From: an uncultured Ulvibacter sp.
GTDB lineage: Bacteria; Bacteroidota; Bacteroidia; Flavobacteriales; Flavobacteriaceae
Assembly (NCBI GenBank): GCA_943789105.1
Contig: CALSSW010000002.1
Span: 164,950-228,949, forward strand
Direction of reading: 5' to 3'
Length of the DNA: 64,000 bases
Both the position numbers and the translations under genes were made by a program. This document shows positions 1-64,000 of the stretch, one piece after another. Under the pieces are notes generated by a model. The model did no database searches. It was not told the DNA's origin and saw nothing but the letters and a program-made list of their open reading frames with translations. How positions within the stretch are numbered: position 1 is the first letter of the stretch; each line of letters starts with the position of its first letter.

Positions 1-1
1 G

Positions 2-1927
2 CAGACTCAGCAATTACAAAACCAAGAAAACGCAATAAAGTCCATGGACGCAGCTTTACAAGAGTTAAAAAACCAAGACAAGCGCCTAGAACAACTAGAG
101 CAATTACAAAAAGAAAAAGAGTCCCTTAACTGGAACGATAAAAAGAAACTAGAAGATGTTGTAAGGCGCCAAAAGGAGCAAGAAAAAATGATGCAGCAGT
201 TTTCAAAACAACTACAAGAGAGTTTAGAAAAGTTTCAGCCAGAGAATAAAGAAAAAGACCCCTTTAAGCAACAGCTCGAGAAAAGACTTCAAGAGAATCA
301 AGAACAATTAAAAGAAAACGAAAAACTACTTCAAGAGCTAGAGGAGCTACAAGACAAAATCTCTCAAGAGGCGCTTACAGAAAAACTAGAAAAAGCCGCT
401 AATAAAAATAAAAATCAAGAAAAAAACTTAGAACAACTCATAGAACTAACCAAGCAGTACTATGTGACTAAAAAAAGCGAAAAGCTTTCAGAAGAACTAT
501 TTAAATTAGGAGTAGAGCAGCGTAAACTGGCAGAAAAACAAGAACAGCAGAACACCAAACAGGCTCAAGAAAAAATCAATAAAAAGTTTGAGAAATACAA
601 ACAGGAACTTGAAGAGCTAAAAAAAGAGAACGAAACATTAAAATCTCCCATGAAGCTCCCACAAGATAAAGTGGGTGAAAAAGAGGTGGATCGTCAGCAG
701 CAACAGGCAACTCAAAAACTCGAAAAACAAAATAAAGCAGGCGCAAAACAAAACCAAAAAAAGGCGGGTAAAAAAATGCAAGAAATGGGCCAACAAATGA
801 TGATGGCCCTATCTGGATCTCAAGGAGAACAAATAGAGGAGGATCTGGCTATGTTGCGTCAAATTCTGGACAATTTGATTGTGTTTTCTTTTAGGCAAGA
901 AGCGTTAATGGAGGATTTTAAATTAACACAGTACGGAAACCCGCTATTTGGAAAACGCTTAAATATTCAAAACGACTTAAAGCAAAATTTTCAGCACATA
1001 GACGATAGTTTATTTTCTCTTTCACTGCGCCAACCCGCCATTGGCCAGAAAATAAATGAGTCTATAACACAGGTTCATTACAATCTTAAAAAGGCTATGG
1101 AGCGTCTTGCAGAAAACCAGATTCCTAAAGGAGTTGGATCACAGCAATACACTGTTACCGCTACCAATAATTTGGCAAACCTGCTCACCAATTTGCTTAC
1201 TAGTATGCAGCAACAACAAATGGGCCAAGGTTCTGGAAGCGGCAAACAAGGAATGCCAAAACCCGGCCAAGGGCAAGGAGAGGGTTTCCAGCTTCCTGAC
1301 ATTATTGAAAAGCAAAAAAGCCTGGCCGAAAAAATGCAAGAAGGCATGGGCGAAAAAGGTAAAGAGGGTAAAGAAGGAGAACAAGGCGAGGGAGAAGGTG
1401 AAGGTAAAGGAGAAGGAGAGGGTCAAGGTAGTGGAGAGGGCCAAGGTCAGAGAGACGGAGGCAACGGAAGCCCCGGCAACCAACCAAACGCTTCTCCAAC
1501 CAACCAAAGCGAAAACAATGATGCCGAGCTCTTTGAGATTTATAAACAGCAGCAGCAATTACGACAAGACCTAGAAGATAGGCTCAGTAAATTAGGCCTT
1601 GAGGGCCTTGGGGGACAACTCATAAAAAAAATGCAGGGAATAGAGCAACAACTCCTAGATAAGGGTTTTAACCGGGGTACTTTAGAGAAAATGCTTAACC
1701 TGCAGTATGAACTATTAAAACTAAAAGAGGCAGATTTAAAACAAGGTCAAGAGTCTAGGCGCGAATCTATTAGCAACCGAAAAACATATACCAATACCAC
1801 GGGTTTATCTGCAGACCAAATCAAAAAATATTTTAACACTACTGAAATTTTAAATCGAGAAGCGCTTCCTTTGCGTCAAGAATATAAAGAAAAGGTACAA
1901 TCCTATTTTAAGAAAAACAATGATTGA
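2..1927 (+). CDS. DUF4175-type protein, C-terminal part (cut by window edge)
   Basis: The frame is open to the left edge of the window and reads QTQQLQNQENAIKS before the ORF-track Met, so that Met is internal and the true start lies outside. About 641 residues are visible. They are dominated by Gln/Lys/Glu-rich coiled coil (about residues 1-240), then a more ordered segment with MLRQILDNLIVFSF. A Gly/Glu/Lys low-complexity stretch (GEGEGKGEGEGQ) follows at about 420-500, and then a conserved-looking tail. This layout fits the large DUF4175 proteins of Bacteroidota, whose missing N-terminus normally carries membrane helices. The function is unknown. It overlaps ybeY by 8 bp, so the two are probably co-transcribed. 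The family call rests on composition and gene order. Confidence 0.75.
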   Translation, partial: QTQQLQNQENAIKSMDAALQELKNQDKRLEQLEQLQKEKESLNWNDKKKLEDVVRRQKEQEKMMQQFSKQLQESLEKFQPENKEKDPFKQQLEKRLQENQEQLKENEKLLQELEELQDKISQEALTEKLEKAANKNKNQEKNLEQLIELTKQYYVTKKSEKLSEELFKLGVEQRKLAEKQEQQNTKQAQEKINKKFEKYKQELEELKKENETLKSPMKLPQDKVGEKEVDRQQQQATQKLEKQNKAGAKQNQKKAGKKMQEMGQQMMMALSGSQGEQIEEDLAMLRQILDNLIVFSFRQEALMEDFKLTQYGNPLFGKRLNIQNDLKQNFQHIDDSLFSLSLRQPAIGQKINESITQVHYNLKKAMERLAENQIPKGVGSQQYTVTATNNLANLLTNLLTSMQQQQMGQGSGSGKQGMPKPGQGQGEGFQLPDIIEKQKSLAEKMQEGMGEKGKEGKEGEQGEGEGEGKGEGEGQGSGEGQGQRDGGNGSPGNQPNASPTNQSENNDAELFEIYKQQQQLRQDLEDRLSKLGLEGLGGQLIKKMQGIEQQLLDKGFNRGTLEKMLNLQYELLKLKEADLKQGQESRRESISNRKTYTNTTGLSADQIKKYFNTTEILNREALPLRQEYKEKVQSYFKKNND

Positions 1928-2336
1928 ATTTTACTCAGAAACAGCTTTTAAAATTGAAAACACCAAGCCGCTAAGCCGCTGGATCTCTAAAATTATCCTG
2001 CACGAAAACCACGAGCTTGGGGAACTTACCTATGTGTTTTGTGATGACGAGTATTTGCACAAGTTAAATTTGCAGTTTTTAAATCACGACACCCTTACAG
2101 ACATTATAAGTTTTGACAACTCTTTGGGGAAACAAATTCATGGAGAGGTATATATATCCATAGAGCGAGTTAAAGAAAACGCTAGTATCTATGGGGTTGC
2201 TTTTCTTGAAGAACTGCACCGAGTTATAATTCACGGGGTTCTTCATTTTTGCGGCTACCAAGATAAAAGCGAAAAACAACAAGAGGTTATGACGGGCAAA
2301 GAAAATGAGGCCTTAGGCCTAAGAACATTTATATAG
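1920..2336 (+). CDS. ybeY: YbeY endoribonuclease (rRNA maturation)
   Basis: This 138-aa protein has the YbeY core: LNxxFLNHDTLTDIISFD followed by HGVLHFCGYQDKS. YbeY is a metal-dependent single-strand endoribonuclease acting in 16S rRNA 3'-end maturation and 70S quality control. The family motif is usually HGxLHLxGYDH with three metal-binding His. Here the first two His are present and the third position reads QDK, so an Asp may take the place of the third ligand; I recall similar KDK/QDK forms in other Flavobacteriia. The ATG lies inside the end of the upstream DUF4175 gene, suggesting translational coupling. Length is normal for the family. Confidence 0.93.
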   Translation: MIEFYSETAFKIENTKPLSRWISKIILHENHELGELTYVFCDDEYLHKLNLQFLNHDTLTDIISFDNSLGKQIHGEVYISIERVKENASIYGVAFLEELHRVIIHGVLHFCGYQDKSEKQQEVMTGKENEALGLRTFI

Positions 2337-2367
2337 ATCCTTGAAAATCAATAGATTATGTATTTAG

Positions 2368-2399
2368 TTGCTTGACTATAAGATAATTAACTATCTTTG
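2368..2399 (+). promoter_or_regulatory. Predicted promoter of mnmG
   Basis: A perfect Bacteroidota -7 element TATCTTTG lies at 2392-2399. TTG triplets at 2368 and 2372 give spacers of 21 or 17 nt, either side of the 19 nt seen at other promoters in this window. The first parS-like palindrome begins 24 bp downstream, inside the predicted leader. Confidence 0.6.
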
Positions 2400-2422
2400 C
2401 GCCCGCTTTAATACCCTTGCAT

Positions 2423-2438
2423 TGTTCCACGTGGAACA
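2423..2438. promoter_or_regulatory. parS-like palindrome, copy 1 (ParB/Spo0J site)
   Basis: The site reads TGTTCCACGTGGAACA, a perfect 16-bp palindrome within a 20-bp palindrome (2421-2440). It matches the broadly conserved parS pattern TGTTnCACGTGnAACA, which is bound by ParB during chromosome segregation. It sits 20 bp before the mnmG start and is repeated identically just after mnmG. parS sites cluster near replication origins in many bacteria. No parA, parB or dnaA gene is in the window. Confidence 0.8.
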
Positions 2439-2458
2439 ATTAATAAAATCAATTAAAA

Positions 2459-4330
2459 ATGTTTGAAAAAGAATACGATGTTATTGTAGTGGGTGGTGGT
2501 CACGCGGGCTCTGAAGCAGCCGCAGCCGCAGCCAACCTTGGGTCAAAAACCCTTCTCATTACAATGAATTTACAAAACATCGGACAAATGTCTTGTAATC
2601 CTGCCATGGGCGGCATTGCAAAGGGTCAGATTATTAGAGAGATAGATGCCCTTGGAGGATATAGCGGCATAGTAAGTGACAATACAGCTATTCAGTTTAA
2701 AATGTTAAATAAATCTAAGGGTCCCGCCATGTGGAGCCCTAGGGTGCAGAGCGATAGAATGAGATTTGCAGAAGCTTGGAGATTGATGTTAGAGGGCACC
2801 AAAAATCTAGATTTTTATCAAGAAATGGTGTCTGGCATTTTGATTGAGGGAGAAAAAATTGTAGGCGTGAAGACTTCTTTAGGAATTGAGGTTCGGGGCA
2901 AAACAGTAGTGCTAACCAACGGAACCTTTTTAAATGGCTTAATACATATCGGGGAAAAGCAATTTGGCGGAGGAAGAGCCGGAGAAAAAGCTGCCCACGG
3001 AATAACAAAAGAATTGGTAGACCTAGGTTTTGAATCTGGCAGGATGAAAACTGGAACACCTCCAAGGGTCGATGGAAGATCGCTTGATTTTTCTAAAATG
3101 ATTGTACAGCCAGGAGATGAGTCTCCAGAGAAATTTTCTTATTTAAAAAGCACAAAACCTCTTATCCATCAGCGCGATTGCCACATGAGTCATACCAGTT
3201 TAGAGGTTCATGATTTGCTTCGTGAGGGTTTTGATCGGTCTCCAATGTTTAATGGAGCAATTAATAGTGTTGGACCAAGGTATTGCCCCTCTATAGAAGA
3301 CAAAATTAACCGTTTTGCAGATAAGGAATCACATCAATTATTTGTGGAGCCAGAAGGATGGGATACTGTAGAGTATTACGTTAATGGGTTTTCTACTTCA
3401 TTGCCAGAAGATGTTCAATTCAAAGCGTTAAGAAGTGTTAAGGGCTTTGAAAATGTTAAGTTCTTTAGGCCTGGATATGCTATTGAGTATGATTTTTTTC
3501 CACCCACACAACTTCGCCACACACTAGAAACAAAAAACATAAAAGGCTTATTTTTTGCTGGCCAGATTAACGGCACAACCGGCTATGAAGAAGCAGCTTC
3601 TCAGGGCCTAATGGCCGGAATAAACGCACACCTAAAGGTTAAAGAGCAACAACCCCTTATCATACAAAGAAACCAGGCGTACATTGGAGTGTTAATTGAT
3701 GATTTAATCACCAAAGGCACAGATGAGCCTTATAGAATGTTTACCTCTCGAGCAGAGTACAGAACCTTATTGCGACAAGACAACGCAGATTTTAGACTCA
3801 CCCCAATGTCTCACAACATTGGGCTTGCTAGCGATGAGCGCCTTAGATTAATGGAACAAAAAAAGCAAAAAAGCGAAGCGTTTATCGGTTTTTTTAAAGA
3901 AACTAGTGTTGCTCCAGAGCTTATAAACCCTATTTTAGAGGCAAAAAAGTCTGCCACAATAAAGCAAAGCGACAAGCTTTTTAAACCACTTTCTAGGCCC
4001 AATATAACGATGCATGATATGCAAAAAATCGACTTTGTATCTTCCTATATCGATAAGCACGATCTGGATCATGAGGTGCTCCAACAAACTGAGATACAGA
4101 TTAAATACGCAGGTTATATTGCCAAAGAGAAAAACAATGCAGATAAACTCAATAGATTAGAAGGGATTAAAATTCCTGAAAGCTTTGATTATTCAAAGCT
4201 AAAATCCTTGTCTTATGAGGCAAAAGAAAAACTAAGCGCTATTAAACCCGTGACGGTTTCACAGGCGTCTAGAATTAGCGGCGTTTCACCAAATGATATC
4301 TCTGTAATGCTTGTTTATATGGGCAGGTAA
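2459..4330 (+). CDS. mnmG: tRNA uridine-5-carboxymethylaminomethyl modification enzyme MnmG (GidA)
   Basis: This 623-aa protein is of normal length. It opens with an FAD-binding Rossmann fold (VIVVGGGHAGSEAAAAAA, about 10-27) followed by the family signature NPAMGGIAKGQIIREIDALGG. The middle has GTFLNGLIHIG and PRYCPSIEDK, and the C-terminal part holds the MnmE-contacting helical region ending in ASRISGVSPNDISVMLVYM. Together with MnmE it installs the carboxymethylaminomethyl group at U34 of wobble tRNAs, using FAD and methylene-THF. The gene has its own predicted promoter and is bracketed by two parS-like sites, a placement reminiscent of the gid/par neighbourhood near origins in other bacteria. 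Confidence 0.97.
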   Translation: MFEKEYDVIVVGGGHAGSEAAAAAANLGSKTLLITMNLQNIGQMSCNPAMGGIAKGQIIREIDALGGYSGIVSDNTAIQFKMLNKSKGPAMWSPRVQSDRMRFAEAWRLMLEGTKNLDFYQEMVSGILIEGEKIVGVKTSLGIEVRGKTVVLTNGTFLNGLIHIGEKQFGGGRAGEKAAHGITKELVDLGFESGRMKTGTPPRVDGRSLDFSKMIVQPGDESPEKFSYLKSTKPLIHQRDCHMSHTSLEVHDLLREGFDRSPMFNGAINSVGPRYCPSIEDKINRFADKESHQLFVEPEGWDTVEYYVNGFSTSLPEDVQFKALRSVKGFENVKFFRPGYAIEYDFFPPTQLRHTLETKNIKGLFFAGQINGTTGYEEAASQGLMAGINAHLKVKEQQPLIIQRNQAYIGVLIDDLITKGTDEPYRMFTSRAEYRTLLRQDNADFRLTPMSHNIGLASDERLRLMEQKKQKSEAFIGFFKETSVAPELINPILEAKKSATIKQSDKLFKPLSRPNITMHDMQKIDFVSSYIDKHDLDHEVLQQTEIQIKYAGYIAKEKNNADKLNRLEGIKIPESFDYSKLKSLSYEAKEKLSAIKPVTVSQASRISGVSPNDISVMLVYMGR

Positions 4331-4336
4331 TAACCT

Positions 4337-4352
4337 TGTTCCACGTGGAACA
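4337..4352. promoter_or_regulatory. parS-like palindrome, copy 2
   Basis: This is an identical 16-mer TGTTCCACGTGGAACA, 6 bp after the mnmG stop, with an 18-bp palindromic core (4336-4353). The two copies are 1.9 kb apart and leave mnmG intact between them. A chance second copy of a 16-bp perfect palindrome so close is very unlikely. Confidence 0.8.
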
Positions 4353-4380
4353 ACCTTTTTTAAAATTCTAATAATTTCAT

Positions 4381-5226
4381 TTGAAGACTCCAAAGGAATC
4401 GATATATATTTCAACCAAAGACTATTTCAAATCTCAAGAAGCGTTTGATTTGGTGCTGGACTCTTCTAGAGAAATTTTAAAAACAACACCCCAACCAGCA
4501 CCAGAGGATTTGGCGGGTTATTACCAGAGCCAAGCGTATATTTCTCACTCAAATACCCAAAAAGGAATTGTTCCCTTTTTGTATGGTATGGTGCAAAAAT
4601 GGTCTTTAAAAACCAAAAGCAATCTTATTAATTCGTTCTCAAATAACAAGGGTACTCTTTTGGATATTGGAGCAGGTACCGGTAATTTTTGCAAGATTAT
4701 AAAACAAAATTCTTGGGAAGTCTACGGGGTTGAACCCAGTGAAAAAGCGAGAGAAATTGCTGCCCAAAAAAATATTTTTCTACAGCAAAGCATCCAAGAC
4801 TTTAAAGGCCAACAGTTTGACGCGGTAACACTCTGGCACGTGCTTGAGCACCTTCCAGATTTAGAAAACACTATCACGGCAATTCAAAAACTATTAAAAC
4901 CAGAAGGTGTATTAATAGTTGCTGTTCCAAACTATAATTCTTTTGATGCAAAACACTATAAAAGATTTTGGGCTGGTTATGATGTGCCAAGACATTTGTG
5001 GCACTTTTCTCAAAAAAGCATGAACAAGCTGTTTTCTGAAAACATGAAGCTGCTCAAAACAAAGCCAATGATTTTTGACTCTTTTTATGTAAGTCTTCTC
5101 TCAGAAAAATACAAAACCGGTAATTCATTTGCCATCAAGGCTTTTTGGATTGGTTTTTGGTCAAATATGCGAGCCTTAAAAACCAAAGAGTACTCTTCGC
5201 TTATATATTGCTTCAAAAAAGCTTAA
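4381..5226 (+). CDS. Class I SAM-dependent methyltransferase
   Basis: This 281-aa protein has the Methyltransf class I fold: motif I LLDIGAGTGNFCKII (about 97-111), YGVEPSEKAREIA after it, and motif IV-like DAVTLWHVLEHLPD (about 151-164). The substrate is unknown. The flavobacterial family with an N-terminal YYQSQAYISHS segment is often encoded next to mnmG. The only start that keeps this N-terminus is TTG at 4381; the first in-frame ATG (about 4588) would cut into it, so I accept TTG. It lies 28 bp after parS copy 2 and is convergent with holB. Confidence 0.85.
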   Translation: MKTPKESIYISTKDYFKSQEAFDLVLDSSREILKTTPQPAPEDLAGYYQSQAYISHSNTQKGIVPFLYGMVQKWSLKTKSNLINSFSNNKGTLLDIGAGTGNFCKIIKQNSWEVYGVEPSEKAREIAAQKNIFLQQSIQDFKGQQFDAVTLWHVLEHLPDLENTITAIQKLLKPEGVLIVAVPNYNSFDAKHYKRFWAGYDVPRHLWHFSQKSMNKLFSENMKLLKTKPMIFDSFYVSLLSEKYKTGNSFAIKAFWIGFWSNMRALKTKEYSSLIYCFKKA

Positions 5227-5229
5227 AAC

Positions 5230-5247
5230 AGCCCTTGGGGGCTTTTA
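5230..5247 (+). terminator. Weak hairpin terminator after methyltransferase
   Basis: AGCCC-TTGG-GGGCT is followed by TTT, directly after the methyltransferase stop. The stem is only 5 bp. The rest of the 160-bp gap to holB shows no gene I can support. Confidence 0.35.
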
Positions 5248-5388
5248 GCACAACCAAAACAGTTAAGCCAGCTATACATGTGGGTTTTTTACAAAACACC
5301 CCTACATCGCTTTATTTGGCCCCATCTTTAATAGACAAATCAAATACAGTTAAACAAAAGCAATAGAAATCACTTATCGTAAGTTGTG

Positions 5389-6537
5389 TTACGGCTTAGC
5401 ATGAAGAAGCCGCGTGAGTTTAATGGAGAGATCTGTAAAAATAATTTTAGCATTTCCATTTCGTTCAATGTGGTAAGAGGCAGTTTCTAACGCTTCAGAA
5501 ATCTCAAAAATATTGTTTTGATGCACAAAAGGCGCAAATTTCTCTATAGAGAAATTTGTGTTAGGGGCATCAAACAAAAGCAAACTATCTGCCGTGTAGT
5601 TTTTAAGCATTGCTTGCCTGAAGGTTTCTTGGCAATAGCCTAAAAACTTTTTTTGTGTTTCCCGACCTTGTGTTGCAATTTCTTCGCTCCATGAAATAAG
5701 TGCATTGATAGAGCTTTTATTCCCTTTAGCTTTAAAGGCAGTGCGCACCCAATCAACAAACCAATTTTCGAAAACAGTGCCATCACCGAGGTTGCTCAAT
5801 AGATTCAAAGCTTGGTGATAATCTCCATTAGACATACTACTAATTTTTTTTGCTTTTTTGCTTTCAACATGTTTGTCTTCAATGAGTTGACTAGAAATTA
5901 CATTTTCTGGGAGCAACGGAAATTGTAGTTTTTGACACCTGGATTGTATGGTGCCTAAGATATGCTCCTGGTGCTCTGTTAATAATAAAAGAACGGTTTT
6001 TTGTGGTGGTTCTTCAACTAATTTTAAAATTTTATTTGCACAGGCTATGTTCATTCTGTCTGCCATCCAAATAATCATGATTTTGTGACCCCCTTCGTAG
6101 GCTTTTAAAGACAATGTTTTAAGCATTTGTTTTGCCTCATCGACATTTATGTTTCCTTGCTTTTTTTCTATACCCAAGTATGCTAGCCAGTCATACAAAG
6201 TACCATATGTGTTCTCTAAAGCAAACGCCCTCCACTGTTCCATAAATAGCGCAGAAAAAGGGTGCTTCTTAACCCTTTGATTTGTGTTTACAGGAAATAC
6301 AAAATGTAGATCTGGGTGCGCAAGATGCGCTACTTTGGTCACGCAACTTTCATGTGCCTTTGTTCCAGTGGTGTGGTTGCTGGCTAAAATGGCTTGTGCA
6401 TACGCCAAAGCCATAGGCAATAAGCCACTTCCCGCCTTACCCACAAAGAGTTGAGCGTGAGGAATTCTACCATTTTCTATGCTTTTAAGCAAATGGTTTT
6501 TAATGTGTGTTTGGCCTAATATGTTTGAAAAAAGCAT
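5389..6537 (-). CDS. holB: DNA polymerase III subunit delta' (clamp-loader subunit)
   Basis: This 382-aa AAA+-like protein starts FSNILGQTHIKNHLLKSI and RIPHAQLFVG, the usual opening of delta' and DnaX proteins. The Walker A position reads GKAGSGLL, lacking the GKT of an active ATPase, as is typical of delta', the non-hydrolysing stator of the clamp loader. The SRC motif is present (IQSRCQKLQFP) after KILKLVEEPP. It would act in the cytoplasm with DnaX and delta to load the sliding clamp. The gene is divergent from pgk with about 95 bp between the starts. Confidence 0.9.
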   Translation of the reverse strand: MLFSNILGQTHIKNHLLKSIENGRIPHAQLFVGKAGSGLLPMALAYAQAILASNHTTGTKAHESCVTKVAHLAHPDLHFVFPVNTNQRVKKHPFSALFMEQWRAFALENTYGTLYDWLAYLGIEKKQGNINVDEAKQMLKTLSLKAYEGGHKIMIIWMADRMNIACANKILKLVEEPPQKTVLLLLTEHQEHILGTIQSRCQKLQFPLLPENVISSQLIEDKHVESKKAKKISSMSNGDYHQALNLLSNLGDGTVFENWFVDWVRTAFKAKGNKSSINALISWSEEIATQGRETQKKFLGYCQETFRQAMLKNYTADSLLLFDAPNTNFSIEKFAPFVHQNNIFEISEALETASYHIERNGNAKIIFTDLSIKLTRLLHAKP

Positions 6538-6607
6538 CTACAAATGTAGGGAAATATTACACACACTACATCCAAAAAAATCTAGTATTACTTGCCGGTA
6601 AAAACTG

Positions 6608-6615
6608 TATATTTG
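6608..6615 (+). promoter_or_regulatory. Predicted -7 element for pgk
   Basis: TATATTTG, a perfect TAnnTTTG match, lies 18 bp before the pgk ATG. No well-spaced TTG is visible (the nearest gives 13 nt), so only the -7 box is claimed. Confidence 0.45.
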
Positions 6616-6633
6616 CGCCACTAAAGACCAACT

Positions 6634-7821
6634 ATGAAAACAATACAAGACATTAATTTTAAAAACAAAAAAGCACTAATAAGGGTAGATTTTAACGTAC
6701 CTCTAAACAAAGACCTTGTTGTTACAGATACCACCAGAATAGAGGCAGCAAAAACAACTATTTTAAAAATTTTGAAAGACGGTGGCAGTTGCGTGTTACT
6801 ATCTCACCTTGGAAGACCTAAAAACAAAGAGCTTGAGTTTTCATTGCAACACATCATTGAGGCCGCAAGCAGGGTTTTAGGCGTCCCCGTTTTGTTTGCC
6901 CCAGATTGTGTTGGAGACACTGCACAAACGGCAGTAGCAAGACTAAAGCCATCAGAGGTGTTGCTGTTAGAAAATGTAAGGTATTACAAAGAAGAAACCG
7001 CAGGAGATCCGGATTTTGCAAAAAAACTCTCCAAACTTGGAGATATTTATGTAAACGATGCCTTTGGTAGCGCACACCGAGCGCACGCATCAACTGCAGT
7101 TATCACAGAAAATTTCCCAAAAGATAAATGCTTTGGCGCCCTACTTGCTTCAGAAATAAAAAGCCTTGAAAAGGTGTTAGGCGACAGTAAAAAACCGGTT
7201 ACCGCAGTTATTGGTGGCGCAAAAGTGTCTTCAAAAATAATGGTAATAGAGAATATTTTAGATAAAATTGACCATCTTATTATTGGTGGCGGCATGGCCT
7301 TTACGTTTATAAAAGCACAAGGAGGAAATATTGGCGACTCTCTTGTTGAGGATGACAAACAAACACTTGCACTACAAATTTTAAAGATGGCCAAAGAAAA
7401 GGGGGTAGAAGTCCACCTCCCTGTAGATGTTATTGCCGCAGATAAATTTTCTGAAAAGGCCAATACACAAATAACCCCTATCACCATCATTCCTGAAGGT
7501 TGGATGGGCCTTGATTCTGGGCCACAATCAAATAGTAATTTTGCTCATGTGATTTCAAAATCAAAGACAATTTTATGGAACGGCCCTGTTGGTGTCTTTG
7601 AAATGGAGCTGTTTTCTGGCGGAACAATTTCCTTAGGAAATGCAATTGCAAAGGCAACCCAACAAGGAGCTTTTTCTCTTGTTGGAGGTGGAGACTCTGT
7701 TGCTGCGGTAAAGCAATTTAACCTGAGTGATAAGGTGAGTTACGTTTCTACAGGCGGCGGCGCAATGCTTGAAATGCTTGAGGGCAAGACCCTTCCGGGA
7801 ATACAAGCAATACTTGACTAA
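6634..7821 (+). CDS. pgk: Phosphoglycerate kinase
   Basis: This 395-aa protein is of full family length. It has KKALIRVDFNVPLNK (the PGK signature RVDFNVP), LLSHLGRP (substrate-binding Arg loop), LLENVRYYKEE, VNDAFGSAHRAHAS and a nucleotide-binding C-terminal domain with VIGGAKVSSKI, WNGPVGVFE and GGGDSVAAV. It converts 1,3-bisphosphoglycerate plus ADP to 3-phosphoglycerate plus ATP in glycolysis, reversibly. It has its own -7 element and is followed by the transglycosylase and DUF4837 genes. Confidence 0.98.
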   Translation: MKTIQDINFKNKKALIRVDFNVPLNKDLVVTDTTRIEAAKTTILKILKDGGSCVLLSHLGRPKNKELEFSLQHIIEAASRVLGVPVLFAPDCVGDTAQTAVARLKPSEVLLLENVRYYKEETAGDPDFAKKLSKLGDIYVNDAFGSAHRAHASTAVITENFPKDKCFGALLASEIKSLEKVLGDSKKPVTAVIGGAKVSSKIMVIENILDKIDHLIIGGGMAFTFIKAQGGNIGDSLVEDDKQTLALQILKMAKEKGVEVHLPVDVIAADKFSEKANTQITPITIIPEGWMGLDSGPQSNSNFAHVISKSKTILWNGPVGVFEMELFSGGTISLGNAIAKATQQGAFSLVGGGDSVAAVKQFNLSDKVSYVSTGGGAMLEMLEGKTLPGIQAILD

Positions 7822-7934
7822 ATATCCGTTTGCCCAAGAGGGCTATTGATCTTTTTTAAAAAGTACCACACAGGTGCTTGAATTGCTTATTTTTGAGTAA
7901 AATTTTGGCAACATATTTGCGTTGCTATATATGT

Positions 7935-9527
7935 ATGAAACATCTCTTGTGTTGTATTGTTTTTCTATTTTGCGCTGTTGGTAATAGCCAAGACTCTTTG
8001 GCCTACCATCAAAACAAGCGGCAAGACCCTGTTCTTAAATTAACCCAAACCCAAGATTCTTTATACCCTAGCAACGCACAAGCTAAAGCCACTACACAGG
8101 CCAAGGAGGGGGCTATACACTCTTTGGACATAAACCCTTTGGAGGCTTTGCTAGATAGTACAAAAATTAAACTTCAAGACATGGCCCTGGCAAGGCGCTA
8201 TGACAGTCTTTGGCTTGACGAGCTTTATAGCAACGACATGTTTGAGCAAATTTATGGCAGTATCACCACCATGACCTATGAGCACGTAGAGTATGTTGAG
8301 CTTCCAACAGACACCCTAAAAGCTCGCCTTGCTGAAATTAACAGCAGAACACCTTTTAATGTTGAGTATAATCCAGCGCTAGAGAGTGTAATTAAAAACT
8401 ACCTTAAAAATCGGCGATCAACCATGGGCCGCCTCATGGCGCTGAGCGACTATTATTTTCCAATGTTTGAGCAGGCTTTAGACAGCTATAATATACCTCT
8501 GGAGCTTAAGTATCTTGCAATTGTAGAGTCTGCCTTGCGCCCAACAGCAACCTCTAGAGTAGGCGCCACAGGGCTTTGGCAGTTTATGTTTAGCACAGGT
8601 AAAATGTTTGGGCTGAACGTTAACAGCTATGTTGATGACAGAAGCGACCCACTAAAAGCAACCCAGGCTGCTTGTAAATACCTGCAGGCACTGCACAAAC
8701 GCCTTGGTGATTGGGATTTGGCGCTGGCTGCATATAATTCTGGACCAGGGAATGTTTCTAAGGCCATTAGAAGATCTGGTGGCCTAATAAATTATTGGAA
8801 CATTCGCCAACATCTTCCGCGCGAAACCGCAGGCTACGTCCCGGCTTTTTTAGCAACGATGTATATTTTTGAGTACTCAAAACAGCACGGATTTAAAAGT
8901 GATGGGCCAAAAATACCCTATATAGCCACAGACACAATTCATATAAAAAAACAAATTGCCTTAGCCCATGTGGCAGACCTCACAGATATTAATCTTGCAG
9001 AAGTGGAGTTTTTAAATCCACAATATAAGCTAGGGATTATCCCTGTGGTAAAAAACCAGACATATACGCTCCGTTTACCTATAGATAAGGTTGGAGTTTT
9101 TGTGTCTAACCAAGACACCATATACGCATACGCACAGCAGGCATTTAATAAAAGAGAAAAACCCCTGCCTGAGCTAAATGATTTAGACAAAAAAATATAT
9201 TATAAGGTGAAAAGTGGAGATTATTTAGGAAAAATAGCCGCTAGATTTGGTGTGAAGGTAAGCCAGATAAAAAGGTGGAATAGCCTTAGAAATAATAATT
9301 TAAGAGCTGGAAAACGCCTGGTAATATTTCCGAGAAAAACACCAAGTGTTGTTCAAAAAAAACAATCCAGCAAGGAGCTAAACGCCAAAACATACACGGT
9401 AAAAAAAGGTGATTCTCTTTGGAGTATAGCACAACTATATCCTGGAGTTAGTGTGGCAGATATTAAAAAGAAAAACAATCTTAAAAGCGTCAAATTAAGC
9501 CCAGGTATGAAGCTTACAATTTTATAG
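7935..9527 (+). CDS. Lytic transglycosylase with two LysM domains (MltD-like)
   Basis: I moved the start from the TTG of the ORF track to ATG 7935, which begins a clean signal peptide (MKHLLCCIVFLFCAVGNSQ) and gives 530 aa. A goose-lysozyme/SLT domain follows: IVESALRPTATSRVGATGLWQFM supplies the catalytic Glu, and LAAYNSGPGNVSKAI and AGYVPAFLATMYI follow. Two C-terminal LysM repeats (YYKVKSGDYLGKIAARFGV and YTVKKGDSLWSIAQLYPGV) bind peptidoglycan. It should cleave glycan strands by transglycosylation in the periplasm. The gene is 20 bp ahead of the DUF4837 lipoprotein gene, so an operon is likely. Confidence 0.93.
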   Translation: MKHLLCCIVFLFCAVGNSQDSLAYHQNKRQDPVLKLTQTQDSLYPSNAQAKATTQAKEGAIHSLDINPLEALLDSTKIKLQDMALARRYDSLWLDELYSNDMFEQIYGSITTMTYEHVEYVELPTDTLKARLAEINSRTPFNVEYNPALESVIKNYLKNRRSTMGRLMALSDYYFPMFEQALDSYNIPLELKYLAIVESALRPTATSRVGATGLWQFMFSTGKMFGLNVNSYVDDRSDPLKATQAACKYLQALHKRLGDWDLALAAYNSGPGNVSKAIRRSGGLINYWNIRQHLPRETAGYVPAFLATMYIFEYSKQHGFKSDGPKIPYIATDTIHIKKQIALAHVADLTDINLAEVEFLNPQYKLGIIPVVKNQTYTLRLPIDKVGVFVSNQDTIYAYAQQAFNKREKPLPELNDLDKKIYYKVKSGDYLGKIAARFGVKVSQIKRWNSLRNNNLRAGKRLVIFPRKTPSVVQKKQSSKELNAKTYTVKKGDSLWSIAQLYPGVSVADIKKKNNLKSVKLSPGMKLTIL

Positions 9528-9547
9528 TAACAAGTTAATTCTTTTGT

Positions 9548-10522
9548 ATGAAACCCATCTATATTTTATTTATCTCGTTTATTACTTTAGCTGCTTGCGG
9601 GGATACAACAACCGCTACTATAAAGTACAAACAACCCTCTGTGGGCAAGATTAACACCTTGCAAGTAGTCACGCCCAACACCCTTTGGGAAGCCGCTGTT
9701 GGTGACCAGATACTTGCTAGTTTTGCTTCCCCAACACCAGGGCTGCCTCAAGACGAGCCCCTATTTTCTATAAGCCAATTACCGCCAGAGGCTTTTAGCG
9801 GCTTTGTAAAAACAGCTCGATTGTTTTTGCATGTTTCTATTGGAGAAAAAGACACCCTAGTGATTAGAAAAAACCCATATGCAAAACCTCAAACAGGTGT
9901 TTTTATAACAGCACTCACTCAAGAGAAGTTGGTTGGTATAATTAAGAAAAACACCCCTAAAATTATTAAGGAGTTTAAGCGTTCAGAAATTAAAGAAAGG
10001 CAAAGACGCACTAAAAAATCAAAACTAAGGCTAGATTCCTTACCTTCTGCTTTCGGTCTAACTCTTGAGATACCCTCTGCCTATCATATTGCCAAATCTG
10101 AGGCAGATTTTTATTGGATACGTAAAGCCCTCAAATCTGGACACACTAATATTATAATCTATCAAGTTCCCTTAAATACAATTTTACAAGACAGCACGGC
10201 TCTTAGGGCAATAATTAAAATGAGAGACGCTATTGGTATTAAGCAATTGCCAGTTGAGGATGGTGATAAATTTATTACAGAAGAAGCCTACCCTCCTTAT
10301 ATTCTAGAAACAACCATCAACAATAAATTTGCTTTTGAAACCAAAGGAACCTGGGAAATAAAAAACCAATGGATGGCAGGCCCTTTTGTTAATTATGCTG
10401 TAAGGGATACAGCAAATAAAAGGTATCTTATACTAGAGGGGTTTACCTATGCGCCGTCAAGCTCAAAAAGAGATTTGCAACTAGAGCTTGAATCTATTTT
10501 AAAATCTGTAAAGATAAAATAG
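9548..10522 (+). CDS. DUF4837 family lipoprotein
   Basis: This 324-aa protein has an N-terminal lipoprotein signal ending LAAC (about residues 14-17), so it is probably anchored in the envelope. Two similar halves each contain a tryptophan-rich start (VTPNTLWEAAVG and the later FYWIRKALKSG) and a basic linker with KERQRRTKKSK. This matches the DUF4837 family of Bacteroidota, whose function is unknown. It lies 20 bp after the LysM transglycosylase, which hints at a cell-wall or envelope role, but that is inference only. Confidence 0.85.
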   Translation: MKPIYILFISFITLAACGDTTTATIKYKQPSVGKINTLQVVTPNTLWEAAVGDQILASFASPTPGLPQDEPLFSISQLPPEAFSGFVKTARLFLHVSIGEKDTLVIRKNPYAKPQTGVFITALTQEKLVGIIKKNTPKIIKEFKRSEIKERQRRTKKSKLRLDSLPSAFGLTLEIPSAYHIAKSEADFYWIRKALKSGHTNIIIYQVPLNTILQDSTALRAIIKMRDAIGIKQLPVEDGDKFITEEAYPPYILETTINNKFAFETKGTWEIKNQWMAGPFVNYAVRDTANKRYLILEGFTYAPSSSKRDLQLELESILKSVKIK

Positions 10523-10576
10523 ATATTCCTCCCTGCTAATTCTAAGACAAATAAACACATAAAACCTCTGCCAGCT

Positions 10577-10933
10577 ATGCAAAAAATATATCACCTTTCT
10601 ACCTGCGACACCTGTAAGAGAATTATCAAAGAACTTGAGCCCTCTAACACGTTTGTTTTTCAAGATATTAAAGAGCAGCATTTAAATATAAAACAATTGG
10701 AGACACTTAGGGAACTTTCAGGGAGCTACCAAGCTTTGTTTAGTAAACGCGCTAGACTTTACAATGAGAGAGCCCTTAAAGAGCAAACCCTTAGTGAAGA
10801 AAACTACAAGAGTTTGATTTTAGAGCACTACACTTTTTTAAAGCGCCCGGTTGTTGTAAATAGTGGGCAAATTTTTATTGGCAACAGCAAAAAAGTAGTT
10901 GCCCAGGCCAAGGCTTCACTTCAAAATAAATGA
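10577..10933 (+). CDS. ArsC/Spx-family thioredoxin-fold protein
   Basis: This 118-aa protein has CDTCKR near its N-terminus (about residues 10-15), a redox CxxC at the position of the ArsC/Spx nucleophile, and LKRPVVVNSGQIFIGN near the C-terminus, the conserved Arg-Pro region of the family. It is a small cytoplasmic thiol protein. True arsenate reductase activity is not shown: there are no arsenic-resistance neighbours, and many such proteins in Bacteroidota are only named by homology. It follows the DUF4837 gene by 54 bp and is convergent with the thioesterase gene. Confidence 0.85.
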   Translation: MQKIYHLSTCDTCKRIIKELEPSNTFVFQDIKEQHLNIKQLETLRELSGSYQALFSKRARLYNERALKEQTLSEENYKSLILEHYTFLKRPVVVNSGQIFIGNSKKVVAQAKASLQNK

Positions 10934-10972
10934 TGAGCCCTAGGCTACTTACCATTATTGCAGCCTTGTGAG

Positions 10973-11449
10973 CTACTTTAAATCTTTAGGAATTTGCCCA
11001 TGCTTGCGGGTATGTTCTTTTGTAATAATGTAAAAGTCTGCAGTTTTTTCTAGCCCGCTAATACTATTAAAAAGGCTCTCAGGGAGGCTTCTTAGTTTGC
11101 GTTTGGCTAGATCTATCCATCCGCCCATCATCTCACAGCGTGCTATGTTTTTCCCTGCGTGGTCAAAGAAATTATGCTCAAATGAAAAATACATGCCATC
11201 TTTGCTAATCCCTTTAAGAGCTAAACTTACCGTGATTGGTTTTCCTGGAAACACCTCTTTAAAATAAAACATATGCTCGTAAAACACAACAGGACCTATG
11301 TTGTTGGCCGCCATATTGGCTTGCCCAAACCCATTTTCAAGCATATAGCTCAGGCGTGTGTGGCTCATGAAATTTATATAGGCGCTATTGGCCAAGTGCC
11401 TGTTTGCATCAATATCATTCCACCTAATTTCAAATTCTTTTAAATACAT
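10973..11449 (-). CDS. Acyl-CoA thioesterase, hot-dog fold (4HBT family)
   Basis: This 158-aa protein has the 4HBT/YbgC-type start EIRWNDIDANRHLANSAYINFMSHTR, where the Asp of WNDID and the following His are the usual active-site positions. It should hydrolyse an acyl-CoA thioester in the cytoplasm; the chain length is unknown. It is read from the minus strand, 31 bp downstream of the alpha/beta hydrolase gene, so the two may share a transcript. Confidence 0.85.
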   Translation of the reverse strand: MYLKEFEIRWNDIDANRHLANSAYINFMSHTRLSYMLENGFGQANMAANNIGPVVFYEHMFYFKEVFPGKPITVSLALKGISKDGMYFSFEHNFFDHAGKNIARCEMMGGWIDLAKRKLRSLPESLFNSISGLEKTADFYIITKEHTRKHGQIPKDLK

Positions 11450-11480
11450 GCTGTTGTTGTGTGGTTACTGTTTTGTTTTG

Positions 11481-12317
11481 CTAGCGTTCAATAAAAGCTG
11501 CTACTTTAGTATAAACTTCTTCTGCCTTTAAATCATGCTTTAGCCCGTTGGTAATATATGAGTTTATTTTTGGATGCTTTTTAAGAGCTTTTTCAATGGG
11601 CTCAAAGGGGGTTACTGGATCGTTTTTATCATGAATAACCAGCACAGGCTGTGTTACTTTTTTGAAAAAAGACATTAATTTAACTTCCTGATGAGGTGTT
11701 TTAAAAATAGTATTTACCTTTTTACTTAAATTGGCCACAGAACGATTGGAGAGCCCAAGAATTTCTTTAAAATAAGTAAATACAGCATCCATTCCGGAGG
11801 CCGCCCCCATGACTATAAACTTATTGACATCAACATCGGGACGTATCCCGTAGCAATACCCCATAGCGGTATTGCTAAGAGAGTGACCAATTACAGTGTC
11901 TATAGGCCCAATGTGCTCCAAAGAAGCCTCAATAGCCTGTCTAAACACCTCTAAATTAAGTTTATCTCCTTTTGACATGCCGTGCCCCGGGGCATCAAGT
12001 GCATATATGGTATATTTTTCTTTTTCAAGCAAATTATAGTAGGGTAACCAGCGCTGGGAGTTGCTTTCCCAGCCGTGTAAGAAAAGAATATTTTTTGGGC
12101 CACTGCCCCATTTGTGTAGTACCGCAGAATTTTTTTCAAGTAAAAGTGTGTGTTGTATTGCCTTTTCAAAAAATGCTTTTCCTTTTTCTGAAATACCAGC
12201 TCTGCGGACCTTGCACAACAAATTAAAAGCAAAACGTGCACCCCATATAGGAGCGATAATGGCCGCAGCGTTTAAAAATAAGCCTATTGATTTAGTGATA
12301 ACTTGTTTCATATACAT
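11481..12317 (-). CDS. Alpha/beta-fold hydrolase
   Basis: This 278-aa protein has an oxyanion-hole region ILFLHGWESNSQRW, a nucleophile elbow IGHSLSNTAMG (Ser in GHSLS), an acid in VIHDKNDPVTP and a late His in GLKHDLKAEE, a complete Ser-Asp-His set for the family. The N-terminus MKQVITKSIGLFLNAAAIIAPIWGARFAF is hydrophobic and could be a membrane anchor or signal. A start at the second Met (12311) is equally possible. The substrate is unknown. It probably forms an operon with the thioesterase gene. Confidence 0.85.
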   Translation of the reverse strand: MYMKQVITKSIGLFLNAAAIIAPIWGARFAFNLLCKVRRAGISEKGKAFFEKAIQHTLLLEKNSAVLHKWGSGPKNILFLHGWESNSQRWLPYYNLLEKEKYTIYALDAPGHGMSKGDKLNLEVFRQAIEASLEHIGPIDTVIGHSLSNTAMGYCYGIRPDVDVNKFIVMGAASGMDAVFTYFKEILGLSNRSVANLSKKVNTIFKTPHQEVKLMSFFKKVTQPVLVIHDKNDPVTPFEPIEKALKKHPKINSYITNGLKHDLKAEEVYTKVAAFIER

Positions 12318-12374
12318 AAAAAGAGAAAACGCGTGATTGGGCCGTTAATTTAACCTGTAGGTTTTTTCCAGCCG

Positions 12375-12382
12375 CAAAGATA
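12375..12382 (-). promoter_or_regulatory. Predicted -7 element for the hydrolase-thioesterase pair
   Basis: CAAAGATA on the plus strand is TATCTTTG on the minus strand, a perfect -7 element 57 bp before the hydrolase start. No TTG lies at a 19-nt spacing. Confidence 0.4.
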
Positions 12383-12457
12383 CCAATAGCCTTTCTTATA
12401 ACCGGGAATTACTTTCAATGTATTGTGTTGTGCCCTTAAGATGTGTTAAAAGTTTAG

Positions 12458-12465
12458 TAGTTTTG
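12458..12465 (+). promoter_or_regulatory. Possible -7 element for the YheT-like gene
   Basis: TAGTTTTG fits TAnnTTTG, 38 bp before ATG 12504. The -33 position reads TTA rather than TTG, so support is modest. Confidence 0.3.
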
Positions 12466-12503
12466 AGCCTCACCTAAAACCCCTGTCTAGGGATATTGTT
12501 TCT

Positions 12504-13475
12504 ATGCCAATTATAAGATCTGGGTATAAAGCCAAAGGCCTGTTTAAAAGCGGGCATTTTTCTACTATTTATTCTGCCAAATTAAGACCCATTCCTAGGG
12601 TAGCTCAAGTAAGAAAGCGGCTTGAGCTTACCGATGGAGATTTTGTGGATATAGATTGGAGCTATCACGACTCAAAAAGAGCTAAAAGCAATAAAGTAGC
12701 CATACTACTCCATGGCCTTGAGGGAGACGCCCAAAGAGTGTATATGCAAGGGCAAGCCAAGGCTCTTGTTGAAGATGGCTGGGACGTCGCCGCCATGAAC
12801 CATAGAGGATGCAGCGGCGAGGAAAACCGTTTGTACTTGTCTTACAACAGTGGGCGCACCCAAGATTTATCTGAACTGGTAGACCACATACTTACTCAAG
12901 AGCAGTACTCAAAAGTTGCGCTTATAGGTTTTAGTATGGGAGGAAATCTATTGTTAAAATACCTTGGAGAACCCAGAGAGATTACACATAAAATTGTTGC
13001 AGGAATTGCCATCTCTGCTCCTATTGACTTGCCATCTTCCCTAGACTTTTTAATGAAAAAACGCAACAAACCATACACCCTTGTTTTTTTGAAAGATTTG
13101 CGCAATAAGTACAAGAGAAAAATGAAGTTATTTCCTGGGGTGATGACTAAAGAAAAACTCAGCCAAATAAAAACGCTACTTGATTTTGACAATATATACA
13201 CCGCTCCAGCGCATGGATTTAAAAGTGCAGCAGAATACTACCAAAAAAGCAGCGCCTTGCAATTCTTACCCAACATCAAAACGCCTGTTCTTATATTAAG
13301 CGCTGCAAACGACAGTTTCTTGGCCCCTACGTGTTATCCTTTTGATGTTGCAAAACACCATAAAAATATTTACCTTGAAGTTCCAAACACCGGAGGACAT
13401 GTTGGGTTTCATGTAACAAATACAGAGTATTACTCTGAGCTTCGGGTCTTAGATTTTTTAAATTCTATACAATGA
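12504..13475 (+). CDS. YheT-family alpha/beta hydrolase
   Basis: This 323-aa protein resembles the YheT/EMB8 group. FKSGHFSTIY opens it, LLHGLEGDAQRVYMQG gives the oxyanion loop, AMNHRGCSGEEN follows, and the nucleophile is GFSMGGNLLLKYLGE. The acid and base are in ILSAANDSFLAP and GGHVGFH. It is cytoplasmic, of unknown substrate; carboxylesterase activity is usual for the family. It overlaps the next gene by 4 bp (stop and start share ATGA), indicating translational coupling. Confidence 0.88.
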   Translation: MPIIRSGYKAKGLFKSGHFSTIYSAKLRPIPRVAQVRKRLELTDGDFVDIDWSYHDSKRAKSNKVAILLHGLEGDAQRVYMQGQAKALVEDGWDVAAMNHRGCSGEENRLYLSYNSGRTQDLSELVDHILTQEQYSKVALIGFSMGGNLLLKYLGEPREITHKIVAGIAISAPIDLPSSLDFLMKKRNKPYTLVFLKDLRNKYKRKMKLFPGVMTKEKLSQIKTLLDFDNIYTAPAHGFKSAAEYYQKSSALQFLPNIKTPVLILSAANDSFLAPTCYPFDVAKHHKNIYLEVPNTGGHVGFHVTNTEYYSELRVLDFLNSIQ

Positions 13476-13864
13476 TAGCAAACCAATATACAGATCAAAA
13501 CCAGTTATACATGGCCCTTGGTTACTGCGCTTTTATGTTACTTCTTGGGTGGTTGCTTAAAAAATTTCCGCCTAAAAAAATAAATCATTTATACGGCTAT
13601 AGAACCCAAAGGTCAATGAAAAACCAAGCAACTTGGGAGGTAGCTAACACGTATTCCTCCTTAGTTTTCTTTAAAGTCTCTTTGTATAGTTTTTTTATTC
13701 CTGTGGGTCTTTACTTTTTGTATCCACAACTAAACGTATTGATTACCATTGTTACAAATACACTATTATTACTTTGTGTGATTTATGCCACAGAAAAACA
13801 GTTAAAGACCCGTTTTGACACACAAGGAAATCCCTTAGACCAGACACACCAAACAAAGCACTGA
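13472..13864 (+). CDS. SdpI-like small membrane protein
   Basis: This 130-aa protein has three hydrophobic segments (about 10-27, 55-75 and 83-100). Between the first and second lies KKINHLYGYRTQRSMKNQATWEVAN, the signature of the C-terminal half of SdpI, the Bacillus immunity protein. In this short form the role is unknown, and no toxin gene is nearby. Its ATG overlaps the end of the YheT-like gene. Confidence 0.8.
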   Translation: MIANQYTDQNQLYMALGYCAFMLLLGWLLKKFPPKKINHLYGYRTQRSMKNQATWEVANTYSSLVFFKVSLYSFFIPVGLYFLYPQLNVLITIVTNTLLLLCVIYATEKQLKTRFDTQGNPLDQTHQTKH

Positions 13865-13873
13865 TGATTTGTG

Positions 13874-13881
13874 TACCTTTG
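13874..13881 (+). promoter_or_regulatory. Predicted -7 element for yicC-gmk-nadD
   Basis: TACCTTTG matches TAnnTTTG, 31 bp before ATG 13913. The -33 element is not recognisable. Confidence 0.4.
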
Positions 13882-13912
13882 ATGTCACATTAAAACAATA
13901 TATACACAACCC

Positions 13913-14770
13913 ATGATTCAATCCATGACCGGGTACGGCAAACACGTGATACAGTTGCCAACCAAAAAAATAACCGTAGAAATTAAATCTCTTAACAGTA
14001 AAAGTTTAGATTTAAACACCCGGGTTCCTTCTGCCTACAGACAAAAAGAACTAAACATTCGTAAATTGTTAGCATCAGCACTCACGCGCGGAAAAATAGA
14101 TCTGAACCTGTTTGTAGAATCTACAGGAGAACAAACAGCCACCAAGATCAATGAAACAACCCTAAGGCAATACATGGGGCAACTCTCTGAAGTTGTTGCT
14201 GCAGATCAAATAGAGCTTTTAAAAATGGCCGTTAAAATGCCAGATGCCTTCAAAACAGAACGCGAGGAGGTTGACGAAGATGAGTTTTCTGAAATTTTAA
14301 AGGCTGTCACTCAGGCCTTAGTTGAAATAAACATTTATAGAACAGACGAAGGTGAGGTTTTAAAAAATGATTTCTTACAACGCATTGCTATTATTGGTAA
14401 GCATCTAGAAGAGGTTCTTGCAATAGATAGCCAGCGCATAGACGGAGTTAAACAACGCCTGCGTAGCGCAGTAAACGACCTTAAAGAAAAGGTTGATGAA
14501 AACCGCTTTGAACAAGAGTTGATATACTACCTAGAAAAATACGATATCACAGAAGAGAAAGTGCGTCTAGAAAATCATTTAAGTTATTTTAAAGAAGCCG
14601 TTCACAGCGATGATAGTAATGGAAAAAAACTAGGTTTTATTACTCAAGAGATTGGTCGTGAAATTAACACAATTGGGAGTAAAAGTAATTTTGCGCCAAT
14701 GCAACAATTGGTGGTACAGATGAAAGATGAGTTGGAGAAAATAAAAGAACAAGCTTTAAACGTATTATAA
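13913..14770 (+). CDS. YicC/YloC-family endoribonuclease
   Basis: This 285-aa protein starts MIQSMTGYGKH, the hallmark of YicC, followed by VEIKSLNSKSLDLNTRVP. It ends in the DUF1732 half with NHLSYFKEAV, GKKLGFITQEIGREINTIGSKS and MKDELEKIKEQALNVL. YicC-family proteins are metal-dependent endoribonucleases that can act on small RNAs. The stop overlaps the gmk ATG by one base (TAATG), so the yicC-gmk-nadD run is almost certainly one operon. Confidence 0.93.
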   Translation: MIQSMTGYGKHVIQLPTKKITVEIKSLNSKSLDLNTRVPSAYRQKELNIRKLLASALTRGKIDLNLFVESTGEQTATKINETTLRQYMGQLSEVVAADQIELLKMAVKMPDAFKTEREEVDEDEFSEILKAVTQALVEINIYRTDEGEVLKNDFLQRIAIIGKHLEEVLAIDSQRIDGVKQRLRSAVNDLKEKVDENRFEQELIYYLEKYDITEEKVRLENHLSYFKEAVHSDDSNGKKLGFITQEIGREINTIGSKSNFAPMQQLVVQMKDELEKIKEQALNVL

Positions 14771-15399
14771 TGGCTACAGGAGGAAAATTAATTGTTTTTT
14801 CTGCGCCCTCTGGAAGCGGAAAAACAACTATTGTACAACATTTGCTGAAACAAGAGAGCCTGAATTTAGAGTTCTCTGTATCTGCGACCTCTCGGGAGGC
14901 TCGCGGAGAAGAACAACACGGCAAAGAATATTATTTTTTAAGTCTTTCGGATTTTAAATCTCACATGAAGCAAGATGATTTTTTAGAGTGGGAAGAAGTG
15001 TACCGCGACAACTTTTACGGGACACTTAATAGTGAGATAGAGCGTATTTGGGCCATGGGTAAGAACGTTATTTTTGATATTGATGTAGTTGGTGGGCTAA
15101 GAATTAAAAGAAAGTTTCCGGAAAGAACCTTGGCTGTTTTTGTGAAGCCTCCAAGTGTTGAGGAACTGAAAATAAGGCTTAAAAACCGAAAAACAGAAAG
15201 TGACGAAAAAATAAATATGCGCATTGCCAAAGCCTCTGTAGAGATGGCAACCGCCCCTAGGTTTGATCATACTATTTTAAATGACACCCTAGAATACGCT
15301 TTGCAAGAAGCAACCAAGTTGGTGGCAAGCCATATTGCTAAACCTTTTTTAAACGCAGCGTCTCTAGATAGTCCTCACTCTATTTTAGAAGAAGAATAA
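14770..15399 (+). CDS. gmk: Guanylate kinase
   Basis: This 209-aa protein has Walker A VFSAPSGSGKTTIVQHL (about 9-25), the GMP-binding segment VSATSREARGEEQHGKEYYFLS and the lid region RLKNRKTESDEKINMRI. It phosphorylates GMP to GDP with ATP in the cytoplasm. It shares one base with yicC and abuts nadD with no gap, so the three are co-transcribed. Length is slightly above the family core because of a short C-terminal extension (AASLDSPHSILEEE). Confidence 0.96.
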   Translation: MATGGKLIVFSAPSGSGKTTIVQHLLKQESLNLEFSVSATSREARGEEQHGKEYYFLSLSDFKSHMKQDDFLEWEEVYRDNFYGTLNSEIERIWAMGKNVIFDIDVVGGLRIKRKFPERTLAVFVKPPSVEELKIRLKNRKTESDEKINMRIAKASVEMATAPRFDHTILNDTLEYALQEATKLVASHIAKPFLNAASLDSPHSILEEE

Positions 15400-15990
15400 A
15401 TGACTGGTTCAAAAAAAATAGGCCTCTATTTTGGCACTTTTAATCCTATTCATGTAGGTCATTTGGCCATTGCCAACCACATGGTAGAGTTTAGTGACTT
15501 AGATCAGGTATGGATGGTGGTAACACCTCATAACCCCCACAAAAAGAAAAGCTCTTTACTAGACAATAATCACCGCCTAACCATGGTTGATATTGCCTTA
15601 GAGGAGTACCCAAAAATTAAGTCAAGCACTATTGAGTTTGATTTGCCTCAACCCAATTACACAGTCAACACCTTGGCTTTTTTAGAAGAAAAATACCCTC
15701 GCCAAAATTTTTGTTTAATCATGGGCGAGGACAATCTCAAGAGTTTCCATAAGTGGAAAAACTATGAGGTTATACTTTCTAGATACGAGCTGTTTGTTTA
15801 TCCTAGATTGAGCCCTAACAAAGCAGCCGCTTTGTTAGATAACCACCCAAATATTACTAAGGTATCGGCCCCGATCATGGAGATTTCTTCTACCGCTATT
15901 AGAAATGGAGTTAAAAATCAAAAAAACATTCGCCCTCTGTTGCCCCAAAATGTATGGCAGTATTTGGATGAAATGAACTTTTATAAATAA
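15400..15990 (+). CDS. nadD: Nicotinate-nucleotide adenylyltransferase
   Basis: This 196-aa protein has GLYFGTFNPIHVGHLAIA, whose HxGH nucleotidyltransferase motif is intact, TPHNPHKKKSSLLD for the mononucleotide, MGEDNLKSFHKW, and the C-terminal ISSTAIRNGVKN (SxTxxR motif). It adenylates nicotinate mononucleotide to deamido-NAD in NAD synthesis. Its ATG directly follows the gmk stop. It is the last gene of the yicC-gmk-nadD operon. Confidence 0.95.
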   Translation: MTGSKKIGLYFGTFNPIHVGHLAIANHMVEFSDLDQVWMVVTPHNPHKKKSSLLDNNHRLTMVDIALEEYPKIKSSTIEFDLPQPNYTVNTLAFLEEKYPRQNFCLIMGEDNLKSFHKWKNYEVILSRYELFVYPRLSPNKAAALLDNHPNITKVSAPIMEISSTAIRNGVKNQKNIRPLLPQNVWQYLDEMNFYK

Positions 15991-16036
15991 TCCTTGTAGC
16001 AATTTTTGGTTAAAAACACGTTAGTAATTTTGAGAA

Positions 16037-16789
16037 ATGAATTTTAAGTATCCGGGATTTTTTTTTATAGCGCTTATTTTCTGTGGGTGTACCTCAGAGA
16101 TATTTCAGCCCCAACCACGCTCTTTCTCTCAGGGAGATTTATCAAACTGCCTGTCAAGAGATTGCCCAAATATAGCTATTGATTATCTCTTTTATACTCC
16201 CCAGAACAATCGCGAATTACAATTAAACAAGGCTATAACTTCTTTTATTGCCGCGTCTCTGTACCTAGAAGACCCATCAAAAGAGCCGACGGCACTAACC
16301 ATAAATATTGCAGCGCAAGGGTTTGTGGATTCTTATTGGCGTGATCATGCAGAGTTTCCAGATTTGGCAGCAGAATATTTTGTTGAGGCCTCCGTAACCG
16401 AGACGCACAGAGATGAGATATTTTTATCCTTAGAATTTAAACTCTATAAATACACAGGTGGCGCACACGGCTATCGGGATGTTAGCTATATTAATTTTGA
16501 CAAGCAAACCGGTAAGGAGCTAACAAATCAAGCTCTTTTTAAGCATTATGATGCCCTTAGCGAGTTTGCTGAAATTGAGTTTAGAAAAGCATTTACTATT
16601 GCCCAGCAAAGCAGCATCAATGTTAATAACTTTTGGTTCAATGACAATACCTTTACGATGCCCTCTACCCTTGGATTTGTTCAAGACAGTCTGGTACTTC
16701 ACTACAATCAACACGAGATAGCAAGTTATAGAGATGCCCCTGTTATTGTAAGAATCCCCCTTGATCAGGTAAAAGCGTTTATGAAATAA
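16037..16789 (+). CDS. DUF3298 (RsiV/PdaC-like) lipoprotein
   Basis: This 250-aa protein begins MNFKYPGFFFIALIFCGC, a lipoprotein-type signal with Cys about 18, so it is likely anchored in the envelope. The C-terminal half contains YTGGAHGYRDVSYINFDKQTGKELT, the recognisable core of DUF3298. That domain occurs in the lysozyme-binding anti-sigma factor RsiV and beside deacetylase domains. No catalytic deacetylase domain is present. The function is unknown; lysozyme or peptidoglycan-fragment binding would be a guess from the family. A strong terminator follows the stop directly. Confidence 0.8.
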   Translation: MNFKYPGFFFIALIFCGCTSEIFQPQPRSFSQGDLSNCLSRDCPNIAIDYLFYTPQNNRELQLNKAITSFIAASLYLEDPSKEPTALTINIAAQGFVDSYWRDHAEFPDLAAEYFVEASVTETHRDEIFLSLEFKLYKYTGGAHGYRDVSYINFDKQTGKELTNQALFKHYDALSEFAEIEFRKAFTIAQQSSINVNNFWFNDNTFTMPSTLGFVQDSLVLHYNQHEIASYRDAPVIVRIPLDQVKAFMK

Positions 16790-16820
16790 AAAATCACCTC
16801 ATGGCGATGAGATGATTTTT
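16788..16820. terminator. Bidirectional hairpin terminator
   Basis: AAAAATCA-C-CTCAT is paired with ATGAG-A-TGATTTTT around a GGCG loop and sits between the convergent DUF3298 and beta-barrel genes. T-runs on both strands suit termination in both directions. Confidence 0.75.
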
Positions 16821-16829
16821 AGTGAAGTT

Positions 16830-16850
16830 GTTTGGCCAAGAAGGCCAAAC
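16830..16850. repeat. Second perfect hairpin in the convergent gap
   Basis: GTTTGGCC-AAGAA-GGCCAAAC, an 8-bp GC-rich stem, lies 10 bp from the terminator and has no T-run. It could help terminate or stabilise the 3' end of the minus-strand mRNA. Confidence 0.5.
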
Positions 16851-16900
16851 AGAACAATTAAAACACTTCAAAACAACAGTTTTTTCTATCTTGAAGTTCC

Positions 16901-18313
16901 CTAAAACTTAAAACTTAACCCAGTGTACACCCCAAGGTAATAGGGCTTAAAACTCACAGAGGAGTCTGTATATGGATTTAATTGGTATTTAAACATTGGC
17001 TCTACATTAAGTCTAAACTTGCTTGACATTTTGTAATGCAGTCCAAGCCCTATGTTGCTAGCAAAGCTGATATCAGATAGGTTATTGGCAGACCCAAGAA
17101 CCTCATTGTAGCTGCCTGCGGTTACCGAAACCTCGTTATTTCCTAAAAGTAGTGTGCTAATACCTCCAATGACATCAAGGCCAAAAGCGCTGTCAAAAAG
17201 CGTGTAGCTTAATTCTAAAGGGACTTCGTAATAACTAATGTTTTGGTTTATAAAAGCATCACCGTTTGTTGATTTTGGTGTTATATCACCAAAAGTTCCG
17301 TCTTGGTTTTGACTAGAAAATGTCCCCAAATCTTGAGCTATAACTACAACCCCCTCACTGGCATAATCTATGGTTTTTAACGCCAAGGAGACTGGGCCGT
17401 CACCAAGTTCTATACCGCCAGTGCTATAGCTTAGCGCCACATTACTAATACCAGAGCGGATTTTTAATCTATCACTAAGGGCATAGCGCACCCCGATACC
17501 GTAGCTAATATTTACATCACCGCTTTGGGAGTTGTCTGCAAAACTAGCATCTATAGAAGACCCTTGGCTTAATGTGTTGTAATAAACGGGAGCGATGTTG
17601 GGCGCAATTTCCCAAAGATTGTATTTCGAAGATTTCTTGGCTACCGCCTCTTTAGACTCAAGCTGTTTTTGTTCCTTTATGGCATCAAAAATAGATGTTT
17701 TTTCGGGCGCGTTGGTGTTTGGTTTTTCAGCGGCAACTATTAAAGCGGTGCTGTTAGAAGGCGCTAAAGTCTTGGTGTCTATTATTTCTTTATTTTCTGA
17801 AATAACAGCGGATTTTTCTGGTTTTACAACTGCTACGCTCGAGTTTTTTGTAGGCATAACAAGCTCTTTTTTGATAGCTAATTTTACAGCCGATTTTTCT
17901 GGTTTATTTAAGACAATAATTTCGTTTTTTGACCTCTTAGGATCATTGACTTCTACTTTTGGTGTTATGGTCTGGTTTTGTGTGTCTTTATTTGTTGAAG
18001 TAACCAGCAGCTCGTCTTGCGGCAACCCTATTGTTTTGTCAATATTTGGGCCTGTGTTAGGGACCTGTTCTATATTTTGTTGCTGCTCAACAATGCTATT
18101 GTTTTTGGGGTCATTTAACAAGCTCCCTATAGAAAAGATAAATGCCAAGCTAGCCGCAACACCTGCCGCTCTCCACCAGATAGCAATAACACGATCTTTC
18201 TTATCTTTTTCTAAACGCGCCTGTATCTTATTCCAAACATGAGAAGCCGGAGCCGTCTGGTGATTTGCGAATCGTTCATTAAAGAGTTGGTCTATGTTCT
18301 TTTTTTGTTTCAT
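16901..18313 (-). CDS. Anti-sigma-like inner-membrane protein fused to an outer-membrane beta-barrel
   Basis: This 470-aa protein has three parts. Residues 1-41 are cytosolic (FNERFANHQTAPASHVWNKI, like the start of many Bacteroidota anti-sigma proteins). Residues 42-66 form one hydrophobic helix (RVIAIWWRAAGVAASLAFIF). Residues 70-230 are a low-complexity Lys/Pro/Thr linker containing KPEKSAV twice. Residues 231-470 alternate like an outer-membrane beta-barrel and end in the aromatic GLSFKF typical of barrel proteins. The gene follows an ECF sigma gene by 34 bp. I infer that it senses the envelope and controls that sigma factor. A single chain with both an inner-membrane helix and a barrel is topologically odd. 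Confidence 0.72.
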   Translation of the reverse strand: MKQKKNIDQLFNERFANHQTAPASHVWNKIQARLEKDKKDRVIAIWWRAAGVAASLAFIFSIGSLLNDPKNNSIVEQQQNIEQVPNTGPNIDKTIGLPQDELLVTSTNKDTQNQTITPKVEVNDPKRSKNEIIVLNKPEKSAVKLAIKKELVMPTKNSSVAVVKPEKSAVISENKEIIDTKTLAPSNSTALIVAAEKPNTNAPEKTSIFDAIKEQKQLESKEAVAKKSSKYNLWEIAPNIAPVYYNTLSQGSSIDASFADNSQSGDVNISYGIGVRYALSDRLKIRSGISNVALSYSTGGIELGDGPVSLALKTIDYASEGVVVIAQDLGTFSSQNQDGTFGDITPKSTNGDAFINQNISYYEVPLELSYTLFDSAFGLDVIGGISTLLLGNNEVSVTAGSYNEVLGSANNLSDISFASNIGLGLHYKMSSKFRLNVEPMFKYQLNPYTDSSVSFKPYYLGVYTGLSFKF

Positions 18314-18347
18314 TATTATGCTGTTTTTATCAGCAACGATTTATATA

Positions 18348-18920
18348 CTAGAGGATACTTTTGTTATAGTTGTCAATTTTTGTTTTTAAAATCCCTCTTG
18401 CTCTTGCTAAATTAGATTTTGAGGTTCCGTCACTAATCCCTAATAAGCTTCCAATTTCTTTATGAGAATATCCGTCCATAACATACATGGTAAATACCAG
18501 TCTGTATCTCTGGGGCAACTCTTGAATAATGCTAAGTAAATAATCAAGGGGCAGGCCATTGTCAATAATCTCTTGGTTTGCCGTATCCTCGATTTGCGCT
18601 TCATCATCTATAGCAAACACCTTTTGTTTTCTATATTTTTGAAGCACTGTATTTACAGTAATTCTTTTTATCCAACCCTCAAAAGAGCCCTTTTCTTTAA
18701 ACTGCTCAGCCTTATTAAAAATAGTAATAAAAGCATCTTGCAGGCTGTCTTCTGCCTCTACCTTGTTGGGAGAGTAGCGTAAACAAATTGAGAACAACAC
18801 ACCGCTATAGCGCTTATAGAGCTCTGCTTGTGCCTTAGCGTCCTTCTTTTTACAGCCTTGTATGAGTTGGTCTAAAGTCAAATGTAGTTGCCTTGGTTTG
18901 TTAGTAATTGTTTTACACAA
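18348..18920 (-). CDS. ECF-type RNA polymerase sigma factor
   Basis: This 190-aa protein has sigma region 2 (LYKRYSGVLFSICLRYSPNKVEAEDSLQDAFITIF, about 35-69), a linker, and region 4 (LPQRYRLVFTMYVMDGYSHKEIGSLLGISDGTSKSNLARAR, about 132-172) with a clear helix-turn-helix. It would direct core RNA polymerase to a regulon that cannot be named from here. The downstream gene encodes a membrane protein of anti-sigma type, 34 bp away, so they form a sigma/anti-sigma pair. The start Met is the ORF-track start; a Met further in is not needed for region 2. Confidence 0.92.
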   Translation of the reverse strand: MCKTITNKPRQLHLTLDQLIQGCKKKDAKAQAELYKRYSGVLFSICLRYSPNKVEAEDSLQDAFITIFNKAEQFKEKGSFEGWIKRITVNTVLQKYRKQKVFAIDDEAQIEDTANQEIIDNGLPLDYLLSIIQELPQRYRLVFTMYVMDGYSHKEIGSLLGISDGTSKSNLARARGILKTKIDNYNKSIL

Positions 18921-19091
18921 TACCCTTCAAATTAGTGGTTACTACACCAACTAGATGCTTGATTTTGAAGAGGGTTGCGTAGCGGTTTTTTTATAATAAA
19001 AACACTAGCGCGATTATAACGATTAAAAAAAGATTTTAATATACTTCCCTAAAAAATTAGTCGTTAAAACCAGCAAAAGATACTAAAATAA

Positions 19092-19129
19092 AAACAGGGC
19101 TTGGTTTTATGCAAAACCAAGCCCTGTTT
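19092..19129 (-). terminator. recA terminator
   Basis: AAACAGGGCTTGGTTTT-ATGC-AAAACCAAGCCCTGTTT is a 17-bp perfect stem. On the minus strand it is followed by TTATTTTAG, about 60 bp after the recA stop. The rest of the 271-bp gap to the sigma gene shows no further gene. Confidence 0.85.
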
Positions 19130-19191
19130 CAAAACCTTTTAGTACTCCAACCAAGCCAGCAAAGTTTGTCTAGATGTGCTCAAGGAGTTGT

Positions 19192-20205
19192 CTAAGCCTC
19201 TGCTAAGGTCTTGATACACTCTTTTATTTTAATTTCTAGCTCTTCCATAAGTTCTGGGTTGTCTAGCAGTAGTGTCTTTACGGCATCTCTTCCTTGCCCT
19301 AGTTTGGTTTCGTCATAACTAAACCAAGATCCTGCTTTTTTAATGATTTCAAAATCTACCCCAAGATCAATGATTTCTCCAACTTTAGAAATTCCCTTAC
19401 CATACATGATATCAAACTCAACCAATTTAAAAGGAGGGGCCACTTTATTTTTCACAACCTTCACACGTGTTTTGTTTCCTAAAACGCTACCGTTTGTATC
19501 TTTAATTTGAGTAGATCTCCTGATGTCTAGACGCACAGATGCGTAAAATTTTAATGCATTTCCTCCTGTTGTTGTTTCAGGGTTTCCAAACATAACTCCA
19601 ATTTTTTCACGCAACTGGTTGATAAAAATCACGGTGCAATTCGTTTTAGAGATTGATCCCGTTAGTTTTCTTAATGCCTGAGACATTAACCGGGCGTGTA
19701 GCCCCATCTTACTGTCACCCATTTCTCCTTCAATTTCACTTTTTGGCGTTAGCGCCGCCACAGAGTCAATAACAATAATATCAATAGCTCCAGAACGAAT
19801 AAGGTTATCTGCAATTTCTAGGGCTTGTTCTCCATTATCTGGCTGAGAGATGATTAAATTCTCTACGTCTACGCCAAGACTTTCAGCATAGTATCTGTCA
19901 AAGGCGTGCTCTGCATCAATAAAAGCTGCGATTCCTCCCTTTTTTTGCGCCTCAGCAATTGCATGAATTGTTAAGGTTGTTTTTCCAGAAGATTCTGGTC
20001 CATATATTTCAATAACCCGCCCTCTTGGATACCCACCAACGCCTAGGGCCACATCAAGACCTAGTGAACCAGAGGGTATAATATCAACATCAATGATGGC
20101 TTGGTCTCCCATTTTCATTACGGTTCCCTTACCATATGTTTTGTCTAGTTTGTCTAAGGTAAGTTTTAATGCTTTTAATTTTGCGTCTTTTTCTTTCTCT
20201 GCCAT
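19192..20205 (-). CDS. recA: Recombinase RecA
   Basis: This 337-aa protein is of normal RecA length. It has [33 protein letters not shown] (Walker A at about 69-76), [43 protein letters not shown] (Walker B) and the DNA-binding loop region [37 protein letters not shown]. It is the ATP-dependent strand-exchange protein of homologous recombination, and a co-protease where a LexA system exists. The gene stands alone, with a strong terminator and a promoter overlapped by an 11-bp inverted repeat. Confidence 0.98.
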
Positions 20206-20325
20206 AATGCTTTTTTTTATGTCTTATTTTGATGTTAAAAATAAACCTTCGCTTTACTTCAAACAATCAAATGCTTGCTTGTTTTTTAAAGGTTGTGAAC
20301 AGGTGTTTTATTTATTTAATGTCCA

Positions 20326-20356
20326 CAAATATACAAAAATTTGGAAATATTCCAAA
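20326..20356 (-). promoter_or_regulatory. recA promoter
   Basis: On the minus strand TTTG (plus CAAA 20353-20356) and TATATTTG (plus 20326-20333) are separated by exactly 19 nt, the best form of the Bacteroidota promoter in this window. The leader to the recA ATG is about 115 nt. Confidence 0.75.
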
Positions 20357-20371
20357 TTTTGGAAGAATTCC
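20336..20371. promoter_or_regulatory. Candidate operator in the recA promoter (inverted repeat plus half-copy)
   Basis: AAAATTTGGAA-ATA-TTCCAAATTTT (20336-20360) is a perfect 11-bp inverted repeat lying between and over the -33 and -7 elements, a classic repressor position. A second copy of the core, TTGGAA-GAA-TTCC (20359-20371), starts 18 bp further upstream of recA. The protein that binds is not identified. Confidence 0.6.
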
Positions 20372-20414
20372 TTACTATAGATACATGAATTAAGAGTGTT
20401 TAACCCATATTATA

Positions 20415-20444
20415 TTGCTTTGACAGTCTTTTTTTTTACTTTTG
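20415..20444 (+). promoter_or_regulatory. trhO promoter
   Basis: TTG (20415-20417), 19 nt, then TACTTTTG (20437-20444), 44 bp before ATG 20489. The 283-bp recA-trhO gap holds these two promoters and the recA operator, and no gene. Confidence 0.65.
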
Positions 20445-20488
20445 GGCTTTAGTATAGTATTCTTTTTAACCCTTAACATTAGTATAGC

Positions 20489-21520
20489 ATGCAACTGTAC
20501 AATACACTAAGTGCCAAAGAAAGAGCCGCTCTTTTAGAACAAGCTGGAGATGCCCGCTTAACTCTTTCCTTTTACCAATATGCCCATATCGGTAATCCAG
20601 AACTTTTTAGAAACCATTTATTTTTAGCCTGGGATTCCTTAGGTGTTTTGGGTCGCATATATGTAGCTAAAGAGGGTATAAATGCACAGCTTTCTGTACC
20701 GGGAAAAAATTTTAGTGAATTTAAAGCTGTGTTGGATGGGATTTATTTTCTGAAAAATTGTAGGTTAAACATTGCGGTGGAGCAAGATTTAAAGTCTTTT
20801 TTAAAGCTAAAAGTAAAGGTGCGCCACAAAATTGTTGCAGATGGGCTTAATGACGCCACCTTTGATGTTACCAATAAAGGAGTACATGTAGATGCAATAA
20901 CTTTTAACGAGCTAATAGAAGATCCAGATACAGTTTTGGTAGACATGCGCAACCACTATGAAAGCGAAATAGGACACTTTAAAAATGCGCTAACCCCAGA
21001 TGTAGACACCTTTAGAGACTCACTAGATGTCATAGAACAAGACTTACAGGATCATAAAGAAGATAAACAATTGGTGATGTATTGCACCGGAGGAATTCGC
21101 TGTGAAAAAGCCAGCGCTTACTACAAGCACAAAGGTTTTAAAAATGTATTTCAGTTGGAAGGCGGAATCATAGAATACACCCGACAGGTGAAAGCTCAAG
21201 GGCTAGAAAATAAATTTTTAGGGAAAAATTTTGTTTTCGATCACAGGCGAAGTGAACGTATTAGCGAGGATGTTATTTCTAACTGTCATCAATGTGGAAG
21301 CCCCTTTGACAGCCATACCAACTGTGCTAATGAGGGGTGTCACCTGTTGTTTATTCAGTGCGATGTTTGCGCAGAAAAAATGGAGCATACCTGTAGTGAT
21401 GAGTGTCATCAAATTATTAAGCTACCCTTTGAGCAACAGAAAGAACTTCGCAAAGGAACTCATGCAAGCAATAAGATATTTAAAAAGGGAAGATCTCAGA
21501 AGCTTCAATTTAAGAAGTAG
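20489..21520 (+). CDS. trhO: tRNA uridine(34) hydroxylase TrhO (YceA), rhodanese domain
   Basis: This 343-aa protein is of typical length for the family. An N-terminal acylphosphatase-like domain (FYQYAHIGNPELFRNHLF, GRIYVAKEGINAQLSVP) is followed by a rhodanese domain with DMRNHYESEIGHFKNA and the active-site loop MYCTGGIRCEKASAYYKHKGF (catalytic Cys). A Cys/His-rich C-terminus (CHQCGSPFDSHTNCANEGC, then CDVCAEKMEHTCSDEC) probably binds zinc. It hydroxylates U34 of certain tRNAs in an oxygen-dependent way. A promoter with ideal spacing lies upstream. Confidence 0.93.
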   Translation: MQLYNTLSAKERAALLEQAGDARLTLSFYQYAHIGNPELFRNHLFLAWDSLGVLGRIYVAKEGINAQLSVPGKNFSEFKAVLDGIYFLKNCRLNIAVEQDLKSFLKLKVKVRHKIVADGLNDATFDVTNKGVHVDAITFNELIEDPDTVLVDMRNHYESEIGHFKNALTPDVDTFRDSLDVIEQDLQDHKEDKQLVMYCTGGIRCEKASAYYKHKGFKNVFQLEGGIIEYTRQVKAQGLENKFLGKNFVFDHRRSERISEDVISNCHQCGSPFDSHTNCANEGCHLLFIQCDVCAEKMEHTCSDECHQIIKLPFEQQKELRKGTHASNKIFKKGRSQKLQFKK

Positions 21521-21728
21521 TTTATATTTCTGAATTTTTATTCTGTAAGATTTAATACCTTTACATTGTAAACAATAGTGTTTCATTTATTCGAGAGTTT
21601 CTTGGTTTTAATGATTTGTTTATTCAAATACCGTGATGATGTAGCTGAAAAATGAGGTTGATGATTGCATAAGTCTAACGGAAAGCAATAAATAAAAAAA
21701 ACTAAAAACTCCACTATATATAATTATT

Positions 21729-22958
21729 ATGGGCTGTACTAGCTGTGCCTCTGGCGCCGATGGACAACCAAAAGGCTGCAAGAACAATGGTACTTGCGGA
21801 ACCGATGGTTGTAATAAATTAACGGTGTTTGATTGGCTTTCAAATATGTCGCTTCCTGCAAAGATGACTCCCTATACTGGAGTGGAAGTGCGTTTTAAAA
21901 ACGGACGCAAACATTTTTATCAAAACAATGAAAATCTTTCTCTAAGCATTGGCGATATTGTTGCCACTCAAGCAGAATCTGGACACGATATTGGTATTGT
22001 TACTCTCACCGGTGAGTTGGTGCGTGTACAAATGAAAAAGAAAAAAGAAAACCCAGACGCCACCAAGCTGCCAACGCTTTACAGAAAAGCCACACAAAAA
22101 GACATAGACATATGGCAAAAGGTAAGAGACCGTGAAGCAGATATTCAAAAACGCTCCCGAGTCATTGCCATTAGGCTGGGACTACGCATGAAAATTAGTG
22201 ATGTAGAGTTTCAAGGAGATGCCTCTAAAGTTATCTTTTATTACACCGCAGAGGAGCGCGTAGATTTTAGAGAACTAATTAAAGAATTTGCCCGTACGTT
22301 TAATTCTCGTATAGAAATGAAGCAAGTTGGCTTTAGACAAGAAGCAGCTCGCCTGGGAGGTATCGGCTCTTGCGGTAGAGAGCTTTGCTGTTCTACTTGG
22401 CTAACAGACTTTAGGTCTGTAAACACCTCAGCGGCCAGGTATCAACAACTTTCCTTAAATCCTCAAAAACTCGCAGGTCAATGCGGTAAATTAAAGTGCT
22501 GTTTAAACTTTGAGCTGGATACCTATATAGACACCCTAGCAACCTTTCCCAAAAGGGATGTAAAACTCAAAACAGAGAAAGGAAATGCTATTTGTCAAAA
22601 AACCGATATTTTCAAGGGCCTATTGTGGTTTGCTTATGAAAAAGAGGCCATGAACTGGCATGAACTAACCCTTGAAAGGGTTAATGAAATTATTACTGTT
22701 AATAAAAAAGGGAATACCGTTGCCAACCTTGAAGATTATAAAATAGAAACCAAGATTGATGACACCGAGCTTTTCAGTAATGTGGTGGGTCAAGATAGTC
22801 TTACTCGTTTTGATAAACCAAAATCATCACGGCGCAGAAAAAAGAAGAAACGTAATTCTAGGGGGCCAGTAGCAGCAGGATCTACAAAGGCAAAACAGTC
22901 CAATGCTAGAAATAAAAATCGAAACAACCGTAACAAACCCAACAACCCAAAAAAGTAA
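21729..22958 (+). CDS. ricT: PSP1/RicT-family iron-sulfur protein
   Basis: This 409-aa protein has a Cys-rich N-terminus (GCTSCASG, GCKNNGTCGTDGCNK), then the PSP1 domain with VATQAESGHDIGIVTLTGELV, IEMKQVGFRQEAARLGGIGSCGRELCC and GQCGKLKCCLNFELD. In Bacillus, RicT works with RicA and RicF in a 4Fe-4S complex that affects RNase Y-dependent RNA maturation. The C-terminus is an extended basic tail (KSSRRRKKKKRNSRG), which could contact RNA. Its stop and the gldH start share bases (TAATG). The 208-bp gap upstream shows no gene. Confidence 0.9.
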   Translation: MGCTSCASGADGQPKGCKNNGTCGTDGCNKLTVFDWLSNMSLPAKMTPYTGVEVRFKNGRKHFYQNNENLSLSIGDIVATQAESGHDIGIVTLTGELVRVQMKKKKENPDATKLPTLYRKATQKDIDIWQKVRDREADIQKRSRVIAIRLGLRMKISDVEFQGDASKVIFYYTAEERVDFRELIKEFARTFNSRIEMKQVGFRQEAARLGGIGSCGRELCCSTWLTDFRSVNTSAARYQQLSLNPQKLAGQCGKLKCCLNFELDTYIDTLATFPKRDVKLKTEKGNAICQKTDIFKGLLWFAYEKEAMNWHELTLERVNEIITVNKKGNTVANLEDYKIETKIDDTELFSNVVGQDSLTRFDKPKSSRRRKKKKRNSRGPVAAGSTKAKQSNARNKNRNNRNKPNNPKK

Positions 22959-23440
22959 TGTACAACTGTTTTTTTGCAATCCTTTTATCCCTGCTTTTAC
23001 TAGCCTGTGGTCATAGCGCTGTTACCGCAGACACCCTAGCAATTAACCCAGAGGGTTGGCGGGTAAAAGATCCTGCTATTTTTGAGCTGCAAAAGTTAGA
23101 TAGTGTAGCCTCTTATAACACCTTTATCACTGTAAGAAACAACAATAAATATCCTTTTAACAATCTGTTTTTGATTGTTTCATTGCAGCATCCTTATGGA
23201 AAAACAGTGGTAGATACACTTGAGTATAAAATGGCAAGACCAGATGGATCTTGGCTAGGAACGGGTATTGGAAGCGTAAAGGAGAATAAGTTGTTTTATA
23301 AACAAAACCTTGCCTTTACTGAAGCAGGAAATTACACCTTGCATATTTCCCATGCAGTACGCAATAATGGTGAACCGCAAGGCGTTAGCAAACTTGAGGG
23401 CATAACAGATATAGGCTATAGTGTTGAAATGATAAAGTAG
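22958..23440 (+). CDS. gldH: Gliding motility lipoprotein GldH
   Basis: This 160-aa protein has a lipoprotein signal ending LLLLAC (about residues 12-17). The body, with YNTFITVRNNNKYPFNNLFLIVSLQHPYGK, DTLEYKMARPDGSWLGTG and YTLHISHAVR, matches the GldH family of Bacteroidota. GldH is needed for gliding in Flavobacterium johnsoniae but also occurs in non-gliding members, so motility cannot be concluded from this gene alone. It is coupled to ricT and is followed by a class A PBP gene, the usual order in Flavobacteriaceae. Confidence 0.9.
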   Translation: MYNCFFAILLSLLLLACGHSAVTADTLAINPEGWRVKDPAIFELQKLDSVASYNTFITVRNNNKYPFNNLFLIVSLQHPYGKTVVDTLEYKMARPDGSWLGTGIGSVKENKLFYKQNLAFTEAGNYTLHISHAVRNNGEPQGVSKLEGITDIGYSVEMIK

Positions 23441-23457
23441 TTTTTACACACCCTACA

Positions 23458-23489
23458 AAATGTAAGAAAACAAGAATGAACTTACATTT
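23458..23489. repeat. Inverted repeat before the PBP gene
   Basis: AAATGTAAG and CTTACATTT (9 bp, perfect) are separated by 14 nt in the 77-bp gldH-PBP gap. There is no T-run, so it may be a leader hairpin or an operator rather than a terminator. Confidence 0.35.
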
Positions 23490-23517
23490 CAGACCTTAAT
23501 ACAAAAAGTAGCATAAC

Positions 23518-25833
23518 ATGGCTCAAAAGAAAACCACCAGAAAAAAAAAGAAAACCAAAAAAAAGAGTAGTATCATTCGCTTGTTTTGGCTTTTGTTATT
23601 GGGCGCTGTAGCTGCTGTTGCCTTATTGTTTTTGTTGGCCTCATTTGGTGTATTTGGAAGCCTTCCAGACGAAACAAGTCTTGAAAATCCAGAAAAAAAC
23701 CTCGCTACAGAAATTATCACTACAGACGGAAAGGTTATAGGCAAGTTTTACAAAGAAAACCGAACTCCCGTGGCATACCAGGAGTTGCCAGAGCATCTTA
23801 AAAACGCACTTTTAGCCACCGAAGACATTCGTTTTTATGACCATAGCGGTATCGATCTTCGAGGAACACTTCGTGCAGCTTTTTATCTAGGCAGCAAAGG
23901 AGGGGCCAGTACTATTTCTCAGCAACTAGCAAAGCAATTATTTACAGACCAGGCCTCAAGAAATAAATTTCAACGAGGTATACAAAAAGTTAAAGAGTGG
24001 ATTATTGCAACACGCTTGGAGAGGCGTTACACTAAAAACGAAATACTAACCATGTATTTTAATGAGTATGATTTTTTAAACCAGGCTATTGGAATAGAAT
24101 CTGCGAGTAATATTTATTTTGACAAACCACCAAGTCAGCTCAATGTAAGCGAATCTGCAATGTTGGTTGGGATGTTTAAAAACTCCTCTTTATACAATCC
24201 TTTAAGAAATCCAGAGGGGGTTAAAAATCGCAGGAACGTTGTTTTGTCTCAAATGCAGAAGTATGATTTTATTTCAAAACAGCTTAAAGATAGCCTGCAG
24301 GCAAGGCCCCTAGAGTTTAAATACACCCCGCAAGGACACGTTGAGGGCTTGGCAACATATTTTAGAGAATATGCACGTGCTTTTATGGGAGATTGGACTA
24401 AAAATAATCCAAAAAGCGACGGAACAAACTTTAACATCTATAGAGATGGATTAAAAGTATACACCACCATAAATGCGAGTATGCAAGGCTATGCAGAAAA
24501 GGCAATGAAAAGCCATATGTCTAACCTTCAAAATGAATTTACCAAGCAAAACAAATACAACAAAACCGCTCCTTTTAGAGATGTAGAGCCCGAGGAAATA
24601 GATAGAATAATAAACAACTCCATACGCAGAAGTGAACGCTATAGGGCTATGACCGCAGAGGGAAAAAGCAAAGAAGAAGTTTTTGAAAGCTTTGATAAAA
24701 AACGAAAGATGCGCATTTTCTCTTGGAAAGGAGATATAGACACTATAATGACACCCAGAGATTCAATTAGATACTATAAAAAATACTTGCAGGGCGCTAT
24801 GATGTCTATGAATCCTCAGACGGGAGAAGTGAAGGCTTATGTAGGAGGGATAGATTACAAACACTTTAAGTATGACATGGTTTCAACAGGTAAAAGGCAA
24901 ATTGGATCCACCTTTAAGCCCTTTGTATATGCCACCGCCATAGATCAAATGCACATGTCTCCTTGCGATACACTACCTAACACACCCTACTGTATTCCTG
25001 CTGGAACTAGAGGGAATATGAATGATTGGTGCCCAAAGAATTCTAGTGATAAATATGGCGGAATGCTATCGCTAACAAAAGCCTTGGCCAATTCTGTAAA
25101 CACAGTTACCGCCAGATTAATAGATCGCGTAGGTCCAGAGCCAGTGATCACATTGGTTGAGAAAATGGGGATAGACACAAAAAATATGTTGCCTGTACCT
25201 TCTCTAGCCCTAGGTACACCAGATGTATCTTTATACGAAATGGTAGGAGCCTACAGTACTTTTGCCAACCAAGGAGTATATGTAAAGCCATCGCTGATTA
25301 CTAGAATTGAAGATAAAAACGGTACGGTTTTATACCAGCACACGCCTCAAACTAAAGACGTTATAAGTAGTGAAACGGCCTATGTTGCTATTAATTTATT
25401 ACAAGGTGTTACAGAGGCTGGCTCTGGTTCTAGACTGCGTCATAAAACAGGTGCTAATAGCGCCTATAAATCTGCGGTAACCGGATATCCTTATGAATTT
25501 AAAAACCCAATAGCCGGTAAAACAGGAACCACTCAAAACAATAGTGATGGTTGGTTTATGGGCATGGTTCCTAATCTTGTTACAGGAGTTTGGGTTGGGG
25601 GTGAGGATCGCTCTGTTCATTTCGAGACAACCATGTATGGGCAAGGAGCTACAATGGCACTGCCTGTTTGGGCCCTGTATATGAAAGATTGTTACAGTGA
25701 TGAGCGTTTAGCAATATCAAAAGAAGAGTTTACAGTCCCGCCAGATCTAACCATTGAGGTAGATTGTGAGAAATGGAAAGCACAAACGGTCCCTAAAGAT
25801 ATAGACCAGGTGCCTGATGAATTTGATTTTTGA
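23518..25833 (+). CDS. Class A penicillin-binding protein (PBP1A type)
   Basis: This 771-aa bifunctional peptidoglycan synthase has a very basic cytosolic start (KKTTRKKKKTKKKSS), one membrane helix (about 22-43), and a GT51 transglycosylase domain with LLATEDIRFYDHSGIDLRGTLRA and GGASTISQQLAKQLF. The transpeptidase domain has the SxxK Ser in GSTFKPFVYA, SVN in ALANSVNTV, and KTGTT in AGKTGTTQNNSDGWF. All catalytic motifs are intact. It builds and crosslinks glycan strands at the outer face of the inner membrane. A strong terminator closes the ricT-gldH-PBP run. Confidence 0.95.
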   Translation: MAQKKTTRKKKKTKKKSSIIRLFWLLLLGAVAAVALLFLLASFGVFGSLPDETSLENPEKNLATEIITTDGKVIGKFYKENRTPVAYQELPEHLKNALLATEDIRFYDHSGIDLRGTLRAAFYLGSKGGASTISQQLAKQLFTDQASRNKFQRGIQKVKEWIIATRLERRYTKNEILTMYFNEYDFLNQAIGIESASNIYFDKPPSQLNVSESAMLVGMFKNSSLYNPLRNPEGVKNRRNVVLSQMQKYDFISKQLKDSLQARPLEFKYTPQGHVEGLATYFREYARAFMGDWTKNNPKSDGTNFNIYRDGLKVYTTINASMQGYAEKAMKSHMSNLQNEFTKQNKYNKTAPFRDVEPEEIDRIINNSIRRSERYRAMTAEGKSKEEVFESFDKKRKMRIFSWKGDIDTIMTPRDSIRYYKKYLQGAMMSMNPQTGEVKAYVGGIDYKHFKYDMVSTGKRQIGSTFKPFVYATAIDQMHMSPCDTLPNTPYCIPAGTRGNMNDWCPKNSSDKYGGMLSLTKALANSVNTVTARLIDRVGPEPVITLVEKMGIDTKNMLPVPSLALGTPDVSLYEMVGAYSTFANQGVYVKPSLITRIEDKNGTVLYQHTPQTKDVISSETAYVAINLLQGVTEAGSGSRLRHKTGANSAYKSAVTGYPYEFKNPIAGKTGTTQNNSDGWFMGMVPNLVTGVWVGGEDRSVHFETTMYGQGATMALPVWALYMKDCYSDERLAISKEEFTVPPDLTIEVDCEKWKAQTVPKDIDQVPDEFDF

Positions 25834-25850
25834 GTTATCAAAACTATCAA

Positions 25851-25895
25851 ACAAAAGCCAAAGTATGCATAATGTACTTTGGCTTTTGTATTTTT
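25851..25895 (+). terminator. Terminator after PBP gene
   Basis: ACAAAAGCCAAAGTA is paired with TACTTTGGCTTTTGT, a 15-bp perfect stem with a 9-nt loop, followed by ATTTTT. Confidence 0.85.
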
Positions 25896-25913
25896 ATGAA
25901 AAATTAAAGACAC

Positions 25914-26615
25914 ATGATTAATAAAACAGTGGCAAATGCTCAAAAGGCCTGCAGGGGCGTGGAAGACGGAATGACTTTTATGTTAGGAGGTTTTGGTTTG
26001 TGTGGTATTCCAGAAAATGCAATTGCAGAATTGGTGCGCCTTGATGTTAAAAAAGTAACCTGTATCTCTAACAATGCAGGAGTAGATAATTTTGGCCTGG
26101 GCTTATTACTTCAAAAACGTCAAATCAAAAAAATGATTTCTTCTTACGTAGGTGAGAACGCAGAATTTGAGCGCCAAATGTTAAGCGGTGAGCTCGATGT
26201 AGAGCTCATACCCCAAGGGACACTTGCACAGCGCTGTTTGGCTGCACAAAGTGGCATCCCGGCTTTTTATACACCAGCCGGATATGGCACCGAGGTGGGA
26301 GAGGGTAAAGAATCTAGAGACTTTAACGGAAAAATGCACTTACTTGAACACGCCTTTAAAGCGCACTTCTCTTTTGTAAAAGCATGGAAAGGAGACACTG
26401 CAGGAAATTTAATTTTTAAAGGAACTGCAAGAAATTTTAACCCAAATATGTGTGGGGCTGCCAAAATCACAGTAGCTGAGGTTGAGCAGTTAGTTCCAGC
26501 AGGGGAGTTAGATCCAAATCAAATTCATATCCCTGGTATTTTTGTACAACGCATTTTTCAGGGAGAGCACTACCAAAAGCGTATAGAGCAGCGAACTCTA
26601 AGACAACGACACTAA
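25914..26615 (+). CDS. 3-oxoacid CoA-transferase subunit A
   Basis: This 233-aa protein has the family-I CoA-transferase alpha-subunit signature GGFGLCGIPENAI (about 23-35) and ISSYVGENAEFERQMLSGELDVELIPQGTLAQR, then FYTPAGYGTEVGEGK. It should transfer CoA between succinyl-CoA (or acetyl-CoA) and a 3-oxoacid such as acetoacetate, together with the B subunit encoded 47 bp downstream. SCOT-type and AtoDA-type enzymes cannot be separated safely by reading; scoA is the usual name. Confidence 0.92.
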   Translation: MINKTVANAQKACRGVEDGMTFMLGGFGLCGIPENAIAELVRLDVKKVTCISNNAGVDNFGLGLLLQKRQIKKMISSYVGENAEFERQMLSGELDVELIPQGTLAQRCLAAQSGIPAFYTPAGYGTEVGEGKESRDFNGKMHLLEHAFKAHFSFVKAWKGDTAGNLIFKGTARNFNPNMCGAAKITVAEVEQLVPAGELDPNQIHIPGIFVQRIFQGEHYQKRIEQRTLRQRH

Positions 26616-26662
26616 ACAATAATGCTAATCAAATTAAGGGTCCATACATTAAACAAAGAACT

Positions 26663-27316
26663 ATGTTAGATAAAAACCAAATAGCACAGCGCATCGCCCA
26701 AGAGGTAAAGGAGGGCTATTATGTAAACCTAGGTATTGGTATACCTACTTTGGTGGCAAATTTTGTGCGCGATGATATACAGGTAGAGTTTCAAAGCGAG
26801 AACGGCATACTTGGCATGGGCCCTTTTCCTTTTGAGGGAGAGGAAGATGCAGATCTCATAAACGCAGGAAAACAAACCATTACAGCCCTTGAAGGCGCTT
26901 CTTATTTTGACAGCGCCACTAGTTTTTCGATGATTCGTGGTCAACATGTAGATTTAACAATTTTAGGGGCTATGGAAGTGTCTCAAAACGGAGACATTGC
27001 CAACTGGAAAATTCCAGGAAAAATGGTAAAAGGTATGGGCGGTGCCATGGATTTGGTTGCCAGCGCCCAAAACATAATTGTTGCCATGATGCACACCAAT
27101 AGAGCAGGGCAGTCTAAACTATTAAAACAATGTAGCCTCCCTCTAACGGGTGTAAGTTGCGTTAAAAAAATTGTAAGTAACCTTGCTGTTTTAGAAATTA
27201 TAGACGGAAAGTTTAAACTTCTAGAAAGAGCCCCTGGTGTATCTGTTTCAGAAATTCAGCAGGCCACTTTGGGAGATCTTATTATAGAGGGCGAGATTCC
27301 TCAAATGAAGTTTTAA
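26663..27316 (+). CDS. 3-oxoacid CoA-transferase subunit B
   Basis: This 217-aa protein has YYVNLGIGIPTLVANFV and the catalytic-Glu region FQSENGILGMGPFPF (Glu of SENG forms the glutamyl-CoA intermediate), then GGAMDLVASAQNIIVAMMHTNR. It pairs with the A subunit just upstream, in the order expected for succinyl-CoA:acetoacetate transferase. The gene ends 8 bp from the convergent ABC ATPase gene, with no clear terminator between. Confidence 0.93.
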   Translation: MLDKNQIAQRIAQEVKEGYYVNLGIGIPTLVANFVRDDIQVEFQSENGILGMGPFPFEGEEDADLINAGKQTITALEGASYFDSATSFSMIRGQHVDLTILGAMEVSQNGDIANWKIPGKMVKGMGGAMDLVASAQNIIVAMMHTNRAGQSKLLKQCSLPLTGVSCVKKIVSNLAVLEIIDGKFKLLERAPGVSVSEIQQATLGDLIIEGEIPQMKF

Positions 27317-27324
27317 CCCTCTTT

Positions 27325-29013
27325 TTAAATTCCTTTTGGAATAGAATCTATGAGTTTTTTTGTGTATTGTTTAACCGGGTTTGCATAAATTTCATCTGCA
27401 TCTCCTATCTCTTCTATGGCTCCCATATTCATCACCAATAATTGATCTGCCATATATTTTACCACCGCCAAATCATGAGAAATAAAGATGTAGGTAAAGC
27501 CGAAATCTTCTTTAAGTTCATTTAATAGATTAAGTACTTGTGCCTGCACAGATATATCTAAGGCAGAAACACTCTCATCACAGATGACCAATTTTGGCTC
27601 CATGGCAATGGTTCTTGCAATCCCAACACGTTGGCGCTGCCCTCCAGAGAGCTCGTGGGGATACCTATTAAAATAACTAACCCCTAACCCAACGCGAGAG
27701 AGTAGCTCTATGGCTTTTGCCTTTCGCTGTTTGTTGGAGTTTCCTATGCCATGAACTTCCATGGGCTCAATGATGGCCTGTCCAATAATCTTACGAGGGT
27801 GTAAAGAAGAATATGGGTCTTGAAAAATAAGTTGAATATCTTTGCGCAAGGATCTTAGGTCTTTGCTTTTTAAGGAGGTGATTTCTTTTCCTTTGTAGAA
27901 AATAGATCCTTTTGTAGCTTTTTCAAGTTGTAGAATTACTTTCCCTAGGGTTGATTTTCCACAACCAGACTCGCCCACAAGACCGAGCGTTTCTCCCTCA
28001 AAGACCTCAAAACTAATTCCGTTTACAGCTTTAACTTCTTGTTTTTTACCAAAACCACCAACCTTAGAAAAATAAGATTTAGCCACATTTTCTACTCGTA
28101 ACAAAGGAGTTTTGGTGTATATTTTTTGATGTTTTTTTGCCCGTTGTTGGGAGGTTATACTTTGCGGGATAAAGCTATTATCCTTCATGGAGGCAATGGT
28201 AGGTAGGACCTTGTAACGCACATCTAGTGTAGGTCTTGACCCTAGTAGGGCTTTGGTGTATGGCTTTTTTGGCGCCTCAAATATTTCTTTTACAGTACCC
28301 TTCTCTACAATATCCCCTTTATACATTACAAGTACTCTGTCTGCAAGCTCACAGACCAGTGCCAAATCATGAGAAATAAACAACATACTCATGCCGGTTT
28401 GTTTTTGCAAATCCTTGAGAAGCTGCAAAATTTCTTTCTGTACGGTAACATCCAGTGCTGTTGTTGGTTCATCTGCAATTAATAGCTTCGGCTTGCACGC
28501 AATAGCCATTGCAATAACCACCCGCTGCATCTGTCCTCCACTTATTTGGTGGGGGTAGCTTGTGTACATATCTTGCGGCCTTGGGAGTTTTACTTTTTCA
28601 AACAGCTGTAGCACTTCTTTTTTTACCTGTGAGGCAGCTACTTTTTTGTGATGCAATAATATTTCAGCAACTTGAAAACCACAGGTTAATGAGGGGTTTA
28701 AGGCGCTCATTGGTTCTTGAAATATTATTGCAATATCATTGCCACGAAGCTTAGCAAACTCTTTGGAGCTTAAAGATAGTAAGGAGGTTTCCTCGAAATT
28801 TATATGGCCTTTAATGTGTGTGTGTTTGTCTGAGAGCAAACCCATTATAGCCTTTGATGTCACAGATTTCCCGCTCCCAGATTCTCCTACAATAGCTAAA
28901 ATCTCATTTTCATACAGTGTGAAAGCTATATCGTGAACAACGGAGGTTTTTTGTTTGTTTTTTCCAAAAGAAATGTTTAACCCTAAGACGTCAAGTATTT
29001 TTTTTGTAGCCAT
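27325..29013 (-). CDS. Peptide-type ABC transporter ATPase, two fused nucleotide-binding domains
   Basis: Starting at MATKK (29013) gives 562 aa; the 14 longer residues of the ORF track come from an upstream ATG inside the promoter. It holds a DppD-like domain (Walker A VGESGSGKSVTSKA, signature ISGGQMQRV, Walker B LIADEPTTALD) and a DppF-like domain (VGESGCGKSTLGK, LSGGQRQRVGIA, LVICDESVSALD, where Ser replaces the usual Pro-Thr context). Such fusions energise peptide or nickel importers, or act beside microcin-type exporters. No permease or binding-protein gene is nearby. The gene has its own promoter. Confidence 0.9.
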   Translation of the reverse strand: MATKKILDVLGLNISFGKNKQKTSVVHDIAFTLYENEILAIVGESGSGKSVTSKAIMGLLSDKHTHIKGHINFEETSLLSLSSKEFAKLRGNDIAIIFQEPMSALNPSLTCGFQVAEILLHHKKVAASQVKKEVLQLFEKVKLPRPQDMYTSYPHQISGGQMQRVVIAMAIACKPKLLIADEPTTALDVTVQKEILQLLKDLQKQTGMSMLFISHDLALVCELADRVLVMYKGDIVEKGTVKEIFEAPKKPYTKALLGSRPTLDVRYKVLPTIASMKDNSFIPQSITSQQRAKKHQKIYTKTPLLRVENVAKSYFSKVGGFGKKQEVKAVNGISFEVFEGETLGLVGESGCGKSTLGKVILQLEKATKGSIFYKGKEITSLKSKDLRSLRKDIQLIFQDPYSSLHPRKIIGQAIIEPMEVHGIGNSNKQRKAKAIELLSRVGLGVSYFNRYPHELSGGQRQRVGIARTIAMEPKLVICDESVSALDISVQAQVLNLLNELKEDFGFTYIFISHDLAVVKYMADQLLVMNMGAIEEIGDADEIYANPVKQYTKKLIDSIPKGI

Positions 29014-29018
29014 TGTAT

Positions 29019-29048
29019 CAAAGATAGTTAAATCACAGATTGAGACAA
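29019..29048 (-). promoter_or_regulatory. Promoter of the ABC ATPase gene, possibly leaderless
   Basis: On the minus strand TTG, exactly 19 nt, then TATCTTTG. The ATG follows only 5 nt after the -7 box, so transcription would start at or next to the start codon. Confidence 0.65.
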
Positions 29049-29085
29049 CACACAATTTTTATTTTCAGTGGCAAACAAATTATAT

Positions 29086-29799
29086 CTACACAGATAAAAC
29101 CTCAGAGACGCTCAACAGGTCTTGGTTTCTTAACTTTAAGATAATTTGAGCCACCGTCACGGTGTCTTTTTCACAGTAGGCAACAATTCTGTCAATGTTT
29201 TTTTCTTTGTAAAACACATCCCGCACCTGCTCCCCTGAGATGTCATTTTTTGGAGATGGGATTCCTAATACATGCGCCATAAGGCTTAGAGACGTAAAGG
29301 TTTTATAGTCACCAAACTTCCATAATTCTAGGGTGTCTAGATGTCGCACCTCCCAAGGTTTTTTGCCAAATAAGTTGAGTTTTTCAGGTAAGTCTATTCC
29401 CAGAATAACCATGCGCCGTGCAATGTAGGGGAAGTCAAACTCTTTGCCATTGTGGGCGCACAGCAGATGGTTTGCTTTGTTAAAATGTGTTTCTAGTAAG
29501 GTTTTAAAGTCTTTTAAAATGTCAACTTCTTCTCCATAGAAACTGGTAACTCTAAAATTTCTGGGGTCTTCTTTTTGCTTGAAATATCCCACAGAAATAC
29601 AAATTATTTTACCAAATTCTGCCCAAATCCCAGCTCTGTCGTAGAACTCCTTGGGCGTGAGGGTTTCTTTTCTTTGGTATTTAGTTTTTGCCTCCCAAAG
29701 GAGTTTTGTGGGGTTGTCTAGCGAGTCGTAATCAGCAAATTGAGGTACAGTTTCAATATCCAGAAATAGGATGTGCTCTAGTTTTAAACGTTTTATCAT
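29086..29799 (-). CDS. DEDD-type 3'-5' exonuclease (PolB-like exonuclease)
   Basis: This 237-aa protein has ExoI LFLDIETVPQFADYD (Asp-Glu pair), an ExoII region LLCAHNGKEFDFPYIARRM and ExoIII-like VAYCEKDTVTVAQIILKL, where YCEKDTVT fits the DEDDy form. It resembles the predicted exonucleases related to the proofreading domain of family B polymerases, without a polymerase domain. It lies 67 bp downstream of hemB on the same strand, so it may be read through from the heme operon, though a functional link is not apparent. Confidence 0.87.
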   Translation of the reverse strand: MIKRLKLEHILFLDIETVPQFADYDSLDNPTKLLWEAKTKYQRKETLTPKEFYDRAGIWAEFGKIICISVGYFKQKEDPRNFRVTSFYGEEVDILKDFKTLLETHFNKANHLLCAHNGKEFDFPYIARRMVILGIDLPEKLNLFGKKPWEVRHLDTLELWKFGDYKTFTSLSLMAHVLGIPSPKNDISGEQVRDVFYKEKNIDRIVAYCEKDTVTVAQIILKLRNQDLLSVSEVLSV

Positions 29800-29866
29800 G
29801 ATGATGTGAGCGGGGAGTAGACATTAAAATTACACTATTATTTTTAAATAATAAAACAACAAGCCA

Positions 29867-30850
29867 TTAAAGAAGTCTTATAGCGTCTTTAGCAAAATAA
29901 CTAACAATCATGTGAGCCCCTGCCCTTTTGATGCTTAGTAGCTGCTCCATCATTACAGAGTCATGATCTAGCCATCCCTTTTCTGCTGCAGCTTTTAGCA
30001 TGGCGTATTCTCCGCTTACTTGATATACAGCCACAGGCACATCAACGGCATCTCTTATATCTCTTACAATGTCTAGATAGCACAAGCCTGGCTTTACCAT
30101 TACTATGTCTGCCCCCTCCTCTATATCCATAAGGGTTTCTTTAATAGCCTCTTTTCTGTTTGCAGGGTCCATTTGGTAGGTTTGCTTATCTTTTGGGATA
30201 TTTTTAAGATCAACAGGTGCGCTTTGCAGTGCGTCTCTAAAAGGACCATAAAAAGCGCTTGCATATTTGGCGCTATAACTCATAATACCCGTGTTGTGAA
30301 AGCCTTCTTGCTCGAGCAAAGAGCGGATATCAAAAATACGTCCATCCATCATGTCACTGGGAGCAACAATATCTGCACCTGACGCTGCATGACTTAAGGC
30401 CATTTCTGCTAAAACATTATTTGTAGCGTCATTTTGTATAACCCCATGCTCAACAATACCGTCATGACCATATTTTGAGTACGGATCTAGTGCCACATCA
30501 GTCATAACAAGCATATCTGGGCATAGGTCTTTAATGGCTTTAATGGCTTGCTGCATTAATCCTTGTGGATTTATAGCCTCTATGCCTTTGTTATCTTTTA
30601 AATGCTCTGCAACTTTTACAAATAGTAAGACGCTTTTCAAACCCATATCCCATAACTCAAGTATTTCTTTTTGCATGAGGTCTAAAGAGTACCTATAGTA
30701 GTTTGGCATAGAGGGTATTTCTTGTTTTATGCCCTGGCCCTCAACCACAAATACAGGAACGATAAAATCGGTTGGCGCAATACTTGTTTCTCTCACTAGG
30801 TCTCTGATGGCTTGTGTTGTTCTAAGTCTTCTATTTCTTCTTAGTATCAT
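29867..30850 (-). CDS. hemB: Porphobilinogen synthase (delta-aminolevulinate dehydratase)
   Basis: This 327-aa protein starts MILRRNRRLRTTQAIRDLVRET and has the Schiff-base lysine in DIVMVKPGLCYLDIV. It condenses two 5-aminolevulinates to porphobilinogen. The metal-site segment reads MTDVALDPYSKYGHDG: the three zinc Cys of the DVCLCxYxxHGHCG form are replaced by Ala and Asp, so this is the magnesium-dependent type. It is the last heme gene of the minus-strand operon, 48 bp after hemF. Confidence 0.96.
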   Translation of the reverse strand: MILRRNRRLRTTQAIRDLVRETSIAPTDFIVPVFVVEGQGIKQEIPSMPNYYRYSLDLMQKEILELWDMGLKSVLLFVKVAEHLKDNKGIEAINPQGLMQQAIKAIKDLCPDMLVMTDVALDPYSKYGHDGIVEHGVIQNDATNNVLAEMALSHAASGADIVAPSDMMDGRIFDIRSLLEQEGFHNTGIMSYSAKYASAFYGPFRDALQSAPVDLKNIPKDKQTYQMDPANRKEAIKETLMDIEEGADIVMVKPGLCYLDIVRDIRDAVDVPVAVYQVSGEYAMLKAAAEKGWLDHDSVMMEQLLSIKRAGAHMIVSYFAKDAIRLL

Positions 30851-30898
30851 TTTTTTTGTCTTGCGGCATCAGAAGCGGGATCTAATGCCAGGTTAGTA

Positions 30899-31801
30899 TT
30901 AGGCCCAGTTAACAGGGTTTTTAAGCACAGTAATTAATTTTTCCTCCTCACTACCAGGTTCTGGATGGTGGTCATAACGCCACTGCACTGATGGAGGTAG
31001 GCTCATTAAAATACTTTCTATGCGCCCATTGGTTTTTAGACCAAAGAGGGTGCCTTTATCATGCACCAAATTAAACTCTACGTATCTGCCACGGCGTATT
31101 TCTTGCCAATCTTTTTGCTCGGGGGTGTACGGCAATCCTTTTCTTTTTTCTACAATAGGAGTATAGGCGTCAAGGAAGCTGTCTCCAATTTGGGTCACAA
31201 AATTGTACCAGTCTTTGATTTGCATTTTTGTAGATTTTTTACAATAATCAAAAAATAAGCCTCCTACTCCTCGGCCTTCTTCTCTGTGAGGATTGTAAAA
31301 ATAGGCATCACAGCGCGCCTTGTATTTGGGATAAAATAAAAGATCATGAATATCACATGCCGCTTTACAGGTTTGATGAAAATGCTTGGCATCCTTCTCA
31401 AACAAATAATAAGGTGTAAGGTCTTGCCCTCCTCCAAACCACTGATCTATTAAAACACCTTGCTTGTTATACATTTCAAAATAGCGCCAGTTAGCATGCA
31501 CTGTTGGAACCATTGGATTTATTGGATGCAACACCAAACTAAGCCCACAAGCAAAAAAATTAGCTTCTTTTACACCAAAATACGCTTGCATGCTTTCTGG
31601 CAATTCACCAAAGACCTCACTGGTATTCACGCCGCCTTTTTCAAATACATTTCCGTTTTCAATAATTCTAGTGCGCCCTCCGCCGCCCTGGGGCCGCTCC
31701 CAAAGATCTTGTTTAAAAGCAGCTCCTCCATCAATAGCCTCTATTTTAGAGGTAATGGTGTTTTGAAGATCTTTGATATAAGCTACAAATTGTTCTTTCA
31801 T
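30899..31801 (-). CDS. hemF: Coproporphyrinogen III oxidase, oxygen-dependent
   Basis: This 300-aa protein has the HemF core SLVLHPINPMVPTVHANWRYFEM, FGGGQDLTPYYLFEKDAKHFH, YKARCDAYFYNPHREEGRGVGGLFFD and RRGRYVEFNLVHDKGTLFGLKTNGR. It decarboxylates two propionates of coproporphyrinogen III to vinyl groups using O2, so it fits an aerobic organism. Its start overlaps the end of the EI24 gene by 4 bp (ATGA), tying both to one transcript. Confidence 0.96.
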   Translation of the reverse strand: MKEQFVAYIKDLQNTITSKIEAIDGGAAFKQDLWERPQGGGGRTRIIENGNVFEKGGVNTSEVFGELPESMQAYFGVKEANFFACGLSLVLHPINPMVPTVHANWRYFEMYNKQGVLIDQWFGGGQDLTPYYLFEKDAKHFHQTCKAACDIHDLLFYPKYKARCDAYFYNPHREEGRGVGGLFFDYCKKSTKMQIKDWYNFVTQIGDSFLDAYTPIVEKRKGLPYTPEQKDWQEIRRGRYVEFNLVHDKGTLFGLKTNGRIESILMSLPPSVQWRYDHHPEPGSEEEKLITVLKNPVNWA

Positions 31802-32535
31802 TTTTTTTCTTGAATAAATCTTATAGTTTGTGAGGTTGCAGCCGTTACCGAAAGAGGCAGTACCATTAACACACCAATAACAGGAATAAACAGCATAATT
31901 GTAAATATAATACCATTGCCAATAGCTACACCTTTGTGCCTTTTTACAAAACCAACACTTTCTTTATATCCATAATGGCGCTCTAGTGTGTAATCCATAT
32001 TACCAAAGCCCGCATAGTATGCCTGCACCAAAAACAGAAGCACCGTTGTAATAATATTTAATACCGGAACTAAACTTAAAATAAGCAGTGGTATTGTAAT
32101 GAAAATCTCCATGGTTAAATTCCTGACATTTACGCGAATTCCGCGCCATAATTGAGAGGTGTTGCTGGTGTTTCTATGGATGTGCTTGTCTCCCAAAAAG
32201 TGACGCTCTATTGCAGTAGAGACAGGGCTCATAAATGGAGCGCTTAAGGCCATAACAATGTGTTTGTATACAATTAAACCCAAAACAATGATGAGTATCC
32301 CGCCGAGAATTTCTGCAAAGCTGTGAAATAAGTCAGCTCCCCATTCCCACATCCATAAAAGATCTATGGTGTTAGCAATATTGTCACTCCAGCTCCAGGC
32401 AGATAATGCTATTAAACTTGCTGTAATAAAGCTAATTAAAACAGGAACAGCAAAATATTTCCACAAACCCAAGGTACTAATAAGCCCCAATGCGCTTGCG
32501 TATGCTTTTATGCCTTTAAAGATATTTTGTACCAT
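31798..32535 (-). CDS. EI24 (CysZ-like) membrane protein
   Basis: This 245-aa protein has four or five hydrophobic segments (about 25-48, 75-100, 145-175 and 205-235) and family features such as FKGIKAYASALGLIS, VLGLIVYKHIVMALSAPFMSPVSTAIERHFLG and NMDYTLERHYGYKESVGFVKRHKGVAIGNGI. The family includes CysZ, a sulfate-uptake membrane protein, and eukaryotic EI24. Its role between hemE and hemF is unknown. It overlaps hemF by 4 bp. Confidence 0.85.
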   Translation of the reverse strand: MVQNIFKGIKAYASALGLISTLGLWKYFAVPVLISFITASLIALSAWSWSDNIANTIDLLWMWEWGADLFHSFAEILGGILIIVLGLIVYKHIVMALSAPFMSPVSTAIERHFLGDKHIHRNTSNTSQLWRGIRVNVRNLTMEIFITIPLLILSLVPVLNIITTVLLFLVQAYYAGFGNMDYTLERHYGYKESVGFVKRHKGVAIGNGIIFTIMLFIPVIGVLMVLPLSVTAATSQTIRFIQEKK

Positions 32536-32546
32536 AGGTTACTGTT

Positions 32547-33035
32547 TTACTCTGTCAAATATACCAACTCATTTTTGTGCTGACGCATTTGCTCAATTTT
32601 TTTTGTTTTTTGTGCTTTTTGACTCATTTTTTGCAATAAATCAATGATTTTTGCCTCTTTTTGCTCTAAATGGTTCAAAAAGAAGATCCTTCCAGTGGCG
32701 TTATTGTGTAAATCCATTTCTTGGTCTAAAATTTCATTTTGAGTCACTTTTTCATACAAATCACCTACTTTTTGGGCCCAAAACACACTTTTTTGCTTGT
32801 TTTTGGTATATTTCATCACTTTTCTACAAATCAGCACATTCCAAAGCGCATGCCTAAATGCATTGGCTTTATTGCTTTTGTGATGGGTATTTTTATATAG
32901 CCGGTCACAAATAAGCAGTGCTTTTTTAGTTGCACTAATGGTTGGGATAATATAAAGTGGGCGTGACAAAAACAGAAGAGATAGCTTTATTAGCTGCCCC
33001 AGATGTAATTGCTTTATGTGCGCCCAGAGATTCAT
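32547..33035 (-). CDS. Uncharacterised 162-aa protein in the heme operon
   Basis: I do not recognise this gene with certainty. It is basic, with NAFRHALWNVLICRK and an EMDLHNNATGRIFFLN segment; the conserved-looking His and Asp residues resemble the small DUF6973-type proteins of Flavobacteriia. A hydrophobic patch (LIKLSLLFLSRPLYIIPTIS, about 15-34) may associate with the membrane, and the C-terminus is a Lys/Gln-rich helix. Its ATG shares one base with the hemE stop and 11 bp separate it from the EI24 gene, so it is translationally tied to heme synthesis genes. Confidence 0.7.
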   Translation of the reverse strand: MNLWAHIKQLHLGQLIKLSLLFLSRPLYIIPTISATKKALLICDRLYKNTHHKSNKANAFRHALWNVLICRKVMKYTKNKQKSVFWAQKVGDLYEKVTQNEILDQEMDLHNNATGRIFFLNHLEQKEAKIIDLLQKMSQKAQKTKKIEQMRQHKNELVYLTE

Positions 33036-34063
33036 TAGGTTGCTTTATATTCTTTTACCGCTTCAATAAATGCAGCAGCGTTTTCTATAGGAATATTAGG
33101 TAAAATACCATGTCCTAGATTTACAATATATCGATCTTTTCCAAAGGCATCAATCATGTGTTTCACCTGTTTTTTTATCTCCTTAGGCGGGCTAAAAAGT
33201 CTTGTTGGATCAAAGTTGCCTTGCAGGGTAATATTTCCGCCAGTTAAATACCTAGCATTTTGCGCAGAGCATGTCCAGTCTATACCCAAAGCGCTTGCGC
33301 CACTTTTCGCCATTGTATCTAAGGCAAACCAACACCCTTTTCCAAATGCAATCACAGGAGCGTGGTCTTTTAACGCGTCAATAATTTGTTGGATATATTG
33401 CCAAGAAAATTCCCCATAATCAACGGGAGACAACATACCGCCCCAACTATCAAAAACCTGTACAGCATCCACACCAGCCGCTACCTTTTCTTTTAGATAG
33501 GCAATGGTGGTGTCTGTAATTTTTTGAAGCAGCTCATGGGCAGCAAGTGGCTGGGTAAAGCAAAACTGTTTTGCTTTGTCAAAATTTTTACTCCCTTGTC
33601 CTTGCACACAATAACATAAAATAGTCCAGGGGCTTCCCGCAAAACCAATGAGTGGGATATCATCATTGAGTTTTTCTTTGGTCATTTTAATAGCCTCCAT
33701 AACATACCCTAAGCTTTGATGGATGTCTGGAACAATAACCCTATCAAGATCTTTTTGAGACCGAATTGGGCTTGGAAGCCAAGGCCCAATATCTGGTCTC
33801 ATCTCAACAGCGATGTTCATTGCCTGAGGGATCACTAGTATGTCGCTAAATAATATAGCCGCATCCATACCATATCTGCGTATAGGCTGCACAGTAATTT
33901 CACTGGCGAGCTCTGGGGTTTGGCATCGCGTAAAGAAATCATACTTTGCTTTGATTTCCATAAATTCTGGTAAATAACGGCCAGCTTGTCTCATCATCCA
34001 AACAGGAGGTCTATCTACTGTTTCTCCTTTTAAGGCTCTTAAGAATAAATCATTTTTAATCAT
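33035..34063 (-). CDS. hemE: Uroporphyrinogen decarboxylase
   Basis: This 342-aa protein has the substrate-binding [32 protein letters not shown] with the catalytic Asp, [29 protein letters not shown] and [16 protein letters not shown]. It removes four acetate carboxyls of uroporphyrinogen III to give coproporphyrinogen III. It lies 9 bp after hemD and shares one base with the next small gene. Confidence 0.97.
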
Positions 34064-34072
34064 ACTATAATT

Positions 34073-34726
34073 TTATAGGGCTTCTATGGTTTTTTCCAAC
34101 ACGCTCTCTATGGTACTTGTTGGCGCAATAACAACACTCTTAAAATGTTTTTTTGCACTAGTTGCTGTTGTTAGTCCAATGCAAACAGCACAGCTATTTT
34201 TTTTTGGTTTATTTTCTGAAATATAGCTCGCTACCCCACTTGGGCTAAAAAACAAGATTCCGTCCCAATTTTGATCAAATTTCTTTGTTTTTAGGACTGT
34301 TTTGTATGTTTTTACCTCAAAAACAGTCATTTTTTCACTTTTTAGCGCTTTTGGAAGCTCTTCTCTTCTGATGGTTCCGCAGAAGTAATAAAAATCGCTT
34401 TTTTTATAGTTTTTAGCTATATTTTGAGCTAATTCTGCTGCATTTTGGCCAATTTCTATCACTTTTAGTCCATTTTCCTCTAAAAATGATTTTGTTTTTT
34501 CCCCAACACAAAAACAGTTTTTAATACTCAAAACCCCTTGGCTTTTTTCTAAGAAAGATCGTACCGCCTGTTGGCTGGTGAAAATGGCATTATCAATAAT
34601 TTCTGGGGCATCAAAATCTAAAAATGTTACAGCAATGGCATCATAATCTACTACATGTACACCCTGCTGCAAGAGCTGGTCTTTTTGAACGGGACTTAGT
34701 TTTTTTGTAGATAAAATACTTTTCAT
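34073..34726 (-). CDS. hemD: Uroporphyrinogen-III synthase
   Basis: This 217-aa protein shows the weakly conserved HemD pattern: LDFDAPEIIDNAIFTSQQAVRSFLE, FCVGEKTKSFLEENG and ILFFSPSGVASYISEN, the last being the SPS loop typical of the family. It cyclises hydroxymethylbilane with inversion of ring D. The position between hemC (6 bp away) and hemE (9 bp) makes the call firm despite low sequence conservation. Confidence 0.9.
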   Translation of the reverse strand: MKSILSTKKLSPVQKDQLLQQGVHVVDYDAIAVTFLDFDAPEIIDNAIFTSQQAVRSFLEKSQGVLSIKNCFCVGEKTKSFLEENGLKVIEIGQNAAELAQNIAKNYKKSDFYYFCGTIRREELPKALKSEKMTVFEVKTYKTVLKTKKFDQNWDGILFFSPSGVASYISENKPKKNSCAVCIGLTTATSAKKHFKSVVIAPTSTIESVLEKTIEAL

Positions 34727-34732
34727 TTCTGG

Positions 34733-35647
34733 CTATAAATTCATGACTGCTTTTATTTCTTTGAGAAGTACATCACCCCCTTTTTGCAATACTTCTTTTG
34801 CAATAGCCTCGCCCGCCTTGGCTGCTAACTGTAGTGAAATAGTTTTTTCTATTGCTATTTTTTTAGTGCCATCAAGGGAGAGTAGGCATCCTTTAAATTG
34901 TATGGCATCACCCTCTATTTTTGCCAGCGCGCCTATTGGGGCAGTACACCCGCCTTCAAGGGTTCTTAAAAAATCCCGTTCTATTTGTGTGCATATTTGT
35001 GATGGGATGTCGTTTAGTTTTTGAGCTGCTTCTATGCAAAAAGGATCATTCTCTAACGCAACAACTGTCATTGCACCTTGCGCCGGGGCAGGGGTCATCC
35101 AGTCAAGGGGGGTATATCTTCTTGGTAATACATCGATACGCTCAAGCCCAGCTTTGGCAAAAATAGCACCTTGCCAAGAATTGTCTTGTAGTTTTTGTAA
35201 ACGGGTGTTTACATTACCGCGCAAATCTACCACTATGTGATTGGGGTATTTGTGTAACCACTGCGCTTTGCGACGTAAAGATCCTGTTGCAATTGTGCAG
35301 GGTTTTGAGTGGTCAATAGTTTCTTTGGTGGCCAAAACATCAAGGGTGCTTGCGCGCTTTAGAACGGCCGCTTGCACAATGCCATTTGGCAGGGCCGTAG
35401 GGACATCTTTTAATGAATGTACTGCAATGTCAACGGTATTGTTTAACATCGCAACATCTAGTGTTTTTGTAAAAATACCGGTGATGCCCAACTCATATAA
35501 AGGGGTATCTAGCTTTAAATCTCCCACAGATTTTACAGGCACAAGTTGTGTTTTATACCCCAAGGCCTGTAACTTGTCTTGAACAGTGTGTGCTTGCCAT
35601 AAAGCAAGTTGGCTATCTCTGGTGCCTATTCTAATTACTTTATTCAT
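34733..35647 (-). CDS. hemC: Hydroxymethylbilane synthase (porphobilinogen deaminase)
   Basis: This 304-aa protein has RIGTRDSQLALWQAHTVQ, DIAVHSLKDVPTALP, GSLRRKAQWLHKYP and DLRGNVNTRLQKL, plus FLRTLEGGCTAPIGALA, whose Cys holds the dipyrromethane cofactor. It joins four porphobilinogens into hydroxymethylbilane. Its start overlaps the end of hemA by 8 bp, so translation is likely coupled. Confidence 0.97.
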   Translation of the reverse strand: MNKVIRIGTRDSQLALWQAHTVQDKLQALGYKTQLVPVKSVGDLKLDTPLYELGITGIFTKTLDVAMLNNTVDIAVHSLKDVPTALPNGIVQAAVLKRASTLDVLATKETIDHSKPCTIATGSLRRKAQWLHKYPNHIVVDLRGNVNTRLQKLQDNSWQGAIFAKAGLERIDVLPRRYTPLDWMTPAPAQGAMTVVALENDPFCIEAAQKLNDIPSQICTQIERDFLRTLEGGCTAPIGALAKIEGDAIQFKGCLLSLDGTKKIAIEKTISLQLAAKAGEAIAKEVLQKGGDVLLKEIKAVMNL

Positions 35648-36914
35648 GATGCTCCAGGTTTAATTTAAAAATTTGCTCAATTAAACCTGCCGTTTCTGTG
35701 GGGTTGCTAGTGGTGTTTTTTAAGTGGTTGGCAACTTGAGTTGTTATTTTTTGGATGATCCTATCGCTAATGATTTCTGCCTGCTCTTGGTTAAAATCAG
35801 AAATTTTACGGCGTTGATTATCAATCTCGCCGATTTTTATTTCACTCAGTTTGTTTTTTAACGCTTTTATTGTTGGCGCAAAACTCCTGTGTTGCGCCCA
35901 AGTATCAAACTCTGCCTCTATTTCTTTTATGATGTTTTGGGCAAGAGGTATTTGTGATTGTCTATGGGCCAGGGTAGCGTCTGTCACCTTTGAAAGCTCA
36001 TCTAAGTGTATCAGTGTTACGTTAGGGTTTTGTGTAACGTTATTGGCTACATTTTTTGGAATAGATAGATCCAAAATTAAAAGTGGTTTTTTTAGGTATA
36101 ACAGTTCTTTGCTTATAGTGGGCTGCTGTGCTCCTGTAGCAACAATCATGATGTCGCTTTGGGCAATTTCGCTCTGAATATTAGCATAATCCTTTACAAC
36201 CAGATTAAATTTTCCAGCCATCACCTCTGCCTTGGTTTTGGTTCTGTTAATAAGGGTAATATGATCGTTTTTGGTGTGTTTTATAAGATTTTCACAGGTG
36301 TTACGGCCAATTTTTCCAATACCAAAAAGCAGTATATTTTTTTCGCTCACATAGGGTACTCTTGCCATAATGTACTGCACTGCAGCAAAACTCACAGAAG
36401 TTGCGCCAGTAGATATTTCGGTTTCATTTTTAATACGCTTACTGGCCTGTATGACGGCATTTCCAAGACGCTCCATGTAGGGATTTAACATGCTCATTTT
36501 TTTGGAGCGTTTAAGACTGTTACGTAGCTGGCTTATTATTTCAAAATCTCCTAATATTTGACTATCAAGCCCGGTGCCTACTTTAAAAAGATGGGATACC
36601 GCCTTATGGTCTTGGTGCACGTAGGCTACTTTTTCAAACTCTGAAATAGTTCCGGCAGTATGCTCACACAATAACATAACTAAGTCTTTTGCTCTTTGTG
36701 CAAAACCATAAAGCTCTGTTCTGTTACAAGTTGAAATAAGGGTAAGAGACCCTACACCTAATTGTTGGCTGGCAGTTAAAATGGCTTTTTGAGCATTTTC
36801 TGAAACACTAAAGCGCCCTCTTACTTCTGCATCAGCCTTTTTGTAATTAAGGCCAATGGCAAAGAATGTACCCTCAGAAGATGCACCATACGGGCTTTTA
36901 GCGTTGTTTTTCAT
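35640..36914 (-). CDS. hemA: Glutamyl-tRNA reductase
   Basis: The ATG at 36914 (MKNNAKS) replaces the TTG of the ORF track and gives 424 aa. It has FAIGLNYKKADAEVRGRFS, LISTCNRTELYGF (catalytic Cys), GLDSQILGDFEIISQL, the NADPH fold with ILLFGIGKIGRNTCENL and a C-terminal dimerisation helix. It reduces glutamyl-tRNA to glutamate-1-semialdehyde, the committed step of C5-pathway heme synthesis. It is the first gene of the operon; a divergent AraC-type gene shares the 200-bp upstream region. hemL is not in the window. Confidence 0.96.
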   Translation of the reverse strand: MKNNAKSPYGASSEGTFFAIGLNYKKADAEVRGRFSVSENAQKAILTASQQLGVGSLTLISTCNRTELYGFAQRAKDLVMLLCEHTAGTISEFEKVAYVHQDHKAVSHLFKVGTGLDSQILGDFEIISQLRNSLKRSKKMSMLNPYMERLGNAVIQASKRIKNETEISTGATSVSFAAVQYIMARVPYVSEKNILLFGIGKIGRNTCENLIKHTKNDHITLINRTKTKAEVMAGKFNLVVKDYANIQSEIAQSDIMIVATGAQQPTISKELLYLKKPLLILDLSIPKNVANNVTQNPNVTLIHLDELSKVTDATLAHRQSQIPLAQNIIKEIEAEFDTWAQHRSFAPTIKALKNKLSEIKIGEIDNQRRKISDFNQEQAEIISDRIIQKITTQVANHLKNTTSNPTETAGLIEQIFKLNLEHHE

Positions 36915-36956
36915 AGGCCACAAGTTGCTCTTGTATTAAAAAGAGAATCTGCAGAG

Positions 36957-36964
36957 CAAAAATA
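36957..36964 (-). promoter_or_regulatory. Predicted -7 element of the heme operon
   Basis: The plus-strand CAAAAATA is TATTTTTG on the minus strand, 42 bp before the hemA ATG. The nearest suitable TTG gives a 21-nt spacer. Confidence 0.5.
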
Positions 36965-36995
36965 GATGCAATGACAATCAAAAAACAACGCAAGA

Positions 36996-37016
36996 GGTAT
37001 CATTAATATCGATACC
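36996..37016. promoter_or_regulatory. Candidate operator between hemA and the AraC gene
   Basis: GGTATC-N9-GATACC is a perfect 6-bp inverted repeat centred about 90 bp before hemA and about 115 bp before the AraC start. It is the only clear dyad in this divergent region and could bind the AraC protein or another heme regulator. Confidence 0.4.
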
Positions 37017-37118
37017 CGTTATTTTAATGAGTTATTGCATAAAAAACCGCTGTAAGTCACTATATTGCTCCATATACACAAGAATGGCGCTTTGTTATTT
37101 ATATTAATTCTAAATAAA

Positions 37119-38027
37119 ATGAACCCACAAGACATCTCAAACCTATCAAAAAGTATCGCTCAAGGTATCTATAAAGAAACCATGATTGAGCCTGGGTTTT
37201 ATATTTTAAAGTTCAACAATGAAACACCTGATAATCAGCTATTTAAAAGAGATGTAAATGCAGATTTTATTCAATTTCATTTCTGCGTGAAAGGCTCAGG
37301 ATCTTTTGGTTTTAATAACGGAAATTACAGGTTACCCATTCAAGAGAGCGGCTCTTTACTTTTATACAATCCTCAAAGAGATTTGCCTATTGAAGTAATG
37401 GTGGCTCCAAATTCTTGGGTGATTTCTGTATTACTTCCAATCAAAAAATTTCATACCCTATTTTCTAACGAAACCAACTACATTCCCTTTTTAAGCGGAG
37501 AAAATAAAGAAAGGAAGTATTATAAAGATGCCCAAATTTCTCCCTCTATGGCCATAGTGCTTAACCAGCTGATGAACTACAACCTACACCGCTCTATAAA
37601 GTCCTTATATTTTAAAGGAAAAGCCTACGAGCTGTTGAGCCTTTATTTTAATAGGGAGGAAGATGTGGATGTTGAGCAGTGTCCCTTTTTAGCAGATGAG
37701 CTAAATGTTGTTAAAATTAAAAAAGCCAAACAAATTATGATTGCCCGCATGGCAGAACCCCCAACGCTTCAGGAGTTGGCAGATGAAATACAGCTTCCCA
37801 TTAATAAATTAAAAGAGGGGTTCAAGCAAATTTATGGAGATCCTGTATTTGCTTTTTTGTTTGATTATAAGATGGAAGTTGCCCGGCAACTATTGGCCTC
37901 GGGTTCTCATAATGTGAACGAAGTTGGTCTTAAAGTTGGTTACTCAACGGCAAGTCATTTTATTGCAGCCTTTAAGAAAAATTTTGGCACAACCCCAAAG
38001 AAATTTATTATCGCTCAGGGAGCATAG
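37119..38027 (+). CDS. AraC-family transcriptional regulator
   Basis: ATG 37119 (MNPQDISNL) is preferred to the TTG of the ORF track, giving 302 aa. An N-terminal cupin-like part (FYILKFNNETPDN, FHFCVKGSGSFGFNNGNYRLP) is followed by a C-terminal pair of helix-turn-helix units: MAEPPTLQELADEIQLPINKLKEGFKQIYG and NVNEVGLKVGYSTASHFIAAFKKNFGTTPKKFI. The ligand is unknown. Its divergence from hemA and its position just before hemH strongly suggest that it regulates heme synthesis, perhaps in response to iron or porphyrin; this is inference. Confidence 0.9.
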   Translation: MNPQDISNLSKSIAQGIYKETMIEPGFYILKFNNETPDNQLFKRDVNADFIQFHFCVKGSGSFGFNNGNYRLPIQESGSLLLYNPQRDLPIEVMVAPNSWVISVLLPIKKFHTLFSNETNYIPFLSGENKERKYYKDAQISPSMAIVLNQLMNYNLHRSIKSLYFKGKAYELLSLYFNREEDVDVEQCPFLADELNVVKIKKAKQIMIARMAEPPTLQELADEIQLPINKLKEGFKQIYGDPVFAFLFDYKMEVARQLLASGSHNVNEVGLKVGYSTASHFIAAFKKNFGTTPKKFIIAQGA

Positions 38028-38071
38028 GCCATAAAATGCCAGCACATATTATCTTATTATTATGTTAATCT

Positions 38072-38098
38072 ATATGGGCTACATTTAAGAACCCATAT
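38072..38098 (+). repeat. Inverted repeat between the AraC gene and hemH
   Basis: ATATGGG and CCCATAT are separated by 13 nt and followed by TTTTAAAG. It may be a weak terminator of the AraC gene or an upstream operator of hemH. Confidence 0.35.
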
Positions 38099-38106
38099 TT
38101 TAAAGT

Positions 38107-38114
38107 TATTTTTG
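38107..38114 (+). promoter_or_regulatory. Predicted -7 element of hemH
   Basis: TATTTTTG fits TAnnTTTG; a TTA lies at the ideal -33 spacing instead of TTG. The leader to ATG 38222 would be about 100 nt. Confidence 0.35.
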
Positions 38115-38221
38115 TGTAAAGTCAAAATATATAGGTGTTTGTAGCGGGTTTTTATTGCTACAGTATTAAAAAATTAAAACAATCTCTCGCGTTAGTCTTG
38201 AGAAGTTATTTAAGAAATTTT

Positions 38222-39262
38222 ATGAAAGGAGTTCTTTTAGTAAACCTAGGGTCGCCAGATAGTACAGATCCTAAAGACGTAAAAAAATATTTGGGTGAGT
38301 TCTTGATGGATGAGCGCGTTATTGACGTGCCTAAATGGGCAAGAACATTGCTTGTAAAAGGAATTGTTTTAAATACAAGACCTAAAAAATCTGCAGCGGC
38401 CTATGCGAAAATTTGGTGGGAGGAAGGTTCTCCCCTCATTGTGCTTTCTGAGCGCTTGCAAAAAAAGGTCCAAGAAAAGGTTTCTATCCCCGTTGCCCTT
38501 GCGATGCGTTACGGCTCAATGACCCTTAAAAAAGGATTACAAGAACTCGTTGATAAAGGGTGTACAGAAATTAAAACCATTCCGCTTTATCCTCAATTTG
38601 CGATGGCCACCACAGAGACCATTGATGTAAAAGTTGATGAGTTGGTTGCCGCCTATTTTCCAAAGGTAACCATTACGCGCACCACTGCTTTTTATCATAA
38701 ACAAGACTACATTAAAGTACTTGCAGAAAGTATTGGAGAAAAGCTCAAAACCATAAATTACGAGCATTTATTGTTTAGCTACCACGGAGTTCCAGAGCGT
38801 CACATAAGAAAAAGTGACATCACCAGCGGAGCCTGTAAAATGGACGGTAAATGTTGCTTTAAAAAAGGCTCCAAGCAACATGAGTTTTGTTACAGGCATC
38901 AATGTGAAATTACGACTGTTAATGTCGCAAAACACTTAAAACTAGAACGCGGCACCTATTCTACCACCTTTCAGTCTCGTCTTGGCTTTGACCCCTGGCT
39001 ACAACCCTATACCGACAGAACAATAGAGCGTATGGGTAAAGAGGGGCTTAAAAAAATGGCGGTAGTTACCCCAGCCTTTGTGAGTGACTGTCTAGAAACA
39101 CTAGAAGAAATAGCCATGGAAGGAGAAGAGATTTTTCACGAAGTTGGTGGAAAAGAATTTAACACTATACCGTGCTTAAATGATAGAGACTCTTTTGCGC
39201 AATTGTTGGCCAATTGGGTTGAAGATTGGCAAACAGTAAACATAGATACCGCGATTGCATAA
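38222..39262 (+). CDS. hemH: Ferrochelatase
   Basis: ATG 38222 (MKGVLLVNLGSPDS) gives 346 aa; the 29 extra residues of the GTG start in the ORF track do not fit the family. It has LVNLGSPDSTDPKDVKKYL, LFSYHGVPERHIRKSD (metal-inserting His) and TTFQSRLGFDPWLQPYTD, then FVSDCLETLEEIAMEG. It inserts ferrous iron into a porphyrin. A Cys-rich segment (SGACKMDGKCCFKKGS) before the second half is notable; similar segments occur in some bacterial ferrochelatases. Confidence 0.95.
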   Translation: MKGVLLVNLGSPDSTDPKDVKKYLGEFLMDERVIDVPKWARTLLVKGIVLNTRPKKSAAAYAKIWWEEGSPLIVLSERLQKKVQEKVSIPVALAMRYGSMTLKKGLQELVDKGCTEIKTIPLYPQFAMATTETIDVKVDELVAAYFPKVTITRTTAFYHKQDYIKVLAESIGEKLKTINYEHLLFSYHGVPERHIRKSDITSGACKMDGKCCFKKGSKQHEFCYRHQCEITTVNVAKHLKLERGTYSTTFQSRLGFDPWLQPYTDRTIERMGKEGLKKMAVVTPAFVSDCLETLEEIAMEGEEIFHEVGGKEFNTIPCLNDRDSFAQLLANWVEDWQTVNIDTAIA

Positions 39263-39284
39263 ATTCTCCCTAAAGAGAAAAACC

Positions 39285-40658
39285 TTGAAAAAAAATTCAG
39301 ATTCATTAGGGACTCAACCTATTAGCAGCCTGCTAATAAAGCAAGCAGTTCCTGCCTCTATTGGTATATTAGTCATGTCATTGAACATGATTGTAGATAC
39401 CATCTTTGTAGGACGTTGGATTGGCCCATTGGCAATTTCTGCCATTACCGTTGTTATCCCGATCACTTTTTTTATAGCGGCACTGGGTCTTGCCATTGGT
39501 ATAGGTGGAAGTTCTGTTTTGTCCCGTGCACTGGGTGCTGGGCAACAAACCAAGGCGCTTCGTGTATTTGGAAACATGAGTACCTTGACCTTTTTGTCTT
39601 CCGGGCTACTAGCGGTGCTGGGGCTGCTTTTCCAGGATACCCTCATTAACTTCTTTGGCGCAGATGATAGCTTTAGAGACTTGGCATTAACCTATTACCG
39701 TATTGTGTTGTATGGTATTGTGATGCTAGCCATGTGCATGATGGGTAATAGCGTGATACGTGCAGAGGGCAAACCAAAATTTGCGATGTATGCCATGATG
39801 CTTCCTGCGGTAGGAAACATAGGTATGGATTATCTTTTAATTAATGTCTTGGGTATGGGCATGGAAGGAGCTGCCTGGGCCACTTTTATTAGTTATGGTA
39901 TTTGCTTTAGCTTTATTGTGTGGTTTTTTGTCTTTAAAAGTGAGCTTCGTCTCACTCTACAAAGTTTTTTATTAAACAATACAATTGTAAAAGAAATTAG
40001 CGGTCTTAGTTTTGTCACCCTAGCCAGACAAGGGGTGATTGCAGTGTTAACTATTTTAATAAACAACATACTCATTAGAGTGGGAGATGCTATTGATGTG
40101 GCTAGTTATGGTATTATAAGTAGGGCACTGATGTTTGCGCTGTTTCCTGTTATTGGCGTTAATCAAGGTTTTATGCCTATTGCGGGCTATAATTATGGCG
40201 CTAAAAAATTGCAAAGGGTTCGTGAGGCCATTAACATCTCTATTAAATATTCAGGGATATTGGCGCTGCTTATTTTTACCCTTATCATGCTTTTTGCAGA
40301 ATCTTTTGTAGGTGTTTTTATTAGCGACAAAGCCATAGAAGCCAATAATATTAGAGACAACATAGCCCTTTTAGAAAGAACACCTAATGCACTGCGCTGG
40401 GTGTTTGCAGCCACGCCTGTTATTGTAGTACAGCTCATAGGGTGCTCTTATTTTCAAGCCATAGGGAAGGTAACACCGGCATTACTTCTAAGTTTAACAA
40501 AGCAAGGATTTTTCTTAATCCCCTTAATTTTAATACTGCCAACCTATTTTGGCGTTTGGGGTGTTTGGGTTTCATTCCCTATAGCAGATGTTTGTTCTAC
40601 ACTGGTAACGGGCTATTTTTTAAGGCGCGCCATCAAACACGATTTGTCACAAACATAG
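39285..40658 (+). CDS. MATE-family efflux transporter
   Basis: This is a multidrug/Na+ or H+ antiporter of the MatE fold with about 12 membrane helices. PISSLLIKQAVPASIGILVMSLNMIVDTIFVG opens it, and GIGGSSVLSRALGAG and GVNQGFMPIAGYNYGAKK are typical. There is no ATG before the first helix; I prefer TTG 39285 (MKKNSDSL, 457 aa) over TTG 39255 in the ORF track, which overlaps hemH. The substrate is unknown. It follows hemH closely and may be co-transcribed. Confidence 0.9.
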   Translation: MKKNSDSLGTQPISSLLIKQAVPASIGILVMSLNMIVDTIFVGRWIGPLAISAITVVIPITFFIAALGLAIGIGGSSVLSRALGAGQQTKALRVFGNMSTLTFLSSGLLAVLGLLFQDTLINFFGADDSFRDLALTYYRIVLYGIVMLAMCMMGNSVIRAEGKPKFAMYAMMLPAVGNIGMDYLLINVLGMGMEGAAWATFISYGICFSFIVWFFVFKSELRLTLQSFLLNNTIVKEISGLSFVTLARQGVIAVLTILINNILIRVGDAIDVASYGIISRALMFALFPVIGVNQGFMPIAGYNYGAKKLQRVREAINISIKYSGILALLIFTLIMLFAESFVGVFISDKAIEANNIRDNIALLERTPNALRWVFAATPVIVVQLIGCSYFQAIGKVTPALLLSLTKQGFFLIPLILILPTYFGVWGVWVSFPIADVCSTLVTGYFLRRAIKHDLSQT

Positions 40659-40694
40659 TTTTTTTAGGTATCTTTAGTTTCCAAAAAATAAGTT

Positions 40695-43600
40695 ATGAAA
40701 GCAATTAAAACAACTTTACTGCTTATTGCAGTTTCTTTTTTTAGCCTCCACAATCAACCCCTAGTAGCCCAAGAGTATGACCAGGCACTTTATGACGCTT
40801 TAGAGTATCGTCTTGTTGGCCCTTTTAGAGGCGGGAGAAGCGCTGCTGTAACAGGCGTGCCAGGCAAACCAAATTTATACTATTTTGGCGCCGCAGGTGG
40901 CGGTGTTTGGGAAACCAAAAACGGGGGAAGAAGTTGGAAAAATATTAGCGACGGCTTTTTTGGAGGCTCTATTGGAGCCATAGAAGTTGCCCAAAGTGAT
41001 GCCAATGTAATTTATGTAGGTGGCGGCGAGAAGACCGTGCGTGGTAATGTGTCTTCGGGCTACGGTATTTGGAAGTCAGAGAATGCAGGAAAAACCTGGG
41101 CACAAGCGGGTCTTAAAGATTCACGTCATGTGCCAAGAATAGTAGTACACCCCACAGATTATAATACGGTGTATGCAGCCGTTATGGGAAATATCTACAA
41201 GCCAACTCAAGAGCGTGGTGTTTATAAAAGCACAGACGGAGGCAGCACTTGGCGTAATACTTTATTTGCCAATGAAAATGCAGGAGCGGTAGATTTAATT
41301 ATGGATCCAAACAATCCAAGAATTTTATACGCCTCTACCTGGAATGTAAAAAGAACTCCTTACAGCCTTAGTAGTGGTGGTGATGGTTCTGCTCTTTGGA
41401 AAAGTGAAGACAGCGGTGAGACTTGGAAAGAAATCTCAACCCACCAGGGCTTTGCAGAGGGTACCCTAGGAATTATTGGCGTAACGGTGTCTCCAGCAAA
41501 TAGCCAGCGCGTTTGGGCTATTGTAGAAAACGAAAAACAAGGCGGCGTTTATAGAAGTGATGACGGAGGAGATTCTTGGACTAAAATTAATGACGAGCGT
41601 AAATTACGCCAACGTGCATGGTATTATACCCGTATTTATGCAGATCCTAAAGACCAGGATATTATGTATGTTTTAAACGTTAGATACCATAAAAGCACTG
41701 ACGGCGGAAAAACCTACAGCACCTATAACGCACCTCATGGAGATCACCACGATTTGTGGATAGCCCCAGAGGATCCTAACAGAATGATCATTGGAGATGA
41801 TGGTGGCGCACAAATAACCTATGATGGCGCCCAGACCTGGAGCACGTATTACAACCAACCCACCTCACAATTTTATAGGGTAACCACAGACAATGCATTT
41901 CCTTACAGGATATATGCCGCCCAACAAGACAATAGCACCATACGTATTGCACACCGCACAGAAGGCCGTAGTATTGGAGAAGACAACTGGGAAGCCACCG
42001 CAGGTGGAGAAAGCGCACATATTGCGGTAGACCCACTGAACAATGATATTGTTTATGGCGGAAGTTATGATGGTTTTTTAACGCGGTATAACCATCAAAA
42101 AAACACGGTACGCAGCATTAGTGTTTGGCCAGATAACCCAATGGGGCACGGTGTTGAGGACATGAAGTATAGATTTCAATGGAATTTTCCTATTTTCTTT
42201 TCTCCTCATAACCCAAAGAAATTATACACCGCGTCCAACCACCTGCACGCAACAACCAATCAGGGAGAAAGCTGGGATTTGTTAAGCCCAGATTTAACAA
42301 GAAACGACCCAGAGAAACAGAAATCTTCTGGGGGGCCTATTACCCAAGACAACACCTCTGTAGAGTATTACTGCACCATTTTTGCAGCAGCAGAGAGCCC
42401 CTTAACACAAGGACTGCTCTGGACTGGAAGTGATGATGGGCTTATCCATGTCTCTAAAAATGGCGGTAAAGACTGGAGCAATGTAACTCCTAAAGGCATG
42501 CCAGAGTGGATGATGATAAACAGCATTGAACCTTCTGTCTTTGACCCAGCAACGTGCTATGTGGCAGCAACCAAATACAAGACGGGAGATTTTAACCCCT
42601 ATTTATATAAAACCACAGATTATGGGGCCTCTTGGGAAAAAATCACAAAAGGGATTAACAAAGAGCACTTTACAAGAGTGGTAAGAGAAGACCCAAATCA
42701 AAAAGGACTCTTGTATGCCGGTACAGAAACGGGCATGTATGTTTCTTTTAATGATGGAGATTCTTGGCAAGAATTTCAACTCAACTTACCCATTGTTCCT
42801 ATCACGGACATAACTATCAAAGACGGAAATTTAATAGTGGCTACCCAAGGGAGAAGCCTCTGGATTGTAGATGATTTAAGCGTGCTGCACCAACTGGCCA
42901 ATGCAAAAAATAAGGGCACGTATTTATTTACCCCAAAAGACACCTATAGAATGGGTGGAGGCTCAAGGGCAGGGTCTTTGACAGAGGGAGCCAACCACCC
43001 AAGCGGGGTGATGACCTATTTTAACCTTGCAAATACTGAAGATAAGAAAGTAACATTGAGTTATTTATCTATGGCAAATGATACTATTAAAAAGTTTAGC
43101 ACTAGTCCAGATAAAATTAAAAATATTGACGCCCTTAGCGTCTCTGGGGGCGCTAATTACCACACTTGGAATATGCGCGGAAAAGGAGCAAAACGACTTC
43201 CCGGCATGATTTTATGGTGGGCAAGCACCAGTGCGCCACAAGCAGTGCCAGGCACCTACAAAGTAGTTCTTGAGGTGACTGGGCAAGATCCGCAAATAAA
43301 AACGTTTACAGTGTTGGCCGATAAAAATGCAGAGACAGATATAGCAGGTATGCAAAAGCAATTTGATTTTATCACAGATGTAAATACTACCGTAGACAGC
43401 GCCCACAGGTCTATAGAGAAAATACGCGCTATTAATGCCCAACTAAAGGCCTTTAAAAAACAACACAAAAGCAATAAGGCCGTACAAGCGCTTGTTGAAA
43501 AAGCAGACAGTTTAAGCCAGCAGTTTAGTGACATAGAAAAAGCCTTGTACCAAACCCAAAATAAAAGTGGGCAAGATCCTTTAAACTTTCCTATTAGGCT

Positions 43601-43805
43601 AACCAACAAACTAGCGCATTTAAACAGCTTGGTAGGAATGGATGATTTTCCGCCCACCACCCAGGATATTGCCGTTAAAGATGCATTAACTGCTGCCATA
43701 CTTACAGAGCTAGGTAAGCTAGATGCGCTTATTGCTGGAGAAATAAAAACTTTTAATGCTGCCTTTAACAAAAACCAACTTAATTATTTATTCATAGAAG
43801 AATAA
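40695..43805 (+). CDS. Secreted VPS10/BNR-repeat (glycosyl hydrolase-like) protein
   Basis: This 1036-aa protein has a Sec signal (LLLIAVSFFSLHNQPLVAQ, cleaved near 25). The N-terminal two-thirds is a beta-propeller of BNR/sortilin-type repeats, visible as repeated W-K/S-x-D-G-G-x-T/S-W units (NGGRSWKNI, NAGKTWAQAG, TDGGSTWRNT, DSGETWKEI, DGGDSWTKI). The C-terminal third is partly helical, with VDSAHRSIEKIRAINAQLKAFKK. It is extracellular or periplasmic. Catalytic activity is unproven; the name glycosyl hydrolase is inherited from the repeat. No T9SS C-terminal domain is evident. Confidence 0.85.
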   Translation: MKAIKTTLLLIAVSFFSLHNQPLVAQEYDQALYDALEYRLVGPFRGGRSAAVTGVPGKPNLYYFGAAGGGVWETKNGGRSWKNISDGFFGGSIGAIEVAQSDANVIYVGGGEKTVRGNVSSGYGIWKSENAGKTWAQAGLKDSRHVPRIVVHPTDYNTVYAAVMGNIYKPTQERGVYKSTDGGSTWRNTLFANENAGAVDLIMDPNNPRILYASTWNVKRTPYSLSSGGDGSALWKSEDSGETWKEISTHQGFAEGTLGIIGVTVSPANSQRVWAIVENEKQGGVYRSDDGGDSWTKINDERKLRQRAWYYTRIYADPKDQDIMYVLNVRYHKSTDGGKTYSTYNAPHGDHHDLWIAPEDPNRMIIGDDGGAQITYDGAQTWSTYYNQPTSQFYRVTTDNAFPYRIYAAQQDNSTIRIAHRTEGRSIGEDNWEATAGGESAHIAVDPLNNDIVYGGSYDGFLTRYNHQKNTVRSISVWPDNPMGHGVEDMKYRFQWNFPIFFSPHNPKKLYTASNHLHATTNQGESWDLLSPDLTRNDPEKQKSSGGPITQDNTSVEYYCTIFAAAESPLTQGLLWTGSDDGLIHVSKNGGKDWSNVTPKGMPEWMMINSIEPSVFDPATCYVAATKYKTGDFNPYLYKTTDYGASWEKITKGINKEHFTRVVREDPNQKGLLYAGTETGMYVSFNDGDSWQEFQLNLPIVPITDITIKDGNLIVATQGRSLWIVDDLSVLHQLANAKNKGTYLFTPKDTYRMGGGSRAGSLTEGANHPSGVMTYFNLANTEDKKVTLSYLSMANDTIKKFSTSPDKIKNIDALSVSGGANYHTWNMRGKGAKRLPGMILWWASTSAPQAVPGTYKVVLEVTGQDPQIKTFTVLADKNAETDIAGMQKQFDFITDVNTTVDSAHRSIEKIRAINAQLKAFKKQHKSNKAVQALVEKADSLSQQFSDIEKALYQTQNKSGQDPLNFPIRLTNKLAHLNSLVGMDDFPPTTQDIAVKDALTAAILTELGKLDALIAGEIKTFNAAFNKNQLNYLFIEE

Positions 43806-43819
43806 TCAACCGCTTCCCT

Positions 43820-43827
43820 TAGCTTTG
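43820..43827 (+). promoter_or_regulatory. Possible -7 element of hemJ, close to its ATG
   Basis: TAGCTTTG (TAnnTTTG) ends 4 nt before ATG 43832, so the mRNA could be leaderless. No TTG lies at the 19-nt spacing, so support is weaker than for the ABC ATPase gene. Confidence 0.35.
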
Positions 43828-43831
43828 TATC

Positions 43832-44365
43832 ATGGAATACGATTACATTAAATCTCTACACTTAATTTTTGTGATCACCTGGTTTGCTGGGTTGTTTTAT
43901 ATTGTACGTTTATTTGTGTACCAAATAGAGGCCTATCACAAAGTGTCTCCCGCAAAAGAAATTATAGGAGACCAACTTAAAATTATGGCAAAGCGGTTGT
44001 GGTACATAATTACTTGGCCTTCGTTGTTTTTGGCAGTTGGGTTTGCAATTTGGCTTCTGGTGCTGCGTCCTTTTTATATACAGGAGCCTTGGATGCAGGT
44101 AAAGCTTGGCTTTGTGGTGGCGCTTATATGCTACCATATAAAGTGCCATCTTATTTTCAAAGACTTGCAGCATGACAGGATAAAACACTCTGGAAACTTT
44201 ATGCGTATTTTTAACGAAGGAGCTACTTTTATACTCTTTGCAGTGGTGTTTTTGGTGATTTTAAAGAATGCCGTGAGTTGGATTTACGGCACCATTGGCA
44301 TTATTGTTTTTGCTCTACTGCTACTGCTTGGTCTTAAATTATACAAACGCATACGAGAGCGCTAA
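43832..44365 (+). CDS. hemJ: HemJ-type protoporphyrinogen IX oxidase
   Basis: This 177-aa protein has four or five membrane helices. The conserved HemJ residues are visible in IKSLHLIFVITWFAGLFYIVRLFVYQIEA (His and Arg) and MAKRLWYIITWPSLFLAVGF (Lys). HemJ oxidises protoporphyrinogen IX in the inner membrane, the step before HemH. Gene proximity (5 kb after hemH) supports this over the related CopD-type annotation. A leaderless start is possible. Confidence 0.88.
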   Translation: MEYDYIKSLHLIFVITWFAGLFYIVRLFVYQIEAYHKVSPAKEIIGDQLKIMAKRLWYIITWPSLFLAVGFAIWLLVLRPFYIQEPWMQVKLGFVVALICYHIKCHLIFKDLQHDRIKHSGNFMRIFNEGATFILFAVVFLVILKNAVSWIYGTIGIIVFALLLLLGLKLYKRIRER

Positions 44366-44471
44366 TCCATTTGTTTACAAAAATTTTAGGCCTGTAATTA
44401 TACGTGTTTATATAAAAGCGGTCTAATTATTGTTATCTTTCGATTACCATAACATTTTACAACTAGCACCC

Positions 44472-45935
44472 TTGAAGTTTTACACACAATCACTGCGAAA
44501 TAGAATCTTTTTATCCATGTTAATACTTGTGGTGTTGGCCTCTATTTTGATTGCTGCCGTAACGGTGTATCAGTACCGAGAAGAGGCAGAAGATTATCAC
44601 CACGATAGGCTGGAGCGAAAGCAGCAGAATATTAAAAAGCACATTAAATACGTGCTTAATGATGCCTCTTATCCAATACAAACAAAGTATATTCCTCTTA
44701 TTTTTAAAGATGAGATTTATGAAATTAATCGAATCCACAACCTGGAGCTAAGCTTCTATGACTTACAGGGAGGCTTGCTTAAAAAGTCAAAAAACTCTAT
44801 TGGCAAAGACACTGTAAGTAAAAACCTGAAAACATATGTGTTAGAGGCCTTACTCAACTCTTCTGAAAAAACTTTTATTGAAGAATTTAAAGCAGCAAAT
44901 CAAAATTATCAATCTTCTTACAGCTTTATTACAGACAGTAACCAAGAGCCATTGGCTATTTTAAATTTATCTTACATAGAAGAAGATGGGTTTATAAAAG
45001 ATGAATTAAAACAGAGCCTCTCTAGATTGGCAGTTGCTTATTTACTTATGTTGGGCATTGCCATAATACTGGCTTATTTCTTATCAAAGTATATTACAAA
45101 GTCACTCAATACAATTTCTCAAAAAATTATTGATACCAGGCTTGACAAGCGCAATAAACGCATTGATGTTTCACAAAACACAACTGCAGAAATCACAAAC
45201 CTAGTAAAGGCCTACAATGGCATGATTGACGAGCTAGAGGTTAGTGCCGCTCAATTGGCTGCAAGTGAGCGAGAAGCGGCGTGGCGAGAGATGGCAAAAC
45301 AAGTTGCTCACGAAATTAAAAACCCCTTGACCCCCATGAGGCTCACCGTACAGAGTTTTCAGAGAAAATTTGATGCTAATCTGCCAGATATTAATGAAAA
45401 AATAAAGGAGTACAGCAACACCCTTATAGAACAAATTGATACCATGAGCTCTATTGCTTCTGCATTTTCAAACTACGCTCAGATGCCAGCCCAAAAAGAC
45501 GAGACCTTAAATGTGGTGAAAATAACCAAACTGGCGCTCGATATTTTTAATGAGGAGTATATTCATTTTACCCCCGGGCAGGATCAAATAATGGCCAGAT
45601 TTGATCGTTCCCAGCTCATACGGGTAATTAACAATCTAGTTAAAAACAGCACCCAAGCCTTGGAGCAGTCTTTACAAGAAAACCCAAGAATTGATGTACG
45701 CGTTTTTATGGAAGATCGCTTTGCTGTTATCACCGTTGAGGATAATGGTGTTGGTATTTCCAAAGACAATAAAGACAAGGTTTTTGAGCCTAAGTTTACC
45801 ACAAAAAACAGCGGTATGGGGCTAGGTCTAGCAATGGTTAAGAGTATTGTAGAGGCTTATGGCGGTAGTATTTCACTGCTATCTTCTCAGGACCAAAACA
45901 CGATTTTTAAAGTATCAATTCCTGCCTTACCCTAA
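44472..45935 (+). CDS. Sensor histidine kinase (NtrY-like)
   Basis: I prefer the TTG at 44472 (MKFYTQSLRNRIFLSM, 487 aa) because it gives the helix a short basic lead; the ORF-track TTG at 44430 is also possible. The first membrane helix is about residues 14-33, a periplasmic sensor follows, then a second helix (AVAYLLMLGIAIILAYFLSKYI) and HAMP. The H-box is MAKQVAHEIKNPLTPMRLTVQ (autophosphorylated His), and the ATPase has NNLVKNSTQAL (N box), VEDNGVGI (G1) and GMGLGLAMVKSIVEAYGG (G2). No response-regulator gene is adjacent, so the partner is elsewhere. Confidence 0.9.
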   Translation: MKFYTQSLRNRIFLSMLILVVLASILIAAVTVYQYREEAEDYHHDRLERKQQNIKKHIKYVLNDASYPIQTKYIPLIFKDEIYEINRIHNLELSFYDLQGGLLKKSKNSIGKDTVSKNLKTYVLEALLNSSEKTFIEEFKAANQNYQSSYSFITDSNQEPLAILNLSYIEEDGFIKDELKQSLSRLAVAYLLMLGIAIILAYFLSKYITKSLNTISQKIIDTRLDKRNKRIDVSQNTTAEITNLVKAYNGMIDELEVSAAQLAASEREAAWREMAKQVAHEIKNPLTPMRLTVQSFQRKFDANLPDINEKIKEYSNTLIEQIDTMSSIASAFSNYAQMPAQKDETLNVVKITKLALDIFNEEYIHFTPGQDQIMARFDRSQLIRVINNLVKNSTQALEQSLQENPRIDVRVFMEDRFAVITVEDNGVGISKDNKDKVFEPKFTTKNSGMGLGLAMVKSIVEAYGGSISLLSSQDQNTIFKVSIPALP

Positions 45936-45978
45936 TCAATTTTAGTATTTTTACGACGCTATTTTATACCAACACATT

Positions 45979-46761
45979 ATGAGTTACACCAACATTTTAT
46001 CCCAAAGCCAAAGTGGTATTACTACCATCACCATCAATAGACCTTCAAAGTTAAATGCTTTAAATAGTCAAACCATAGAAGAGCTTCACACCGCTTTTGA
46101 GAGGGCAGATGCAGATCCTCAAACCAAAGTAATTATCATTACCGGAAGTGGAGACAAAGCTTTTGTTGCTGGTGCAGATATTAGTGAGTTTGCAGATTTT
46201 TCTGTTGCACAGGGAGAAAATTTGGCCGCTCAAGGACAAGCGTTGTTGTTTGACTTTATTGCAAACCTGCAAACACCAGTAATTGCCGCAGTAAATGGAT
46301 TTGCCTTAGGAGGCGGTTTGGAGCTAGCAATGGCTGCACACTTTAGAGTAGCTAGTGACTCGGCAAAGATGGGCCTTCCTGAGGTTTCTTTGGGAGTTAT
46401 TCCTGGCTATGGTGGTACACAGCGATTGCCTCAATTAATTGGCAAAGGACGCGCCATGGAGCTTATCATGACTGCAGGGATGATAGATGCAACAAAAGCT
46501 TATGAATACGGCCTGGTAAATTATGTTACTACTCAAGACGAGCTGCTTGTTTTTGCTCAAAAAATAGCAAGTAAAATAGCTCGTAATTCTTCTGTGGCAA
46601 TTGCAGCTGCAATTAACGCAGTAAATGCAGGTTTTAAGGACGGAGAAAATGGCTTTGATGCTGAAATAACAGAGTTTGGAAAATGTTTTGGCACCGCAGA
46701 TTTTAAAGAGGGGACACAGGCTTTTTTAGGGAAAAGAAAACCTATTTTTCCTGGAGAGTAA
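45979..46761 (+). CDS. Enoyl-CoA hydratase/isomerase
   Basis: This 260-aa crotonase-fold protein has TINRPSKLNALNSQTIEEL, the oxyanion loop FVAGADISEFADF, NGFALGGGLELAMAAHFRVAS with one catalytic Glu, and GLPEVSLGVIPGYGGTQRLP with the second. It hydrates 2-enoyl-CoA in fatty-acid or short-chain acyl-CoA breakdown. The exact substrate (crotonyl-CoA or longer) cannot be read. It is 44 bp after the kinase gene and convergent with the HD hydrolase gene. Confidence 0.92.
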   Translation: MSYTNILSQSQSGITTITINRPSKLNALNSQTIEELHTAFERADADPQTKVIIITGSGDKAFVAGADISEFADFSVAQGENLAAQGQALLFDFIANLQTPVIAAVNGFALGGGLELAMAAHFRVASDSAKMGLPEVSLGVIPGYGGTQRLPQLIGKGRAMELIMTAGMIDATKAYEYGLVNYVTTQDELLVFAQKIASKIARNSSVAIAAAINAVNAGFKDGENGFDAEITEFGKCFGTADFKEGTQAFLGKRKPIFPGE

Positions 46762-46771
46762 AGCATCACAA

Positions 46772-47440
46772 TTACTTTTCACCACTCCACTCTTGGTAGA
46801 ACTGTTCTAGAAATTTTTCCATAAACTCATGGCGCTCTTGGGCAATTTTTTTGCCTGATGGGGTATTCATTTTATCTTTTAATAGCAGCAGTTTTTCATA
46901 AAAATGATTTATGGTGGGAGCATCAGAGGCCTTATATTGAGCAGCGCTCATGTTTAAATTTGGCTTTATTGACGGATTATAGATGGCTCTATTTTTAAAC
47001 CCTCCATAGTTAAAGGTGCGTGCAATACCGATGGCTCCTATTGCATCTAGCCTGTCTGCATCTTGTATTACCTTTAGCTCTTTGGAGTGAAATGTTTTAA
47101 TGGTATTTCCTCCTTTAAAAGAAACGTTTTCAATTATTTTTATAACATGTGTGATCGTCTCTTGAGATAGCCCTTGAGTTTGTAAAAACGCGTTTGCTTT
47201 TATAGGTCCTATAGATTCATCTCCATCATGAAATTTACTGTCTGCAATATCATGAAGCAACGCCCCTAGCACTACGATGGTCTTATTTACGTTTTCATTT
47301 TTAGAAATCAACAGCGCATTTTTGTAGACCCGCTGTACATGAAACCAGTCATGGCCAGCCTCAGCGCCATTTAATTCTTGCCTTACAAAGGCAGTTGTGT
47401 TGGTAATTAGAATATCAAAGGCTGAGGGTTTTTTTGGCAT
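46772..47440 (-). CDS. HD-domain phosphohydrolase
   Basis: This 222-aa protein has the HD motif set HDWFHVQRVYKNAL, LGALLHDIADSKFHDGDE and VIQDADRLDAIGAIGIARTFNYGG, which fit the YedJ/YpgQ group of HD hydrolases. Metal-dependent phosphohydrolase activity on nucleotides is likely; the substrate is unknown. It starts within 10 bp of the plus-strand ORF-track start for the next gene, but that gene's true start is 126 bp away, so a normal divergent promoter region separates them. Confidence 0.9.
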   Translation of the reverse strand: MPKKPSAFDILITNTTAFVRQELNGAEAGHDWFHVQRVYKNALLISKNENVNKTIVVLGALLHDIADSKFHDGDESIGPIKANAFLQTQGLSQETITHVIKIIENVSFKGGNTIKTFHSKELKVIQDADRLDAIGAIGIARTFNYGGFKNRAIYNPSIKPNLNMSAAQYKASDAPTINHFYEKLLLLKDKMNTPSGKKIAQERHEFMEKFLEQFYQEWSGEK

Positions 47441-47566
47441 AGTATGTGATTGATAGCGCTTAATAAGACTTTTAACAGAAAATTGACGCCAAAAATTGAA
47501 ACAAATAGGTCTGTTTGTCGTCTAAATATAAATATCGGTAATTTTACTTACAACCAAACAAAAGCT

Positions 47567-49267
47567 ATGAAAAGTGTTTTTAATCCAGGTACAAATTTTT
47601 TTATTCTACTATGTATGTTTTTAAGCACATCTGTGCTTGTGGCTCAGCAAAAAACACTTGTTTCTGGTGTTGTTAAAAATGCAGATGGCCCTATTCAAGG
47701 CGCTACAGTAGCTGTTAAAAATACATTTAACGAGGTGGCAACCAACCAAAAGGGAGAATTTTCTATCAAGGTTACCCAAGATGATACGGTATTTGAAGTA
47801 AGCTCGTTTGCCATGGAATATAAAGAGCTTACCATACAACGAGATACTCCAATGACAATTGAACTGGAATATGATGGCCAACTTCTAGATGAAGTTGTAA
47901 TTAAAGGGCAAAAAAAATCAAAAGATGAATATGTAGAAACAGCTTCTGGCAGAAAAAACAAAAAATCTTTAGGCTATAGTTCTGGTCAGGAAATCACAGA
48001 AGAGGATATTAGAGATACAGACGTTACCGTTTTTGATATTTTGAGAAAAATGCCAGGGGTAGAAATATTTGGTATGCCTGGATTTAATCAATCCATCCTT
48101 TTTACTAGAAATAGAACCATCACATCACAGGCTCCAAGAGTTGTTTTGGACGGCGCATTGTTAGACCAAAGCATACTCAACAATATAAGCCCAAGTGAAA
48201 TTTCATCTATAAAATTATTAAAAGGATTAACCGCCACGCTTCGTTATGGGCAATTAGGTTCTGGAGGGATTATTTTTATTGTCACAAAACTGGGTAAAGG
48301 AAATAGGGTGTCAACAAAAGAGAAAATAAAATCACTGCAAGTTAAAGGCAACGAGTATGTTGAAACAGTGCCTTATTTGGTTACTGTAAATAATAAATCT
48401 AATACCCTAGTTGCCCTAGAAAAAGCTACTACATTTGCCCAGGCCAAAGCTGTTTTTGAAAAACAAGAAAAGACAATAAGCACCATTCCTTTTTATATTG
48501 AGTCTTCTGAATATTTCTTGAAATGGGATAAAGAATACTCCTTTAAAATACTCTCTACCATTGCCTCATTGGCTCCTAACAATGTCAAGGCTTTAAAAGC
48601 ATATGCCTTTATCCTTGAGCAGCGACGAGAGTATAAAAAAGTAGTAAACATCTATACTAGAATACTAAATTTAAGACCAGATAGCGCTCAAAGTTATAGA
48701 GACCTTGCCTTGGCCTATGAGGCCGCAGGAGAATATGAGCTTGCTTTTACCTTATTATACCAGATTGTATACAACACCATACCCAATGTAGACTGTACGC
48801 CAATACAAGAATTGTCCTACAACGAACTTAGACAATTACTTGCCTTTTATAAAAATAAAGTGCCCTTTGAAAAATTGCCTAATGAGCTACTGAGTCTTAA
48901 CTATAAAAAGGACATTAGAATTGTCTTTGAATGGACACAACCCGACGTAGATTTTGATGTTCAGTTTGTAAGTCCTGAACGCAAGTTTTTTAACTGGACA
49001 CACACTAGGTTTGAATCAAAAAACGTACTTCAAGAAGAGGTTTCTCTTGGGTATGCTGTAAAAGAACACATTATTGACGATGCACAAACAGGGCCTTGGA
49101 TTGTTAATATGCAATTTTTATCTACTGAAAGGCCTAAAAACCCTACCTATTTAAAATACACAGTATTTCAAGATTATGGATTGCCTACCCAGACAAAAAA
49201 CACGAAGATTATTGCCATGAAAGACCTTCAAAACAAAGTAACGATAGACCGCTTTGTGAACAAGTAA
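47567..49267 (+). CDS. TonB-plug/TPR/DUF2135-like secreted protein without a barrel
   Basis: The ATG at 47567 (MKSVFNPGTNFFILLCMFLS) gives a signal peptide and 566 aa; the upstream 39 residues in the ORF track are leader. A carboxypeptidase-regulatory beta domain (VSGVVKNADGPIQGATVAVKNTFNEVATN) comes first, then a TonB-receptor plug (DTDVTVFDILRKMPGVEIFG ... GSGGIIFIVTK). Where the 22-strand barrel would follow there is a TPR-like helical part (NVKALKAYAFILEQRREYKKVV, about 340-420). The end has WTQPDVDFDVQFVSPERKFF, similar to DUF2135. It is probably periplasmic or surface-located, of unknown function. Confidence 0.75.
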   Translation: MKSVFNPGTNFFILLCMFLSTSVLVAQQKTLVSGVVKNADGPIQGATVAVKNTFNEVATNQKGEFSIKVTQDDTVFEVSSFAMEYKELTIQRDTPMTIELEYDGQLLDEVVIKGQKKSKDEYVETASGRKNKKSLGYSSGQEITEEDIRDTDVTVFDILRKMPGVEIFGMPGFNQSILFTRNRTITSQAPRVVLDGALLDQSILNNISPSEISSIKLLKGLTATLRYGQLGSGGIIFIVTKLGKGNRVSTKEKIKSLQVKGNEYVETVPYLVTVNNKSNTLVALEKATTFAQAKAVFEKQEKTISTIPFYIESSEYFLKWDKEYSFKILSTIASLAPNNVKALKAYAFILEQRREYKKVVNIYTRILNLRPDSAQSYRDLALAYEAAGEYELAFTLLYQIVYNTIPNVDCTPIQELSYNELRQLLAFYKNKVPFEKLPNELLSLNYKKDIRIVFEWTQPDVDFDVQFVSPERKFFNWTHTRFESKNVLQEEVSLGYAVKEHIIDDAQTGPWIVNMQFLSTERPKNPTYLKYTVFQDYGLPTQTKNTKIIAMKDLQNKVTIDRFVNK

Positions 49268-50005
49268 TTACTTGGTGACAATATTTTTTGTAATGATTTG
49301 CTCTGTATCAATTACAAGTTCTTGGGGTGTATGATCTGAAATTTTAATTGCAGGATGCACATGGTGTTTTAAATGCACGCCCAAGCCCATTGGGAAGAAT
49401 CCATGTTTTTGTAACTTCCAAGAATTATTTACTGTAATAGGCACTACATATCCCCCTGGCATTTGCTCAAAGAGGGTTTTTAATCCCCGAACTTTAAAGG
49501 CCTTTGGGGTTCCATCTTTACTTCTAGTTCCTTCAGGAAAGATGACAACACTTCTATTGTTTTTTGCGGCGTATTGGCCTAAATCGATGATTTGCTGTGT
49601 GGCCTGTAATGGTTTTTTTCTATCGATAAGTATCGAGGCTCCATGGGTTAGGTTGTAGGATATGGAAGGAATGCCTCTCCCGAGTTCTTTTTTAGCAATA
49701 AAAGCAGGGTGCAATTTTCTTAGATGCCAAATAATAGAAGGGATATCCCAGGTAGTTTGGTGGTTAGAGACTATGATTAAAGGAACATTTTCTGGAATTT
49801 TCTCTTCAATAGTAAAGCTAAAACGAGTCCCAAGAATATGTAGGACTTTTAGTATGGTCCAGTTTAAAGCATCTACAACTTTTTTGTGTCCTTTGTAGCC
49901 AAAAAAGATAAACCCCACCCATTGCCCTAAATGAAACACTACTAAAGTGCTTGCAAAACACAGATAAAATAAAACACTAATAGGATAGCTTATAATTTTT
50001 AACAA
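49268..50005 (-). CDS. 1-acyl-sn-glycerol-3-phosphate acyltransferase (PlsC family)
   Basis: This 245-aa protein has an N-terminal membrane segment, the HX4D motif VSNHQTTWDIPSI (catalytic His-Asp), KKELGRGIPSIS and VVIFPEGTRSKDGTPKAFKVRG (EGTR block). It acylates lysophosphatidate at the inner membrane in phospholipid synthesis. It ends directly against the plug protein gene (convergent, no gap). Confidence 0.93.
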   Translation of the reverse strand: MLKIISYPISVLFYLCFASTLVVFHLGQWVGFIFFGYKGHKKVVDALNWTILKVLHILGTRFSFTIEEKIPENVPLIIVSNHQTTWDIPSIIWHLRKLHPAFIAKKELGRGIPSISYNLTHGASILIDRKKPLQATQQIIDLGQYAAKNNRSVVIFPEGTRSKDGTPKAFKVRGLKTLFEQMPGGYVVPITVNNSWKLQKHGFFPMGLGVHLKHHVHPAIKISDHTPQELVIDTEQIITKNIVTK

Positions 50006-50046
50006 GGGTGTTTGTGTTTAAAATTTTGTTGAAGGTATAAAAATAA

Positions 50047-50082
50047 AAAATTCCGCTTACCCTAGACAGAGAACGGAATTTT
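50047..50082 (-). terminator. Hairpin after the bacilliredoxin gene
   Basis: AAAATTCCG and CGGAATTTT pair across an 18-nt loop, just downstream of the bacilliredoxin stop on the minus strand, with TTTATTTTT after it. Confidence 0.55.
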
Positions 50083-50102
50083 AATAGAATGTTTTTTAAA
50101 GC

Positions 50103-50513
50103 TTAACAGTGCTCGTCAAAAGCTCCTTTTAGATTTTCTGCAATCATATCTGCTTGGCGCCCTTCGATGTGATGACGCTCTAGCATATGTACAAGCTCCC
50201 CATTTTTAAATAAAGCCATAGATGGTGAGCTTGGAGGAAATGGCACCATTTGTGCACGAGCTGCATCTACTGCATCACGATCAACTCCTGCAAATACCGT
50301 TACTAGGTGGTCTGGTTTACTGTCATTTTGTAAAGACATACGAGCTCCTGGGCGAGCATTTGCAGCAGCACAACCACAAACAGAGTTTACGACCACCAGG
50401 GTCGTTCCTTCTTTGCTTAATGCTTCTGTAACGCTTTGTTGTGTATGTAATTCTGTAAACCCAATGCTGGTAAGTTCTTCACGCATGGGTTTAACTAATT
50501 CTGGTGGGTACAT
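50103..50513 (-). CDS. BrxA/BrxB-family bacilliredoxin
   Basis: This 136-aa protein has MYPPELVKPMREELTSIGF and the signature VVNSVCGCAAANARPG with the CxC redox centre of the YphP/YqiW group. These enzymes remove bacillithiol from mixed disulfides; Bacteroidota are known to use bacillithiol or related thiols. The C-terminal VHMLERHHIEGR is typical. It stands alone, with a predicted -7 element and a terminator. Confidence 0.92.
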   Translation of the reverse strand: MYPPELVKPMREELTSIGFTELHTQQSVTEALSKEGTTLVVVNSVCGCAAANARPGARMSLQNDSKPDHLVTVFAGVDRDAVDAARAQMVPFPPSSPSMALFKNGELVHMLERHHIEGRQADMIAENLKGAFDEHC

Positions 50514-50544
50514 ATTTTACTGTTTTAAATTGTTTATCAAGCTA

Positions 50545-50552
50545 CAAAGATA
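50545..50552 (-). promoter_or_regulatory. Predicted -7 element of the bacilliredoxin gene
   Basis: The minus strand reads TATCTTTG, 31 bp before the start codon; no well-spaced TTG is visible. Confidence 0.4.
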
Positions 50553-50643
50553 CTTAATAACTTCGTTAAAAATTCGCTAAAATTTAAAGGTCTCATAGAA
50601 TTTCAAATCTAGATAATGTAACAATTTAGCGTATAGCTTTACG

Positions 50644-50651
50644 TATATTTG
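50644..50651 (+). promoter_or_regulatory. Predicted -7 element of the TerB-DnaJ gene
   Basis: TATATTTG lies 18 bp before ATG 50670. This also argues against the ORF-track TTG start, which would fall inside the promoter element. Confidence 0.45.
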
Positions 50652-50669
50652 TATCCTAATTTAGTATAT

Positions 50670-51425
50670 ATGTTTAGTATTTTTGGCGCCGTAGTTGGGT
50701 ATAGTATTTATAGATTTCCGGGAGCTATTGCAGGCTATTTCTTAGGATCTTTTATTGACCAGTATAACAGTAAGAGAAGAAATACATCAGGGCAGCGAGA
50801 TATTTTTAGAGACTTGTTTGATCAACAAAGAGGTAAAACAGTAAACCCTGCAGATTTTGAAATTAATCTTCTGTCTTTAGCGTCATTTGTAATAAAGGCA
50901 GATGGCACCGTGAGCCAAAGTGAGTTAGACTTTGTGCGCCGATACTTTGTCCAGGCCTACGGAAAAGAAAGAGCCAATGCCACTTTTAAAGTATTTAATG
51001 ATGTCATAAAAAAAAGCGATATCTCTGCCAAGGGAATTGCTAGTAAAATTAGGACCAAAACACGCTATGAATCTAGATTACAAATTTTACATTTTTTGTT
51101 TAGCATTGCCAATGCTGACGGTACTGTGACAACCAGCGAGGTTAATATGATCAACCAAATTGCAGGATATCTCTCTATACAATCTGCAGATTTTCATAGC
51201 ATAAAAGCTATGTTTTTTAAGAACCCGGACAGGGCTTATGAAATTTTAGAAATAGACAAAACAGCAACCGTTGCTGAAATTAAAAAAGCCTACCGCACCA
51301 TGGCCAAAAAGTACCATCCAGACAAACTTATAGAGATGGATGAGGCCTATAAAAAAGGCGCCGAGCAAAAGTTTAGAGAAGTTCAAGAATCTTACGAAAG
51401 CCTTCAAAAAGAGCGCGGCTTTTAA
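50670..51425 (+). CDS. TerB-DnaJ co-chaperone (DjlA-like)
   Basis: Starting at ATG 50670 gives 251 aa. A short hydrophobic N-terminus with glycines ([26 protein letters not shown]) resembles the membrane segment of DjlA. A TerB-like helical domain ([27 protein letters not shown], then [18 protein letters not shown]) follows. The C-terminus is a J domain with [34 protein letters not shown] intact, which should stimulate DnaK. It acts at the inner membrane or cytosol. Confidence 0.9.
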
Positions 51426-51464
51426 TAGCGTAGTTGTCTAAGCATCATTGCTAGTAAGGTATAA

Positions 51465-51484
51465 TTTTTAGTCTAAGCTAAAAA
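51465..51484. promoter_or_regulatory. Candidate operator of the MntR-like gene
   Basis: TTTTTAG-TCTAAG-CTAAAAA is a perfect 7-bp inverted repeat with further TTAG/CTAA half-sites around it, 30 bp upstream of the -7 box. The TTAG...CTAA pattern is like DtxR-family operators, so autoregulation is likely. Confidence 0.5.
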
Positions 51485-51513
51485 TTAGTTAAGGTGTATT
51501 AAAAAAATAATTT

Positions 51514-51521
51514 TACCTTTG
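51514..51521 (+). promoter_or_regulatory. -7 element of the MntR-like gene, possibly leaderless
   Basis: TACCTTTG (TAnnTTTG) ends 4 nt before ATG 51526. There is no TTG at a 19-nt spacing. Confidence 0.4.
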
Positions 51522-51525
51522 CCTT

Positions 51526-52182
51526 ATGTACACACTAGCAGAAGAAAATTATATTAAGACCATTTTTCATTTACAACAAACCATAAACGGTGCGGTAAGC
51601 ACTAACGCTATTGCAGACAGCATGGACACCAAGGCCTCTTCTGCAACAGATATGGTGCAAAAGCTGGCAGATAAAAAAGTGCTCTCTTATGTTAAATACA
51701 AAGGCGCTCAACTTACCGAAAAAGGAAAAAAAATAGCTACAAAAATTGTTAGAAAACATCGTTTGTGGGAAGTTTTTCTTGTAGATAAACTTGGGTTCCA
51801 TTGGGATGAGGTTCATGAAATTGCCGAACAATTAGAGCATATTCATTCCACAGAGCTTATCAAACGCCTAGATAGCTTTTTAGGTAATCCAACCTTTGAC
51901 CCACATGGAGATCCTATTCCAGATGAGCTAGGAAATTTTATAAAAACAGAAAAAAAATTACTCTCTCAATTAAACAAAAGCCAGTTTGGTGTTTGCGTGG
52001 GTGTAAAAGAATCTAGCCCAGAGTATTTGCAATATCTAGACAAAAAAAACATAAGTATTGGCACCAAGATCAATGTCTTAGGCAAAGAGTTTTTTGACGG
52101 TTCGATGGTAATTGAAGTAGGGAGAGATCAATTTTTCGTTTCTAAAAAAATCGCAGACAATTTATATGTACAAACAGCATAA
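51526..52182 (+). CDS. MntR/DtxR-family metal-dependent regulator
   Basis: This 218-aa protein has the winged helix MYTLAEENYIKTIFHLQQ ... AIADSMDTKASSATDMVQKLADKKVLSYVKYKGAQLTEKGKK. The metal/dimer domain has HRLWEVFLVDKLGFHWDEVHEIAEQLEHIHS with the usual His/Glu ligands, and the SH3-like (FeoA-type) end is about residues 150-218. It senses Mn or Fe and represses uptake genes. It is the first gene before the outer-membrane transporter and the ABC genes, with an inverted repeat in its own promoter. Confidence 0.92.
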   Translation: MYTLAEENYIKTIFHLQQTINGAVSTNAIADSMDTKASSATDMVQKLADKKVLSYVKYKGAQLTEKGKKIATKIVRKHRLWEVFLVDKLGFHWDEVHEIAEQLEHIHSTELIKRLDSFLGNPTFDPHGDPIPDELGNFIKTEKKLLSQLNKSQFGVCVGVKESSPEYLQYLDKKNISIGTKINVLGKEFFDGSMVIEVGRDQFFVSKKIADNLYVQTA

Positions 52183-52207
52183 TTATTACAATAATATTTC
52201 AGAAACT

Positions 52208-52993
52208 ATGAAAAAAATAGGGTTACCACTTTTAATGATACTGCTATCCTTGCCTATATTAGCGCAGGAAGAAAGGCCTGAGTTAATTACAGACAGACCA
52301 GATGCTACAGAGTCCCCGAGTGTTGTCCCTCAGGGAGCTTTACAAATAGAGACAGGCGCTTTGTTTACCTCTTTTGAAGAGGATGTTTTGCAAACACAAA
52401 CACAAACGCTAACCTATAATACCACACTGCTAAGATATGGTTTGTTAGATAATCTAGAACTTAGGCTGGGTTGGAATGTTGTTGAGCAAAGCAATAAAAC
52501 TACTGGAGATGGCCTAGCTACAATAGAAAGCGGTTTTTCTCCTTTGCTTTTTGGAATGAAAGTAAACATCGCTCAAGAAAAAGGATGGCTGCCCACCATT
52601 GGCCTTGTTGGTCATCTTTTTTTACCATTTACCGCAAGCGAAGATTTTAAACCACAACACACAAGTATTGATTTTAGATTTGCCTTTGACCACACGCTTT
52701 CAGACAGCTCAAGTATTGCATATAACTTAGGCGCGCAGTGGGAGGCAGATAGCCTTGGAGCGGCCTATATTTATACCCTTGCATACGGTTATAGTATCAC
52801 AGATAGCTTTGGTTTTTATGCCGAGTTGTATGGTGATTTACCAGAAAAAAACAGCTCGAATCATTATTGGGATGCAGGTGTCACCTACCTTATTTTACCT
52901 AACCTGCAATTAGATGCAACCATTGGCACAAGTATTACAAAAGGCCAGGACCTTCTGTTGAGTGGCGGTTTTAGCTATAGAATATTTAAATAA
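52208..52993 (+). CDS. Outer-membrane transporter-type beta-barrel protein
   Basis: ATG 52208 (MKKIGLPLLMILLSLPILAQ) gives a signal peptide and 261 aa. The body starts ERPELITDRPDATESPSVVPQGALQIETGALF, typical of the MetA-pathway (phenol-degradation) transporter barrel family, and continues in alternating strands ending GGFSYRIFK. The substrate is unknown. Being between the metal regulator and the metal-binding lipoprotein (8 bp before the latter), it may pass metal across the outer membrane. Confidence 0.75.
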   Translation: MKKIGLPLLMILLSLPILAQEERPELITDRPDATESPSVVPQGALQIETGALFTSFEEDVLQTQTQTLTYNTTLLRYGLLDNLELRLGWNVVEQSNKTTGDGLATIESGFSPLLFGMKVNIAQEKGWLPTIGLVGHLFLPFTASEDFKPQHTSIDFRFAFDHTLSDSSSIAYNLGAQWEADSLGAAYIYTLAYGYSITDSFGFYAELYGDLPEKNSSNHYWDAGVTYLILPNLQLDATIGTSITKGQDLLLSGGFSYRIFK

Positions 52994-53000
52994 ATAGCCC

Positions 53001-53906
53001 ATGAAAAAAAGTATTATTTGCCTATGTGTATTACTCTTGTTTGCTTGTAAAAGCCCCACAAAACCCTCTGGTAAACTCAAGGTGGTTGTTACCACAACAA
53101 TGCTTACAGACCTAGTAAAAAATATAGGCGGTGATCTAATTGAACTACAAGGATTAATGGGGGCAGGCGTAGACCCACACCTGTATAAAGCCAGTGAGGG
53201 GGATGTTTCAAAACTATTTAATTCAGATATTATTTTTTATAACGGATTGCATCTAGAAGGAAAACTAGTAGCGGTTTTTGAAAAAATGGATACTCAAAAA
53301 ACAACGGTAGCTTTGGGTGAATTTTTAGCAAAAGACGGCTTGATTGGGTCAGACTATTTTGCTTCTAATTATGATCCTCACGTATGGTTTAACATCCAAT
53401 ACTTTAAGGAGTTCTCAGATAAAGTAACAAGTGTATTATCAGAGAAGGATCCTAAAAATGCAGCCAGTTTTACAGCAAATAACCTAGCATTTCAGCAAGA
53501 ATTGGATCTCTTGCACACGGCGGTTGTAAACACAATTGCTACCCTTGCTCCAGAGAAAAGAATTTTAGTTACGGCTCATGATGCATTTAATTACTTTGGG
53601 AAGGCCTACGGCTTTAAAGTAGTTGGCCTTCAAGGGCTCTCTACCGCTACAGAGGCTGGGGTTCAAGACGTGCAAAAATTATCTGATTACATTATAGCAA
53701 ATAAAGTTAAGGCTATTTTTATTGAAAGTTCTGTGCCAAGAAGAACCATAGAAGCTTTAGAGGCTGCAGTGCTCTCAAAAGGGCATCAGATTTCCATTGG
53801 AGGTTCTTTGTATAGTGATGCGCTTGGAGATGCGGGTTCTGTAGAGGGCACCTATGTTGGAATGTTTCTCTACAATGTAAAGACAATTGTTAACGCCTTA
53901 CAATAA
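53001..53906 (+). CDS. Metal-binding lipoprotein of a Mn/Zn/Fe ABC importer
   Basis: This 301-aa TroA/ZnuA-like protein has a lipoprotein signal (CVLLLFACKS), KVVVTTTMLTDLVKNIGGD, and ligand His in GAGVDPHLYK, NYDPHVWFN and VTAHDAFNYFGK, with the late Glu/Asp region IFIESSVPRRTIEAL and GSLYSDALGDAG. It lacks the His-rich loop common in zinc-specific ZnuA, so manganese or iron is at least as likely. It lies 8 bp after the barrel gene and 3 bp before the ATPase gene. Confidence 0.93.
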   Translation: MKKSIICLCVLLLFACKSPTKPSGKLKVVVTTTMLTDLVKNIGGDLIELQGLMGAGVDPHLYKASEGDVSKLFNSDIIFYNGLHLEGKLVAVFEKMDTQKTTVALGEFLAKDGLIGSDYFASNYDPHVWFNIQYFKEFSDKVTSVLSEKDPKNAASFTANNLAFQQELDLLHTAVVNTIATLAPEKRILVTAHDAFNYFGKAYGFKVVGLQGLSTATEAGVQDVQKLSDYIIANKVKAIFIESSVPRRTIEALEAAVLSKGHQISIGGSLYSDALGDAGSVEGTYVGMFLYNVKTIVNALQ

Positions 53907-53909
53907 CAT

Positions 53910-54647
53910 ATGACACAAAAAATTGCCATACAAGTAGATGATTTAACCGTAGCCTATAATTACAAGCCCGTGTTATGGGATATAGATTTGGTGATCCCTG
54001 AAGGGGTTTTAATGGCTATTGTTGGGCCTAATGGAGCAGGAAAATCTACCCTTATTAAGGCTATTTTAGGTATTATTGAGCCAATTGCGGGTAGTGTGGC
54101 TATCTATGGAGAGCCCTATAAAAAACAACGAAAACTTGTTGCCTATGTGCCTCAAAAAGGGAGCGTAGATTGGGACTTTCCAACCACAGCGCTAGATGTA
54201 GTGATGATGGGAACCTATGGCAGTTTGGGCTGGATTAAAAGACCTGGTCAAAAGCAAACAAAGGCGGCACTAGAAGCCCTTGAAAAAGTAGACATGCTCT
54301 CTTTTAAAAGCAGACAAATTAGCCAGCTAAGCGGCGGGCAACAACAACGTATTTTTTTGGCAAGAGCGTTGGTGCAAAACGCATCAATTTATTTTATGGA
54401 CGAACCCTTTCAAGGGGTTGACGCCTCTACAGAGATAGCGATTATTAACATTTTAAAAGAGTTGCGTAAAGCAGGAAAAACAGTGGTGGTTGTTCACCAT
54501 GATTTACAAACTGTCCCAGAATATTTTGACTGGGTTACGTTTTTAAATGTAAAGAAAATTGCCACCGGAGCGGTAAAAGACATTTTCAATGATAACAACT
54601 TAACCAAGACCTACGGCATTAATTATAAAGTAGCCGTAAATAAATAA
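53910..54647 (+). CDS. Metal ABC importer ATPase
   Basis: This 245-aa protein has Walker A AIVGPNGAGKSTLIKAI, signature ISQLSGGQQQRIFLARAL, Walker B IYFMDEPFQGVDA and switch His in VVVVHHDLQTV. The second half (VKKIATGAVKDIFNDNNLTKTYG) is typical of the MntB/ZnuC group. It powers import by the two permeases encoded directly downstream. Confidence 0.95.
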   Translation: MTQKIAIQVDDLTVAYNYKPVLWDIDLVIPEGVLMAIVGPNGAGKSTLIKAILGIIEPIAGSVAIYGEPYKKQRKLVAYVPQKGSVDWDFPTTALDVVMMGTYGSLGWIKRPGQKQTKAALEALEKVDMLSFKSRQISQLSGGQQQRIFLARALVQNASIYFMDEPFQGVDASTEIAIINILKELRKAGKTVVVVHHDLQTVPEYFDWVTFLNVKKIATGAVKDIFNDNNLTKTYGINYKVAVNK

Positions 54648-54652
54648 CCTTA

Positions 54653-55777
54653 ATGAGCATCACCGAGTATTTCAACCTGTTATTTACAGACTACACCCTG
54701 CGCACCATTAGCCTAGGGACGTCTGTATTGGGAGCAATTTGCGGAATGCTTGGGAGCTTTGCTGTTTTAAGAAAACAAAGTTTGTTGGGAGATGCTATTT
54801 CGCATGCTGCCTTGCCCGGCATAGCCATTGCGTTTTTAATAACTGGAGCCAAAGACACTAATATCTTACTCTTGGGAGCCTTGGTAAGTGGCTTGATTGG
54901 CGCTTTCTGGATTCGTGGAATGATATCTAAAACACATTTAAAAAGCGATACTGCTTTGGGTCTTGTTTTATCGCTGTTTTTTGGTTTTGGTATGCTGCTT
55001 CTCACCTACATACAAAAACAACCCAATGCCAATCAAGCAGGACTGGACAAGTATTTATTTGGCCAAGCAGCTACTTTAGTAGAGAGTGATGTGTTGCTTA
55101 TGGTACTTGTTACCGCAATAGCCCTTGTGGTTGTACTTTTGTTTTGGAAAGAATTTAAACTTCTACTTTTTGACCAAGACTACGCCAACACACTAGGGTT
55201 TAATACAAGGGTTATCGATATTTTAATTACTTTTTTTATTGTTTTGGCTATTGTAATTGGGCTACAAACGGTAGGAGTTGTTTTAATGAGCGCTATGTTG
55301 TTGGCACCAGCCGCAGCCGCAAGACAATGGACAAGCAGTTTGGCGGTTATGGTTTTTCTTGCCGCTTTAATTGGTGGTTTTTCTGGAGTTTTTGGCACCG
55401 CTATTAGCGCCACACAAAACAACCTCTCTACAGGGCCAGTTATTGTTTTGGTGGCTAGTTTTTTTGTGGTGGTATCTTTTGTTTTTTCTCCCACCCGTGG
55501 GCTTTTGTTTAAGCAAATAAGACTTATAAAAAATAGGCGCGATTTACAGCTCAAAAAAACCCTGCAGTTTATGTATGGTATTGCACAAACCCATGAAAAC
55601 ATTGACCATCCTCACACCATTAGAATATTAAATAATTTTCAAGGTTTTACCAAAAAATCATTGCGTAAAATGGAAGAAAACCAGTGGATATTACTAAACA
55701 AACAACAATGGTCTCTCACTCTAAAAGGGTTTACAGAGGCCCAAAACCTTTTTAATCAACAAACCCAACATGAGTAG
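54653..55777 (+). CDS. Metal ABC permease with winged-helix-like C-terminal tail (1)
   Basis: This 374-aa protein has about nine membrane helices (residues 15-285) with the family features LLGDAISHAALPGIAIAFLI and GVVLMSAMLLAPAAAARQW. After the last helix a soluble tail of about 90 residues (HENIDHPHTIRILNNFQGFTKKSLRKMEENQWILLNKQQWSLTLKGFTEA) looks like a winged helix of the DtxR/MntR kind, ending in a T-x-K-G wing. It overlaps the next permease gene by 8 bp. In Chlamydia a permease-repressor fusion (YtgCR) is known. Confidence 0.88.
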   Translation: MSITEYFNLLFTDYTLRTISLGTSVLGAICGMLGSFAVLRKQSLLGDAISHAALPGIAIAFLITGAKDTNILLLGALVSGLIGAFWIRGMISKTHLKSDTALGLVLSLFFGFGMLLLTYIQKQPNANQAGLDKYLFGQAATLVESDVLLMVLVTAIALVVVLLFWKEFKLLLFDQDYANTLGFNTRVIDILITFFIVLAIVIGLQTVGVVLMSAMLLAPAAAARQWTSSLAVMVFLAALIGGFSGVFGTAISATQNNLSTGPVIVLVASFFVVVSFVFSPTRGLLFKQIRLIKNRRDLQLKKTLQFMYGIAQTHENIDHPHTIRILNNFQGFTKKSLRKMEENQWILLNKQQWSLTLKGFTEAQNLFNQQTQHE

Positions 55778-56930
55778 CCCTCAAATAGAAATACAGATTA
55801 TCGCGGCCCTAGTTGCAGTTTCTTGTGCTATTCCAGGGGTATTTTTGGTGTTGCGTAAAATGGCCTTAATTAGTGACGCTATAAGCCACTCTATCTTGCC
55901 AGGAATTGTTTTAGGGTTTTTTATAACACAAGATCTTAATTCTCCATTGTTAATTATTTTAGCAGCTGGAACAGGAATTATCACAGTGGTGCTAGTAGAG
56001 CGCATCCAAAAAACCGGCCTTGTTAAAGAAGATACAGCCATTGGTCTTGTTTTTCCTGCCCTTTTTAGTGTTGGGGTGTTATTAATTGCTAAAAACGCTA
56101 ATGACATTCATCTAGATGTAGACGCTGTATTGCTCGGCGAGCTAGCCTTCGCTCCTTTTGATAGGTTTTTGCTTTTAGGTATAGACGCTGGGCCAAAAGC
56201 TGCCTGGATTATGGGAGTTATTTTACTTATCACCCTTTCGCTGCTGTATTTGTTTTTTAAGGAATTAAAAGTAAGCACTTTTGATGTGGGCTTGTCTTCT
56301 GCTCTTGGGTTTTCTCCGGCTATCTTACATTATGGCTTGATGTCTGTATCTTCTGTTACTGTTGTGGGTGCTTTTGATGCTGTAGGGGCTATACTTGTGG
56401 TAGCTCTTATGATTGCACCAGCTGCAGCAGCGTATTTGCTTACTGCAGATTTAAAAAAAATGCTGTGGCTATCTGTGTTTTTTGGTGTTTTTGCGGCCAT
56501 TAGCGGCTATTGGTTAGCACACTGGCTGGACTCCTCTATTGCAGGGTCTATTACTACAGTACTTGCTTTGGTGTTTTTGCTGGTGTACTTTTTTGCTCCT
56601 AAAAAAGGGCTGTTGTCTGTCATGTATCGCCAAAAACAGCAGCGCACAGAGGTATCCTTGCTTACCTTTTTACTGCACCTTAACAACCATCAAGAAACAC
56701 AAGAAAGGCATATTAATCATTTAAGAGAGCACATTAATTGGCAACAGGTAAAGGCAAATACTGTTGTAGGATTAGCCCTAGATAATAACCTGATTACCAT
56801 CACAAATGAGGTTATTTCTCTAACAACAAAGGGGCTAAGTTTTACCCAAACCGCCCTGGAGTATATCATTACAAATAAAGACGATAAAATAGAACACCTT
56901 AAGGATGACTTCTTTTTGTTTAGAGGGTAG
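55770..56930 (+). CDS. Metal ABC permease with winged-helix-like C-terminal tail (2)
   Basis: This 386-aa permease has LVLRKMALISDAISHSILPGIVLGF and GAILVVALMIAPAAAAYLLT in the membrane part (about 1-280). A C-terminal soluble tail of about 100 residues has HINHLREHINWQQVKANTVVGLALDNNLITITNEVISLTTKG, again a winged-helix-like pattern, only loosely similar to that of the first permease. The two probably form a heterodimer. A short gene follows at once. Confidence 0.88.
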   Translation: MSSPQIEIQIIAALVAVSCAIPGVFLVLRKMALISDAISHSILPGIVLGFFITQDLNSPLLIILAAGTGIITVVLVERIQKTGLVKEDTAIGLVFPALFSVGVLLIAKNANDIHLDVDAVLLGELAFAPFDRFLLLGIDAGPKAAWIMGVILLITLSLLYLFFKELKVSTFDVGLSSALGFSPAILHYGLMSVSSVTVVGAFDAVGAILVVALMIAPAAAAYLLTADLKKMLWLSVFFGVFAAISGYWLAHWLDSSIAGSITTVLALVFLLVYFFAPKKGLLSVMYRQKQQRTEVSLLTFLLHLNNHQETQERHINHLREHINWQQVKANTVVGLALDNNLITITNEVISLTTKGLSFTQTALEYIITNKDDKIEHLKDDFFLFRG

Positions 56931-56955
56931 CTGTATTTTTAATACCACCACACCT

Positions 56956-57363
56956 ATGAAAAAATTACTATTTATTTTTAGTATCGTGAGTATTATGGTT
57001 TCTTGTCAAGTATTGGCTCAAAAACAAGACACCCCTGAGACTGTTTTTAATATTCCACTTACTAAAACGAGCACACATAACGGGGTCTCTATAACCCTGG
57101 TTGCCGTTATAGAAGATTCTAGATGCCCAAGAGACACCACCTGTGTCTGGGAAGGTAAAGCTTCAGTGAAAATTCTTGTTAGGGCAACTGGTGAAGACCC
57201 ACAAGAGATAACAGTGGTTTTTCAAAACGACTCTCAAAATGTTATTGCCACCACAAACGATACAGTATTTACGGCCCTGAAATTACTTCCGTATCCTGGT
57301 GGGACTACCAGCAAAGAAATAGGGTATCAATTACAAGTTTCCAAGAAAGGAATTAAACTTTAA
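56956..57363 (+). CDS. Small secreted protein with DSRCP/CVWEG motif
   Basis: I do not know its function. ATG 56956 gives 135 aa with a signal peptide (MKKLLFIFSIVSIMVSCQVLAQ; VSC may form a lipobox, leaving Cys 18 acylated). The body contains EDSRCPRDTTCVWEGKASVKILV, a motif I recognise from a group of small Bacteroidota envelope proteins, with two Cys that could form a disulfide. It lies 25 bp after the second permease gene and probably ends that operon. Confidence 0.7.
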   Translation: MKKLLFIFSIVSIMVSCQVLAQKQDTPETVFNIPLTKTSTHNGVSITLVAVIEDSRCPRDTTCVWEGKASVKILVRATGEDPQEITVVFQNDSQNVIATTNDTVFTALKLLPYPGGTTSKEIGYQLQVSKKGIKL

Positions 57364-57383
57364 AAAAATAGCATACAGCTCTT

Positions 57384-57542
57384 TTAGTGACACCCACAAT
57401 TGTCATTGCCGCATTTTGTGTTACCACCATCAAGGGTGCCAACAGTTTTTTTCTTTTTAGATACAACTGCAGACCACACAAACTTGTTAACCAAATAACC
57501 AGCTGCTGCCAAAAATGTAAAAAGTACAAATAGTTCTTGCAT
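57384..57542 (-). CDS. FeoB-associated Cys-rich membrane protein (52 aa)
   Basis: This gene is too short for the ORF track; I read it directly from the minus strand. Its 52 residues start MQELFVLFTFLAAAGYLVNKFVW, one membrane helix, then a basic turn (SKKKK) and a C-terminal Cys-rich end KCGNDNCGCH. This is the usual form of the small protein encoded after feoB in Bacteroidota. It starts 6 bp after the feoB stop. It probably assists FeoB in ferrous iron import or binds the metal at the inner face; this is inferred. Confidence 0.85.
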   Translation of the reverse strand: MQELFVLFTFLAAAGYLVNKFVWSAVVSKKKKTVGTLDGGNTKCGNDNCGCH

Positions 57543-57548
57543 TGTTAA

Positions 57549-59648
57549 TTATTTAAACCATTGATATGCGCCAAGAGCAGTTATATAAGCAATGGCGGTC
57601 ATTATTATTAATTGCCATAGGGGCCATTTCCAACTATTGGTTTCTCGTTTTACTACAGCAAGTGTACTCATGCACTGCATAGCAAAAGCATAAAAAAGTA
57701 ACAGAGAAACCCCACTAGCAAAATTAAAAAGTGGTTTTCCGGTTTTTACATTGGTTTCTGCGGCCATTCTGTTTTTAATGGTTTCTACATCATCGTTTCC
57801 AACACTATAAATAGTGGCTAGGGTACCCACAAACACTTCTCTTGCCGCAAAGGAGCTGATGAGCGCAATACCAATTTTCCAGTCATAGCCCAGAGGTCTT
57901 ACGGCAGGCTCAATAAACTTACCCGCGTGGCCAATATAACTATGTTCTAGTTTAAATGCTGCTATTTTTGTTTCTAACTGGTTTTGGGAAATAGAAGTTT
58001 CTAGGTTTTCTCGTTGTACGATAGTTGCGGCATTATTAAAATCTCCAGGACCGTAAGAGGCCAATACCCAAAGTATTATAGAGATCGCTAGAATAATTTT
58101 ACCGGCACCAAGTACAAATGACTTTGTTTTTTCTACCACTGTAATACCTACATTTTTAAAAAGAGGTAATTTGTAGTTCGGCATTTCTATTACAAAAAAT
58201 GTTTTACTGCGTATTTGTAACACTTTGTCTAGCATCCATGCAGATATTATTGCCGCTCCAAAACCTAACAAATACATAAACATTAGCGTAAGTGCTTGTA
58301 GGCTAAAGATGCCCAAAACGCGCTGATCTGGGATCACTAAGGCGATAATAATAAGGTACACAGGCAGTCTTGCAGAACAGGTAGTAAAAGGGGTCACTAA
58401 AATTGTGATAAGACGTTCTTTCCAGTTTTCTATATTACGGGTTGCCATAATTGCGGGTATGGCGCAGGCAGTACCTGCGATGAGCGGCACCACACTTTTG
58501 CCACTTAATCCAAAACGGCGCATGACACGATCCATTAAAAATACTACTCGGCTCATATAGCCGCTTTCTTCTAGTATAGATATAAAGAAAAACAAAAAGG
58601 CAATTTGTGGTATAAAAATAATAATACCTCCCAGGCCAGGAATAATACCCTCTGCAATAAGGTTGGTAAAATCTCCGGCAGGCAGAGTGTTTTTTGCCCA
58701 TTCGCCCAGAGAGGCGAACGTGCTGTCTATAAAATCCATGGGGTAGCTACTCCAGTCAAAAATGGCCTGAAAAATTAGCAATAAAACCCCCAAGAAAATG
58801 ACATAGCCCCAAAACGTATGCATTAATACACGGTCTAATTTACCGCGTAAATCTTTGGCATTTTCTTTATCTACTAAAAGTGTTTCTTTAAGCACCTGAT
58901 TTATAAACTGGTAGCGTTTGATGGTTTCTTTTTGTTGTAATCTTTTAAGGTTACTTATACTTTCTGTTTTAAAACTAGTGACCCCTTTGAGTTGGTTTCT
59001 GTCTAGTTTTCCAAAATTTACATCTTGGGTAATAACCAGCCAAAGCTTGTAAATGTCTTGATTTGGGAATGTTTTTCTCAGCCTGTCAAAATACTCTGGG
59101 GCAATACTAGAGGCATTTAAGCAAGGGGTAACAGACAGTCTTTTGTAGTTGGTGATAAGTTTTTTTAAGGCTTCAAACCCCTTATTTTCACGAGAACTAA
59201 TAAGGGCTATTTTTGTTTCTAGGCGCAGTTCTAGTGCTGCAATATCTACCGTGATTGCCTTACGCTTCATGCGGTCTGCCATGTTTATAACCAGTATAGT
59301 GGGGATGCCTAAATCTTTAATTTGAGTAAAGAGCAGTAAATTTCTTTTTAGATTTTCTATGTCTGTAACCACAACGGCAACATCTGGAAAATCTTTGTCA
59401 TTTTTATTAAGCAGCAGCTCAATAACAACATTTTCATCTAAAGAAGAGGCGTTAAGGCTATAGGTTCCTGGCAAATCAAGTACATGTGCTTTTACTCCGC
59501 GGTCTAACCTGCAGATCCCTTGCTTTTTCTCAACAGTAATTCCAGGATAGTTTCCCACTTGTTGGTTTAGCCCAGTGAGTCTATTAAAAACAGATGTTTT
59601 CCCTGTATTAGGATTTCCAATTAGTGCAACGTTAAACTGTTTTGCCAT
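57549..59648 (-). CDS. feoB: Ferrous iron transporter FeoB
   Basis: This 699-aa protein has an N-terminal G domain: G1 LIGNPNTGKTSVFNRLTG, the switch GNYPGITVEKK, G3 LDLPGTYSL and G4 VINMADRM. About eight to ten membrane helices follow, with GFGAAIISAW and AREVFVGTLATIYSVGND typical of the Gate domains. It imports Fe2+ across the inner membrane. Its start overlaps feoA by one base, and it is followed by the Cys-rich partner. Confidence 0.96.
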   Translation of the reverse strand: MAKQFNVALIGNPNTGKTSVFNRLTGLNQQVGNYPGITVEKKQGICRLDRGVKAHVLDLPGTYSLNASSLDENVVIELLLNKNDKDFPDVAVVVTDIENLKRNLLLFTQIKDLGIPTILVINMADRMKRKAITVDIAALELRLETKIALISSRENKGFEALKKLITNYKRLSVTPCLNASSIAPEYFDRLRKTFPNQDIYKLWLVITQDVNFGKLDRNQLKGVTSFKTESISNLKRLQQKETIKRYQFINQVLKETLLVDKENAKDLRGKLDRVLMHTFWGYVIFLGVLLLIFQAIFDWSSYPMDFIDSTFASLGEWAKNTLPAGDFTNLIAEGIIPGLGGIIIFIPQIAFLFFFISILEESGYMSRVVFLMDRVMRRFGLSGKSVVPLIAGTACAIPAIMATRNIENWKERLITILVTPFTTCSARLPVYLIIIALVIPDQRVLGIFSLQALTLMFMYLLGFGAAIISAWMLDKVLQIRSKTFFVIEMPNYKLPLFKNVGITVVEKTKSFVLGAGKIILAISIILWVLASYGPGDFNNAATIVQRENLETSISQNQLETKIAAFKLEHSYIGHAGKFIEPAVRPLGYDWKIGIALISSFAAREVFVGTLATIYSVGNDDVETIKNRMAAETNVKTGKPLFNFASGVSLLLFYAFAMQCMSTLAVVKRETNSWKWPLWQLIIMTAIAYITALGAYQWFK

Positions 59649-59902
59649 TATATATTTAGGCTTGTGCTAAGGTCTTGTTTGATAATTTCAATCTCAATTT
59701 GTGCAGCTGTTTCTTTACGAATGGCCAAATGAGCCCCGTTTACAGTAAGGTACATCGGGTCTTGAAAAGGTGCTGTTTGCACAAGAGCTACTTCATTGCC
59801 CGGAAGGCAACCCATTTCTAGGAGTTTAAGAGGCACAACATCTACAGAAAACTCTTTTATTATACCGCGCTGTCCTTGTTTTAATGAAGCAATGGTCGCC
59901 AT
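59648..59902 (-). CDS. feoA: FeoA-family protein
   Basis: ATG 59902 (MATIASLKQGQRG) gives 84 aa; the longer ORF-track start is an upstream in-frame ATG that would put eight extra residues over the leader. It is a single SH3-like FeoA domain (LKQGQRGIIKEFSVDVVPLKLLEMGCLPGNEVALVQ), and YLTVNGAHLAIRKETAAQIEI ends it. It assists FeoB, with which it overlaps by one base. Confidence 0.95.
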   Translation of the reverse strand: MATIASLKQGQRGIIKEFSVDVVPLKLLEMGCLPGNEVALVQTAPFQDPMYLTVNGAHLAIRKETAAQIEIEIIKQDLSTSLNI

Positions 59903-59927
59903 TTTATTTAGATTGATTTTAAACAAG

Positions 59928-59958
59928 CAAAAATAATTATTTGAAACCTACCCACAAA
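59928..59958 (-). promoter_or_regulatory. feoAB promoter with 12-bp palindrome
   Basis: On the minus strand TTTG, exactly 19 nt, then TATTTTTG (plus 59928-59935). The palindrome AAATAATTATTT (59931-59942) covers part of the -7 box, a position where an iron-responsive repressor could act. Confidence 0.65.
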
Positions 59959-60013
59959 GCTTTGAGGGATGTATTGTGAAATTTTAACGCAACAATTAGG
60001 GGGGTAGTCTTTT

Positions 60014-60712
60014 TTAATAATTGATAAGCCCAAAGAAAATGGACTTCTTTGCTTGGTTTTGTAGTACGTCAATATCGTGCAAGATGCGGTCCATCTCTTG
60101 GGTCTGTGTACCATCATAAAACCCCCGAATTCTTCTTTGGGTATCTATTAAAACAAAATTTTCTGTGTGAACAAGCCCTAGTGGGTCCCCAGGGGTTTCT
60201 TTGGCTACCAGATATTGTTTTCTAGCAAGGTTATAAATCTCTTGTTTGCTACCGGTAACTAGATTCCATTTTGTGGGGTTTACCTTTTTTTGTGTGGCGT
60301 ATTTTTTAAGCTGGGAGACCGAGTCAATCTCTGGCATTACCGTATGAGACAAAAGTAGCACCTCTGGGTTGTCTTGAAGCTTATCTTGCAGCTCCAGCAT
60401 ATTGCTGGTCATTAGGGGGCAAATGGTTTGGCATGTGGTAAAGAAAAAGTCTGCCACGTAAATTTTACCATCATAGGTGTCTTGGGTTATGGTTTGGCCT
60501 TCTTGGTTGGTCAAGCTAAAATCTGAGATGGTATGGTATTTTTTTTGGTGTCTTATATCTTGAGCAACTAGGGCTGCACTTACCTGGGAGGGCTGGTAGA
60601 TTGGGAGCACCTCTATGGGGGTAAGTACACTGTAAATAATAGAAATTATAACCACAGACATCATCGTTAAGACAATGGCAAACAGTTTGTATTTTGAAAA
60701 AAATTGAAGCAT
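60014..60712 (-). CDS. SCO1/SenC-family protein
   Basis: This 232-aa protein has one N-terminal membrane helix (FAIVLTMMSVVIISIIYSVL) and a thioredoxin fold outside. The copper-site CxxxC is FFTTCQTICPLMTSNM, and the distal His is in LGLVHTENFVLID. SCO proteins deliver copper to the CuA site of cytochrome c oxidase or act as thiol reductases. It is on the same strand as feoA, 110 bp upstream; feoA has its own promoter. Confidence 0.93.
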   Translation of the reverse strand: MLQFFSKYKLFAIVLTMMSVVIISIIYSVLTPIEVLPIYQPSQVSAALVAQDIRHQKKYHTISDFSLTNQEGQTITQDTYDGKIYVADFFFTTCQTICPLMTSNMLELQDKLQDNPEVLLLSHTVMPEIDSVSQLKKYATQKKVNPTKWNLVTGSKQEIYNLARKQYLVAKETPGDPLGLVHTENFVLIDTQRRIRGFYDGTQTQEMDRILHDIDVLQNQAKKSIFFGLINY

Positions 60713-60834
60713 ATAACTTAAGGCGTGTAGAGTACAAAAATACGACCTAAAATCGATAATAGCTGCTTAGACGGTTTCTTTTTATTGTTACAAAAACAGT
60801 AGAAACAACATTTTTTTTGCACTATATAATAGGT

Positions 60835-60842
60835 TACTTTTG
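60835..60842 (+). promoter_or_regulatory. Predicted -7 element of rseP
   Basis: TACTTTTG fits TAnnTTTG, 95 bp before ATG 60938; the nearest TTG gives only 15 nt. The 225-bp gap between the SCO gene and rseP holds this and the hairpin below, and no gene. Confidence 0.35.
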
Positions 60843-60886
60843 TGCCCAAGATAAAGTAAGGGTTTTTTATGCAGACTCTTTTTTGA

Positions 60887-60911
60887 TCTGGTTTGAAAGA
60901 AATAAACCAGA
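60887..60911 (+). repeat. Leader hairpin before rseP
   Basis: TCTGGTTT and AAACCAGA pair across 9 nt, 27 bp before the rseP start and inside the predicted 5' leader. No T-run follows, so it is not a plain terminator. Confidence 0.4.
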
Positions 60912-60937
60912 AAATAACAATCTATTTTTTTTAAGTT

Positions 60938-62254
60938 ATGAGTCCATTTTTAGTTAAAGCGATACAATTATTACTAAGTCTATCTTTTTTAATCGTTCTT
61001 CACGAGCTAGGGCACTTTATACCCGCCAAACTATTTAAAACTAGGGTAGAGAAATTTTTCTTGTTTTTTGATGTAAAGTTCGCGCTATTTAGTAAAAAAA
61101 TTGGAGATACCGTGTATGGTATTGGCTGGTTGCCACTAGGAGGATATGTTAAGATATCTGGAATGATTGATGAGAGCATGGACAAGGAGCAAATGGCCTT
61201 GCCGCCTCAGCCTTGGGAGTTTAGGTCTAAGCCAGCATGGCAGCGACTCATCATTATGCTTGGCGGGGTTACGGTAAACATCATTGTTGGATTTGTGATT
61301 TACATGGGGATTTTACATTTCTATGGACAAGACATCACAACCAACGAGCAACTACCAGATGGGTTTGCTGTGCACGAGTCTTTTAAAGACTACGGCTTCC
61401 AAGACGGAGATCAAATTCTTAGCCTTAACGGCGAGACCTTTGAAAATGTAACAGCTATTAATAAATATTTGTTTTTACGTGATGTAAACACCATAGAGGT
61501 ATTGCATAATACGGGACAAAAGCAAACCATAGAAATGCCAGAAGACATTGGCGCTATAATGTTTGAAAATGACGTGTTAAGACCCTTCACCCAGAGAGTA
61601 GCTCCAATTTTGGGTGTAATTGGAGACAAGAGTTTTCCAGCGGCGGTGGCAGGATTTAAACTAGACGATACTATTTTGGAGGTAAACGGAACACCTATTG
61701 TATTTTGGCATGAATTCCAGAACCTTGTAAAAGAAAACGGACAAAAAGAAAATGTGTTTTTAATATCTCGTGATGGAGCGCAGCTCACTTTAAAGGCAAC
61801 TCCTAATGAGACAGGACAAATAGGGCTTATGCCATATAGCAGCTCTATACGCAAGGAGTATACCCTTGTAGAGAGTATCACAGGAGGGGTTGGGTATGGT
61901 ATGGACGTCTTGAAAGATTATGTAACTCAGTTTAAGTATGTATTCACTAAAAAGGGAGCCTCACAAGTTGGTGGTTTTGGAGCCATTGGAGGCTTATTTC
62001 CAGACACCTGGGACTGGACAAGTTTTTGGCAAACAACAGCCCTTATCTCTATTATTTTAGCCTTTATGAATATCTTGCCGATCCCTGCGCTGGATGGCGG
62101 GCATGTGATGTTTTTATTATATGAAATGATCAGTGGCCGTAAGCCCAATGATAAATTTATGGAGTATGCCCAAATGCTTGGGTTTTTCTTGCTTATTGCA
62201 CTGGTTTTATTTGCCAACGGGAATGACATCTATAGATACTTCTTTGGGAGCTAA
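60938..62254 (+). CDS. rseP: RIP metalloprotease RseP (site-2 protease)
   Basis: This 438-aa protein has the zinc motif HExxH in LIVLHELGHFIPAKLF within the first helix, GDTVYGIGWLPLGGYVKISGM, two PDZ-like regions (about 125-185 and 205-280) and the second metal-binding helix NILPIPALDGGHVMFLLYEM. It cuts membrane-bound anti-sigma factors within the inner membrane. It could process anti-sigma proteins such as the barrel-fused one in this window, but that is inference only. Confidence 0.95.
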   Translation: MSPFLVKAIQLLLSLSFLIVLHELGHFIPAKLFKTRVEKFFLFFDVKFALFSKKIGDTVYGIGWLPLGGYVKISGMIDESMDKEQMALPPQPWEFRSKPAWQRLIIMLGGVTVNIIVGFVIYMGILHFYGQDITTNEQLPDGFAVHESFKDYGFQDGDQILSLNGETFENVTAINKYLFLRDVNTIEVLHNTGQKQTIEMPEDIGAIMFENDVLRPFTQRVAPILGVIGDKSFPAAVAGFKLDDTILEVNGTPIVFWHEFQNLVKENGQKENVFLISRDGAQLTLKATPNETGQIGLMPYSSSIRKEYTLVESITGGVGYGMDVLKDYVTQFKYVFTKKGASQVGGFGAIGGLFPDTWDWTSFWQTTALISIILAFMNILPIPALDGGHVMFLLYEMISGRKPNDKFMEYAQMLGFFLLIALVLFANGNDIYRYFFGS

Positions 62255-62271
62255 AAAAAACAAAAAAGTAT

Positions 62272-62301
62272 TTGCCGCAGATAAAAATTAATTTATATTT
62301 G
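62272..62301 (+). promoter_or_regulatory. tRNA-Asn promoter
   Basis: TTG (62272-62274), 19 nt, then TATATTTG (62294-62301). It lies 86 bp before the tRNA and 18 bp after the rseP stop. Confidence 0.7.
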
Positions 62302-62386
62302 CACCCGCCCAAGTATTGTAAGGGTTTCAAACACTTTAAAATTGGGCATTGCTAGAGACAATAGTCTTTATTTTTCTATATGAAAT

Positions 62387-62463
62387 TCCTCTTTAGCTCA
62401 GTTGGTTAGAGCATCTGACTGTTAATCAGAGGGTCCTTGGTTCGAGCCCAAGAAGAGGAGCCA
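62387..62463 (+). tRNA. tRNA-Asn (anticodon GTT), CCA encoded
   Basis: A complete cloverleaf can be folded by eye: acceptor stem TCCTCTT with AAGAGGA, D arm GCTC-AGTTGGTTA-GAGC, anticodon arm TCTGA-CTGTTAA-TCAGA with GTT at the anticodon, and T arm CTTGG-TTCGAGC-CCAAG. Discriminator G is followed by an encoded CCA (62461-62463). A promoter with perfect spacing precedes it and a terminator follows. Confidence 0.97.
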
Positions 62464-62471
62464 TATTAGAC

Positions 62472-62501
62472 AGGAGGTCATTTTTGACCTCCTTTTTATT
62501 T
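62472..62501 (+). terminator. tRNA-Asn terminator
   Basis: AGGAGGTCA pairs with TGACCTCCT around a four-T loop, followed by TTTTATTTTTA. Confidence 0.9.
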
Positions 62502-62584
62502 TTATTCCTCCGTAAAACCTTGCTGGCCAACATAATAGACTTTATCTCTGGAGTGAAAATGTTGTTGAGCAACTTATAATGATA

Positions 62585-62619
62585 AAACGGTTATACTTTT
62601 ATAGTGTAGCCGTTTTTTT
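62585..62619 (+). terminator. Second terminator in the tRNA-XRE gap
   Basis: AAACGGTTATAC pairs with GTGTAGCCGTTT (two G-T pairs) and is followed by T residues. The 85 bp between the two terminators hold no recognisable gene, so this may be the remnant 3' end of a lost gene. Confidence 0.7.
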
Positions 62620-62677
62620 GTATTAATGACGTAAAGATGTCGTTTTATAATTTTAACCTAAAGAGTAGTTTTGCTTC

Positions 62678-63151
62678 ATGGAATATAAAAACATTATTAA
62701 AGAATTAAGACTAAGACAAGGTTATACTCAAGTTGACTTGGCTGAACTAAGTTCTCTTTCATTGAGAACTATTCAAAGGATTGAGAATAACGAAGTGGAG
62801 CCAACTCCATACTCCTTAAATCAAATAGGAGAAGTTCTTGGGGTTAATTTAAACGAACTTAAAAACAACATTATGAAGCAAAAATCAAAATCAACAAATT
62901 CGTGGAACATTTTATTACACCTATCTTCAATTTTCGGAATAATAACAACTTCCATTATTTGGGTAATTTTTAAAAGAAAAGATGAAATAATTGAATTTCA
63001 GGGAAGGGATGTTATCAATTTTAAATTTAATTGGATTCTCCTTTATATCGTATTTGGAGTGGCCTCGTTACTAATAACCCAATCTTGGGCTTTACTCATA
63101 ATTGCCTTCAGTTTCCTTGTATTCAATTGGATTAATTATCTCAATATATAA
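62678..63151 (+). CDS. XRE-family helix-turn-helix protein with DUF4870 membrane domain
   Basis: This 157-aa protein has an N-terminal Cro/CI-type HTH (IIKELRLRQGYTQVDLAELSSLSLRTIQRIENNEVEPTPYSLNQI, about 5-50). The C-terminal membrane part contains IIEFQGRDVINFKFNWILLYIVFG, the recognisable DUF4870 core, and two further hydrophobic helices. A membrane-tied DNA-binding protein of this layout is known in Bacteroidota but has no assigned role. Its DNA is more AT-rich than the core genes and lies just beyond a tRNA gene. Confidence 0.85.
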   Translation: MEYKNIIKELRLRQGYTQVDLAELSSLSLRTIQRIENNEVEPTPYSLNQIGEVLGVNLNELKNNIMKQKSKSTNSWNILLHLSSIFGIITTSIIWVIFKRKDEIIEFQGRDVINFKFNWILLYIVFGVASLLITQSWALLIIAFSFLVFNWINYLNI

Positions 63152-63268
63152 TTCCGTTCGGGTAGCTAATAACAAAGACTATACTTATCCCATTTTCATT
63201 AGACTCTTAGGTCACCAATAGATGAGGTTGTGCTGCAACTTTGAATAATAGGGGGAGCGAAAATTAGA

Positions 63269-63299
63269 AGCCTTCACAGCAATGTGAGGGCTTTTTTTA
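63269..63299 (+). terminator. Hairpin terminator in the accessory gap
   Basis: AGCCTTCACA pairs with TGTGAGGGCT around GCAA (one T-G pair), followed by seven T. It lies 118 bp after the XRE gene and may be its terminator. Confidence 0.65.
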
Positions 63300-63386
63300 T
63301 AGGCTCTAACCAGTTGTTAAACCTTCTAAAAGGCTTACACTACTTTTATCTATACAACTCAAAGAACAGTATAAAACTACTAAAAA

Positions 63387-63408
63387 TTGACAGACATTTG
63401 ACAGACAT
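63387..63408. repeat. Perfect tandem 11-mer
   Basis: TTGACAGACAT occurs twice without a gap. Its role is unknown; such short direct repeats occur at recombinase or regulator sites, but no integrase gene is visible. Confidence 0.6.
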
Positions 63409-63492
63409 TTAAGTTCTTTTCGCCTTTTACAATCTTTAACAACCTATGTTGTGCCAACATATCTGCTCTAAAGAGGAATTTAAGAAAGAAAA

Positions 63493-63516
63493 AACCCCTA
63501 CTAAATAGTAAGGGTT
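63493..63516 (-). terminator. Terminator of the BspA-like pseudogene
   Basis: AACCC-C-TACTA pairs with TAGTA-A-GGGTT around AA, with one mismatch. On the minus strand it is followed by TTTT, 13 bp after the expected stop of the pseudogene. Confidence 0.7.
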
Positions 63517-63528
63517 ATAGGGAGTTAT

Positions 63529-64000
63529 TTAAGGAGTACAGTTAGTAAAGTTAGGTTGAGGTAGTGTCCAAGATGGAGCGCCATCGCTGAAATTAGTACA
63601 TTCGTAACACTATCAACAGACCAAGAACTTAAGTCTTGGTTGAAAGCTTCAGCAAGAGCGAAACATATATCTCGCATATCGATTCACATCGTTTACTGGT
63701 ATCCCAATTACTTATGTCTTGGTTGAAAGATGTTGCACCGATTAAACATACCCCCCATATCCGATCACATTACTCAACATCCCAAGTGCCCAATAGGTTG
63801 AGTTGAAGGATGACGCACTATCAAACATCTCGTTCATATATCTGACAGAGCTAACATCCCAGAAACTTAAATCTTGATTAAATGCAACTAAATTTCCCCA
63901 GCCAAACATCTCCTCCATAGTTGTAACATTGCTAACATCCCACCCACTAATATTGTCATTAAAAGAAATGTAGAAAAATGGGTTTTCCATATTCGTTATT
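63529..64000 (-). pseudogene. Frameshifted BspA/DUF285-type repeat protein, open at window edge
   Basis: The minus strand encodes units of the Mycoplasma-lipoprotein/BspA repeat: ISGWDVSNVTTMEEMF, FNQDLSFWDVSSVRYMNEMF, FNQDISNWDTS and FNQDLSSWSVDSVTN. They are spread over different reading frames. The repeat cores at 63634, 63717 and 63872 are 83 and 155 bp apart, whereas intact 25-residue repeats would give 75 and 150, so indels are present. The C-terminal end (CTNFSDGAPSWTLPQPN) again needs a frame change before an expected stop at 63529. The ORF-track Met at 63990 is internal, since the frame is open upstream. It was probably a secreted surface protein. Confidence 0.75.

Follow-up and report, generated by a model that had tools for sequence, protein, structure and literature searches.

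Genes and features at the recA locus

The window, that is, the whole stretch of 64,000 nucleotides that was analysed, carries recA on its minus strand and, diverging from it, a rhodanese/UPF0176 (TrhO-type) gene, and the region between the two holds a perfect 25-bp palindrome and two operator-like sites, O1 and O2 (Table 1). Upstream of recA the minus strand reads AAGGAATTCTTCCAAAATTTGGAATATTTCCAAATTTTTGTATATTTG, in which a TTTG -33 box is followed, after 19 bp, by a TATATTTG -7 box, and this is a promoter of the Bacteroidetes type. In Flavobacterium psychrophilum, mapped transcription starts place the -7 box TAnnTTTG at -12 to -5 (PMC9723704), and if the same positions are assumed here the recA transcript would begin near 20321. 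Downstream of recA, also on the minus strand (16901-18920), are a sigma-70/ECF-like factor gene (18348-18920) and then a gene for a long membrane-type protein (16901-18313), both named by eye.

Table 1. Coordinates of features at the recA locus (positions in the window) and of the candidate regulator (position in the host assembly).
Feature	Position	Strand	Description and basis
recA, 337 aa	19192-20205	minus	ORF; Pfam RecA PF00154 (E=6.7e-140) and RecA_C
Predicted recA transcription start	20321	minus	placed from the position of the flavobacterial -7 box; 5' UTR about 115 nt
recA -7 box	20326-20333	minus	TATATTTG, reads 20333 to 20326; sequence
recA -33 box	20353-20356	minus	TTTG, 19 bp upstream of the -7 box, within the palindrome; sequence
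Perfect 25-bp palindrome	20336-20360		AAAATTTGGAA-ATA-TTCCAAATTTT; 11-bp arms, 3-bp loop
Operator O1 (candidate)	20341-20355		TTGGAAATATTCCAA; core GGA-N5-TCC (GGA-AATAT-TCC) at 20343-20353, lying about -22 to -32 relative to the predicted start
Operator O2 (candidate)	20359-20371		TTGGAAGAATTCC (TTGGAA-GAA-TTCC); core GGA-N5-TCC (GGA-AGAAT-TCC) at 20361-20371, about -40 to -50
Probable promoter of the TrhO-type gene	20420-20444	plus	TTGACAG, then TACTTTTG at 20437-20444; clear of O1 and O2
Divergent rhodanese/UPF0176 (TrhO-type) gene	20489-21520	plus	Pfam
S24 regulator, 256 aa	G000:C1:217429-218196		HTH_3 PF01381 (E=2.3e-8); Peptidase_S24 PF00717 (E=4.6e-13)

The first-pass annotation of this DNA had described a palindromic site within a recA promoter of the form TTTG-N19-TATATTTG and a second TTGGAA-N3-TTCC core 18 bp further up, and both are present, O2 being spaced 18 bp from O1 on the upstream side relative to recA. 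It had also stated that the palindrome fills the spacer; the spacer is indeed covered, but the palindrome spans the -33 box as well. The TTGGAA-N3-TTCCAA palindrome that it singled out is real, but the relevant core is GGA-N5-TCC, which has been published (PMC8565304).

Palindromy and rarity alone are weak evidence for an operator, because perfect palindromes are common in the window and the loose motif is enriched neither in the window nor in the genome. When the whole window was compared with sequences generated by a dinucleotide model, the exact geometry of the 25-bp palindrome occurred once against 0.07 expected, and perfect 11-bp arms with loops of 0-10 occurred 8 times against 0.5 expected. 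TTGGAA-N3-TTCC with one mismatch allowed was found 8 times in the window, where 7.7 were expected. TTGGAA-N3-TTCCAA has a single occurrence in the 2.1-Mb assembly; GGAA-N3-TTCC has 25 genome-wide and its reversed control 40, and without an excess over this control the frequency of the motif is no argument. The weight of the case lies in conservation and in placement on damage genes.

Candidate regulator and predicted regulon

Sanchez-Osuna et al. (2021) reported that in Bacteroidetes LexA is replaced by CI-like repressors of the S24 family (PMC8565304). A clade of these that occurs mainly in Flavobacteriaceae was shown by EMSA to bind GGA-N5-TCC, and binding is lost when either half is mutated or the spacer is changed; the genes predicted to belong to its regulon include that of the regulator, umuDC, splB, a uracil-DNA glycosylase operon, a GIY-YIG/DnaQ exonuclease gene and, in several species, recA. 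In S. agarivorans, on which the published tests were made, only recA was not induced by mitomycin C (PMC8565304).

A Peptidase_S24 search of the host assembly, which is 83% complete, returned two genes, namely umuD, followed by umuC, and the gene for an HTH_3+S24 protein (Table 1) that has a cleavage-type AAAGY motif, GDSM and VKK. In Pfam this protein has no match to the LexA winged-helix DNA-binding domain and carries HTH_3 instead, and a PDB sequence search gave weak matches to UmuD' and LexA (E about 0.1 and above). Among the 18 orthologue sequences inspected, the Ala-Gly pair (AAAGY in most), the serine of G(D/N)SM and a downstream lysine are shared. Its domains, motif and family distribution point to kinship with the tested repressor WP_075324850.1. 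The search found no further HTH-bearing S24 protein, and since the assembly is 83% complete a second regulator may have been missed.

The O1 15-mer or close variants of it precede this regulator, umuDC and a repair-type exonuclease, a result in favour of the first-pass annotation, which had proposed looking for the site before other damage genes. Three GGA-N5-TCC sites lie in the promoter of the regulator (L092:1134, 1153 and 1176; 19 and 23 bp apart), two lie before umuDC (C4:102988 and 103007; 19 bp apart), and a single site, TTGGATTATTTCC, stands 22 bp upstream of the start of the RNase_T+GIY-YIG (DnaQ/UvrC-like) exonuclease gene (C4:82893; L223:67-1470). In the 2.1-Mb assembly the composite GGA-N5-TCC-N9-TAnnTTT has just two occurrences, one upstream of recA and one upstream of the regulator gene, and in four other genomes of the genus the composite site also precedes the counterpart exonuclease gene. 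The predicted SOS regulon would comprise the repressor, recA, umuDC and the exonuclease.

Most of the remaining motif matches are intragenic and resemble chance occurrences; among them are TTGGAAGCCTTCC at position 23654 of the window, in a penicillin-binding protein gene, and others in long ORFs. GGAATTGTTCC lies 14 bp before a SAM-methyltransferase-like gene (G000:C2:169513, L135), which may be a regulon member or a chance match, and the ORF at C4:198084, a possible member, has a candidate site 81 bp upstream. At the regulator gene (TATATTTG; L092:1196-1209) and at umuD (TATTTTTA; L178:1520-1534) the -7-like box stops 3-4 nt short of the ATG, so that both mRNAs are probably leaderless; leaderless mRNAs make up only 5.5% of those examined in F. 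psychrophilum (PMC9723704).

Conservation and distribution of the recA operator

The first-pass annotation had proposed close relatives as a check on the site, and there the operator is kept: it precedes recA in 10/10 genomes of the genus in which recA was found (it was not found in G001), and most other Flavobacteriaceae have no such site at recA. Within the genus the core is 9 or 10 bp from a -7-like box, which reads TATATTTG, TATCTTTG, TATATTTA, TACTTTAG or TAATTTAG. Alignable DNA upstream of recA is common to G000, G002, G003, G004 and G010. In G005-G009, by comparison with G000, a piece of 30-71 bp with the operator and promoter is the only part upstream of recA that aligns, and this marks the operator as a target of selection. 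Only the GGA-N5-TCC core and its spacing from the -7 box are conserved throughout the genus, and the length of the arms varies. The five nearest genomes and G007 have O2, which is absent or displaced in G005, G006, G008 and G009.

Beyond the genus, a site within 400 bp upstream of recA was found in 4 of 58 other regulator-carrying genera and in 0/25 genomes without a close regulator. Three of the four carriers (G078, G094 and G162) have TTGGA-N5-TCCAA, and the fourth (G102) has a weaker site. When the upstream regions were scored with a matrix derived from the regulator promoters of other genera, the list of carriers was identical and no further site exceeded the 99th percentile of shuffles; by this matrix O1 scores 20.9 bits, the 99.9th percentile of shuffles being 15.2, and O2 is weaker at 13.4 bits. 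A scan of 80 named recA loci found the motif in 3, one of them from the same genus. Two near-identical recA matches in one genome (G014:C7:30900 and G014:C19:13089), each with one internal TAA, may reflect an assembly duplicate or a frame problem.

In the RecA tree the members of the genus, all of which bear the operator, group in a single supported clade (95/81) that lies within a set of regulator-carrying genera lacking it. The regulator tree requires at least four changes of the recA-operator label, one of which arises only because G001, in which recA was not found, was scored as lacking. The simplest reading of these sequences is that the operator was acquired once where the genus began and that a few other lineages gained it separately, though it may instead have been lost repeatedly. 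Most other regulator-carrying genera are without the recA site, and recA appears to have been newly placed under the regulator in this genus.

Operator arrays at regulator genes

At least one site was found within about 420 bp upstream of 69/70 regulator genes, and none upstream of those distant S24 homologues (<35% identity) that could be read. Spacings between neighbouring sites fall at 18-19 or 22-23 bp in 95 of about 117 cases, when the two genomes present in both lists are counted once, and this conserved spacing suggests that neighbouring repressor dimers interact. The distance from a site to a TAnnTTTG box is most often 8-9 bp, with 38 cases compared with 1 when the box is reversed, and a second cluster of gaps at 19-20 bp is on the opposite strand of the same regulator promoters. 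In the roughly 70 regulator promoters (e.g. L155, L258 and L330) the outer site often has beside it, on the other strand, an extra degenerate half-like site with TATTTTTG.

Interpretation and alternatives

From the positions of the sites, the motifs of the regulator, the membership of the regulon and the conservation within the genus, all of them read directly from sequence, O1 and O2 are very probably operators of the Flavobacteriaceae non-canonical LexA, the CI-like HTH and S24 peptidase protein listed in Table 1, which would repress recA until damage occurs. The first-pass annotation had suggested the binding site of a LexA-like damage regulator of this lineage; as to the kind of regulator this is supported, and a name can now be put to it, non-canonical LexA (PMC8565304). 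By analogy with its published relative, the regulator probably keeps recA low until DNA is damaged. Binding, repression, cooperativity and cleavage are here modelled on that relative and on the biochemistry of the S24 family. A repressor dimer on the GGA-N5-TCC of O1 would cover the -33 box and spacer and so exclude the sigma-A holoenzyme, and a second dimer at O2, 18 bp upstream, would strengthen occupancy. Following DNA damage, RecA filaments would promote self-cleavage of the repressor at Ala-Gly, which would free recA, umuDC and the exonuclease gene together with the repressor's own gene.

Three other explanations fit worse. The palindrome could be the operator of a different regulator, such as another S24 paralogue, a member of the CTAA-N5-TTAG clade or a repressor outside the SOS response, and the core is short: bare GGA-N5-TCC turns up by chance in 2.9% of random 400-bp stretches, and the longer TTGGA-N5-TCCAA in 0.05%. 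The O1 15-mer and its close variants, however, stand before the S24 regulator, umuDC and the exonuclease, the assembly yielded one HTH-bearing S24 protein, and no CTAA-N5-TTAG was found within 350 bp upstream of the host recA, so that we regard a different regulator as very unlikely.

An inverted repeat acting as an intrinsic terminator or hairpin instead of an operator would agree with the excess of perfect palindromes in the window (8 against 0.5), which is what terminators would give, but the part that is conserved is the GGA-N5-TCC core with its spacing from the -7 box and not the arms, and the palindrome lies upstream of both predicted starts, so that neither divergent transcript should include it; we consider this reading highly improbable. 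Just as little credence can be given to the site chiefly controlling the TrhO-type gene, even though it occupies the shared intergenic region, 118-136 bp from the start of that gene. The TrhO-type gene has promoter-like sequence of its own about 50 bp beyond O2, O1 is fitted to the recA boxes, and the operator stays with recA in the five members of the genus whose upstream DNA is unrelated. The TrhO-type gene is probably outside the regulon.

With O1 and O2 read as operators of non-canonical LexA, a palindrome that was unexplained has a regulator and a compact predicted SOS regulon, in a flavobacterial lineage of small genomes. A broader proposal is that in Flavobacteriaceae using this repressor recA normally lies outside the damage regulon and was recruited to it several separate times, one of them at the base of this genus, and that the CI-like repressor uses arrays of conserved geometry (18/19 and then 22/23 bp) which imply cooperation between dimers; we judge the chances of this proposal to be about even. 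The failure of mitomycin to induce recA in S. agarivorans (PMC8565304) is compatible with recA often being outside the regulon, and if the proposal is true, recruitment of recA in some lineages could help to explain the lack of a recA response in the only flavobacterium tested. In that case the genus, set beside its neighbours, would offer a natural comparison of SOS responses with and without inducible RecA.

Comparison with known systems

In the canonical LexA/SOS system of E. coli, with the operator CTGT-N8-ACAG, a repressor site overlaps the recA promoter and the repressor gene has several sites. The present system is alike in both respects and differs in its operator and in its DNA-binding domain, which is HTH_3. 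Phage lambda CI combines a CI-type HTH with an S24 peptidase and acts on neighbouring operators arrayed ahead of the repressor gene. The domains and arrays described here are similar, but the spacings are 18/19 and 22/23 bp and the predicted target is a chromosomal repair regulon instead of prophage control. The CTAA-N5-TTAG clade of other Bacteroidetes has the same kind of regulator and the same logic, with recA in its regulon, but a different motif (PMC8565304).

The closest likeness is to the GGA-N5-TCC clade of non-canonical LexA, with which the host shares the motif and its fixed spacer, the HTH_3+S24 regulator, self-regulation (predicted here from the sites), umuDC, the RNase_T/GIY-YIG exonuclease and several sites per promoter (PMC8565304). 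It differs from what is published for that clade in that the dinB-type Y-family polymerase gene (C2:79053) has no site among the matches listed, and in that a strong site, conserved in the genus, lies over the -33 box of recA, whereas recA was uninduced in the published test species (PMC8565304). The 2021 paper mentions multiple sites, and the 18/19 and 22/23-bp spacing was not found stated in the parts consulted. As the system itself is already known (PMC8565304), the host represents a new instance of it with a lineage-specific twist at recA, and the new points are modest ones: the recruitment of recA in particular lineages, nearly all related genera being without the recA site, and the conserved geometry of the operator arrays.
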